IMG/VR virus record: IMGVR_UViG_3300004152_000002
Coordinates: 1-35,748 of that record
Reading direction: 5' to 3' (one strand)
Length of the DNA: 35,748 nt
DNA from: a virus
This document shows, piece after piece, positions 1 through 35,748 of the stretch (within the stretch, counting starts at the first letter, position 1; each line of letters opens with the position of its first letter). Under the pieces are notes generated by a model, which had not been told where the DNA came from, searched no databases, and saw only the letters and a list, made by a program, of their open reading frames with translations. A program made the position numbers and the translations under genes.

Positions 1-74
1 CGATCGCTCAGGACGAGAAGACGTCCAAGGCGGCGGTCGAACGGATCGCGCTCGAAATCGAACAGCGACTCTAG
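1..74 (+). CDS. C-terminal end of an unknown protein (partial)
   Basis: The window opens inside a reading frame that closes with TAG at 72-74. The visible 23 residues are charged and helical, ending in ALEIEQRL. Too little remains to name a function. The next gene starts 9 bases downstream, so it probably belongs to the same operon as the holin-like gene. Its start lies outside the window. Confidence 0.55.
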   Translation, partial: IAQDEKTSKAAVERIALEIEQRL

Positions 75-83
75 GCCGGCGCG

Positions 84-332
84 ATGGAGTTCGTCCGCAA
101 CCTCGCGCATAAGTTCCTCGAGATGACCCACGGGAGGACGACCGCGTTCTTCGTTCTGTTTTTTATCGCGGGGAACGTCCTCCAGTGGATCGGGAAAATG
201 ACCCCGACCTATGTCTATTTCATGGGCACGCTCGGGGGGCTCGTTCTTTTGCACTCCGTCAAGGAAGATGTGTTGGTGGGGAAGGACCCTCCTCCTCCGC
301 CAGGAGGTCCCGATGTTGACGTTACGAAGTAA
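84..332 (+). CDS. small membrane protein, holin-like
   Basis: An 82-residue protein with two hydrophobic segments, at about residues 19-37 (AFFVLFFIAGNVL) and 41-57 (YVYFMGTLGGLVLL), joined by a very short turn, then a charged and proline-rich tail (PPPPPGG). Size, two membrane helices and position directly before a membrane-anchored coiled-coil protein fit a phage holin, which would permeabilise the inner membrane at lysis. No endolysin is visible in the window, so holin is an inference from shape and context; a small membrane protein of other function is possible. It overlaps the next gene by 20 bases, which suggests coupled translation. Confidence 0.55.
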   Translation: MEFVRNLAHKFLEMTHGRTTAFFVLFFIAGNVLQWIGKMTPTYVYFMGTLGGLVLLHSVKEDVLVGKDPPPPPGGPDVDVTK

Positions 333-927
333 GATCGAAATCATCGCGGGGATCCTGGCGATCGTCGCGTTGGCCGTTGTCGCGAGCTCCTATGTGTCCT
401 CGAAAAGGGACGCGGAGAAATTGAAGGCGGCGATCGCTATACAAGAAAAAGTGATAGGGGATGCGAGCGCGCGAGAAACGGCGCGCGATGCGACGTTGAA
501 GACGGCGATCGATTCAATCGAGGAGCTCAAGAAACGGACCCAGACCCCGGCGCAAGTCATTCGCGCATTGCCTTCCGTCCTGCCCCTCCCGGTTCCCATC
601 ACGATTTCCACGCCGGCGCCGGCGAAACCGGGCGAGCCTCCGATCGACCTGAGCTCGCTCCCGGCGACTCTTCCGGCCGCGGACATAAAACCCCTGTTCG
701 ACTTCGCGGCGAATTGCCAGGAATGCCAAAAGAAGCTCGAGGCGGCGGCCGCCGATCATGCGGACGATCAGACGAAGATGGGGGCATTGACGAAGGAACG
801 AGACGAGTTGCGGACGGCCGCGAAGGGCGGAACCGTCTGGACGCGAATCAAGAAAAGGGCGAAGACGTTCGCGGTCGACGCGGCGATCGTGGGCGGTATC
901 GCCGCGGTCGCTGTTCTAAAGAAATGA
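313..927 (+). CDS. membrane-anchored coiled-coil protein, spanin-like (Rz-type)
   Basis: 204 residues starting at ATG 313, preceded by a full AGGAGG at 302-307; upstream in-frame starts lack such a site. An N-terminal membrane helix (about residues 7-27) is followed by a long charged coiled coil, a proline-rich stretch (about 85-125), a Cys pair (CQEC), a second coiled segment, and a hydrophobic C-terminal end (AAIVGGIAAVAVL). An N-terminal anchor plus periplasmic coiled coil next to a holin-like gene is the plan of inner-membrane spanins. Against this, the protein is longer than lambda Rz, has a second hydrophobic end, and no embedded o-spanin was recognised. It could instead be a structural or superinfection membrane protein. 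Confidence 0.45.
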   Translation: MLTLRSKIEIIAGILAIVALAVVASSYVSSKRDAEKLKAAIAIQEKVIGDASARETARDATLKTAIDSIEELKKRTQTPAQVIRALPSVLPLPVPITISTPAPAKPGEPPIDLSSLPATLPAADIKPLFDFAANCQECQKKLEAAAADHADDQTKMGALTKERDELRTAAKGGTVWTRIKKRAKTFAVDAAIVGGIAAVAVLKK

Positions 928-1091
928 GGCGGTGGATATCCTGTCTAAATTGTCTAAAATTCCTCTGGACAGTCCTTCCTCGTGCTGCTACTCTCTGGGT
1001 CGTTCGGCTTGCGTCCTATAACAGATACGGCGATTACTTAACATAACCGTATATTGGTAATAAACGGCGCGGCCGGACCGAAAGGGAAAAG
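928..1091 (+). promoter_or_regulatory. intergenic control region with tandem TGTCTAAA repeats
   Basis: A 164-base gap that is more AT-rich than its surroundings. Two tandem 9-bp units, TGTCTAAAT and TGTCTAAAA (942-950 and 951-959), are followed by GGACAG at about 968, forming a loose CTGTC...GACAG inverted pair. Nearer the next gene lies an AT-rich stretch (about 1034-1063) with TTACTT and TAATAA spaced 18 bases apart, which could be a weak -35/-10 pair. It lies just upstream of an HTH gene, so operator plus promoter is the natural reading. No clear terminator follows the upstream gene. Confidence 0.4.
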
Positions 1092-1310
1092 ATGCCGGCC
1101 GGCAAACGAAGCAAGTCGTCCCTCTCCCGTCGCCTGCAAACGTTTCGGATCAAAAAGCGAAGCCTGACCTACAGGGGACTCGCCCTATTAATTGGGATCA
1201 GCGCGGAAACGGTCCGTCGCGCTGAGTTCGGCTTTCCACTCACCGCCCGTATCTCCGCCAAAATCGAAACTTTCCTGGCCGACGTGGAAGGGGCTCGCCG
1301 TGTTGCGTAG
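1092..1310 (+). CDS. small helix-turn-helix DNA-binding protein
   Basis: 72 residues with a basic N terminus and a Cro/XRE-like helix-turn-helix at about residues 26-65: the segment LTYRGLALLIGISAETVRR has the usual Ala/Gly turn pattern (LALLIGIS) and a recognition helix (AETVRRAE). Small size, a basic face and a position at the start of a control region suggest a Cro- or excisionase-like regulator. An AAGGGAAAAG stretch before the ATG is a modest ribosome site. The last 123 bases are also covered by an antisense gene (1188-1493, minus). Confidence 0.6.
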   Translation: MPAGKRSKSSLSRRLQTFRIKKRSLTYRGLALLIGISAETVRRAEFGFPLTARISAKIETFLADVEGARRVA

Positions 1311-1493
1311 TTCCTCTTTGTTTTCCAAAAACCAGCGGGCCAGGGCCGCCTCGACGAGCGCGTCGATCATCTGTTCGATCGTCCCGCGCATTTCCTTTCT
1401 CAGGTTCGCGGCGAGGTTCAAGCGTGAGAGTTCATACGCGCCGATCGTTCCAGTCGACGAATTGAGCAAAAGGGTCCTTAGGGGAATGCCCAT
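1188..1493 (-). CDS. unknown helical protein on the minus strand
   Basis: 101 residues. The start is supported by a minus-strand GGAGG six bases before the ATG (complement of 1500-1504). The N-terminal two thirds look like a genuine protein: a short head, then a long amphipathic helical run (about residues 24-63, including MRGTIEQMIDALVEAALARWF). The C-terminal 40 residues are antisense to the HTH gene and look less protein-like. One of only two convincing minus-strand genes in the window; lying between two HTH genes, it may be a lysogeny-side regulator, although no HTH fold is recognised. It is divergent from the gene at 1618. Confidence 0.55.
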   Translation of the reverse strand: MGIPLRTLLLNSSTGTIGAYELSRLNLAANLRKEMRGTIEQMIDALVEAALARWFLENKEELRNTASPFHVGQESFDFGGDTGGEWKAELSATDRFRADPN

Positions 1494-1589
1494 TGTTAGC
1501 CTCCGTGGAGGGGACTTCCATGATGAGAATCGCGTGCAGGTGAGAGAAATCCAATGGAACGAGGGACGGGAAAACGCGCGGGACTTTCG

Positions 1590-1604
1590 TAACGGTACAC
1601 GTTA
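1590..1604. promoter_or_regulatory. inverted repeat, candidate operator
   Basis: TAACG-GTACA-CGTTA: perfect 5-bp arms around a 5-base centre, ending directly before the GGGGAGGG ribosome site of the HTH gene at 1618 and inside the 124-base divergent gap between the minus-strand gene and that gene. Position and symmetry suit a repressor operator controlling one or both divergent genes. A second short palindrome, CCTCC-GT-GGAGG at 1500-1511, covers the ribosome site of the minus-strand gene. Confidence 0.45.
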
Positions 1605-1617
1605 GGGGAGGGCTGGC

Positions 1618-1833
1618 GTGGCGAGGAAATCGGACGATGGGCGATGGGATTCCAAGTTCGCGCAATTCGTCCAGGCCTACGGCGTCGAGAAACTGGCGGC
1701 GCGCACGGGAGTGCGGCCGATGTCCGTGTATCACTGGATTTCGGGCAGGACCGGGCCGCGGAGGGAAACGGCGAAAATCATTGTAAAAATCGCCGGCCGC
1801 GGAAAGCTATCGATGGAGGAAATCTATCGGTGA
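1618..1833 (+). CDS. helix-turn-helix regulator (Cro/XRE-like)
   Basis: 71 residues from GTG 1618, preceded by GGGGAGGG. Residues 18-55 form a helix-turn-helix: VEKLAARTGVRPMSVYHWISG is the typical 'LA..tGv....vy.WisG.r.P' pattern of Cro/YdaS-like phage repressors, followed by PRRETAKIIVKIA as the closing helix. It probably binds the adjacent inverted repeat. Divergent from the minus-strand gene at 1188-1493 and followed at 12 bases by the next early gene, so it stands at the head of an early transcript. Confidence 0.75.
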   Translation: MARKSDDGRWDSKFAQFVQAYGVEKLAARTGVRPMSVYHWISGRTGPRRETAKIIVKIAGRGKLSMEEIYR

Positions 1834-1844
1834 AAGGGGAAAGC

Positions 1845-2192
1845 ATGGAACAGGAAAAAGAACAAGTCAGTCTCTCGAATCTTTGCGGGGGCGCCGTCGA
1901 GGAGGTGTTCCAACGCGAATTCGGTGTCGTCCTATCGAACATCGCGGACGTCAACACGAACCCCGAACAGAAGCGGAAGATCACCCTCGAATTCACGATC
2001 GTGCCGTTTGAGGACCGCAGCGGCGGACAAGTGACGTTCGCTTGCAAGTCCAAAACGGCCGCGGTCCAGGAAGTCAAAGGGACGGTGTTTTTCCAGAGGA
2101 CCGGGGCGACGTTCACGGCGTATGCCAACGATCCCCGACAGGCGCGCCTCTTCGATCCGAAGATGGCCGCGGCGAACGACAAAACGATGTAA
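1845..2192 (+). CDS. phage 'replication terminator protein' family member
   Basis: 115 residues. The beginning, VSLSNLCGGAVEEVFQREF, followed by NIADVNTNPEQKRKITLEF, has the signature order of small phage proteins annotated as replication terminator proteins in phages of low-GC Gram-positives: a 'L..L.GGA..E....E...VL.NI.D.NT.P...RKITL.....P' block, then beta strands. The family name is inherited and its function is unproven. ATG 1845 has GGGGAAAG upstream; an in-frame GTG at 1830 is an alternative start. Neighbours are a regulator and another conserved early protein. Confidence 0.65.
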   Translation: MEQEKEQVSLSNLCGGAVEEVFQREFGVVLSNIADVNTNPEQKRKITLEFTIVPFEDRSGGQVTFACKSKTAAVQEVKGTVFFQRTGATFTAYANDPRQARLFDPKMAAANDKTM

Positions 2193-2243
2193 ACGGGCCC
2201 GGTTTCACAGTTTCACAAAATCTTGAAAGTGGAGGGCGAGGCG

Positions 2244-2987
2244 ATGTTGAAAGAATTCGTCGATAGGATTCTGACGTTGGCGGTCCCCAATTTTCACACG
2301 GCCGGGGCGCTCGAGTATGCCGACAAAGAATTGAAGTTGATCTATCCGCCGATGCCGAAGGCGGTCGAATGCACTACGCTCCAGGGGCTCGTCGATCTCT
2401 ATGACGGGCAACTGGACGACGCCAAAAAAACCGATCTGCTCGCGCACATCACGTCCCCTACGGGGGTTGAGTTGATTTCGCGGGAATCGGATGCCTTCGG
2501 GCGCCGGCGAACGTGGGCCGCGGCGGAGTATCCCGGTTGCAAGTCCTTTCCGTTCGGATCCTGGCTCGATCCGGAATCCTTCATCATCGCGGCGCAACAG
2601 CATTTCCAGAGGGTCAAGATCGAGAACGACGATGGCTCGATGATGAAGGATCTCGACTATGTCCTGCAAAACGCCTCCAAGATCACCTCGGACGCCGGCG
2701 TCGAGCACGCGGACGATGGAATCTCGCAACGCGTCGCGGTCCGATCGGGCGTGACGCTAAAGACGACCGACGTATTGCGGCCGATCGTGACCCTGGCGCC
2801 CTATCGCACGTTCGCGGAGATCGATCAGGTTCTCTCGACGTTCGTCTTCCGGGCGCGCGTGCAGCAAGGGACGGCGGTCGCGCTCGCCTTATTCGAGGGC
2901 GACGGCGGGCGTTGGCAGTTGGCGGCGATCGCGGCGATCGCGAAATGGCTCGCGGACAAATTGCCGGATGTGTCGGTGATCAGCTAA
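2244..2987 (+). CDS. conserved phage protein, possibly DUF2303/YfdQ-like
   Basis: 247 residues from ATG 2244, chosen because GGAGG at 2231-2235 sits eight bases ahead; an in-frame TTG at 2223 lacks one. The C-terminal third (YRTFAEIDQVLSTFVFRAR ... ALFEGDGGRWQLAAI ... WLADKL) matches my memory of a conserved phage family with a 'FRTF.EV.QP.S.FVFR' block and an 'ALFEADGG.W' block, often next to the preceding family. DUF2303 (YfdQ) is the best guess but is not certain. No catalytic motif is visible and function is unknown. No membrane segment. Confidence 0.55.
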   Translation: MLKEFVDRILTLAVPNFHTAGALEYADKELKLIYPPMPKAVECTTLQGLVDLYDGQLDDAKKTDLLAHITSPTGVELISRESDAFGRRRTWAAAEYPGCKSFPFGSWLDPESFIIAAQQHFQRVKIENDDGSMMKDLDYVLQNASKITSDAGVEHADDGISQRVAVRSGVTLKTTDVLRPIVTLAPYRTFAEIDQVLSTFVFRARVQQGTAVALALFEGDGGRWQLAAIAAIAKWLADKLPDVSVIS

Positions 2988-3006
2988 TCCGCAAAAAAGA
3001 AGTGAC

Positions 3007-4017
3007 ATGAACAAGATCCCCGGCATATTCGAGCGTCCTCGCGGGAGCGGTGTCTATGGCGCGGAGTTTCGCGACGCCAGGGGCGACCGGCATCGCGAGC
3101 TCGCGGGCACGCATTCGGCGGCGCTCGATCTGTTGCGGAGGCGAAAGCACGAAGTCAAAACGGGCGAGTACCGCCCGCGGTGTTCCTGGACGTTTCAACG
3201 GCTCGCGCGGGAGGCGATGGCAGAGAAAAGCCTCCGCGCGCGGCCGGCGACAATCAAATCGAACGAGATCCGCCTCGCAAAGCTACTACCGATGATGGGT
3301 TATTCCCGCGTCGACCGGATCACCCCACAACGGATCGAGGAGCTCCTCGGAGCGTTGAAGCGGTCCGGGCTATCCCATTCCACGGTAAACCTCTATCGAT
3401 CTCTGCTCTCGAGCATTTTCTCGCACGCGGTCAAGGTGAATCTGATCCCGGCGAACCCGATAAAGAAAGTGACGAAGTACCCCGAAAACGCCTCCCGGTT
3501 GCGCTACCTATCGAAGCAAGAGGAGGCAAAACTCCGATCGGAGTTCGTCCAGGATTCCCACGAGTGGGAGTTCGATCTGGCGCTCCATAGCGGGATGCGC
3601 CGCGGCGAGCAGTTTTTCTTGCGTTGGGCCGACGTCAACCTGGATATCGGGAAAGTTCGCGTCGACGGGAAAACGGGACCCCGAGTCGTCGTCGTGAATT
3701 CGGCGGCGCGCAAGGCGATCGAAAATCTCCGCACGATCTCAGGCGAGAAGGAATTCGTGTGTCCGGAGAACGACGGCAAGGCGGAGCGGGACTGGCGGCG
3801 TTGGTTTGAGATCGCGATCAAGAAGGCGGGGATCAAGAATTTTCACTATCACGATATCCGGCACACGTTCGCATCGCGGCTCGCGATGGCCGGCGAGAAC
3901 CTCCGCGCGATCGCCGATCTCCTCGGACACAAGTCGACGAAGATGACGGAGCGGTATGCGCACCTTTCCCCGGATCACTTGACGGCGGCGGCGGAAAAAA
4001 TGGTGGGGCCGAAATGA
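3007..4017 (+). CDS. int: tyrosine recombinase, phage integrase
   Basis: 336 residues. An N-terminal arm-binding-like region with beta strands (about 1-58), a SAM-like core-binding domain (about 62-150, ending LIPANPIKKV), and a catalytic domain from about 165. Active-site residues are visible: R198 in SGMRRGE, K222 in the beta hairpin (VDGKTG), H282 and R285 in HDIRHTF, H308 in LLGHKS, and the nucleophile Y317 in RYAHL. The set is complete, so the enzyme should be active. It would insert the phage at a host attachment site; the GTCAA repeats just downstream are candidate arm sites. It shows the phage is or was temperate. The ribosome site is weak. Confidence 0.95.
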   Translation: MNKIPGIFERPRGSGVYGAEFRDARGDRHRELAGTHSAALDLLRRRKHEVKTGEYRPRCSWTFQRLAREAMAEKSLRARPATIKSNEIRLAKLLPMMGYSRVDRITPQRIEELLGALKRSGLSHSTVNLYRSLLSSIFSHAVKVNLIPANPIKKVTKYPENASRLRYLSKQEEAKLRSEFVQDSHEWEFDLALHSGMRRGEQFFLRWADVNLDIGKVRVDGKTGPRVVVVNSAARKAIENLRTISGEKEFVCPENDGKAERDWRRWFEIAIKKAGIKNFHYHDIRHTFASRLAMAGENLRAIADLLGHKSTKMTERYAHLSPDHLTAAAEKMVGPK

Positions 4018-4119
4018 TCGAGCTCGGGACGACCGGGGCGATCGCTATGATGCGCAGCCAACGCACACAGGGGCGCCAGGACGGGGCGATCGATGCGCGG
4101 GCGAAGGGGAAGGCACACG

Positions 4120-4157
4120 GTCAACGGTCTGTTGACGATCGTCAAGGAAATTTTGAC
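4120..4157. repeat. two adjacent inverted repeats with GTCAA half-sites
   Basis: GTCAAC (4120-4125), GTTGAC (4131-4136), GTCAA (4141-4145) and TTGAC (4153-4157) give four half-sites forming two back-to-back inverted repeats with spacers of 5 and 7 bases. The second encloses an AT-rich centre. About 100 bases after the integrase stop, this suits integrase arm-type, excisionase or repressor binding sites. Confidence 0.55.
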
Positions 4158-4301
4158 TTGGAGAGCGGAGGGCGTGCGCGCGGTAAAAAGCGGTAAAGGG
4201 AAGGTGCGGCGCATGGCACGCGTAGGCACAAGTTGATTTTGGGTTTTTCGGGGGATTGCAACATGGCGGAACTAGGGACGTTAGCGACCCAAGGAAATGC
4301 C

Positions 4302-4329
4302 CCACGGTTGTATGAGAACCGTGGTTTTT
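4302..4329 (+). terminator. rho-independent terminator
   Basis: Perfect 8-bp stem CCACGGTT / AACCGTGG with a 7-base loop (GTATGAG), followed immediately by TTTTT (4325-4329). It would end plus-strand transcripts coming from the integrase and separate them from the operon beginning at 4551. The clearest intrinsic terminator in the window. Confidence 0.85.
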
Positions 4330-4550
4330 CGCGCCGTGGGCCGGTAACGGGCGGTCGTCGTCCCTTGAAAACAAAGGCGAAAAACGGTCGCCAGGGCAAA
4401 AAGCTCGATCTCTCGCGTTCGGGCATCCTGGCCGGTTCTAGGGCACTCCGCGGGGGTATAGGCCGGTCGGGAGCACGTTTGCGGAGTAAACGGGTCCAGT
4501 AATCGAACGGGAGCGATCGCGCCGGCGAACGGCGAGAAAGCAGGGTCGAA

Positions 4551-4859
4551 ATGGAAAACAAAGTCGGAATCTCCGCAGCGGATCGCGGGATGATCTGTCC
4601 CCTGTGCGGTCGATCGGCCGGCGAGCATGAGATCGCCGTGACGCCAACGGCAACCGGTCTCCAGTTGGCGGCGCTCTGTGCATTCGATGAAGCGGACGAG
4701 GCGGCGCCCGGGCGACCCACGGCGGCCGCGATTCACTACCTCGACGCGCGCACCTTCCGAAGTGGCGGTTATCTCCATGGAGAGAAGGCCGGTCTCCCAT
4801 CGGCCGCGGATCTCGACGCGGATGCGGCTGAAAAGCAAGTGGGGGACGACACAAAATGA
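4551..4859 (+). CDS. small protein with one CxxC zinc knuckle
   Basis: 102 residues. CPLCGRSAGEHE near the N terminus (Cys 16 and 19) is a half zinc ribbon, with Cys 43 the only other Cys; the rest is Ala- and Asp-rich. No family recognised. The ATG lacks a strong ribosome site (AGCAGGG upstream). Its end overlaps the next start by four bases (ATGA), so the pair is translationally coupled. It is the first gene of the long early operon. Confidence 0.6.
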   Translation: MENKVGISAADRGMICPLCGRSAGEHEIAVTPTATGLQLAALCAFDEADEAAPGRPTAAAIHYLDARTFRSGGYLHGEKAGLPSAADLDADAAEKQVGDDTK

Positions 4860-5155
4860 TCCCCCCGGTCCAATTGAACGATCGGGTCAATGAAGTCCGA
4901 TGGAGTTCGCGCTCGTGTGGAAATCCAGGATGCACGGATCCGGAGTGCGTGTGCGGTCTGTGTGCACAACCGATCGGGACGCCCGAGGAAGTCCTCGCAC
5001 AGAACGGTCACGATCCGGAATGTTTTGGTTGCCCGATGTGCAACGATCAGGTCCCGATATGCCTATTTCGCGGCGTGGGAGCGGACGTGAGGGGCGCGGC
5101 GTTCCATGCGGTTTGTTTTGAGAAGTTGCTCGTCGTCGTGGAGCCTCGCAAATGA
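4856..5155 (+). CDS. Cys-rich probable zinc-binding protein
   Basis: 99 residues with a dense Cys pattern: CGNPGCTDPECVCGLCAQPIG, later CFGCPMC, and a final HAVCF. At least nine Cys plus His could bind two zinc ions, LIM- or treble-clef-like. Similar 'C.NP.C.dp.C.C..C..PI' proteins occur in phage early regions without assigned function. Joined to both neighbours by ATGA overlaps. Confidence 0.7.
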   Translation: MIPPVQLNDRVNEVRWSSRSCGNPGCTDPECVCGLCAQPIGTPEEVLAQNGHDPECFGCPMCNDQVPICLFRGVGADVRGAAFHAVCFEKLLVVVEPRK

Positions 5156-6315
5156 TCCAGATGCTATGCGCGCACGCCGGCGAGCTCCCCCTCGCGGATG
5201 AATCCGTGCAATGCGTCGTCACGTCCCCGCCTTATTGGGGACTGAGGAACTATGCGGGGAATCAGGAGCTCGTCTGGGATGCGGCGCCCGAGTGCGTTCA
5301 CGAGTGGATCGAACATCGGCCCGTCGGGGGAGGCAAACGGGGTGGGAAGACGCGATGGGCGCATGGAGGGCGAGGTCTCAGCGGACATGAATCCATTCTC
5401 ACAAATAACTGCGGGAAATGCGGCGCCTGGCGTGGGGCCTTCGGTCTGGAGCCCAGTGTTTTGCTCTATGTCGATCACTCGATCCAGATCCTCCGCGAGT
5501 TGCGGCGTGTCCTCCGTTCCGACGGCGTGCTTTTCTGGAATGTTGGCGATAGTTACGCGAGCGGGAAAGGGACGTGCTTTAACCCCGGAGGCGGATTCAA
5601 TTCTCTGGGCGGTCACGATCGCAAAAAAACCGGCGGCGCCTATCCCTTGAACCGCGGGAACGTGACGTCACTCCGGGCAGACGGGCTCAAACCGAAGGAC
5701 CTATGTCTGATTCCGGCGCGTGTGGCGCTCGCGGCGCAAGCGGACGGCTGGCACCTCCGGAGCATGATTGTATGGTCAAAATCGAACCCCATGCCGGAAA
5801 GCACGGACGATCGCCCGACGACTTCCCACGAGTATGTGATCATGCTCACGAAATCCGCGCGCTATTTCTGGGATGCGAAAGCATCGCGCGAGCGCGGAAC
5901 CTCGGGTCCATCCGATCTCCGCAAAATGCAGGAATCACTCCCCCGAATCGGCGGCAAAACGAAAGACTTGATCGCGCCTCTCGACAAGGCAAGCGCGGCG
6001 ACGAACATCGGCCAGAAGCGGAGTGTCGGCGAGGCGGGATGGAGACGGATGCGAACCGTCTGGGAAATCGCGACGACACCCTATCGCGGCGCGCATTTCG
6101 CGACGTTTCCGCCGGAGCTCCCCACGCGTTGCATTTTGGCGGCGACTCGGATCGGCGACGTCGTCCTCGATCCTTTCGCGGGCACAGGGACGACCGGGCG
6201 CGTCGCGATCGCCTTGCGCCGGCGTGTGATCCTGTGCGATCTCGCCTATTCCCAGGCCTATAAAGATCTCGCGGAGGACCGGACGAGCGGCGTCCAGTTG
6301 GAGGCGTTCGCGTGA
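5152..6315 (+). CDS. site-specific DNA methyltransferase, beta class (N6-adenine or N4-cytosine)
   Basis: 387 residues. The catalytic motif TSPPYWG is at residues 24-30 and the SAM-binding motif DPFAGTGTT at about 340-348, in the order (catalytic first, FxGxG last) that defines beta-class amino-methyltransferases. A CGKCGAW segment (about residue 95) is typical of phage members; the middle section should hold the target-recognition region. TSPPY fits both adenine and cytosine-N4 enzymes, so the base is undecided. No restriction enzyme is adjacent, which points to an orphan enzyme protecting phage DNA from host restriction or marking it. Confidence 0.9.
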   Translation: MIQMLCAHAGELPLADESVQCVVTSPPYWGLRNYAGNQELVWDAAPECVHEWIEHRPVGGGKRGGKTRWAHGGRGLSGHESILTNNCGKCGAWRGAFGLEPSVLLYVDHSIQILRELRRVLRSDGVLFWNVGDSYASGKGTCFNPGGGFNSLGGHDRKKTGGAYPLNRGNVTSLRADGLKPKDLCLIPARVALAAQADGWHLRSMIVWSKSNPMPESTDDRPTTSHEYVIMLTKSARYFWDAKASRERGTSGPSDLRKMQESLPRIGGKTKDLIAPLDKASAATNIGQKRSVGEAGWRRMRTVWEIATTPYRGAHFATFPPELPTRCILAATRIGDVVLDPFAGTGTTGRVAIALRRRVILCDLAYSQAYKDLAEDRTSGVQLEAFA

Positions 6316-6602
6316 GCACAAAAATGTGGGTGGACGGTTTTCAGTGTGATGGGGAATGCGGCGCGGAGGTGCATATCTCGACGCGGAGTTCGTCCCGTCG
6401 GCTCACGCGCGAAACCCTGGAGTCTCTCGGATGGATCGTGATCTCCGCACAAGAAGCATATTGCCCGGAGTGTCATGCGACGGCCGAGAAGATCGCGGAA
6501 GTGACGGCCAAAAACAAGGAATCGATATCCCGTCGAAAGAAGATCGGCGGCCCAGGGGACGGCGGCGTTTCAAAGGTAGGGGGACGCCGTCGATCCTCGT
6601 GA
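6312..6602 (+). CDS. small zinc-ribbon-like protein
   Basis: 96 residues from GTG 6312, overlapping the methyltransferase stop (GTGA). FQCDGECGAEV and, 40 residues on, YCPECHA give two Cys pairs that probably bind one zinc; between them is LESLGWIVIS, a strand-helix segment common in short phage zinc proteins. The C terminus is basic and Gly-rich (KIGGPGDGGVSKVGGRRR), so it may contact nucleic acid. Function unknown. Confidence 0.7.
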   Translation: MSTKMWVDGFQCDGECGAEVHISTRSSSRRLTRETLESLGWIVISAQEAYCPECHATAEKIAEVTAKNKESISRRKKIGGPGDGGVSKVGGRRRSS

Positions 6603-6790
6603 ACGAAGTCGCCCGGGAACGTTCGGAACCCCCGGTCGATATGGCGGGGGTCGCTGACTATGAAGGGCCGGCGATCTCCGCCATGCGAAAAAGATTCCGG
6701 CGCGGGATTCTCACACCCCCTCGCGGCGGATGGCCGGGGATCCGTGAACGAATGGGAAACGGTCCCGAGGTCCCCGGTGATTGTCAGTGA
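6599..6790 (+). CDS. small hypothetical protein
   Basis: 63 residues from GTG 6599, which overlaps the previous stop as GTGA and fills an otherwise empty 190-base gap in a tightly packed operon. The sequence is basic and proline/glycine-rich (RKRFRRGILTPPRGGWPGI); no family recognised. A GGGGGA about 15 bases upstream is a poor ribosome site, so expression would depend on coupling. The same frame is open further upstream, but that part is a shadow of the preceding gene. The gap could be non-coding. Confidence 0.4.
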   Translation: MNEVARERSEPPVDMAGVADYEGPAISAMRKRFRRGILTPPRGGWPGIRERMGNGPEVPGDCQ

Positions 6791-6799
6791 GGCGGCGCC

Positions 6800-7051
6800 A
6801 TGCCGGAAAAAATCAGCGACGACTCCGAGTCGATCTTGAACGATTTCCTCGGAACCCTTTGCGCGGGATGCGGCGCGAAGAAACTCGCCCGGATGTCGCA
6901 TTGTCGAAAATGTTACTGGACACTGCCGTTAGCGATGCGGAGCGCGCTATGGAAGCGGTTCGGGTCGGGTTACGAGGAGGCGTTCCGGGCGGCGACGAAG
7001 TTCCTTCTCGATGAGAGGAAAAAGAAAGATGATTCGCGACTTCCTTTCTAA
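6800..7051 (+). CDS. small zinc-ribbon protein of a common phage family
   Basis: 83 residues. LCAGCGAKKLARMSHCRKCYW forms a CxxC...CxxC ribbon, followed by LPLAMRSALWKRFGSGYEEAF, a conserved amphipathic segment. This 'C.gCg..k..~m.hCr.Cy..LP..~R.aL~.rfG.GYe.A' layout is familiar from many phage early operons but has no known role. GAGGCGG stands just ahead of the start. Confidence 0.75.
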   Translation: MPEKISDDSESILNDFLGTLCAGCGAKKLARMSHCRKCYWTLPLAMRSALWKRFGSGYEEAFRAATKFLLDERKKKDDSRLPF

Positions 7052-7394
7052 GGATCTCCTGGCGGAACTGATCGCCAAACATCTAGGCGTCGTGAACGTT
7101 TCGCTCGTCTGGGAAGTGAAGGACGGGGTGTTTGAGGGCGCGACGATCATCGCGACGATCGAAACCGGTTCCATGCCGGCGGTCGAGGCCGACGCATTAT
7201 CCGCGGCGGTCCAGGCGGCGGCGAAGGATCTCCCCGAAGGATGGGAGCTCGAGATCCAGATCGAAAAGGGCGCCGCGTGGGTCGCGGCGGGAAGACAGAA
7301 CGGCGAACAGTATATCGATTTCGATCGCGGCGGAATGACGCTATCCGAACAGATCGCGAAGTGCGTCACGATCGCGAAGAGTGCAGGGAGGTGA
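7029..7394 (+). CDS. hypothetical early protein
   Basis: 121 residues from ATG 7029, which lies ten bases after GAGAGG; an in-frame ATG at 7011 would lengthen the overlap with the preceding gene to 41 bases. Mixed alpha/beta sequence (VSLVWEVKDGVFEGATIIATIE ... ELEIQIEKGAAWV), with no Cys and no membrane segment. No family recognised. Overlaps the previous gene by 23 bases. Confidence 0.6.
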   Translation: MIRDFLSKDLLAELIAKHLGVVNVSLVWEVKDGVFEGATIIATIETGSMPAVEADALSAAVQAAAKDLPEGWELEIQIEKGAAWVAAGRQNGEQYIDFDRGGMTLSEQIAKCVTIAKSAGR

Positions 7395-7398
7395 ACCG

Positions 7399-7593
7399 AT
7401 GTTGACTCCGGAAGAACGGGAAAGCAGGGAGCTCGCGAATACGCAAAGCCTCAGAGAATCGATGCGGATAGCGGCGATCGCATTCGAGAAATTCGCGCAT
7501 GCGTGCGACAAAGTCGCCAACGTGATCGAGAAGGGGTTCGCGCTCGTCGAGAAGAAACTCGATGAGCAAGATCGCCGGCGGAATCATTCGTGA
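7399..7593 (+). CDS. small helical protein
   Basis: 64 residues from ATG 7399 with a full GGGAGGTGA ribosome site at 7386-7394; the in-frame GTG at 7381 is rejected for that reason. Nearly all helix, with a heptad-like pattern (FEKFAHACDKVANVIEKGFALVEKKL) suggesting a coiled coil or dimer. Unknown function. Its stop overlaps the next start. Confidence 0.65.
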   Translation: MLTPEERESRELANTQSLRESMRIAAIAFEKFAHACDKVANVIEKGFALVEKKLDEQDRRRNHS

Positions 7594-7802
7594 TGGCAAA
7601 CATTATCCTCGAGCTCACGCAACAGATCGCACGCGTCCGGGCATTCTTGCCCAAGTACGATCCCCACATGCGCGGGCTCGCGGCGGCGACCGTTGTAGCG
7701 GCCGAACGTGCGCTCGCCATGAATTTTTACGAGAGTATGCGGGAGGCGATCGACGATCTAAAGGAACTCGGCGATCCCAACCCGGCGGAGGCAGAAAAAT
7801 GA
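7593..7802 (+). CDS. small helical protein
   Basis: 69 residues from ATG 7593, which shares its A with the preceding TGA; a GTG at 7590 is an alternative. All-helical, hydrophobic in the middle (MRGLAAATVVAAERALAM) but too charged for a membrane protein. No family recognised. Followed by an ATGA overlap. Confidence 0.6.
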   Translation: MANIILELTQQIARVRAFLPKYDPHMRGLAAATVVAAERALAMNFYESMREAIDDLKELGDPNPAEAEK

Positions 7803-8455
7803 ACGTCACACGCTATCCCCTTTGCTGGCCGGCGAATTGGAAACGGGAAACGAATCGAACGCGGGCGCAATTCGGAAAGGTCTCGACGCGGTTCGATGCC
7901 GAAAAGGGGAAACATTTGTACGCTGGCAAATCGCGCCTCTCGATCGAGGATTCCTTTGGGCGGATCGAGTACGAGCTCGAGCGGTTCGGCGTCGACGTCT
8001 CAACCGTGAACGTGTCCACAAATCTCCGCGTCAATATGCGCGGGATGCCAACAGGCAGGGACGGCGAACCGGGCGACCCGGGCGCCGCGGTGTACTGGAC
8101 ACTTCGCGGACTGTCTAAATGCATGGCGATCGATCGCTATGATCGCGTCGCCGATAACCTGGCCGCGATCGCGGCGACCCTCGATGCCTTGCGCGCGATC
8201 GAGCGGTTCGGCGGCGGATCGATCCTTGAACGTGCCTTCGTCGGGTTTGCGGAATTGCCGGCGCCGCGAAATGGCCGCGACTGGAGAAAGGTTCTCGGAT
8301 TCTCCGCCGATCACACTCCATCGATTGCAGTGATCGAGACACAATTCCGCGGCATGGCGAAATTGCTTCATCCGGACAAAGAGACGGGCGACACGGAACG
8401 GATGATCGAGCTCAACGCGGCGCATGAGGCGGCGCTTGCGGAGTTGGGCGGATGA
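7799..8455 (+). CDS. phage J-domain (DnaJ-like) protein
   Basis: 218 residues. The C-terminal 60 are a degenerate J domain: DWRKVLGFS, a helix, then LHPDK with the HPD triad at residues 191-193 and a closing helix. J domains stimulate host DnaK. The N-terminal 150 residues (YPLCWPANW ... AVYWTLRGLSKCMAIDRYDRVADNLAAIAATL) match a recurring phage family in which a 'yPL.WP.gw.Rt' start and a 'D.yd.v.dNl.ai...i.aLR.ieR.G' block precede the J domain. It may recruit host chaperone to replication or DNA processing, as lambda P and DnaJ do; this is inference from the replication genes alongside. Confidence 0.8.
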   Translation: MNVTRYPLCWPANWKRETNRTRAQFGKVSTRFDAEKGKHLYAGKSRLSIEDSFGRIEYELERFGVDVSTVNVSTNLRVNMRGMPTGRDGEPGDPGAAVYWTLRGLSKCMAIDRYDRVADNLAAIAATLDALRAIERFGGGSILERAFVGFAELPAPRNGRDWRKVLGFSADHTPSIAVIETQFRGMAKLLHPDKETGDTERMIELNAAHEAALAELGG

Positions 8456-8688
8456 GCGGACAAATCATCACGGCCGGCGTCAGCGGCGCGATCGCGATCT
8501 CAGGGAAGTGTCGCGTGTGTGGCTGCACGGAATTGCATCCGTGTCTCGCACAGATCGCGCCAGGCCAGCCTCTCGTCGCCTGTTCCTGGATCGATTTCGA
8601 TCACACGCTTTGCTCGAATTTCCGTTGTATCGCCAGGATCCCCCTCAATGAGCTCCTCGAAATGCCTCTTCTCAGGGATGCGGCATGA
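8452..8688 (+). CDS. small Cys-rich zinc-type protein
   Basis: 78 residues. KCRVCGCTELHPC followed by CSWIDFDHTLCSNFRC is a compact Cys cluster (CxxCxC....C....C...C...C), of a type often found in phage early operons with the form 'CRVCGC...HAC...C.WV..DLC..C'. Zinc binding is likely; function is unknown. Joined to both neighbours by ATGA overlaps. Confidence 0.7.
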   Translation: MSGQIITAGVSGAIAISGKCRVCGCTELHPCLAQIAPGQPLVACSWIDFDHTLCSNFRCIARIPLNELLEMPLLRDAA

Positions 8689-9179
8689 AGGGGGATATCT
8701 CATTTCCCTGGAAATTCGAGCGGGTGAAGTACTCCGATCTCTACCTAATGAGCCAAGTCACAGAGGCGCGCGTCCAGGCGGATATTCTGGAGCTCCTGAA
8801 ATCTTATGACGTCGACGCGGTCGCGATCGACGCCGGCGGCCGACGTCAACGGGGACGCATGATCGCGGCGGCGAAAGCGGCGGGCGCGCCGATTCCAGGG
8901 AAGATCAAATTGGGCGCCGAAATCCCCGCGGGGTTCTCGGATCTCGAGGCGACCCTGGCGCCGATGGGTCGCGCGGTTTACATCGAAGTCAAGGCGCCGA
9001 TGTGGATCGACGCTAATAGAAAAACTATTAAGTTTGAGGGGAAAGCATCGTCGGCGCAACTCGACTTCCTTCGCGATAAGGCAAAACGCGGCGCGCTCGT
9101 GATGATTGCCTGGAGTGCGGACGACGTCGATCGATATCTAGGCCCGGAGATTCGGCTCAACTGGAGATCGCTCCGATGA
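8685..9179 (+). CDS. VRR-NUC-like endonuclease
   Basis: 164 residues. A PD-(D/E)XK nuclease core is visible: E28 in the first helix (TEARVQADILELL), D86 in GFSDLEA, E101 and K103 in YIEVKAP, and Q125 in SSAQLDFL. This E...D...ExK...Q order is that of VRR-NUC domains, structure-specific nucleases such as phage junction resolvases or flap nucleases. It is longer than minimal VRR-NUC proteins (about 90-110) because of a Gly-rich insertion at 50-80. Directly before the replication protein, so a role in replication or recombination intermediates is likely. Confidence 0.8.
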   Translation: MKGDISFPWKFERVKYSDLYLMSQVTEARVQADILELLKSYDVDAVAIDAGGRRQRGRMIAAAKAAGAPIPGKIKLGAEIPAGFSDLEATLAPMGRAVYIEVKAPMWIDANRKTIKFEGKASSAQLDFLRDKAKRGALVMIAWSADDVDRYLGPEIRLNWRSLR

Positions 9180-9847
9180 CGCGATCGCGTTTTGTGCCGA
9201 TTCATCCGGAACGCGTTGCTAAGTGGAAAGCGATCGGCGCGGCCGCGGCGTTGCACGATCTTCTGATCGATCGCCAAACGGATGCACAGGGCCGGGTCAA
9301 TTACGGGCGACCGGTCGGATATGCCTGGATCCGCGCGGAGTGGGCGAAGCAAGGGGGCGAACCTCCCGCCTCGCGAACCCTAGAGAGATACATGCAACGG
9401 TTGAAACGGGCCGGCGTCGTCCATGTGTCGCGCGTCCCGTGGGGCGGCGGAATGAAGATCAGGATCATTGGATCAGCGAAATGGGCCAACGCGCCGGCGC
9501 CGGCAAAACAGATGAATCTCTTCGTCCCGGAACCGGTGTCGATAACGCGTGGAAAACCTTGTGGGAATCCTGGCGAAAAGTTGAGGGAATCCTGTGAACC
9601 GGAGATTCCCTATACCGCCAAAAGTGGCGGTGTAACAACCGCCAAAAGTGGCGGTCTAAAGAAGTTAAGAAAAGAGCAAGAGACCCCCAAGAGGCGCGGC
9701 GATCGACCGTCGCCGTCCGGTTCCCCTGTGGATAACGAAGCATTCGAGGAGCGCAGACGCATCCTCCGGGCACAGGCGGAGGAACTGAAAAGAAACTACC
9801 CAGAGCTCCTCTTAGGTGAAAGGCAAAACCGATGCCAGAAACGATGA
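9176..9847 (+). CDS. replication initiator-like protein carrying a candidate origin
   Basis: 223 residues. The N-terminal half has a winged-helix flavour: basic, with the helical block YAWIRAEWAKQGGEPPASRTLERYMQ followed by a strand pair (GVVHVSRVPWGGGMKIRII). The C-terminal half is a charged, low-complexity region. Residues around 146-160 (TAKSGG twice) are encoded by two identical 18-bp palindromes, and a DnaA box lies 70 bases on, as in lambda O, where the origin lies inside the initiator gene. No Walker motif is present, so it is not a helicase. Position after a nuclease and J-domain protein supports replication. The initiator role is inferred. Confidence 0.55.
   Translation: MTRSRFVPIHPERVAKWKAIGAAAALHDLLIDRQTDAQGRVNYGRPVGYAWIRAEWAKQGGEPPASRTLERYMQRLKRAGVVHVSRVPWGGGMKIRIIGSAKWANAPAPAKQMNLFVPEPVSITRGKPCGNPGEKLRESCEPEIPYTAKSGGVTTAKSGGLKKLRKEQETPKRRGDRPSPSGSPVDNEAFEERRRILRAQAEELKRNYPELLLGERQNRCQKR
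9614..9735. other. candidate replication origin inside the replication gene
   Basis: Two identical palindromes, ACCGCCAAAAGTGGCGGT, at 9614-9631 and 9638-9655 (24-base period, 6-bp arms), are followed by a purine- and A-rich strand (9656-9685, including TAAAGAAGTTAAGAAAAG) and then by a perfect DnaA box, TGTGGATAA, at 9727-9735. Iterons, an easily opened A-rich tract and a DnaA box inside an initiator-like gene reproduce the lambda oriO plan. No origin function is shown directly. Confidence 0.6.
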
Positions 9848-10089
9848 CGCGGATCAGTTTTCAGATCGAGGAACGCCAACAGGGACGGAAGACGGATCTC
9901 TGGCGAGTGTGGGATCTCCAGAAAGCTAGATATCTGGGCGAGATCGCATGGATCAAAAGCGGGCGCCGCTATGGGTTTCACCAGATGAGCGTCGCGACGA
10001 TCGACTCGGATTGCCTTCGCGAGATCGCCACATTCTGCGAGCTCGAGACGCGACGTCATGTCGTCGGCCGGCGTGCATTCTCGGAATAG
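9832..10089 (+). CDS. small hypothetical phage protein
   Basis: 85 residues overlapping the replication gene by 16 bases, with AGGTGAAAGG upstream. It reads as a beta-strand fold followed by a helix: WRVWDLQKARYLGEIAWIKSGRRYGF, then CLREIATFCELE. This 'W.V.d....LG.I.W...r.Y.F......cL..Ia.F' layout recurs in small phage proteins of unknown role. No catalytic motif. Confidence 0.65.
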   Translation: MPETMTRISFQIEERQQGRKTDLWRVWDLQKARYLGEIAWIKSGRRYGFHQMSVATIDSDCLREIATFCELETRRHVVGRRAFSE

Positions 10090-10098
10090 GAAAGAACG

Positions 10099-10539
10099 AT
10101 GTTCCGGCGAATCGACAACGGAGATCAGGAACGTCGCTGGATCGAGGAAGCGCGCCTCGCTCGATTGAAGAACGTCAAAACGATCTCGGATGCGATCCAC
10201 TACGCGGCCGACTTCGGGATTCGTGTTCACGATTTCAAAAAGGTGTTTGCACTCAGGAGGGAGTTATGGGCAGAGAAACCGGGATCGAGTGGACAGATTC
10301 AACCTGGAATCCGATCCGCGGATGCTCCAGGGTTAGCGAAGGATGCCGCAATTGTTACGCCGAAAGCGTCGCGGCGCGATTCAGCGGCGCCGGCGCGCCC
10401 TATGAAGGGCTCGCGAAATTTGTCGTCGTCGCGGACGGCGTCGAAGCGCGATGGACGAACGAAGTCCGACTCATCGAAAAACACCTCGAGGATCCGATCA
10501 GGTGGAAGAAACCGGCGCGTATATTTGTTAACTCGATGA
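10099..10539 (+). CDS. hypothetical protein with long out-of-frame overlap
   Basis: The frame gives 146 residues; AGGAAAG precedes the ATG. The first 55 residues (RRWIEEARLARLKNVKTISDAIHYAADFGIRVHDFKKVFAL) look like a normal helical protein. From 10266 the frame is shared with the Gp37/Gp68-type gene, and the remaining 90 residues are Ser/Arg-rich, as expected of an antiphase shadow. Either the gene tolerates a 274-base overlap, or its original stop was lost by mutation near 10265 and only the N-terminal part matters. Confidence 0.45.
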   Translation: MFRRIDNGDQERRWIEEARLARLKNVKTISDAIHYAADFGIRVHDFKKVFALRRELWAEKPGSSGQIQPGIRSADAPGLAKDAAIVTPKASRRDSAAPARPMKGSRNLSSSRTASKRDGRTKSDSSKNTSRIRSGGRNRRVYLLTR

Positions 10540-11189
10540 GCGATCTCTTTCACCCTGGCGTGAAAGACGAATGGCTCGGGCGCATTTTCGACGTGATGGC
10601 GCGGGCGCCGCAACACATCTATCAAATCCTCACGAAGCGGCCGGAAAGAATGCTGGACGTGCTCTATGCGGCCGGCGATTCCGAGGTCGCGACGTCGTTC
10701 ACTCAGACTTACTCGCAACCCTGGCCCCCGCCTAATTGGTGGTTTGGCGTGAGTGTCGAGAATCAGGAAACGGCAAACGCGCGGATCCCTATCCTGGCGA
10801 AGTGTCCCGCGGCCGTGCGATTCGTCAGTTACGAACCGGCGATCGGTCCTCTCGATCTAGCGATCGCGGCGGGCGATCCCGTTTCGATGGCCGCGATCGA
10901 TTGGTTTATCTGTGGCGGCGAAAGCGGATCGCGAGCTCGTCCCATGCATCCGCAATGGGCTCGCGCGGTCCGCGATCTATGCGTCGATCTCGGAATCCCA
11001 TTCTTTTTCAAACAGTGGGGCGAGTGGGTCGATCCGTCTCAAAATCTCTGTGCATTGCACACGGCCGGCGTCCATGAATACGTCTCCGACGAAAAGACGT
11101 TGCTCGTCCGCGTCGGAAAAAAGGTCGCAGGCTCGAAACTCGACGGCGTCGAGTGGAAGGAATTCCCTCAAACGGAGGTGAAAGCATGA
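10266..11189 (+). CDS. DUF5131 / phage Gp37-Gp68 family protein
   Basis: 307 residues from ATG 10266 behind AGGAGGG (10256-10262). The N terminus, TGIEWTDSTWNPIRGCSRVSEGCRNCYAE, with Cys 20, 27 and 30, is the hallmark of the Gp37/Gp68 family; later blocks (IFVNSMSDLFHP, YQILTKRPERM, WFGVSVENQE, RFVSYEPAIGPL, WFICGGESG, PFFFKQWGEW) all fit. The three clustered Cys resemble a radical-SAM-type iron-sulfur site, and the fold is thought to be related, but the reaction is unknown. It is common in phages and mobile elements. An ATGA overlap links it to the next gene. Confidence 0.88.
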   Translation: MGRETGIEWTDSTWNPIRGCSRVSEGCRNCYAESVAARFSGAGAPYEGLAKFVVVADGVEARWTNEVRLIEKHLEDPIRWKKPARIFVNSMSDLFHPGVKDEWLGRIFDVMARAPQHIYQILTKRPERMLDVLYAAGDSEVATSFTQTYSQPWPPPNWWFGVSVENQETANARIPILAKCPAAVRFVSYEPAIGPLDLAIAAGDPVSMAAIDWFICGGESGSRARPMHPQWARAVRDLCVDLGIPFFFKQWGEWVDPSQNLCALHTAGVHEYVSDEKTLLVRVGKKVAGSKLDGVEWKEFPQTEVKA

Positions 11190-11863
11190 AGATTTCGGTC
11201 ACGATCGATTCCGAGGCGGTCGTTCAACTCGCCGGCGCCGTCCTTCGGCAATTGCCCTATGCAGCAAACAACGCGATCACGCGCACGGCGAAGGAAGCGG
11301 TCGAGGCGGGTCAGAGAGAAGCGGCCGCGGATCTAACCTTGCGGAAACGGTTCATCCTCAACCGAATCCGCATTTTGCAGTATTCCAAAGTGAACAATTT
11401 GACGGCGATCATCGGCGTCGATCAGAACGTCCAGGGGACGCCTCTGATTCTTGGATTTCTGGAGGAGGGCGGAACAAAAGAACCGTCTCGCGGATCGGAG
11501 CTCGCGATTCCGTTGACCGGCGAGGCGCCGCGGCCGACTTTTCCGCAAACCGTGAAAACGTCTCTCCAATACACGAATCTGCAATTCCAGGACCGGCGCG
11601 GGCGCCAACGCACGTTCATCATCCCCGGCGTCGGCATTTTTCAACGCGTCGATTCCTACGCCGGCCGCGTTCTCCGGAAATTCGGAGCGAAGGGCGGCGG
11701 TCTCGATAACACAGTTCTGATCTACTCGTTCGCGCCGTCGGCAAAACTGCCGGCGCATCTGAAATTGCGCGAGGCGATGATGCAGGTTATCGGCGACCGT
11801 TTCTCGCCGATCTTTACGGAGGAGTTTGCGAAGGAAATCCTCAAACGGGCGGCGCGATCGTGA
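11186..11863 (+). CDS. putative minor tail protein, gpZ-like
   Basis: 225 residues from ATG 11186, with GGAGGTGA upstream. A helical N-terminal part (LPYAANNAITRTAKEAVEAGQREAAADL followed by LRKRFILNRIRI) and a C-terminal end (LREAMMQVIGDRFSPIFTEEFAKEIL) resemble the Minor_tail_Z family of lambda-like tail assembly proteins and the related HK97 gp10 group. In lambda, Z lies between head completion and tail terminator genes; here it lies before the terminase, which is odd. The name is therefore tentative. No transmembrane or enzymatic motif is seen. Confidence 0.45.
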   Translation: MKISVTIDSEAVVQLAGAVLRQLPYAANNAITRTAKEAVEAGQREAAADLTLRKRFILNRIRILQYSKVNNLTAIIGVDQNVQGTPLILGFLEEGGTKEPSRGSELAIPLTGEAPRPTFPQTVKTSLQYTNLQFQDRRGRQRTFIIPGVGIFQRVDSYAGRVLRKFGAKGGGLDNTVLIYSFAPSAKLPAHLKLREAMMQVIGDRFSPIFTEEFAKEILKRAARS

Positions 11864-12150
11864 TCTCTCCAATCCAAACCCGGCCGGGAACCGAAGAGAA
11901 GTCGCCGATCTTCTTTCTCGTGATTTTTCGCGAACCCCAGATGGGCGTCCAGCAAAGACTCTTTGCATCGGTCGCGAACCTCATGCGCTTTATGGAGAAC
12001 GAAGATATCGACACAATGCTGGATCGGGGATCCGGGCCGTTCGATGTGTTCTATATCGATATCGCGGCGCTTGAGATCGCGCCTTATGATCTGGCGCCAT
12101 TGCGGGCGCTGATGAAGTCTCCCGGGGGCAGAGGCAAGGCCAAGCGATGA
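11860..12150 (+). CDS. hypothetical protein
   Basis: 96 residues from GTG 11860, overlapping the preceding stop as GTGA. Mixed alpha/beta sequence (IFFLVIFREPQMGVQQRLFASVANLMRFM ... FDVFYIDIAALEIAPYDLAPLRALM) with a basic end (GGRGKAKR). No family recognised. Last gene before a 214-base gap with palindromes and the packaging genes, so it closes the early operon. Confidence 0.6.
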   Translation: MISPIQTRPGTEEKSPIFFLVIFREPQMGVQQRLFASVANLMRFMENEDIDTMLDRGSGPFDVFYIDIAALEIAPYDLAPLRALMKSPGGRGKAKR

Positions 12151-12160
12151 GGTGTATGTA

Positions 12161-12212
12161 CTTGTATATACAAGCGCCACACACGAGCTCTAGGCATGGC
12201 CATATATGGCCA
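12161..12212. repeat. two perfect palindromes upstream of terminase
   Basis: CTTGTATATACAAG (12161-12174, 14 bp) and TGGCCATATATGGCCA (12197-12212, 16 bp) are both perfect, with AT-rich centres, and sit 36 bases apart in the 214-base gap (12151-12364) between the early operon and the small terminase gene. The rest of the gap is GC-rich with a CCCGCGGG palindrome, then a T-rich patch (12335-12341). Position fits operators of the late operon, or a cos/pac region; neither is provable from sequence alone. Confidence 0.6.
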
Positions 12213-12364
12213 CATCCCGCGGGGGCGTGCGCGGAGGGTGGCTTAAAGGCTTTGCTTCGCGAGGGTCCTCCCGGAGGGGTGGCCGCCCGCGGGTGACGGC
12301 GAGTGCGAGAGGAGACCACCGATCAATTTTTTAGAATGGGTTTGAGTTTACTTCTGGGATTCGC

Positions 12365-12898
12365 GTGCGGAAGAAAAAAAAGAGCGGGAAAAAACCGGGA
12401 TCGGTGAATGCGGCGTTCCTCGCGAATCTTTTCAGTCTGACGGAGAGTCGGATTCACCAGTTGGTGAAGCAAGGTCTCCCGAAAGAGTTGCGCGGGAAAT
12501 ACGATCTCCTAAAGTGCGTGCGTTGGTATGTGCGATTTCTTCAAACTGCGCTCGAGAAGAAAGCGATCCCCACGGGCGACGGAGGATTCGCCGGGGAACA
12601 CGCGGAACGAATTCGCCTTCTCCGTGCCGACGCGGATCTGAGAGAAATGGAATTGGCGAAAGAGCGCGGAATCCTGGTGACGGTCGCGGACGTGGAGTCG
12701 GCGTTGACGGATCTCGTTCTCACGACGAAGGCGCGGATCATGGCGATCCCTCCGCGGATGGCCGCGGAGCTCGTCGGGGAATCCTCGCGCGTGATGATTC
12801 AGGCGAAGCTCGAGCGTGCGTGCAAAGAGTCACTCGCGTATCTCGCGAAAGCGGTGAAGGATGCCGGAGACCCAGAGTCACCAAAGCGCGAAGGCTAA
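12365..12898 (+). CDS. terS: terminase small subunit (Nu1-like)
   Basis: 177 residues from GTG 12365. A very basic N terminus (RKKKKSGKK) and a winged-helix/HTH block (AAFLANLFSLTESRIHQLVKQGLPKELRGKYDLLKCVRWYV) are the DNA-binding domain, as in lambda Nu1; the remainder (LLRADADLREMELAKERGILVTVADVESAL) is the standard small-terminase helical segment that contacts the large subunit. It should recognise the packaging site, possibly in the palindrome-rich gap just upstream. The ribosome site is weak. Overlaps the large subunit gene by 38 bases. Confidence 0.85.
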   Translation: MRKKKKSGKKPGSVNAAFLANLFSLTESRIHQLVKQGLPKELRGKYDLLKCVRWYVRFLQTALEKKAIPTGDGGFAGEHAERIRLLRADADLREMELAKERGILVTVADVESALTDLVLTTKARIMAIPPRMAAELVGESSRVMIQAKLERACKESLAYLAKAVKDAGDPESPKREG

Positions 12899-14780
12899 TC
12901 TCGCCGTCGTCCTGGCGCGGGTTTACGGTCTGTATGATCCGCCTCCGGATATCACGATCTCCGAATGGGCGATCCGGAATCGCATTCTCCCGAAGGGCAC
13001 GACGTCGCGGCCGGGCCCGTTCAAGCCCGAACAATTCCAGATCGAAATGATGAACGTCGTCCTCGATCCCCTCGTTCACGAGATCGTCGTCCAGAAGAGT
13101 ACGCAAGTCGGCTATAGCGACGCGGTCCTAAACAACGTGTGCGGATATTTCATCGATGTCGATCCGAAACCGATCATGTTCGTCCAACCGACGATCGACA
13201 ACGCGAAGGACTACGGAAAAAAGCGGCTCAAACCCATGATCGACGCGTGTCCCGCATTGAACGCGAAGATCCGGCCAGCGTCGACACGGCGGGCCAGCAA
13301 CACGTTAGCCTTGAAGGAGTTCCCCGGCGGGTTCCTGAAATTGACGGGCGCAAACTCGGGCGCCGGTTTGCGCAGCGATCCGGTCCCGATCGTTCTCTTC
13401 GATGAGGTCGACGGTTATCCCCTGGACATAGACGGCGAGGGCGATCCTCTTGCGATCGGGACGCGGCGGACGGATGGATTCGCCGATTGGAAAATTATCA
13501 AGGGATCGACGCCGGCGAAACCGAAAGGGATCTCACCGATCGAGCGCGCGTTCCTCCGGTCGGACATGCGGCGCTTTTACGTTCCTTGTCCCTTTTGCCG
13601 ATTAAAGCAAGTCCTCTGGTGGAGGGATCCCGTCTCGAAAATATACCGCCTCTTCTACTCGTCCAACGCGGACGGACAGGTCGACCCCTCGAGCGTCGCG
13701 TTCCTCTGTGCCGGCTGCCAGGGGAAGATCCCCGAACGCTACAAACAACAGATGATCAACGGCGGGGAGTGGATCGCCGAATTTCCGGACCGGCCGATCG
13801 TGGGGTTCCATATCAACGCGCTCTATTCCCCTTGGCGCGAAAATTGGGGGGCGCTCGCGCAAGAGTGGCACGAAGCGAACAAAGAACAGAACCCCGAAAA
13901 ATTGAAAGCCTTTATCAACCTCCGCCTTGGCGAGACGTGGGAAGAACAGGGCGACGCGGTCGAGGCGGTCGCCTTGAAGGAACGCCTCAAACCATACGCG
14001 GCGGAAGTCCCCGACGGCGTCGGACTCCTCACGGCGTCGGTCGACGTCCAGGGCGATCGCCTGGAGTGCGTCGTCAAAGGATGGGGCGAAAAAGAGGAAT
14101 CCTGGCTGATCGCCTACCAACAGTTTTTCGGGGACCCCGGGCAAGAGGAAGTCTGGAACGAGCTCGACAAATTTCTTCTCGGAACGTGGGATCACGTCTC
14201 CGGCCAGAAGGTACGGATCACTTGCACCATGATCGACTCCGGCGGTCTCCACACGGACGAGGTATATCGATTCTGCAAAGCACGCCAACAGCGGCGCATT
14301 TTTTGCCTCAAGGGATCGAGCGAAGCGGGGAAAGAGATTCTCGGGAAATTCTCGACGAACAATCAATACAGGGTGAAACTCTGGATCATCGGGACGGACA
14401 CGGCGAAGGATCGCATTTTCGCGCGGCTCAAGATACCGGCGCCCGGGCCTGGATTCATGCACATCCCCGACTTCATCGAGGATGAATACCTCGCACAGTT
14501 GACGGCGGAGAAGGCGGTGCGTCGATATCGGCGCGGGAAGGGCACGGTCCGCGAATACGTGAAGACGCGCGCCAGGAATGAGGCGCTCGATCTGGAGGTC
14601 TATGCGCTCGCGGCGCTCTATGTCCTCGGACAGGCGACGATCCGCAAACTTGGAGAGTATGCAGCGGCGTTGCGGCTGCCTCCAGGGAATCCTCCAGGAG
14701 GATCCACAGGGGGAACGGGAGGAGCGGGGGGCATTCGAGGGCGGCCAGGAGGGGGTTCGTCGTGGGTCCAGGGTTGGTGA
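12861..14780 (+). CDS. terL: terminase large subunit, lambda gpA type
   Basis: 639 residues. ATPase domain: Walker A-like QKSTQVGYSDA (78-88), as in gpA enzymes that lack a classical P-loop, and Walker B IVLFDEVD (177-184). A zinc knuckle insertion has Cys 243/246 and 283/286 (CPFC, CAGC). The nuclease domain begins at about 390 with SVDVQGDR (Asp 395). C-terminal 35 residues are Gly/Pro-rich. It drives DNA packaging and cuts concatemers at cos or pac with the small subunit. The gpA type suggests, but does not prove, cohesive ends. One base separates its stop from the end of the convergent minus-strand gene. Confidence 0.95.
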   Translation: MPETQSHQSAKANLAVVLARVYGLYDPPPDITISEWAIRNRILPKGTTSRPGPFKPEQFQIEMMNVVLDPLVHEIVVQKSTQVGYSDAVLNNVCGYFIDVDPKPIMFVQPTIDNAKDYGKKRLKPMIDACPALNAKIRPASTRRASNTLALKEFPGGFLKLTGANSGAGLRSDPVPIVLFDEVDGYPLDIDGEGDPLAIGTRRTDGFADWKIIKGSTPAKPKGISPIERAFLRSDMRRFYVPCPFCRLKQVLWWRDPVSKIYRLFYSSNADGQVDPSSVAFLCAGCQGKIPERYKQQMINGGEWIAEFPDRPIVGFHINALYSPWRENWGALAQEWHEANKEQNPEKLKAFINLRLGETWEEQGDAVEAVALKERLKPYAAEVPDGVGLLTASVDVQGDRLECVVKGWGEKEESWLIAYQQFFGDPGQEEVWNELDKFLLGTWDHVSGQKVRITCTMIDSGGLHTDEVYRFCKARQQRRIFCLKGSSEAGKEILGKFSTNNQYRVKLWIIGTDTAKDRIFARLKIPAPGPGFMHIPDFIEDEYLAQLTAEKAVRRYRRGKGTVREYVKTRARNEALDLEVYALAALYVLGQATIRKLGEYAAALRLPPGNPPGGSTGGTGGAGGIRGRPGGGSSWVQGW

Positions 14781-14781
14781 T

Positions 14782-14961
14782 TCAGGCTTTCTTTTTCGTG
14801 GAGATGCCGCCGTTCGCCAGATATAACGTGATCGCCTCGCGGATCAGGAATCCAAACGAGCGTTCCTTTTCTTGCTTTAGGCGCTCCAGGGCTTTCCTCT
14901 GATTCGGAGTGATGAGGATATTCACGGCGATGGACGGGTTCTCGGATTTTGCTTTGGACAT
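14782..14961 (-). CDS. ribbon-helix-helix transcriptional regulator
   Basis: 59 residues on the minus strand. A short basic/polar arm, a beta strand (SIAVNILIT), helix A (PNQRKALERLKQEKE), a turn with RSFGFLI, and helix B (REAITLYLA), ending in a basic tail (STKKKA), which is the Arc/CopG-type ribbon-helix-helix plan. It would bind DNA as a dimer through the strand. No ribosome site is present; the predicted -10 box lies so close that the message would start at or next to the ATG. Convergent with the large terminase gene and divergent from 15086. Probably represses itself and the accessory genes downstream. Confidence 0.8.
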   Translation of the reverse strand: MSKAKSENPSIAVNILITPNQRKALERLKQEKERSFGFLIREAITLYLANGGISTKKKA

Positions 14962-14967
14962 GCCCTA

Positions 14968-14997
14968 TCTATAGACCTTTAAGTGCCTTTAAGTCAA
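14968..14997 (-). promoter_or_regulatory. promoter of the ribbon-helix-helix gene, probably leaderless
   Basis: Read on the minus strand: TTGACT (complement of 14992-14997) as -35, an 18-base spacer, and TATAGA (complement of 14968-14973) as -10. Transcription would start about seven bases on, at the ATG at 14961, giving a leaderless message like lambda cI from PRM. The spacer is filled by the two operator-like repeats. Confidence 0.6.
14975..14994. promoter_or_regulatory. tandem operator-like repeats
   Basis: ACCTTTAAGT (14975-14984) and GCCTTTAAGT (14985-14994) are two copies of CCTTTAAGT with a 10-bp period, placing them on the same face of the helix. They lie inside the promoter spacer. 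Ribbon-helix-helix dimers commonly bind cooperatively to short repeats at about 10-bp spacing, so this is the likely autoregulatory operator. A related octamer, CTTAAAGG, also appears at 12242 in the gap before the terminase genes. Confidence 0.6.
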
Positions 14998-15045
14998 CAG
15001 GAAAGCGAATTGGGAACTAGCAGTACTAAAGGACTATGGACAGCA

Positions 15046-15074
15046 CCTAAAGACGGCGAGAGACTGTCTTTAGG
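15046..15074 (+). promoter_or_regulatory. inverted repeat overlapping a ribosome binding site
   Basis: CCTAAAGAC (15046-15054) and GTCTTTAGG (15066-15074) are perfect 9-bp arms around 11 bases; a wider GACAG/CTGTC pair (15039-15043, 15064-15068) overlaps them. The right arm runs into TAGGAGG (15071-15077), the ribosome site of the gene at 15086, so RNA folding could hide it. It could also be a DNA operator: the arms resemble the TGTCTAAA repeats at 942-959. Confidence 0.55.
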
Positions 15075-15085
15075 AGGCGGTCCCC

Positions 15086-15283
15086 ATGACAAGGCTAGAA
15101 CACATGATCAGAGTCTCCGGGGCGCAGTGGGTCGGGATACAGGAAACGGACGGCGTTTCTCTTGTCCTCTTTCGCGATCCTGTGAGCGGAACGGGTTGTG
15201 CATTGAAGCAAGATGCGGTCACGCCGGAGGCGATCGACCGGAAACTCAAAGAGGCGCGCGAAAGGTTCGGGATAAGGCCATGA
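15086..15283 (+). CDS. small hypothetical protein
   Basis: 65 residues, led by TAGGAGG eight bases ahead of the ATG. Strand-rich N-terminal half (GAQWVGIQETDGVSLVLFRDPVSGTGCAL) and a helical end (EAIDRKLKEARERFG). No family recognised. First gene of the accessory block between terminase and portal; its translation may be gated by the inverted repeat. ATGA overlap with the next gene. Confidence 0.6.
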   Translation: MTRLEHMIRVSGAQWVGIQETDGVSLVLFRDPVSGTGCALKQDAVTPEAIDRKLKEARERFGIRP

Positions 15284-15873
15284 CGAACCGGATCAGAATT
15301 CTCGCGCTCGCACTCGCGGCGTTGACGGCTTTCGCGGCGCCGGCCGACTCGACGGCCAATCTTGAAACCGCGGACTTGCTCCGTATGCGCGGAATCCTCC
15401 GCGAATCGATCGCCGAAATGAATCACCGCGGGCGTGTCCCGATCGACGGTGTCGTCGGCGGAATGATAAATAACGCTTGGCAGACGGTCTCTCATCCGGC
15501 GGATCCCTCGCGGCTCGGTTGCGGTTGGCAATCAAATTTCCTCCTATCCAAACTCCAAGCGATCCCCGGTTGGACGTTTGAGTTGCGATATGAGTTCGGA
15601 TTTTCGTCCCCCATCTTTCTCCCGCATCAATGGATCACGGCTCACGGTCCCCGCGGGCGATCCGTGGGAAGGAATCACGGAGGCGAGACAATGACGAACG
15701 AACCTCTCGATCAGATCGTCGGGATGATCTTCTTTGTGTGTTCGTTCTGTTTTCTCGTTTACTTCGCGCGCGCCGCATGGCGTTCCTTCCGATCCCCCGA
15801 ATTCCATCGGGATATCGAAAAACTTCGCGAGAATCGCCGTCGCCGGCGCGACGCGAGAAGGCGGTCGCGATGA
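15280..15873 (+). CDS. secreted protein, probably frameshifted near its end and read into the next gene
   Basis: From ATG 15280 the frame runs 197 residues. Residues 1-20 are a clear signal peptide (RIRILALALAALTAFAAPA), so the mature part is exported. Residues 30-118 look natural (RGILRESIAEMNHRGRVPIDGVVGG ... SNFLLSKLQAIPGWTFELRYEFGF). The stretch around residues 119-137 (HGPRGRSVGRNHGGE) looks wrong, while the +1 frame from about 15655 gives DPWEGITEARQ and a TGA that overlaps a well-placed ATG at 15691. A one-base slip or mutation near the C/G-run at about 15648-15656 would explain this. Function unknown. Confidence 0.5.
   Translation: MTNRIRILALALAALTAFAAPADSTANLETADLLRMRGILRESIAEMNHRGRVPIDGVVGGMINNAWQTVSHPADPSRLGCGWQSNFLLSKLQAIPGWTFELRYEFGFSSPIFLPHQWITAHGPRGRSVGRNHGGETMTNEPLDQIVGMIFFVCSFCFLVYFARAAWRSFRSPEFHRDIEKLRENRRRRRDARRRSR
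15691..15873 (+). CDS. small single-pass membrane protein, probable separate gene
   Basis: 60 residues from ATG 15691, with GGAGGCGAGACA immediately upstream giving a good ribosome site. One membrane helix (VGMIFFVCSFCFLVYFARAAW), then a strongly basic cytoplasmic tail (LRENRRRRRDARRR), so N-out/C-in topology. It is in frame with the secreted protein, but start signal and topology suggest an independent product. No family recognised; a superinfection-exclusion or spanin-like role would be a guess. Confidence 0.5.
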   Translation: MTNEPLDQIVGMIFFVCSFCFLVYFARAAWRSFRSPEFHRDIEKLRENRRRRRDARRRSR

Positions 15874-16181
15874 GCTCCTCGTTCAAACACACGATCGTGC
15901 GTCTCACCCCAGAGGGGGAAGACTATGCGAACAAGGTCCGCGGCAGCGATCCTGGACAGGTTCCGGCATGGCAGGCGCAATGCTCCGGGAGCACGCGAGA
16001 TCGTTTTTGCGGGGAGCGGATCCGTTGGCTCTGTGGCTGGCAATACGTCACAGACGCCGCGGGGAGAGTCTCGACAGCGGGAAGAAAGTATTGCGACGCG
16101 CACGCCCTAAAGTTTTGCAAATCGCATCGTCTCGCGATCCCCGACGAGCTACGCGCGCCGGCGGAACAGGAGAGGCCATGA
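15870..16181 (+). CDS. small Cys-rich hypothetical protein
   Basis: 103 residues starting at an ATGA overlap. Six Cys and several His: QAQCSGSTRDRFCGERIRWLCGW, then KYCDAHALKFCKSH. Spacing suits a structural zinc site. No family recognised. Continues the coupled chain of small genes in the accessory block. Confidence 0.6.
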   Translation: MSSSFKHTIVRLTPEGEDYANKVRGSDPGQVPAWQAQCSGSTRDRFCGERIRWLCGWQYVTDAAGRVSTAGRKYCDAHALKFCKSHRLAIPDELRAPAEQERP

Positions 16182-16429
16182 GAAAAATCAGACTTGGGCC
16201 TGTTGCTGGCATGTATCACAGGGAACTGCAGGAAGCGAAAGAAACGATCCGGGAGCTCCAATTCAAAATCGAAGCCTATGGAGTGCTCGCGGAATTCGCG
16301 ATCGCTAATCTCCCTCCAGAGGCGAGGACGATGTTCGGCAATGGTCTCTTCCGACTTGCGGCGGGACACACACGAGGAGAACACCCTTTGCAGTGGTCTT
16401 TTCAGGATAGGACGGTCAAAAAACTATGA
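16178..16429 (+). CDS. small hypothetical protein with coiled-coil segment
   Basis: 83 residues, ATGA overlap with the previous gene and AGGAGAGG ahead. The segment HRELQEAKETIRELQFKIEAYGVLAEFA is a probable coiled coil; the rest is short and polar. No family recognised. Confidence 0.55.
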   Translation: MRKIRLGPVAGMYHRELQEAKETIRELQFKIEAYGVLAEFAIANLPPEARTMFGNGLFRLAAGHTRGEHPLQWSFQDRTVKKL

Positions 16430-16638
16430 AATCCTTCGCGGTCGAGGCGTATTTCCCGGAAATCAAGCCGGCGCATTGCGCGTATCAGTCCGTAGTCGTC
16501 AGGGTGAGCGGAATGAGCGTTGCGGCGCGCGTCGCGATCGAGGAGATTCGGCGTCGCCCGGAAATGCGCGGAAAGCACGTCACGGTCGCCAAGTTGACGA
16601 TCTCCGAGGTCCGCGGTGTTGCTTCCCCGGAACAGTAG
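16426..16638 (+). CDS. small hypothetical protein
   Basis: 70 residues, again joined by an ATGA overlap. An alpha/beta miniprotein: AYQSVVVRVSG (strand), MSVAARVAIEEIRRRPEMRG (helix), KHVTVAKLTISEV (strand). The layout resembles a small ferredoxin-like or DNA-contacting fold, but no family is recognised. Confidence 0.55.
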   Translation: MKSFAVEAYFPEIKPAHCAYQSVVVRVSGMSVAARVAIEEIRRRPEMRGKHVTVAKLTISEVRGVASPEQ

Positions 16639-16696
16639 TACCAAAGTAATCTCGCGGTCCGGAGCGGTCGCTATAAAATTGAATCAGGAGGATGCT

Positions 16697-17311
16697 ATGA
16701 GACGAATTCTATCCGCCCTCGGGTTGATCGGACTTCTCGCCGCCGGCGCATTCGCGCAAACGAAGACGGCCGACTCGACCGTATTCGGCCTTCACCTCGG
16801 AGAAAGACTATCTCTCCCCGAATGCGTGCACTTGAAAAAGAGCACGCTCTATCTGGAAAATGACGGGGTCGTCTGTTTCGAGAGGTCGATCGCCGCGTGG
16901 GAAAAAAGCAAATGGAGCTCCCCGGTGTTCGATGAGACGGTGACGATCCTCTTTCCCTTCGGGCGGAAGCCGGCGCTCGCCTCCAAGTATAAAATCGTCG
17001 GGCAGGTGGTGGAGGGAAATCTGGAGTCGATCGGATTCAACACCTCGGGGATTACGGCTCAGGAAGAAGTCCTCGAGGGATTGCGCGCAAAGTACGGCGA
17101 TCCGACGAAGACGGTCAACGAAACAAAAGAGAATGCGGTCGGCGCGCGATTCGATTCTCAGGTCGCGGTCTGGGAGTTCGATAATCTGACGGTGATTTTT
17201 CAGGGAACTACGGATCGGATCGACAGCGGACTCGTGAACATTGACACGAGGAAGGGCGCCAAGTTCCGGGCTCGACTGCTAGGCAATTCTCAAACCGGTC
17301 CGAAACTTTAG
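16697..17311 (+). CDS. exported periplasmic-type protein of unknown function
   Basis: 204 residues from ATG 16697 behind AGGAGG. Signal peptide at 1-20 (ILSALGLIGLLAAGAFA) with a likely cut after AFA. The mature part opens with STVFGLHLGERLSLPEC and later has LEGLRAKYGDPT, phrases typical of chromosomal periplasmic proteins in Gram-negative bacteria ('FG...G..l.LPeC', 'L..KYG.P'). Cys 43 and 60 could form a disulfide. It is not a recognised virion protein; as a phage-borne exported host-type protein it is a lysogenic-conversion candidate. A hairpin follows at 17377. Confidence 0.65.
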   Translation: MRRILSALGLIGLLAAGAFAQTKTADSTVFGLHLGERLSLPECVHLKKSTLYLENDGVVCFERSIAAWEKSKWSSPVFDETVTILFPFGRKPALASKYKIVGQVVEGNLESIGFNTSGITAQEEVLEGLRAKYGDPTKTVNETKENAVGARFDSQVAVWEFDNLTVIFQGTTDRIDSGLVNIDTRKGAKFRARLLGNSQTGPKL

Positions 17312-17376
17312 AGGCTCCGGTTCCCCTTGCGCCACATGGTAAAATGGGTCATTCCACCATTGCGCAAACCGCTTAC

Positions 17377-17409
17377 ACGGCGCCCCGGTCCCCCGACTCT
17401 TGGCGCCGT
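17377..17409 (+). terminator. hairpin between accessory block and structural genes
   Basis: ACGGCGCC (17377-17384) and GGCGCCGT (17402-17409) form a perfect 8-bp stem with a 17-base loop. Only a short mixed CTCTTG run follows, so it is at best a weak intrinsic terminator. The 170-base gap (17312-17482) around it also holds ATGGT/ACCAT arms and an AT-rich TATAGGCATTCTATAGTACT patch that might carry a promoter for the structural operon. Confidence 0.35.
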
Positions 17410-17482
17410 CCTCTTGTCACATCACGCAATATAGGCATTCTATAGTACTGGAACGCACGGTCCTGCCCGTATCTTCGGGACA

Positions 17483-18097
17483 GTGGCACCGATCATTCCA
17501 GGGACGGTCCCCAAAAACTTCCCCGCGGGAACGACTGTCAAGTTCTCGCGGACGTTGGGCGATTATCTTCCCTCGGACGGTTGGGCCTATACGATCTATC
17601 TGAACGGTCTCACCCAAAAATTCAACAAGGCCGCGAGCGTCGACGACGAAGGCGTGTTCCAAATCGTGTTCGATCCCACGGACACGGCGAGTCTTATCCC
17701 CGGTCCCTATCGATATGCGGAACGCCTCACCAATGCGACAACCGGCGAGACTTACGATCTCCACGGCGACGAGCTCGTGATCGTGATCGAACCGAACGTC
17801 GCATCGGCGGCCGCGGGAGTCTTCAACACATGGGAAGAAAGAACCCTGGCGATCGTCGAGGCGGCGATCTCCGGCCGGCTGACTGCGGATCTCCAGGCCT
17901 ACCAGATCGCGGGAAGATCCGTCTCCAAGATACCGATCCAGGAATTGCGCACGATCCGCGGGGAGTTACGCGCCGCGATGTGGCGTCAGAACAACCCGGG
18001 GAAATTGGGCGTCCCCTTTAGGGTCGGATTCCCGCCAGAGCAAGAGAACGAGGCACTCCCGCCGACATGGGTCGACGTCACGGGGCTCGACCGATGA
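17483..18097 (+). CDS. gpW-like head-completion protein with N-terminal Ig-like domain
   Basis: 204 residues from GTG 17483. The C-terminal 90 residues are helical, with LQAYQIAGRSVSKIPIQELRTIRGELRAAM, resembling the gpW / DUF6148-type 'Y.i.gR...~i...EL..~r..L' pattern, and the gene sits just before the portal, where lambda W is. The N-terminal half is beta-rich (FPAGTTVKFSRTLGDYLPSDGWAYTIYL ... DEGVFQIVFDPT ... LHGDELVIVIEPN) and reads as an Ig-like or bacterial surface-type domain not present in lambda W. The two-domain architecture is unusual. ATGA overlap with the portal. Confidence 0.6.
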   Translation: MAPIIPGTVPKNFPAGTTVKFSRTLGDYLPSDGWAYTIYLNGLTQKFNKAASVDDEGVFQIVFDPTDTASLIPGPYRYAERLTNATTGETYDLHGDELVIVIEPNVASAAAGVFNTWEERTLAIVEAAISGRLTADLQAYQIAGRSVSKIPIQELRTIRGELRAAMWRQNNPGKLGVPFRVGFPPEQENEALPPTWVDVTGLDR

Positions 18098-19641
18098 AGA
18101 CTCCCGCCTGGATCCGCAAGATCGCGAATTTCTTCACGGGCCGGCGATCGCTGACAGTTTTCAAGGGAGCGATGGGCGGGCGCTTTACGGAGGACTGGTT
18201 TGCCTCGATCCTTTCCGCCGATCAGGAAATCAAGGGCAACATGCGGATCCTTCGCGCGCGATCGCGCGAAATGTCCCGCAACAATCCCGTCGCCAAAGCC
18301 TTTCTCAAAATCCTCCTCGGCAACGTCCTCGGAGAACGCGGGATCGGCTATCAGGCGCAAGTCCGGAACAGCGATGGAAAATTGAACGCGGGATTCAACA
18401 CGAAGATTGAGGAGGCCTGGGCCGATTGGGGGAAAAAAGGGAATTGCACGGTTGACGGAAAACTCTCCCTCCGGGCGGTCGAGAATCTGATCCTCAAAAG
18501 TATCGCCGTCGACGGCGAGGTCCTCGTTCGCCAGGTCCGCGGATTCCCTAACAAACATCGTTTCGCGATTCAGTTGATCGATGCGGATCAACTCGATCAC
18601 TTATTCTCGCGCGCCTCCTCGAAAACGGAGAACGAGATCCGCATGGGCGTCGAGGTCGACGTTTGGGGACGTCCGATCGCCTACCACATAAACGAAAAGC
18701 ATCCTTCCGATCTGGGCGGATCGCTCATGCGCACGCGCATCCCCGCCGATCAAATCCTCCATTTGTATGATCCGGATCGCGTGAATCAAACCCGCGGAGT
18801 GACGTGGTTTCATCCGTGCATGCTGGAATTGCGCATGCTAGGCGGATACGTCGAGGCGGAGCTCATCGCGGCGCGCACGGGCGCGGCGAAGATGGGTTTC
18901 CTCGTCACGACGGATGCCTCCTCGTATGTCGAACCGAATCCGGACGCGAAGTACAAGATTGACGCGCAACCCGGCGTGATCGAGCAACTCCCTCCAGGGC
19001 TGGATTTCAAAACGTGGAATCCGGATCACCCGGCGACGGCGTTTCCGATGTTCGTCAAAGCGATGTTGCGTTTTGTGGCGTCTTCTCTGGGCGTTTCCTA
19101 TAACGCGCTCGCCGCGGACCTGGAGGGCGTGAATTACTCTTCCATGCGGTCGGGGATGCTGATCGAGCGCGATCAGTGGAAAATGCTGCAATCGATGCTC
19201 AAGGAAGATCTCATGGCGCCGATATTCGAGTCCTGGATCTCCCTCGCACTCCTGGCCGGCGTCCTCGTTCTCGATTCCCGCGATCCTTCCCGGTTCCTGG
19301 CCGGCAAGTGGGAGGCGCGCGGTTGGATGTGGGTCGATCCGTTGAAGGACGTCCAGAGCGCGATCCTAGGGATCGGCGCGGGTCTGACGTCGCGCGACGC
19401 CGTGATCGCGGAGCAAGGCGGCGACGTGACGGAGGTGTTTGAGCAGTTGAAGGAAGAGAAGGATCTCGCCGACGAATACGATCTCGATCTGGCGATTACG
19501 GCGAAGGCGCCGGTCGTCAACAAGGGTCCGAAGGAAACGGTCGAACCCGAAGACGAGGAAGGCGCCGGCGAGGAAGAGGGCGGAAAGAAATCCGCGGCCG
19601 CGGGCGCCGGCCGGTTGATCGAATTGGGGAGGGCAAAATGA
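18094..19641 (+). CDS. portal protein, lambda gpB type
   Basis: 515 residues from ATG 18094, overlapping the preceding stop. Recognisable blocks: FKGAMGGRFTEDW, LRARSREMSRNNPVAKAFLKILLGNVLGE, EEAWADWGKKGNCTVDGKLSLRAVE, VDGEVLVRQVRG, FAIQLIDADQLD, ADQILHLYDPDRVNQTRGVTWFHP, LGVSYNALAADLEGVNYSSMRSG, all characteristic of lambda-family portals. It forms the dodecameric DNA gateway and docks terminase. The C-terminal end is acidic (EPEDEEGAGEEEGG). ATGA overlap with the protease-capsid gene. Confidence 0.95.
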   Translation: MKTPAWIRKIANFFTGRRSLTVFKGAMGGRFTEDWFASILSADQEIKGNMRILRARSREMSRNNPVAKAFLKILLGNVLGERGIGYQAQVRNSDGKLNAGFNTKIEEAWADWGKKGNCTVDGKLSLRAVENLILKSIAVDGEVLVRQVRGFPNKHRFAIQLIDADQLDHLFSRASSKTENEIRMGVEVDVWGRPIAYHINEKHPSDLGGSLMRTRIPADQILHLYDPDRVNQTRGVTWFHPCMLELRMLGGYVEAELIAARTGAAKMGFLVTTDASSYVEPNPDAKYKIDAQPGVIEQLPPGLDFKTWNPDHPATAFPMFVKAMLRFVASSLGVSYNALAADLEGVNYSSMRSGMLIERDQWKMLQSMLKEDLMAPIFESWISLALLAGVLVLDSRDPSRFLAGKWEARGWMWVDPLKDVQSAILGIGAGLTSRDAVIAEQGGDVTEVFEQLKEEKDLADEYDLDLAITAKAPVVNKGPKETVEPEDEEGAGEEEGGKKSAAAGAGRLIELGRAK

Positions 19642-21800
19642 CGGTCCAGTTACAGGAACGCAAACCGATCGGTGATTCACTCCCGATGCTTTTCAGGGAT
19701 TTCACGATCCTCGAAATGGTGAAGATCGCGAAACGCGAGAAAAAAATTCTCACGCCCGACGACGTGATCGCGCGGGCGGCGCGCCTCGAGCGCGTGAAAG
19801 TCGCCAGGGCCGCGGGGAAAGAACCCGATGCGGCCGACGTCGCCGATGACGATGACGAAGAGGGCGAAAACTCTCAGGATACGGGGAATCAGTCCGAAGA
19901 GTCGCAAGGCAAGCGTGACGAGGATCGATTCAACATCGCGATCTCGTCCGAGTTTCCAGTCGAGCGTTGGTTTGGGACGGAGATTCTCGATCACTCCGCC
20001 GAAGCGGTCGATCTCTCGCGCGCCAAGTTGGGAATGAGTTTCCTCGATTCCCACGATTACAAAGCGATTGTCGGGATCGTCGAGAAACCCAAGATCGGCG
20101 ACGACAAAGTGTTGCGGGGCGTTTTGCGCTTTTCGCGCAGCGCGCCGGCGCAACAGATCAAAACCGATATTCAGGACGGGATCCGGCGTTTCATTTCCGT
20201 CGGATATCAGGTCCGCGAGTACGTCCTGGAGAAATCCTCGAAAGAGGAGGGCGACACCTACCGGGCGACGCGATGGGCGCCGATGGAGGCGAGCTCAGTA
20301 GGAGTACCGGCGGATCCGACGGTTGGACACGATCGCGCGGCCGACGGCGAAAAGCGTTTTCCAGTTTTAGTGCGGAGCAACAAACCGGCTTCCGGGCCGA
20401 ATTCTAAGGAGGAACACATGGAACCGACGGCAGAGCAATTGAAAGAATCCCGGTCCGCGTCGGCCGAAATCATTCGGCTTGGCAAGGTTCACGGGATCGA
20501 TCAGGAAAAAGTCGCGGTAGCGGTCGCCGATGGGCAATCGGTCGACGCGTTCTCGCGCACGGTCCTGAAAGAAGTTGAAGCCCGCGGCGCCGGCACTCTC
20601 CCGCAACCCGCGGCAGAGAACGCGGATCGCCTCGAGCTCACGGACAAGGAACAGAGGAACTACAACCTCGCCCGCGGGATCATGGCCGCGGTCACGAACA
20701 TCGAACGCGCCTCCGGCGGAACGGCCGGCAAGCGCGAGAATACCTTCGAGATGGAGATCTCCGATCAGATCGAGAAGACGTGGAAGGCCGAACGTCACGG
20801 CGGTCTGTTCGTTCCCTGGAGTCTCCGTCATGCCTGGACCCCGGAGCTCCAAAAGCGATTCGGATCGATTCTCTCCAAGCGGCTCGGCGGCGGCGCGGGA
20901 ACGGCTCTTGCGGCCGGAACCTCGACCGGGGGCGCGGAGCTCGTCTTCACGGAACCGGGCGAGTTCATCCAATACCTTTACAACCGGATGCGCGTGAAGG
21001 AATTGGGCGCTCGCACGATCGCCGGTCTCCGCGACAACGTTTCTTTCCCCAAGCAAACCGGGAAGGCAACCGGCTCGTGGGTGGGTGAGAACCCCGGCGT
21101 CGACGTCACGGATTCCGCGTTGACGTTGGGCGCGATCCCGAGTTCTCCGAAAACGTACCAGTCCTCCTCGAGCTATTCGCGTCAATTGCTTGCGCAAGCG
21201 GTGATCGACGTCGATACGCTCGTTCGTGAGGATCTGAGTCGCGACATGGCGCTGGCCGTCGATTCCGTCGCGATCGTGGGCGGCGGATCGAATCAACCGA
21301 CCGGCATCGTCCCGACGTCGGGCGTGCAAAGTTATGCCGTGATCGCGGACGCCGGCAACGGCGGAGTCCTCTCGTGGGACGATATCGTGATCATGTCCGA
21401 GAAGCTCGAGGATGCGAACGCCGATCAATTGGGCGATGGGGGATGGCTCACAACGCCCGGGATCAAGTCGAGCCTCAAACGGACGGCGCGGTTGGGGAAC
21501 GTGATCGGTCTCCCGATCTGGGCCGACGACAATACGGTCGACGGTTTCACGGCGCGCTCCTCGAATCAGGTCGCGAAGACGAACACGAAGGGCGGGAGCG
21601 GGGCAACGTTGCACACTCTCATCCGCGGCGTTTTCGAGACCATGATCATCGCGATGTGGGGCAGCGGATTCGAGCTCGTCGTCGATCCGTATCGCCTCAA
21701 AAAGCAGGGGATGATCGAGTTGACCACGTTCATGTTGACGGACGTCGTCTTGAAGTACCCCTTGGCGTTCGTCGTCGCGAAATACGTCGCCACAACCTAA
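19638..21800 (+). CDS. fused prohead protease and major capsid protein (HK97 type)
   Basis: 720 residues. Residues 1-95 form an extra leader with an acidic linker (DDDDEEGE). Residues 96-245 are an HK97-type prohead protease: H139 in SFLDSHDY, S187 in FISVGY, and the MEASSVGVPADP segment at 216-227 complete the active site. Residues 261-720 are a helical scaffold-like delta domain followed by an HK97-fold capsid (GAELVFTEPGEFIQYLYNRM, NVSFPKQTG, WVGENPGV, LLAQAVIDVDTLVREDLSRDMALAVD, PTGIVPTSGV, FELVVDPYRL). The protease is expected to cut itself off and trim the shell. An internal ribosome site precedes residue 261. Confidence 0.92.
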   Translation: MTVQLQERKPIGDSLPMLFRDFTILEMVKIAKREKKILTPDDVIARAARLERVKVARAAGKEPDAADVADDDDEEGENSQDTGNQSEESQGKRDEDRFNIAISSEFPVERWFGTEILDHSAEAVDLSRAKLGMSFLDSHDYKAIVGIVEKPKIGDDKVLRGVLRFSRSAPAQQIKTDIQDGIRRFISVGYQVREYVLEKSSKEEGDTYRATRWAPMEASSVGVPADPTVGHDRAADGEKRFPVLVRSNKPASGPNSKEEHMEPTAEQLKESRSASAEIIRLGKVHGIDQEKVAVAVADGQSVDAFSRTVLKEVEARGAGTLPQPAAENADRLELTDKEQRNYNLARGIMAAVTNIERASGGTAGKRENTFEMEISDQIEKTWKAERHGGLFVPWSLRHAWTPELQKRFGSILSKRLGGGAGTALAAGTSTGGAELVFTEPGEFIQYLYNRMRVKELGARTIAGLRDNVSFPKQTGKATGSWVGENPGVDVTDSALTLGAIPSSPKTYQSSSSYSRQLLAQAVIDVDTLVREDLSRDMALAVDSVAIVGGGSNQPTGIVPTSGVQSYAVIADAGNGGVLSWDDIVIMSEKLEDANADQLGDGGWLTTPGIKSSLKRTARLGNVIGLPIWADDNTVDGFTARSSNQVAKTNTKGGSGATLHTLIRGVFETMIIAMWGSGFELVVDPYRLKKQGMIELTTFMLTDVVLKYPLAFVVAKYVATT
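20405..20420 (+). promoter_or_regulatory. internal ribosome binding site and in-frame start for separate capsid protein
   Basis: TAAGGAGG (20405-20412), a complete anti-Shine-Dalgarno match, stands five bases ahead of ATG 20418, codon 261 of the fused gene, exactly at the junction of protease and capsid parts. It would yield a free 460-residue capsid precursor in excess over the fusion, comparable with nested lambda C/Nu3. Confidence 0.75.
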
Positions 21801-21858
21801 TCCGCCGGCGATTCAACCCTTTCCCGCGTTGCGCACGCGGCATCTGAAAAGCGGTCTA

Positions 21859-21885
21859 CCCGGGCGGAAGTCACCTCCGCCCGGG
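21859..21885 (+). terminator. strong hairpin after the capsid gene
   Basis: CCCGGGCGGA (21859-21868) and TCCGCCCGGG (21876-21885) form a perfect 10-bp GC stem with a 7-base loop, 58 bases after the capsid stop. No T-run follows, so it is probably an attenuator or an mRNA-end stabiliser that raises capsid relative to downstream genes, rather than a full terminator. Confidence 0.5.
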
Positions 21886-21907
21886 CGGTCTGCGGAAAGA
21901 GGAAGCG

Positions 21908-22189
21908 ATGGAGGGACAGGAAAAACCCGCGGCGGGGATGCGACGTCTCGTCCTCACGCGTTCGATAGTTTTGGGGGGAGATCATGCGGAGGCAGGATCG
22001 ACGCATGACGTTTCCCGGGCCTTGGCACATCGTCTGATCGGCGAAGGATCCGCGGTTCTCCATGAAAGTGAAGAAGCGGAACCCGGGCCGACGACGGTCA
22101 CGCGTATGGAAACGCCGACGAATGCGGATCCCAAACCGCGGCAAGTCGCGCCGGCGCCTCCGAAAGTGAAACCCGGCAAGGGCAAGTAA
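21908..22189 (+). CDS. small head-associated protein
   Basis: 93 residues with AGAGGAAG ahead of the ATG. The part RRLVLTRSIVLGGDHAEAGSTHDVSRALAHRLIGEGSAV is the common phage 'v.lt~.v...G....~aG.v.~v....A..Li..G.A' module found between capsid and head-tail joining genes. The C-terminal third is a proline/lysine tail. Probably a minor head protein at the position of lambda FI; function not established. Confidence 0.6.
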   Translation: MEGQEKPAAGMRRLVLTRSIVLGGDHAEAGSTHDVSRALAHRLIGEGSAVLHESEEAEPGPTTVTRMETPTNADPKPRQVAPAPPKVKPGKGK

Positions 22190-22501
22190 ATGCCGACGCC
22201 GTCCAGCGCGCCTCCATTTCGTGATGCCGATATCCCGTCTCTGTTCGCAGACTTCGGGATCGCGATCACGATCGGAGGCGTCGGCGGTCTGGGCATTCCG
22301 GATGATGCCGATCAGGTCCAGGTTTCCGATGGGAATCAGGGCCAGGTCGTCGCCTTGATCACGACGATCACGGTCCAGACTTCGGCATTTCCGCAGATGA
22401 AGATCGGGGACACAGTTGTGATCGGGGCGAAGAGTTTCACGGTTCGCGAGCGGTTGCGGGAAAACGACGGCGGTCTGACGAAAATTCTTCTCGGGGTATA
22501 G
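22190..22501 (+). CDS. head-tail joining protein, gpFII-like
   Basis: 103 residues, ATG directly after the previous stop. N-terminal FRDADIPSLFADFGIAITIGG, then a beta domain ending MKIGDTVVIGAKSFTVRERLRENDGGLTKILL, which fits small head-tail connector proteins of the lambda FII group ('d...lf..fg......g.........~GD.v.i.g..y.V......dg.G...i.L'). Position between capsid and tail terminator agrees. Confidence 0.65.
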   Translation: MPTPSSAPPFRDADIPSLFADFGIAITIGGVGGLGIPDDADQVQVSDGNQGQVVALITTITVQTSAFPQMKIGDTVVIGAKSFTVRERLRENDGGLTKILLGV

Positions 22502-22529
22502 TGATCGAAAATTCTTAGGAGGCGGAACG

Positions 22530-23282
22530 ATGAGTAAGACAGCAACTCTCGGGCTCGTGAAGCCCACGCACGGCGAAAACGTAGTGGAGGGACTTACCGC
22601 AGGCGTGCCGAACGAAGCGGCGAACCTCGACGCGATCGATGCGGCGATTGCGGCATTGAACGGAACGGGACAAGGCGTATTCGTCGTGACGGCGCCGACG
22701 GCGACTCAGATCCTCGCGAAGACTCTTCTCAACGCGTCGCAAGGCACGTTCCGAATGATCGACGCGGAACTGACTCTCGGATATCAGGGTTCGACGACCC
22801 TTTCGGCGAGCGTCGCGTCCCTTCGTGGAAATACCACGATCGCGGCGGGAACGACGATTGCCGGCGAGTCCTATGTCTACGGGACGCAAGGAAAGTTGAC
22901 GGTCCAGGGGACCCACTCGGGGACGGCCGAAGTTTCCGCCGGCCTCGTGGGTCAACTCGATCTCTCGACGGCGGTCGCGGCAACGGCGCCGATCGCGGCG
23001 GTCTGGGCCGATTGCGGACAGAGCATGTCCGCGGCGCTCGTCGCGTCCGCGGCGAATATCGACGCCGTCGTCGTGTACAACACGACGGCTGCGAAGATCA
23101 ATGCGGCGTTGCGGATCGACACGAACAGCACCTATCTCCTGGATCTCTCGGACGAGGGCGGGGGACACGGGGCAGGGAACTGGATCATCGCGACGGCGAA
23201 GAGTTCCGGATGGGACAAGAGTCTCAAGATCAAAGTCAACGGAACGCCGTACTATATCCCGTGCAACTCGGCCGCGAGCTAG
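22530..23282 (+). CDS. Ala/Thr-rich structural protein
   Basis: 250 residues, strong TTAGGAGG ahead of the start. N terminus TLGLVKPTHGENVVEG ... NEAANLDAIDAAIAAL is an opening often seen in phage fibre and structural proteins. The middle is a series of repeated-looking beta strands rich in Thr/Ala/Gly (GNTTIAAGTTIAGESYVYGTQGKLTVQG), suggesting a beta-helix or decoration fold; the end has YLLDLSDEGGG ... ALIKVNGTPYYIP-like strands. Strong ribosome site and position imply an abundant virion component, perhaps a head decoration or fibre protein. Confidence 0.5.
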   Translation: MSKTATLGLVKPTHGENVVEGLTAGVPNEAANLDAIDAAIAALNGTGQGVFVVTAPTATQILAKTLLNASQGTFRMIDAELTLGYQGSTTLSASVASLRGNTTIAAGTTIAGESYVYGTQGKLTVQGTHSGTAEVSAGLVGQLDLSTAVAATAPIAAVWADCGQSMSAALVASAANIDAVVVYNTTAAKINAALRIDTNSTYLLDLSDEGGGHGAGNWIIATAKSSGWDKSLKIKVNGTPYYIPCNSAAS

Positions 23283-23306
23283 GGCTGAGTCGGTGCGGAG
23301 GAAAAA

Positions 23307-23687
23307 ATGAAGGCAGTTCAACAGATGACGCCGGCGATCGCGACGATCGCACGGCCGCTAAACATCGCGGAACGCATCCATCTGATCGCGATTCTCCCCC
23401 AAGAGGGAGACGTCACGACACTACGGATCGTCCGCGAATTGCGCGAAACCTTGAGCCTCTCCGAAGAGGAGCATGCGGAATTCGGGGTCACGACGGAGGA
23501 GCATGACGGGCAGATCACCTATAGATGGGGAAATGTCGCGGCGGCGATGACGCCTCGAGAAATGAAGTTCCGTCCGAAAGCCTTTGCGATCGTCGCGGAC
23601 ACTTTCAAACGGCTCGATCGCGAGAAGCGCATGCGCGCGGAATTGCTCCCTCTCTATGAGGCATTCGTGGAGGAACCGGAAAAGTGA
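23307..23687 (+). CDS. conserved hypothetical phage protein in head-tail region
   Basis: 126 residues. Order of blocks: LNIAERIHLIAILPQEGDVTTLRIVRELRETLSLSEEEHAEFG, EHDGQITYRW, ETFKRLDREKRM-like helix (ADTFKRLDREKRM) and an acidic end. The 'R..l..lLP~~G~..tl.iv~.lr~~L~fse~E' layout recurs in phages between head and tail genes, without a role known to me. GTGA overlap with the tail terminator gene. Confidence 0.55.
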   Translation: MKAVQQMTPAIATIARPLNIAERIHLIAILPQEGDVTTLRIVRELRETLSLSEEEHAEFGVTTEEHDGQITYRWGNVAAAMTPREMKFRPKAFAIVADTFKRLDREKRMRAELLPLYEAFVEEPEK

Positions 23688-24187
23688 CCACGCCTCCCAC
23701 ACCCCCGGCTTCCATCCGCGAACAGATCATTCTCGCGGTTATCGCGGCATTGGGGGCGGCGACGGCGGCAACAGGCGCCGGTCTCGTTTCTCCGCCGACA
23801 GGTTTGACGATTCATCGCGAGCGCACGCGCCCGGTCGAAATCGATTCTCTTCCCGCGATTCTCATCTATGCCGACGATGACGTTCCCAAACCCCTCGCCG
23901 GCCAGGTATACGCGGCGCCCCTCGAGGAATCCGAGTTGAGTCTCTCGATTGAGGGACGCGCTCAGGGCTCCGGCAGCATCCCTCCGGATGCGGCACTCGA
24001 TCCGATCATGGTCTGGGCGGCGTTGGCAATTTTCGCGGACGAACGTTTCGGCGGTCTCGCGAGCGGTGTCCAAAAAGGGCGAACGGTTTGGAATTCCCGC
24101 GAGGGAGACGTCCCGATCGCATCGGCGAAGTGGAGCATCACGGTCAAATTCCGGACGAGTCGACTCGATCCGACTTCAAAGTCTTAG
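23684..24187 (+). CDS. tail terminator protein, gpU-like
   Basis: 167 residues from GTG 23684. SIREQIILAVIAALGAA as first helix, IHRERTRPVEIDSLPAILIYADDD and LSLSIEGRAQG as the strands, LDPIMVWAALAIFADERFGGLASGV helix, then SAKWSITVKFRTSRLDP at the end: the standard order of Minor_tail_U / tail terminator proteins that cap the tail tube and join it to the head. It lies directly before the tube protein, as in lambda. Confidence 0.75.
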   Translation: MTTPPTPPASIREQIILAVIAALGAATAATGAGLVSPPTGLTIHRERTRPVEIDSLPAILIYADDDVPKPLAGQVYAAPLEESELSLSIEGRAQGSGSIPPDAALDPIMVWAALAIFADERFGGLASGVQKGRTVWNSREGDVPIASAKWSITVKFRTSRLDPTSKS

Positions 24188-24199
24188 GAGGCGAAGGAT

Positions 24200-25009
24200 A
24201 TGCCAGGACTCAAGTACCCCATTCCCCACATTCCGATGCTCGGAAAGGGATCGATCCTACTCGATATTTTCGACGCGGCCGGTCTCCCAACGGGCCTTCG
24301 GCATCTGGGCAATTGCACGAAATTCGAGCTCGATCTCAAAGACGATATCGCGGAGCTCTACCAGTCACTCAACAAAAGCGTGACTCTTATCGCGACGGCG
24401 CTGAAAAAGCGGCAACCGAAGATCGCCATCACGGGGACGGATTTCTCCTCGGATCACATGGCGATCGTACAAATGTCGAGCGGGAAAACGACGGTCGCGA
24501 CGACCGCGGCAACGATCACGGGCGAGACATTGATCTCGGCAACCGTGACGGGCGCGAAGGGGCGTTTTTTCCAGACGGCGAAACGTAATATCGACATGGC
24601 GACGGCGAACGTGCCCGTCCTCACACAAACGCAAGCCGGCTCCCCGGTCACGCTCGCAACGCCGGGGGACTACGTCGTCGCGGATCCCGTCGGTGGGATG
24701 ATCTATATCCCCGCGGGGAGCTCGATCATCGATTCCGCGGCCGTCTCGATCACCTATCACACGGTCGTGGGATCGAACGATCACGTCGCCGGCGCGACCG
24801 TTCCCTTCCAACAGGGCCACATCGTTTTCGATCCGGATCCGGTCGACGGCCAGAAGATCGGCGTCGATATCTGGCGCGTCAACCTCAACCCGAACGGGAA
24901 CGTCGGTCTCATCGCGGATGACTACGGGAACTGGACCCTCGACGGGAACATCCTCGACGATACCGCCAATCACCCGACGGCGCCGTTCTACGATTACACG
25001 TTCTTCTAA
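24200..25009 (+). CDS. major tail tube protein
   Basis: 269 residues, with TTAGGAGGCG ahead of the ATG. Starts with GSILLDIFDAAGLPTGLRHLGNCTKFELDLKDDIAELYQSLNK, the classical entry of tube proteins with a beta sandwich, and later KRQPKIAITGTDFSSDHMAI. An insertion (about 95-190) adds extra strands. Polymerises around the tape measure to make the tail tube. Followed by a hairpin and the tail chaperones, the normal order V-G-GT-H. Confidence 0.85.
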   Translation: MPGLKYPIPHIPMLGKGSILLDIFDAAGLPTGLRHLGNCTKFELDLKDDIAELYQSLNKSVTLIATALKKRQPKIAITGTDFSSDHMAIVQMSSGKTTVATTAATITGETLISATVTGAKGRFFQTAKRNIDMATANVPVLTQTQAGSPVTLATPGDYVVADPVGGMIYIPAGSSIIDSAAVSITYHTVVGSNDHVAGATVPFQQGHIVFDPDPVDGQKIGVDIWRVNLNPNGNVGLIADDYGNWTLDGNILDDTANHPTAPFYDYTFF

Positions 25010-25049
25010 GAACGGCGACCCAACGGGAAGCAGGTTCTTGGGAGGTCGC

Positions 25050-25078
25050 GGGGGGCTCGTGCGGATAGCGAGCTCCCC
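25050..25078 (+). terminator. GC-rich hairpin after tail tube gene
   Basis: GGGGGGCTCG (25050-25059) pairs with CGAGCTCCCC (25069-25078) through one G-U pair, with a 9-base loop. It lies in the 116-base gap between tube and chaperone genes and is followed by CTTCTCTG rather than a clear T-run. Like the hairpin after the capsid gene, it follows a highly expressed structural gene and may act as a partial terminator. Confidence 0.45.
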
Positions 25079-25125
25079 CTTCTCTGTTGAAGTTAGCGGG
25101 CGGAAACCCCGTCCCGGAGGCAAAA

Positions 25126-25590
25126 ATGCTCGAATCGATCACCCTCGACGGCCGGAAATTCTCCGGCGTCTCGCAATCCATTTCCTCAAATCAGAACGAT
25201 TACATCCAGGCGCATGTGCGTCGCGCCGGCGCCGTCGAGATCCTCAACAGTCTCGACGGGGTCGAACGCACTCCGGAGAAGCGTGCGGAGGATCTTCTGA
25301 CGGCGATTCTTTTGAGGCATGAGAAAGCGAGCATTCTCGCCGGGTGTCTCACGGAAGAGGGGAAAGCCTGGACACGCGAGGAGGCGGATCGCAACGCCGA
25401 ACGGTTCGACGCGATCACGGACCCCGAAGAGATTCGCGCTATGACGTCGCGGATCGTGGAGTTCGTGATCGGTTTTTTTCGGTTAGGGGGACGATCCTCG
25501 GAGAATTCCCGGAGATCTTCGAGCCAGAGCGGAACGGGCCCCCATACAAAGAGCGCGGCGCGATCGACTTCGGCGACTTCGCGCCGTTGA
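25126..25590 (+). CDS. tail assembly chaperone, zero-frame product (gpG-like)
   Basis: 154 residues from ATG 25126 behind CGGAGG. The first 118 residues are helical and natural (EILNSLDGVERTPEKRAEDLLTAILLRHEKASILAGCL ... EEIRAMTSRIVEFVIGFF). After codon 118 the frame becomes Ser/Arg-rich (RSSENSRRSS), as expected past a frameshift site. It lies between tail tube and tape measure, the fixed place of G/GT-type chaperones, which load onto the tape measure during tail assembly. Confidence 0.75.
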   Translation: MLESITLDGRKFSGVSQSISSNQNDYIQAHVRRAGAVEILNSLDGVERTPEKRAEDLLTAILLRHEKASILAGCLTEEGKAWTREEADRNAERFDAITDPEEIRAMTSRIVEFVIGFFRLGGRSSENSRRSSSQSGTGPHTKSAARSTSATSRR

Positions 25591-25796
25591 TCCGCGAGGT
25601 CGCGGGCGGCGAGCTCGAGCGGGCGATTCGGATCCGCGATTGGCCGATGCGCGATCTCTTTCTCGGATATATCGAAGTCCTAAAAAGAGATGCACGGCGG
25701 ACGTATGAGATCGATCTTCTAGTGTGGAGCGCGCTCGCGCCCCACCAGAGGCGCAAAACGGATCCCCCGAGGGTTCCGAGAATTCTGAGGAGTTGA
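25126..25796 (+). CDS. tail assembly chaperone fusion made by -1 frameshift (gpGT-like)
   Basis: Reading 118 codons to 25479, slipping back one base on T_TTT_TTT, and resuming at 25479 gives a 223-residue product. The added part (SVRGTILGEFPEIFEPER ... FGDFAPLIREVAGGELERAIRIRDWPMRDLFLGYIEVLKRDARRTYEIDLLVWSAL) is protein-like and lacks any start signal of its own, so it is expected only as a fusion. It ends five bases before the tape measure start, as GT does in lambda-like phages. Confidence 0.75.
25473..25479 (+). promoter_or_regulatory. -1 frameshift slippery heptamer
   Basis: Seven T bases phased as T_TTT_TTT against the chaperone frame (GGT TTT TTT CGG). Both tRNAs re-pair perfectly after a -1 slip. 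Downstream GGTTAGGGGGACGATCC could add a pause. Confidence 0.8.
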
Positions 25797-25800
25797 ACCG

Positions 25801-28521
25801 GTGGGAAGTCCTCCAGAGATCAAAGTCAAATTAACTGCGGAGGATACCGGTGTCTCCGCGGCGATCCGCGAACTGTCCTCGCAATTGAAGAACCTCAAAA
25901 AACAGGAGGACGAGACGGCGACGTCCGGTCTCTCCCTCAGCAAGGCATTCTCCGGGATCGCGGCCGCGGCCGCGACGATCGGGCTTGCGCGGATAGGGAA
26001 AGAGGCATTCGATTCCGCGGTGAACATCGGGAAAATGTCCGACAAGACGGGCATATCGACGCAGACTCTCAGCGTATTCCATAAAGTCGCCGGCGACGTC
26101 GGCGTTCAGACGGAGGCGGTCGATCGCGGTCTGACGCGCGCCGCAAAATCGATTACAGAGTTTGAAATGGGCACGGGGAAAGCGGGCAAAGCGTTCGCGA
26201 TCCTCGGCTTGACGCAGAAAGATTTCGCGGGCCTAAAGACGGACGAAAAAATAAAACTCGTCACGCAGCGAATCGGAGAAATGCAAGCGGGATTCCGGAA
26301 GGCGACGGCGACGCAACTGATCTTCTCCAAGGGCGGCGCCGAAATGATCCCGGTGATGAATGCGCTCGCGGCGCAAGGGTTCGACAAAGCGACGGAGGCG
26401 ACGTCCAAACTCGGGCTCCTCCTCGATCAATCGACGGCGGATTCCTTCCGGGAAGCGAAAGCCTCGATCCAGGAATTGACGGACGTCGGCGCGGGCATGG
26501 CGACGCAATTCGAGGCGGGCATGCTCCCCGCGATCTCGGACGTCGGTGAAGCGTTCGCCGACTCTCTGACGCAAGGCGGCGTCTCGTTCAAAGATCTCGG
26601 CAAATATGCCGGCGACGCCGTGCGCGGGATTTCGCTCGCGTTCCTCGTCCTCGGGCAAACCCTCGGGACCGTGGCCGAATCGATCGCCGACGTGTTCTCC
26701 GCGGCGTGGAAATACGTGAAGAACACGGCCGAGACGGATTTCACGGCGTTGGGGCAGGCGGCGCGCGGGCATCTGGGACAGGCGTTCGACACCCTATCGC
26801 GGGGTGAAAAGGAAAACACGAACATCGTCTCGGACGAGATCGAGCGTCAGAAGGCGATGTATAAATCCCTGGCCGATACGGTGAAAGAAGACGCGTCGAA
26901 CCTCTTTCCCTCGGCGGAGGAAGAGGCGCGGAGGAAAAAAGCGCGCCTCGCGCGGTTGCGGCCGGAAAAGGAAACGGAGGCGCCCGAAGTCTCCGGGCTC
27001 GTCGGGAAATCGGACGCGGCGGAAAAAGCGGCGTTCGCGCTCCTGGAGAGGCAACTCCAGGACGAGCTCGCGATCCATCGCGCCTATGCCAAGCAACAGG
27101 AGGAGATCGAGAAAGAATTCTATGCGAAGGGCGAGCTCACCCTGGCGGAGTATTACGATCAACGGCGCGCGGCGGTCGCGGCCGACTCGAATGAAGAGAT
27201 CGCAATCCTCAAGCGGGGAATCGAGGGCGCGAAAGCGGAGGCGGATAAGGCGAGCGCGGCGAAAGGCAAAGCGACGACGCCGGCGGAAACGGACAAAGCG
27301 GAGGCGGAACGTCTCCGCGCGATGATGAAGATCGAGGAGCTCCAAACGAAGATCACGGAGATCGAGGTCAACTCCTCGACGAAGATACACGGGCTCAACA
27401 CGGAGGAGTTCAAAGCGAAACAGGAGAATCAGACGAAGATCCTCGAATTCGAGAGACTGATCGACAAAACGAAGGGCGATTCCCTGGCCGCGGCGCTCCA
27501 TGAGATCGAAATCGAGAAGGAAAAACTCCGCGTGATCCTCGAGCAATCAGGCGCCTCGAAAGAACAGATCGACGCGGAACTGGCGTCCTACACCCAGATC
27601 AAAACCGCACAAGCGACGTTCGACGCGAATCAGAAAGACGCCGGCGAACGGATCAAGATACTGGGCGACGAGCGCGCGGCGATCGAGGACAAGGTGAAGA
27701 ACGGGAAACTGTTCCAAGCGCAAGCGGACGAGCAGATCCGCCAATTAGAAGCGGCGCGCCTCCCGGTCCTCCAACAGATCGCGGCGCAATTGCTGGCACA
27801 GGCGAAAGCAACCGGCGATGAGGAGAAGATCGCGAAGGCCGAAGACTTCCAAAAACAGGTCAACCAGATCGCGGTCCAGGCGAATACGGCGGGACAGCAA
27901 GTTGCGCAGATCAGGGCCGGTCTACAGTCCTCCCTCACGGGCGGGATCGAGAATTTCTTCAACATCCTCATGGAAGGAACGCGGAGCGTCGGCCAGGCGT
28001 TCCGCGGTCTCGCGGCGAGCGTTGTGAGCTCGCTCGCGCGGATGATGGGTCAAATGGTTGCCCAGATCGTCGTCGCTAAGTTGCTCAAGGCCGCAATGGG
28101 CGGATTCGCGGGCGGCGGTGTCGTTCCTGGCGGCGCCGGCGGAGGTGCGGGATTCGCGGGCGGCGGTCTGATCAAAGGCCCGGGCGGTCCGAAATCCGAT
28201 TCGATTCCAGCGCGCGTTTCTCCTGGCGAGTACATCGTCCAATCCGACGCCGTCTCGCGTTTCGGGGTTGCAAACCTGGAGGCAATTAACCGCGGTCTCA
28301 AGATCCCATCCCTCGAGCGATTGAGCCTCCCGCAATTCTCGCAAGGCGGTCTCGTGGGCGCCGGCATCGAGGGAAGCGATTCGACGATCAACCTCGGAAT
28401 CGGTCTCGATGAGGGTCTGATCTTGAAGCACCTCTCGAGCAAAGCGGCGCGAAACGTGATCCTGAATCACATCGCGAACAATCCCAAAGCGGCGGCGAAG
28501 GCGCTTTCGAGGAGTGCATAA
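25801..28521 (+). CDS. tape measure protein
   Basis: 906 residues from GTG 25801. N-terminal VKLTAEDTGVSAAIRELSSQLKNL, then a domain typical of lambda/HK-like tape measures (KTGISTQTLSVFHKVAGDVGV ... IFSKGGAEMIPVMNAL), long coiled coils (about 400-720, e.g. KAEAERLRAMMKIEELQTKITEIEV), and a Gly-rich end (GGGVVPGG ... GGLIKGPGGPKSDSIPARVSPGEYIV), the usual C-terminal signature. It sets tail length; at the rule-of-thumb 0.15 nm per residue it predicts a tail of about 135 nm. Its stop overlaps the next start by one base. Confidence 0.92.
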   Translation: MGSPPEIKVKLTAEDTGVSAAIRELSSQLKNLKKQEDETATSGLSLSKAFSGIAAAAATIGLARIGKEAFDSAVNIGKMSDKTGISTQTLSVFHKVAGDVGVQTEAVDRGLTRAAKSITEFEMGTGKAGKAFAILGLTQKDFAGLKTDEKIKLVTQRIGEMQAGFRKATATQLIFSKGGAEMIPVMNALAAQGFDKATEATSKLGLLLDQSTADSFREAKASIQELTDVGAGMATQFEAGMLPAISDVGEAFADSLTQGGVSFKDLGKYAGDAVRGISLAFLVLGQTLGTVAESIADVFSAAWKYVKNTAETDFTALGQAARGHLGQAFDTLSRGEKENTNIVSDEIERQKAMYKSLADTVKEDASNLFPSAEEEARRKKARLARLRPEKETEAPEVSGLVGKSDAAEKAAFALLERQLQDELAIHRAYAKQQEEIEKEFYAKGELTLAEYYDQRRAAVAADSNEEIAILKRGIEGAKAEADKASAAKGKATTPAETDKAEAERLRAMMKIEELQTKITEIEVNSSTKIHGLNTEEFKAKQENQTKILEFERLIDKTKGDSLAAALHEIEIEKEKLRVILEQSGASKEQIDAELASYTQIKTAQATFDANQKDAGERIKILGDERAAIEDKVKNGKLFQAQADEQIRQLEAARLPVLQQIAAQLLAQAKATGDEEKIAKAEDFQKQVNQIAVQANTAGQQVAQIRAGLQSSLTGGIENFFNILMEGTRSVGQAFRGLAASVVSSLARMMGQMVAQIVVAKLLKAAMGGFAGGGVVPGGAGGGAGFAGGGLIKGPGGPKSDSIPARVSPGEYIVQSDAVSRFGVANLEAINRGLKIPSLERLSLPQFSQGGLVGAGIEGSDSTINLGIGLDEGLILKHLSSKAARNVILNHIANNPKAAAKALSRSA

Positions 28522-29702
28522 TGAGCCTGTTGATCGGAACGGCGTCGGACTATGCGGATCTCCTGAATCAATTGGATGGGTTCCTCACGGGCACGGGCCA
28601 GGCCTTGACCTCGGCGCAAACGGGAACGGGGAACGGAACGATCGATGCGCACGGCGGATCCGCCGGCGTCGCGGAAACGATCACGGTCACATTCACGAGT
28701 GCGACGGCGTTCAACGTCGCGGGATCGGTGTCGGGGAGTCTGGGATCGGGCGTTGTCGGGACGGCGTTTACGTCGACGAAAGCGAACCTCACGATCACGG
28801 CGGGATCCGTGGCGTTCGTCTCCGGCGATACGTTCGTTTTCGCGGTGACGCCTCCCTGGACGTCGCTGAGGCGCATCGCCGGTTCGGAAATGATCTGGCA
28901 GGCGCCCGGGAACGGTGGGCTCAACCAAATCCTCGTCGGCGCGAAGACGTTCTCGGACGTGGGCACGGACTACTACAATTGGCGCCTCGGCGGATTCTCC
29001 GCGTTCAATTCGTCACTGCCATTCAATCAGCAGGCGGGCTATCCCGGCGGCGCCTCACAAGCGAATCCCTCGCCAGTCCTCACGCTTTGGAATTCCACGA
29101 TCCCCTATTGGTTTATCGCCAGCGGACGCCGGGTGATCGTCGTGGCAAAAGTTTCGACGGTATACGTCACGGCCTACCTAGGTCTCCTCGCGAGCTATGC
29201 CTCTCCGGGCGCATTTCCCTATCCCTTGGTCGTTGGGGGGAACCTGGCGTTCTCAAGTCCCGAACCGGGGACGACCGATGCAAAATGGCGCTGGAGTTAC
29301 ACGGGCGGGGAAATGCGGAATTTCGCGATTCCGCGGGCGGCGACGCTCGGACGCGATTCCGATAGTTCGCTCGTTCTCCGGTTGCCTTCCGGCTCCTGGC
29401 GCGGGTTCGACGCGAATTGTGGGGAGACGGCGTTCGGCCAGGTGTGGCCGTGGGCCTACGTCGACATGACAGGCGGAACCTATGACTGGCGGCCGAACCT
29501 GGACGGCGGATATCCCCTTCTCCCGGTCGTTCTGTTCGACGAAACGCCGAACATTTTCGGCGAATTAGACGGTGTGGCGGCGACGAGCGGATTCTCGCAG
29601 AGCTCGGAAAACACGGCTACAGCCGCGGGCGTCGCCTATCTCGTGGTGCAAAATGTTTTCCGGAACACCAAAGCGGATTTTTTCGCCGTGCGTTTGAGTT
29701 AG
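28521..29702 (+). CDS. tail tip-region structural protein
   Basis: 393 residues. After the opening DYADLLNQLDGFLTGTGQAL comes a Thr/Ser-rich beta insertion (NGTIDAHGGSAGVAETITVTFTS, about 38-110) and a domain with aromatic-rich strands (WRLGGFSAFNSSLPFNQQAGYPGG, YWFIASGRRVIVVAKVSTVYVTAYLG), ending LLPVVLFDETPNIFGELDGVAAT. It shares its N- and C-terminal framework with the next gene and lies after the tape measure, so it is a probable virion protein of the distal tail. The insertion resembles a repeated bacterial-adhesin strand set. No enzyme motif. Confidence 0.55.
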   Translation: MSLLIGTASDYADLLNQLDGFLTGTGQALTSAQTGTGNGTIDAHGGSAGVAETITVTFTSATAFNVAGSVSGSLGSGVVGTAFTSTKANLTITAGSVAFVSGDTFVFAVTPPWTSLRRIAGSEMIWQAPGNGGLNQILVGAKTFSDVGTDYYNWRLGGFSAFNSSLPFNQQAGYPGGASQANPSPVLTLWNSTIPYWFIASGRRVIVVAKVSTVYVTAYLGLLASYASPGAFPYPLVVGGNLAFSSPEPGTTDAKWRWSYTGGEMRNFAIPRAATLGRDSDSSLVLRLPSGSWRGFDANCGETAFGQVWPWAYVDMTGGTYDWRPNLDGGYPLLPVVLFDETPNIFGELDGVAATSGFSQSSENTATAAGVAYLVVQNVFRNTKADFFAVRLS

Positions 29703-29711
29703 GGGGAAGCG

Positions 29712-30701
29712 ATGCAATACCAGACGGGCGCGGCGAGTTCCTCGGCCGATCTCCTACAACAACTCGTCACTTGGCTGGTGGGGATCGGCTGGACGCAAGA
29801 TCGCTCCGCGACGGAGGGCCTCGGCTGGACGGCTTCGCTCCACAATGGCGGTAGCTACGCGCATTTTCGCGCGGCGATGAACGAGACGGTATGGCCTCAG
29901 GCGCTCTCCTCAAACGGATATTCCCTCAACCTCTTTCTCGGGACGGGCTTCAATGGGGCGAATCCCTGGGCCGGGCAGACGCCGGGCGCGCCGATCGGAT
30001 CGGCGTCGAATCCTGTCGGCGTGGCCATGCGCCTTTCAGCGGGTCCCTTCTCGAATTACTATTTTTTCGCGGATGCGGGTGGCCAGAACGTCGGCATCGT
30101 CGTGCAGGTGACACCGGGTCTCTACGTGCATCTGGGGTTCGGGCTATCCCTCAACAAGGCGGGCGCGTGGACGGGCGGACCCTATTTCTTCGGATCGACC
30201 TCGGGATTTTATGTGCATGGCTCGCCGCCGGCAGGGACGCCGGGGTTCGACGCGAGTTCGGACTGCCCGTTCCCGAACGAGGACCATTTTGGGGCGGGAT
30301 GCGGGTTCGTTCGCGCGGATGTGGATTCGTTCACGGGGAAGTGGATCGGAATCACGACCTCCACGAGCCCGGATTACGGCTACACCGGGAAGCCAGGCGA
30401 CGTATCGATGCGCGGGACGGGGCGCACGATGAGCTCGAATTTCCCCGTCTATTCCTACAATGATTATCCGCAGAATTTCCAGAAGGAACAAACGAGCGCA
30501 AGCGACGGCCGCGCGAATCTCCTCCCTCTTCTGCTATGGGTCCTCCGCGACGGCACGACGACCGGCTTCTCTTTGTTGGGAAGCGTCCCCAACGTCTTTT
30601 TCACGAACGCCGTCGGAAACGGTTTTTCAAGCGGGGACGAGTACGTCCTTGGCGGGACGACCTACAAACTTTTCCCCAATTTTGCGGTCGTGAAGCAATA
30701 G
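29712..30701 (+). CDS. tail structural protein, paralogue of the preceding gene
   Basis: 329 residues, GGGGGAAGCG before the ATG. Same plan as its neighbour: SSSADLLQQLVTWLVGIGW at the start, a Gly/Phe-rich middle (LYVHLGFGLSLNKAGAWTGG), and LLPLLLWVLRDG ... SLLGSVPNVFFTNAVG ... FPNFAVVKQ at the end, corresponding to LLPVVLFDE ... GELDGVAAT ... FFAVRLS. It lacks the long Thr-rich insertion. Tandem duplication followed by divergence is likely. Probably part of the tail tip. Confidence 0.55.
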   Translation: MQYQTGAASSSADLLQQLVTWLVGIGWTQDRSATEGLGWTASLHNGGSYAHFRAAMNETVWPQALSSNGYSLNLFLGTGFNGANPWAGQTPGAPIGSASNPVGVAMRLSAGPFSNYYFFADAGGQNVGIVVQVTPGLYVHLGFGLSLNKAGAWTGGPYFFGSTSGFYVHGSPPAGTPGFDASSDCPFPNEDHFGAGCGFVRADVDSFTGKWIGITTSTSPDYGYTGKPGDVSMRGTGRTMSSNFPVYSYNDYPQNFQKEQTSASDGRANLLPLLLWVLRDGTTTGFSLLGSVPNVFFTNAVGNGFSSGDEYVLGGTTYKLFPNFAVVKQ

Positions 30702-30708
30702 GAGACGC

Positions 30709-32424
30709 ATGTCGGATTCCCCCGGTTTGATCCTCACATTTCCCGGCGGTCTCGATCCTGAGAACCGATCGGCGGACGTGACCGTCGGCATATTCGCCGC
30801 GGCGCTTCTCGTGGGGCTAACAAGCCTCCCGCTGGCGGCGACGCGCGGGATCCCCGAACCGGTCGTCGCCGTCGCGCATTGCGCAATCGCCGGTGAGCGC
30901 GTGGAAATGTTCGGCGGTCAACTCTTCGGGAAGATCATCATCATTCCGGGTTCTAAGGCTCTGGGATTCGTGATTACGGCGACGCAGTTTGCGGTCGAGG
31001 TGTGGAACGCCTTCCGCGATTCGGATCAGGTTCTCGAATCGATCGACATTTCCGGCGCCGGCGGTCTAGCGATCGTCGATCTTTACGGCGAGCCTCTTCT
31101 CTTCGCGGCGCTCGATTCGCGGATCTATCAGGCGACCGTCCCGGGCGCCGGCGCGACGCAAATCAATCAGACCGTCCTGTTCGGATTTCTGGGAAGTCCT
31201 CCGGGGACGTCCCTTGTCGTCACGGGCTCGCGCATCGTTCTCTTTTCCGTGCGTCTCGATTGGGACGAGGGAGTCGAGGAAACGATCGAATATCTGACGG
31301 ACGTTCTTCGCGCCTATTCCGACAACGAACAGCGGCGGGCATTGCGCCAGGTCCCGCGGCGTGCGGTGAAGTTTCGCGCATTGACGTTGAACGCGCGCGA
31401 CGCGGCCGGCCTAGAATCCCTGATCTGGGGATGGCAACATCAACCCTACGGCGTCCCCTGGTGGCCGGATGCGCAACCCTTGACGGCCGATCTTCCCGCG
31501 GGGTCCTATGCGATCCCGGTCGAGACGGCCGATCGGCAATTTGCGGCCGGCGGTCTCGTCGCTATCTGGGTCGACGAATATACTTTCGAGGCCTTGACGA
31601 TCACGAGCGTCGGCGCGCATGCGATCGGCGTCAGTTCTCCCACGCAATTCTCATGGGCCGGCGATCCGGGCACTCGCGTGATCCCGGTGTTTTTGTGCCG
31701 GTTGCCGGCGAGCATCGATGTTTCCAGGCATAGCAGCGAAATCGATCAAGTCGATCTAAGTTTCATCGGGGAATCCGCGCAACCGGCGCCGGCGCCGGCG
31801 AGCTCGCCGGCGCAATTCAAAGGATTCGATGTCCTGGAGATCGCTCCAAACTGGGAAAGCGCGCCCCTCAAACGGAGCTATAAACGATCTCTCGTGACGA
31901 TCGATCCTAAGATCGGGCCGATCCAGGTGATCGACAAAGGGGGAAGTGCGATCGTCGGCCAGGAGTTCCCCTGGTGGCTCGACACGCATCCCGTCGTGAC
32001 GGCGTTCCGGGCGTTCATCCTCCGCCGGGTCGGACAGTTGGTCCCTTTCTGGATCCCGACATGGGATCAGGATCTCGTCCTCGCGAATGACGTCAACTCC
32101 GGCGATACCGGGATCGTGATCAAGTCCGAATTTTATTCGCGGTTTTTCTTTCCGAATGAGGCGCGCCGGTTTGTCGCCTTCATTCCGACCGATGGATCGG
32201 GCAACGTTTACAGAAAAATCACAGCCGCGGCGGACAATGGCGACGGGACCGAAGGGCTCACCCTGGAGGCGTCGACGGGCAAAACGTTCGCGAAGGGATC
32301 GACGATGATCTCTTTCCTCACCCTGGCACGGCTCGCGGAGGATCGTGTCGCGATCAAATGGACTAGCGCGGATCACGCCGATGCTTTGATCTCGCTCCAA
32401 GAAGTTCCCCGGGAGCTCCCATGA
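30709..32424 (+). CDS. putative distal tail protein
   Basis: 571 residues, mostly beta. The segment VLFSVRLDWDEGVEETIEYLTDVLRAYSDNEQRRALRQVPRRAVKFRALTLNARDAAGLESLIW is a recognisable block of phage tail proteins that sit between tape measure and gpL-like genes, and a second related copy appears near residues 400-470 (RSYKRSLVTIDPKIGPI ... WLDTHPVVTAFRAFILRRVGQLVPFWIP). Two such halves suggest a duplicated adaptor domain, as in Dit or gpM-like rings. APAPASSPAQ at about 360 links the halves. ATGA overlap with the next gene. Confidence 0.6.
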   Translation: MSDSPGLILTFPGGLDPENRSADVTVGIFAAALLVGLTSLPLAATRGIPEPVVAVAHCAIAGERVEMFGGQLFGKIIIIPGSKALGFVITATQFAVEVWNAFRDSDQVLESIDISGAGGLAIVDLYGEPLLFAALDSRIYQATVPGAGATQINQTVLFGFLGSPPGTSLVVTGSRIVLFSVRLDWDEGVEETIEYLTDVLRAYSDNEQRRALRQVPRRAVKFRALTLNARDAAGLESLIWGWQHQPYGVPWWPDAQPLTADLPAGSYAIPVETADRQFAAGGLVAIWVDEYTFEALTITSVGAHAIGVSSPTQFSWAGDPGTRVIPVFLCRLPASIDVSRHSSEIDQVDLSFIGESAQPAPAPASSPAQFKGFDVLEIAPNWESAPLKRSYKRSLVTIDPKIGPIQVIDKGGSAIVGQEFPWWLDTHPVVTAFRAFILRRVGQLVPFWIPTWDQDLVLANDVNSGDTGIVIKSEFYSRFFFPNEARRFVAFIPTDGSGNVYRKITAAADNGDGTEGLTLEASTGKTFAKGSTMISFLTLARLAEDRVAIKWTSADHADALISLQEVPRELP

Positions 32425-33218
32425 GTTTCGATTCGCTAGAACAATCCGGGCATGCCGGGGCACCCTACGAGCTCTTTCTTTTCGAGAGTACCGGGATTTC
32501 GTTCGCGTTGACGAGCGCGGAGGAAACGATCACCTATCTCGAGCAGGTCTATACGCCGGCGACGATCACGCGCGACGAATCGGAACAATCGAACGAGGTC
32601 GTCTCCGGGCAAATGAAGATCTACGTCCCGAAGGATCATCCCCTGGCCCAGATGTGCGTCCCCTATCTTCCTTCGGCGCCGATCGCGGTCCGCCTCTTTG
32701 GTTCGCACTACGGCGATTCGGAAACCGTCGTCCTATTCGTCGGCGTCCTGGCGTCCGCGCGGTTCACGGATCAATGTGAGCTCACATGCAACTCCGCGGC
32801 GTATTACCTCCAGAGAAAGATCCCCCAGCAGTTGTACCAGGCGCCGTGTTCTCACATTTTCGGGGACGCCGGATGCGGCGCAAGTCTCGCGGATCATAGT
32901 TTCGAGGGCACGATTACGGCGATCGACGCGACGGGGACGATCCTCACGATTCCCGCGTTCGCCTCTCTGCCCGATCCATTGAAGGCCGGATATCTCAAAG
33001 TTGGCGACGAATACCGCATGATCGTCGCGCAAACTGGAGAGACGGTCACATTGATCTCCGCGATTCCAGGCCTCGCGGCGCCGGCGGCATGCATCGCAAC
33101 GGCCGGCTGCAATCTCGATTTTTCGTCGTGCGCCCATTACGGGCGGACGATCAGTTTTCTCGGGTTTGATCTGATTCCAGCGATCAACCCGTTCGATGGG
33201 AGCGCGAGCGTCGGTTGA
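32421..33218 (+). CDS. tail tip hub protein of the DUF2163/BR0599, gpL-like group
   Basis: 265 residues. N-terminal YELFLFESTGISFALTSAEETITYLEQVYTPATITR and VSGQMKIYVPKDHPLA are DUF2163-type; the C-terminal half has the BR0599-like Cys set and GRTISFLGFDLIPAINPF. Four Cys, 143 and 152 (C-x8-C) and 230 and 237 (C-x6-C), repeat the spacing I recall for the four Cys that hold the iron-sulfur cluster in lambda gpL. It would bridge the distal tail and the J-like protein. The end overlaps the next gene by 23 bases. Confidence 0.78.
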   Translation: MSFDSLEQSGHAGAPYELFLFESTGISFALTSAEETITYLEQVYTPATITRDESEQSNEVVSGQMKIYVPKDHPLAQMCVPYLPSAPIAVRLFGSHYGDSETVVLFVGVLASARFTDQCELTCNSAAYYLQRKIPQQLYQAPCSHIFGDAGCGASLADHSFEGTITAIDATGTILTIPAFASLPDPLKAGYLKVGDEYRMIVAQTGETVTLISAIPGLAAPAACIATAGCNLDFSSCAHYGRTISFLGFDLIPAINPFDGSASVG

Positions 33219-35748
33219 CGCAGAAAGAGGTGTCGTCTTCTTCTGGCTTCTCTTGCTTCTATTCGTCGCGACGACCGTCGTCGGCGCTTTGTTGGCCCCT
33301 CATCCCCAAGGGCCGCAACCGTCGGCGCTCGGGGATTTCTCTGTCCCGACGGCGCAAGAGGGGCGCGCGATCCCGGTCGTTTTCGGGACGGTCAAGATCC
33401 AGGGCGGAAACACGGTATGGTGGGGCGATCTTAAGTCGAAAGCGGTGAGAGTCGGCGGCGGGATCCTCCAGTTTGGCCAGTCGACGATCACGGGATACAA
33501 GTACTTCCTCGGCTGCCAGATGATGCTCTGTCACGGGGCGATCGACGCGCTCCTCTCGATCGAGTTCGACAAAAAGGATCTCCCATACACGTCGACGACG
33601 ATCACGAACGGAAATGGAAGCGAAAACTATCTCAAACTCACGGCAACCGGCGACAAATTGTTCGGCGGAACGACCGCGGGCGGCGCCGGAGGCGTCTCCG
33701 GACAGATCAATTTTTATCGTGGAGTTCAAACGCAGCAACCGGACGATTACCTCGGCGAAAAACAGGGGCGCATCGTCCTGGATCAATCGGGAATCGGATA
33801 CGAGTTTTCCGGCGTAGGCAACGGAACGATCTCGAGCGAATCCGGCGGATCCGGCTCCCTCGACGAGACGATCACGATCACAGCCTACGGGATCGACGGA
33901 AACAACACGCATGGCACCTATCAGCACATGGAGTTCCATGTCGTCGGATCGGTCTCCGGCGAACAGATCAACGCGGCGCCGAATAGCGACGGCTCCCGCG
34001 GGTGTTGGGCCGATCAAGCGTTCTCCTGTCCGATCGTAAACTTCACGATCAACCGGGGATCGATCCAGTTCGCCAATGGCGACAAGTTTGTGATTTCCAC
34101 CTCGCACTCGAAAATCGCGCCGGCTTACCGCGGGAAATGCTACGCCGTTTTTTGTCAGACGTACATGGGAACGTCGAACTATCTCAAGCCTCCCGCGTTC
34201 ATCGTTCGCCGGTGTCCGGATCCTCTGGGCCAGGGCGCCGGCGTCGCGAATATCGGCGGCGACGCGAACGCGGCTTTCGCGGTCTATGAGGCGCTCACAG
34301 ATCCGAACTGGGGTCTCGGGCTCCCCTACACGACGATCGACGCGGCGAGTTTCATCGCGGCCGGCGAGACGCTCGCGACGGAGGGTCTGGGAATCTCGAT
34401 GCAGTTCGACACGCAAGGGAGCGCGGATCAGTTGATCGGCGAGATCCTCCGCCACATCGACGGTTTGCTCTATACCGATCCCGCGACGGGATTATGGACA
34501 ATCATCCTCGCGCGCGGCGGATACGATGCCTCAACCCTTCCGGTTCTCACGATCGACAATATCCTGGACACGCCCGATTTTTCGCGGGGCTCCTGGAGCG
34601 AAACGACGAATCACGTCGCGATCAAGTACAGCACGCGCGCCGGCGACTTCGCCGACGCGATCATAAATGCTTACGATCCCGCGAACATTCGCGTTACGGG
34701 AGAGGTACGTCCCCAGACGATCGAGTTCAAAGGGATCTCGAATTCCGCGGCGGCCGGTCTCATCGCGATCCGTGTTCTGAAAACTCTCACCTATCCCCTC
34801 GCCAAAGTGAAGATCGTCACGAATCGAACCGCGTGGAAGTGGCGCCCAGGCGGATTGTTCCGTTGGACGTGGGCGCCTCTCCAGATCTCAGATGTGGTTT
34901 ATCGGATCACACGGATCGGATACGGATCGCTCCTCGATGGGAAGATCACGATCGACGCGGTCGAGGATATCTTCGGGATCAATTCGGTCGCCTTCGTCGG
35001 ACCTCCGGCGTCCGGCTGGACCGATCCTCTAGCGGCGCCGGCGGCGCCGGATTATCAAATGGCGATCGAGAGTCCCTATGCGTTCTCGATTTCGGCCGAT
35101 GAGCGGATCACGGTCGGTTGCGTCCGCGGCGACGCGATCAGCAAGAGTTTCGAGGTGTTCGCGGACGAGGCGGGCGGGACGGCATATTCGAGCTACGGGG
35201 AGATCGAGGGTTTCATGCCTTCCGGTCTCCTCTCCGCCGATTATCCCGTGAACACGGCAGCGACGGACGGGACAGGTTTCGTTTTGTCGGCGACCGGCGC
35301 GCGAGATCTCGACGCGTTGATCTCGACCGATGCGAGCGGTCTCGCGAACGGAAAGAACCTCCTCATGTTCGTCGATACGGGAGAGCTCTGTTCGTGGCAA
35401 ACGGTGACGCCGAATAGTGACGGAACGATCTCGATCTCCGGGATCATGCGCGGCGTTTTGGATACGGTCCCCGCGGATCATCCCTCGGGGACGCGCGTCG
35501 TTTTTTTCGAGGCGGGATTCGATTTCCTAAAACCAGCGACAATCCCGACGCCTGGACCGACGGGAGCAACCGGACCGACGGGATCGACCGGAGCAACCGG
35601 AGCGGCGGGATCCACGGGAGCAACCGGAGCGGCGGGATCCACGGGAGCAACCGGAGCAACGGGCGCGGCCGGCGCCGCGGGGAGCAAATGGTACGAAGGC
35701 GCGGGAGCTCCCTCGACGACGCACAGTGACGGCGATTTTTATCTCAAC
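33196..35748 (+). CDS. J-like tail tip / host attachment protein with collagen-like tail (partial)
   Basis: 851 codons are visible from ATG 33196; the frame is open at the window end. A hydrophobic segment near the N terminus (VVFFWLLLLLFVATTVVGALL) is followed by LGDFSVPTAQEGRAIPVVFGTVKIQGGNTVWWGDL, the standard start of J-like central tip proteins. Then MLCHGAIDALLSIEFD, NPNWGLGLPYTTID-like (DPNWGLGLPYTTID), IGEILRHIDGLLYTDPATGLWTI, and the fibronectin-poor beta domains. Residues from about 787 are 14 Gly-X-Y triplets, then SKWYEGAGAPSTTHSDGDFYLN, a common fibre-tip module. It should govern host recognition. The true end lies outside the window. Confidence 0.82.
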   Translation, partial: MGARASVDAERGVVFFWLLLLLFVATTVVGALLAPHPQGPQPSALGDFSVPTAQEGRAIPVVFGTVKIQGGNTVWWGDLKSKAVRVGGGILQFGQSTITGYKYFLGCQMMLCHGAIDALLSIEFDKKDLPYTSTTITNGNGSENYLKLTATGDKLFGGTTAGGAGGVSGQINFYRGVQTQQPDDYLGEKQGRIVLDQSGIGYEFSGVGNGTISSESGGSGSLDETITITAYGIDGNNTHGTYQHMEFHVVGSVSGEQINAAPNSDGSRGCWADQAFSCPIVNFTINRGSIQFANGDKFVISTSHSKIAPAYRGKCYAVFCQTYMGTSNYLKPPAFIVRRCPDPLGQGAGVANIGGDANAAFAVYEALTDPNWGLGLPYTTIDAASFIAAGETLATEGLGISMQFDTQGSADQLIGEILRHIDGLLYTDPATGLWTIILARGGYDASTLPVLTIDNILDTPDFSRGSWSETTNHVAIKYSTRAGDFADAIINAYDPANIRVTGEVRPQTIEFKGISNSAAAGLIAIRVLKTLTYPLAKVKIVTNRTAWKWRPGGLFRWTWAPLQISDVVYRITRIGYGSLLDGKITIDAVEDIFGINSVAFVGPPASGWTDPLAAPAAPDYQMAIESPYAFSISADERITVGCVRGDAISKSFEVFADEAGGTAYSSYGEIEGFMPSGLLSADYPVNTAATDGTGFVLSATGARDLDALISTDASGLANGKNLLMFVDTGELCSWQTVTPNSDGTISISGIMRGVLDTVPADHPSGTRVVFFEAGFDFLKPATIPTPGPTGATGPTGSTGATGAAGSTGATGAAGSTGATGATGAAGAAGSKWYEGAGAPSTTHSDGDFYLN
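35554..35682 (+). repeat. collagen-like Gly-X-Y coding repeat
   Basis: About 14 uninterrupted Gly-X-Y triplets (GPT, GAT, GST, GAA) coded by near-identical GGAGCAACC / GGAGCGGCG / GGATCCACG nonamers, with a longer direct repeat around 35600-35655. It would form a trimeric collagen-like stalk. Such repeats change copy number easily. Confidence 0.85.

Follow-up and report, generated by a model that had tools for sequence, protein, structure and literature searches.

The terL to head-gene interval

The window, i.e., the whole 35,748-nt stretch of DNA analysed here, belongs to an uncultivated soil phage (IMG/VR virus record) whose host group is the Terriglobia (Acidobacteriota). Genes for an integrase and an HTH regulator are present, and a related virus is found as an integrated prophage, splitting a comM-like gene, inside a Terriglobia (Acidobacteriota) MAG; the window phage is thus temperate. 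Its large terminase gene, terL, matches the GpA ATPase (E 2e-62) and nuclease (E 8e-96) families of Pfam. Between the end of terL (14780) and the head-tail joining gene (HTJ, from 17483), which is itself followed by the portal gene, the window has one ribbon-helix-helix (RHH) gene on the minus strand, five small genes coupled by ATGA overlaps and the SP204 gene. An earlier, sequence-only reading had placed a minus-strand RHH gene, small genes and signal-peptide starts at 15280 and 16697 between terL and portal, and all of these are present in the sequence. The features are as follows.

12861..14780, plus strand: terL, large terminase subunit, left border (Pfam GpA_ATPase, GpA_nuclease)
14782..14961, minus strand: RHH, putative 59-aa ribbon-helix-helix regulator (sub-threshold Pfam RHH_1 match; conserved position)
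14968..14997, minus strand: predicted sigma-70 promoter of RHH, with -35 TTGACT (14992-14997), 18-bp spacer and -10 TATAGA (14968-14973)
14976..15074, unstranded: four CTTTARG repeats, candidate operator (copies at 14977, 14987, 15046 on the minus strand, and 15068)
15086..15283, plus strand: g65, opening the coupled operon (homologues in 17 loci)
15280..15873, plus strand: SP197, signal peptide and Cys/His domain fused to a small membrane protein
15870..16181, plus strand: zn103, cysteine-rich, 103 aa (68% homologue in L024/L028 only)
16178..16429, plus strand: g83, 83 aa, ATGA-coupled on both sides (position and overlaps only)
16426..16638, plus strand: g70, with the widest conservation in the operon (homologues in 22 loci)
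16639..16690, plus strand: conserved 5' element of the cargo slot, found by alignment before several different cargo families; its parts are AGTAAT..., the inverted repeat AGCGGTCGCT (16663-16672), TATAAAAT (16672-16679) and AGGAGG
16697..17311, plus strand: SP204, predicted exported cargo (slot homologues in L033, L050 and L052; host-chromosome homologues)
17377..17409, plus strand: 9-bp terminator-like hairpin closing the slot (covariation, folding z)
17430..17444, unstranded: inverted repeat TATAGGCATTCTATA, some 40 nt ahead of the head operon
17483..18097, plus strand: HTJ, head-tail joining protein, right border (PHROG 5774, E 8e-23)

Regulator and small operon

The RHH gene is convergent with terL and divergent from the small operon. 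Its match to Pfam RHH_1 (E 0.006, 16.9 bits) falls below the gathering score of 20.5; the putative assignment is made from the length, the pattern and the conserved position. Minus-strand homologues occupy the equivalent site in seven other loci, i.e., eight in total among the 41 searched. A predicted promoter combining TTGACA or TTGACC with a TATAAA-like -10 (TTGACA-18-TATAAA-like) stands at the equivalent site in seven of the eight RHH loci; the window's own version is weak (P 0.11). Four of the ten CTTTARG copies in the whole 35.7-kb window, including CCTAAAGAC...GTCTTTAGG, fall inside the 125-bp spacer between RHH and g65, a clustering that makes them a candidate operator. Self-regulation of the block via RHH is plausible because the RHH promoter is conserved and the spacer carries these four copies. 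The previous description of the island as self-regulated, with its own promoter, is plausible on the RHH side, but RHH is missing from most relatives and a generic promoter and terminator scan of the window interval, performing no better than on shuffled sequences, gave no strong or convincing sigma-70 promoter on the plus strand.

Every junction among g65, SP197, zn103, g83 and g70 is an ATGA overlap, as read directly from the sequence, and the small operon that recurs among relatives consists of g65, a one-helix membrane protein and g70. The arrangement exceeds chance, since independent contigs encode homologues of RHH, g65, the membrane half of SP197, zn103, g70 and SP204 (35-91% identity) within the corresponding interval; g83 is alone among the interval genes in having no homologue found, and g65 has no match in Pfam, PHROG or NCBIfam. 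g70 is phage-specific, being detected in only 2 of 250 Terriglobia genomes. Its model predicts a small beta-alpha-beta fold (pLDDT 85.7), whose matches to common small folds are middling (ribosomal L20/LX-like, Z about 7; PurS, T7 Gp2 and RNAP epsilon, Z 4-5), and no function is claimed from it.

SP197 has two parts: a signal peptide with a Cys/His domain, from 15280 to about 15656, and a small membrane protein with its own ATG at 15691, ending at 15873, which in relatives is a separate small gene, alone. Locus L081 encodes an intact SP197 homologue (67% identical) ending ...HQWITAYGPGGRVIQIDPWDGVTE; at this end the window is 14 nt shorter and the reading frame runs on into the gene that follows. 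A frame-shifting deletion seems to have produced the 197-aa frame by fusion, and SP197 is probably damaged in the window. Both starts of the "two signal-peptide proteins" reported earlier are right, but two working cargo genes would be an overstatement. Neither the first half of SP197 nor the L081 protein has a Pfam match, hence none to a peptidase family (NlpC/P60 or papain-like). The L081 protein carries a conserved Cys...His...DPW pattern, which is only suggestive of a papain-like enzyme.

A slot of exchanged exported proteins

Comparison of the terL-HTJ gap with that of relatives, as the sequence-only reading had proposed, covered 34 comparable loci. The gap measures 54, 59 and 134 bp in L051, L055 and L056, the three most distant relatives, whereas all the others fall between 413 and 2703 bp; portal or one small gene comes directly after terL in phages Pyei1 and Lelie. 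The occupant of the last slot before the head genes comes from at least seven different protein families, of which five recur and have an N-terminal signal or anchor, and nearly all cargo proteins start with a predicted hydrophobic export or anchor segment. Almost every sister phage has an unrelated exported gene in place of the last operon gene. In the nearest sister, L024 (85% head-protein identity), SP231 stands where the window has SP204: identity is 86% upstream, 65% downstream and 81% in HTJ, and homology between the two cargo genes was rejected, their 51% nucleotide identity being the level of shuffled sequences with the same aligner. Similarly, L033 (cargo start at ATG 1431) and L004 share 91% upstream and 95% in HTJ, versus 35% in the cargo. 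The pattern that would have spoken against an accessory locus, all relatives keeping these genes as virion components, was looked for and is not what relatives display, with distant ones devoid of the genes and sisters swapping cargo.

On the head-gene tree, four of the five recurrent cargo families are scattered as much as shuffled labels. For SP204 (4 rows), SP130 (5), SP222 (4) and SP174 (4), the number of changes needed equals the number of rows, and 3-5 of the changes of each family are forced by starred branches. The L081 and L017 proteins retain 80-90% DNA identity across the anchor and diverge after it, and SP222 and SP231 have a common C-terminal tail. Members of the L004/L013/L033 subgroup join the cargo gene to g70 by an ATGA overlap, leaving no room for a promoter of its own. 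Relatives of the SP231 family occur in 182 of 250 Terriglobia genomes, and the host homologues of SP204 adjoin housekeeping genes, with no phage match within 20 kb; for SP231 and SP204 at least, the cargo thus seems to derive from hosts. The swapping of the last gene suggests an exchange of envelope-altering cargo between these phages and with their hosts.

The slot is framed by conserved elements. The 5' element, a candidate promoter, is conserved in one large subgroup. The hairpin at 17377, also noticed earlier, is borne out by its folding z of -3.96 and by covariation in relatives, with compensatory changes at five of its nine pairs and 98.6% of cells paired (0 of 500 shuffles). A T-tract follows it in L008 and L020, and is weak in the window. 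Beyond it, TATAGGCATTCTATA has its sole exact match in the window at this place and is the position-equivalent of CTGAGNAAGNCTC in other relatives; most of the relatives scanned have their own version of the repeat at this single place.

Profile searches of each small protein, also proposed earlier, gave no functional match for the interval proteins in Pfam, PHROGs, NCBIfam or PADLOC, and PDB sequence searches returned no matches. PADLOC, which covers described systems only, matched none of ten proteins, and none of the cargo families could be matched to known superinfection exclusion or to a PADLOC family. Viral contigs gave no matches to single queries with SP204 or with the first half of SP197, nor then to the SP197 pair; homologues came only via profiles, head-gene relatives and host genomes. 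The SP204 model has a predicted PsbP/Mog1/DcrB-like alpha-beta core, with Z scores of 4.8-6.2 against the PDB (best 6.2, under 8), and its Foldseek viral match is a lipoprotein of Erwinia phage Midgardsormr38 (E 3.3e-5).

Probable accessory cargo and its alternatives

The accessory (moron-type) status of the locus, as first suggested from the sequence, is well supported by the lack of these genes in the most distant relatives, the cargo turnover in sisters, the conserved hairpin and the host homologues of SP204 and SP231. The explanation that we favour, at a probability of about two in three, is that a temperate Terriglobia phage here carries a locus for accessory cargo, in which g65, the one-helix membrane protein, g70 and often a minus-strand RHH gene form a phage-specific operon ending in an exchange slot. 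RHH would repress its own promoter and/or that of the operon, allowing expression at a low level and independent of the late genes, while the hairpin would keep the block transcript apart from the head operon. The exported protein may then act within the lysogen, in its periplasm or inner membrane, superinfection exclusion being the likeliest role, ahead of another envelope change, and quick cargo replacement would reflect selection to differ from competing phages. Expression in the lysogen and the envelope change are inferred here. Several observations run against the accessory-cargo explanation: plus-strand genes oriented like the late genes, coupling of cargo to g70 in one subgroup, absence of RHH from most relatives, the weak T-tract of the window, the want of a strong plus-strand promoter and of a match to a known exclusion or PADLOC family.

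A more specific version is put forward tentatively, at well short of even odds: a constant-frame exchange cassette, with a fixed regulatory element, an often retained signal or anchor and a fixed terminator, in which the mature exported domains would be swapped by recombination under selection to differ from competitors and would amount to a superinfection-exclusion repertoire of Terriglobia phages.

Among alternatives, a late-expressed accessory envelope or lysis module, read through from terL, is unlikely but survives best. Its NlpC/P60 or papain-like, one-helix and cargo proteins would weaken the envelope and aid lysis or release, in keeping with the shared orientation of block and late genes, the coupling of cargo to g70 in some relatives, the NlpC/P60-like exported proteins in the first slot of L017, L018, L019 and L042, and a similarity to the PRK10838 murein endopeptidase. 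However, the cargo is not muralytic by any profile, the hydrolase or cargo is missing in many relatives, and the hairpin and inverted repeat set the block apart from the head operon. The GH19-type endolysin of the related prophage moreover lies elsewhere, adjoining homologues of window genes 84-332 and 313-927, so that the block as main lysis cassette was dropped; Pfam and PHROG searches found no lysis family (endolysin, holin or spanin) in the interval.

RHH proteins are common antitoxins, and on the minus strand of L006 a Gp49-like toxin gene takes the corresponding position, which could point to a toxin-antitoxin or plasmid-maintenance-like module around RHH. This is very improbable, as the window RHH stands alone, divergent from the operon and with its own conserved promoter, and no toxin family was found beside it in Pfam, PHROG, NCBIfam or PADLOC. 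Equally hard to credit is neutral mosaic debris, in which short genes would gather in a permissive gap and be lost again without function: a damaged SP197 and a g83 without relatives would fit, but invariant residues are kept across 16 g70 and 11 g65 sequences, compensatory changes hold the hairpin, and random capture would not yield cargo that is nearly all exported. Morphogenesis or packaging helpers inserted in the head operon, as the site between terL and HTJ might suggest, are mostly refuted by the distant relatives that do without them, the unrelated cargo of sisters with nearly identical head genes and the export signals of most of the proteins.

Acidobacteriota are abundant in soil, but within the phage collection searched even the nearest record shares no more than about 40% terL identity with the window. 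If the slot works as proposed for accessory cargo, it would offer a ready collection of envelope-acting phage proteins for Terriglobia hosts. As sister phages differ in little else nearby, the role of the cargo in the prophage and its fast turnover could be tested by a one-gene swap.

Comparison with known systems

SP204 resembles PsbP/Mog1/DcrB-like periplasmic proteins and the Midgardsormr38 lipoprotein in its predicted alpha-beta core; these structural matches are weak, with no sequence relation, and transfer no function. A functional analogy is proposed with the Ltp-type superinfection-exclusion lipoproteins (PMC3952083), likewise small exported phage proteins, although there is no family match and SP204 has no lipobox on reading of its sequence. 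Pseudomonas phage ZRG1 (OQ504961), also GpA-type, likewise carries small genes, seven of them, from terL to the head-tail adaptor, but its terL is only 40% identical, and among its cargo is an Nmad5 DNA-modification protein, while none is annotated as exported.

Like the variable hotspots of antiviral systems in P2 and P4 (Rousset et al., 2022, PMC9122126), the locus spans 1-5 kb, has high turnover and lies between two conserved phage genes; it differs in its cargo, one small exported protein rather than a PADLOC-recognised defence system, in its position between terL and HTJ, in its constant regulatory flanks and in its Acidobacteriota hosts. With morons and prophage accessory loci (Juhala et al., 2000, as described in PMC7067206), it shares extra genes inserted where relatives have two phage genes side by side, a conserved, predicted terminator-like hairpin at the end, an antisense regulator in some loci, host homologues and products likely to alter the host, and its presence and absence among relatives are consistent with dispensability. 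Whereas a moron is a single gene with promoter and terminator, the window locus combines a constant small operon with an exchange slot, and is a known kind of phage cargo hotspot in a new form.

Layout of the interval

All the elements that the sequence-only reading had listed between the large terminase gene (terL) and the portal gene are present in the window:

Features of the terL-portal interval
terL, ends at 14780
14961-14782, minus strand, ribbon-helix-helix (RHH) gene, below the Pfam cut-off, position and sequence conserved in eight loci
15086-16638, plus strand, five small genes joined by ATGA overlaps
16697-17311, plus strand, SP204, exported cargo gene
17377-17409, hairpin after SP204
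17483, head-tail joining gene (HTJ), then portal

Relatives were collected by a terL search (25 loci) and a head-tail joining profile (36 loci), the contigs being partly the same. Both borders are present in 34 loci. The three most distant relatives among them have terL-HTJ gaps of 54, 59 and 134 bp; all the others have gaps of 413-2703 bp. As for distant cultured phages, the portal follows terL almost directly in Pyei1, one small gene separates the two in Lelie, and Pseudomonas phage ZRG1 likewise has cargo between terL and the head genes. Of 41 loci, 22 carry the small operon gene g70 and 17 carry g65; the minus-strand RHH gene is present in 8, and 12 carry a second RHH-like gene. A one-helix membrane protein, corresponding to the second half of the frame at 15280, is also common, its exact figure being hidden by clustering that merged it with SP197 (the product of this frame) and NlpC-type proteins. 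In L006 (8285-8662, minus strand), a Gp49-like toxin gene follows terL where other phages have RHH, and this place may thus be an exchange slot as well. A rearranged prophage remnant (G203 contig 23, L088-L089) retains RHH, SP197-like, second RHH-like and g65 genes, which adjoin reversed terS and tape-measure genes. The head-tail joining protein of L052, L054 and L057-L062 carries a mid-protein insert of roughly 80 residues.

Cargo replacement between sister phages

At least seven protein families occupy the last gene position before the hairpin:

Cargo families by locus
SP204: window, L033, L050, L052
SP130, BamE-like: eight loci
SP231: seven loci, one duplicate contig among them
SP222: four loci
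SP174: four loci
Single case: L027, zinc ribbon plus helix
Single case: L062

Two cargo genes are found in L013 and in L040, and none in eleven loci. Nearly all cargo proteins begin with a hydrophobic segment of export or anchor type. Between families, blastp finds little shared beyond signal peptides and a C-terminal tail of SP222 and SP231; the main exception is the SP222 relative of L048, in which 37 residues resemble SP231. This ESVADAARRLKAEKAAR-like tail is common to otherwise unlike SP222 and SP231 proteins (L005, L006, L010, L013, L024).

On the head-gene tree, the changes needed equal the row count for SP204 (4 rows), SP130 (5), SP222 (4) and SP174 (4), nearly all of them forced by well-supported branches; three changes are forced for SP231 (5 rows). 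L024, the sister of the window with 85% identical head proteins, carries SP231 instead of SP204: identity between the two is 86% in the upstream 250 nt, 65% in the downstream spacer and 81% in HTJ, while the likeness of the cargo bodies is at shuffled-sequence level. Between L033 and L004, it is 91% upstream, 35% in the cargo and 95% in HTJ. The nearly empty gap in distant relatives and the different cargo of sister phages support the proposal of an accessory island. Comparison shows, at the level of sequence, a phage-specific operon core together with an exchange slot for exported proteins, with a conserved hairpin at its end.

L081, a homologue 67% identical to the first half of SP197, is encoded by a Terriglobia genome within the rearranged remnant of a prophage. 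L081 runs on through HQWITAYGPGGRVIQIDPWDG, and its Cys-His-Asp pattern recalls papain-like or transglutaminase-like enzymes; profile searches gave no match to an enzyme family for L081 or this half of SP197. At about 15656 the window is 14 nt shorter than L081, and the SP197 frame therefore exits the domain and enters the membrane-protein gene, for which a separate ATG at 15691 and a GGAGG-like site are present. The signal-peptide frame reported at 15280 is present, but the window gene is probably damaged, or turned into a fusion; an intact form is found in a relative. Over their N-terminal anchor, the L081 protein and the NlpC/P60-like protein of L017 agree at 80-90% DNA identity; beyond it they diverge, another instance of an export segment kept constant while the domain after it is exchanged.

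For SP204, an AlphaFold2 model built from four sequences has a mean pLDDT of 73.5, with a well-predicted core and higher values over most of residues 79-197. Its matches to PsbP/Mog1/DcrB-like folds (Z 5-6) and to a lipoprotein of Erwinia phage Midgardsormr38 (E 3.3e-5) are weak, and no function is carried over from them.

Regulatory elements

The slot-end hairpin shows compensatory changes in 5 of 9 pairs; 98.6% of cells are paired (0 of 500 shuffles). Taken singly, the sequences also fold stably (z -3.5 to -5.2), and in L008 and L020 T-tracts follow the hairpin. Most relatives (L004, L013, L018, L027 and others) have CTGAGNAAGNCTC or a near version 40-60 bases before the head operon; at the same place the window and L024 have TATAG-N5-CTATA (17430-17444, with no other exact copy in the window). 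This inverted repeat is a possible late-gene control site. A 5' element with an inverted repeat plus a TATAAAAT/CTCTAAAAT box is kept ahead of the cargo gene in one subgroup, to which the window belongs. In another, L004/L013/L033, an ATGA overlap couples the cargo to g70 instead.

The island had also been called self-regulated. A TTGACA-like box and a -10 box lie at constant distance at the RHH gene in 7 of 8 loci, and the RHH-g65 spacer holds 4 of the window's 10 CTTTARG copies, which makes RHH autoregulation plausible, although the promoter match is weak in the window taken alone (P 0.11).

Phage, host and origin of the cargo

The window is in its entirety an IMG/VR virus record (35,748 bases). 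It encodes a lambda-type terminase, a portal, a protease-capsid fusion, a tyrosine integrase and a small HTH protein. Its terL has no match closer than about 40% identity in the phage collection searched. A relative whose terL is 84% identical was found in a Terriglobia (Acidobacteriota) MAG. There, the prophage (L091-L027-L092, G001 contig 49) splits a comM/yifB-like gene, both parts being readable, one on each side, which indicates that the window's lineage is temperate and infects Terriglobia. A large serine recombinase lies at one end of this prophage, and its opposite end has a tyrosine integrase. By comparison with it, a large tail gene and an endolysin would be expected near the contig ends of the record, but neither was found at 33218-35748 or 1-84, and the record is thus probably incomplete there. 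The early region of the window encodes a DNA N6/N4 methylase and a DUF5131/GP88-like protein (5152-6315 and 10266-11189).

Of 250 Terriglobia genomes, 182 have a match to the SP231 family. Homologues of SP204 are less frequent (7 of 299 genomes at E 0.001, three of them strong); in two genomes they lie among chromosomal genes, for instance adjoining a prfB-like gene, with no phage-gene matches in the surrounding 20 kb. By contrast, g70 has matches in 2 of 250 genomes, and one of these is the related prophage itself. The operon core thus looks phage-specific and the cargo, at least in part, host-derived, from which we infer transfer from host to phage.

Possible role and comparison with known systems

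The block would be expressed in the lysogen under the control of RHH, and its cargo would act on the envelope. The strongest competing reading is an envelope or lysis helper expressed late; the related prophage has a separate endolysin elsewhere, which makes it less likely that the block is the main lysis cassette. For a cargo acting on the envelope of the lysogen, superinfection exclusion is the preferred role, since fast turnover of unrelated exported proteins in otherwise similar phages is the outcome expected of selection to differ from competitors; stress or adhesion roles are less favored. PADLOC gave no match for the cargo proteins.

Small hotspots are known in phages P2 and P4 (PMC9122126), as are prophage accessory loci read antisense to lytic genes (PMC7067206), and the locus fits with both, as well as with morons. 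It differs from morons and from the P2/P4 hotspots in its position and constant regulatory casing, and in that the cargo, with almost no exception, consists of one exported protein unmatched in PADLOC.
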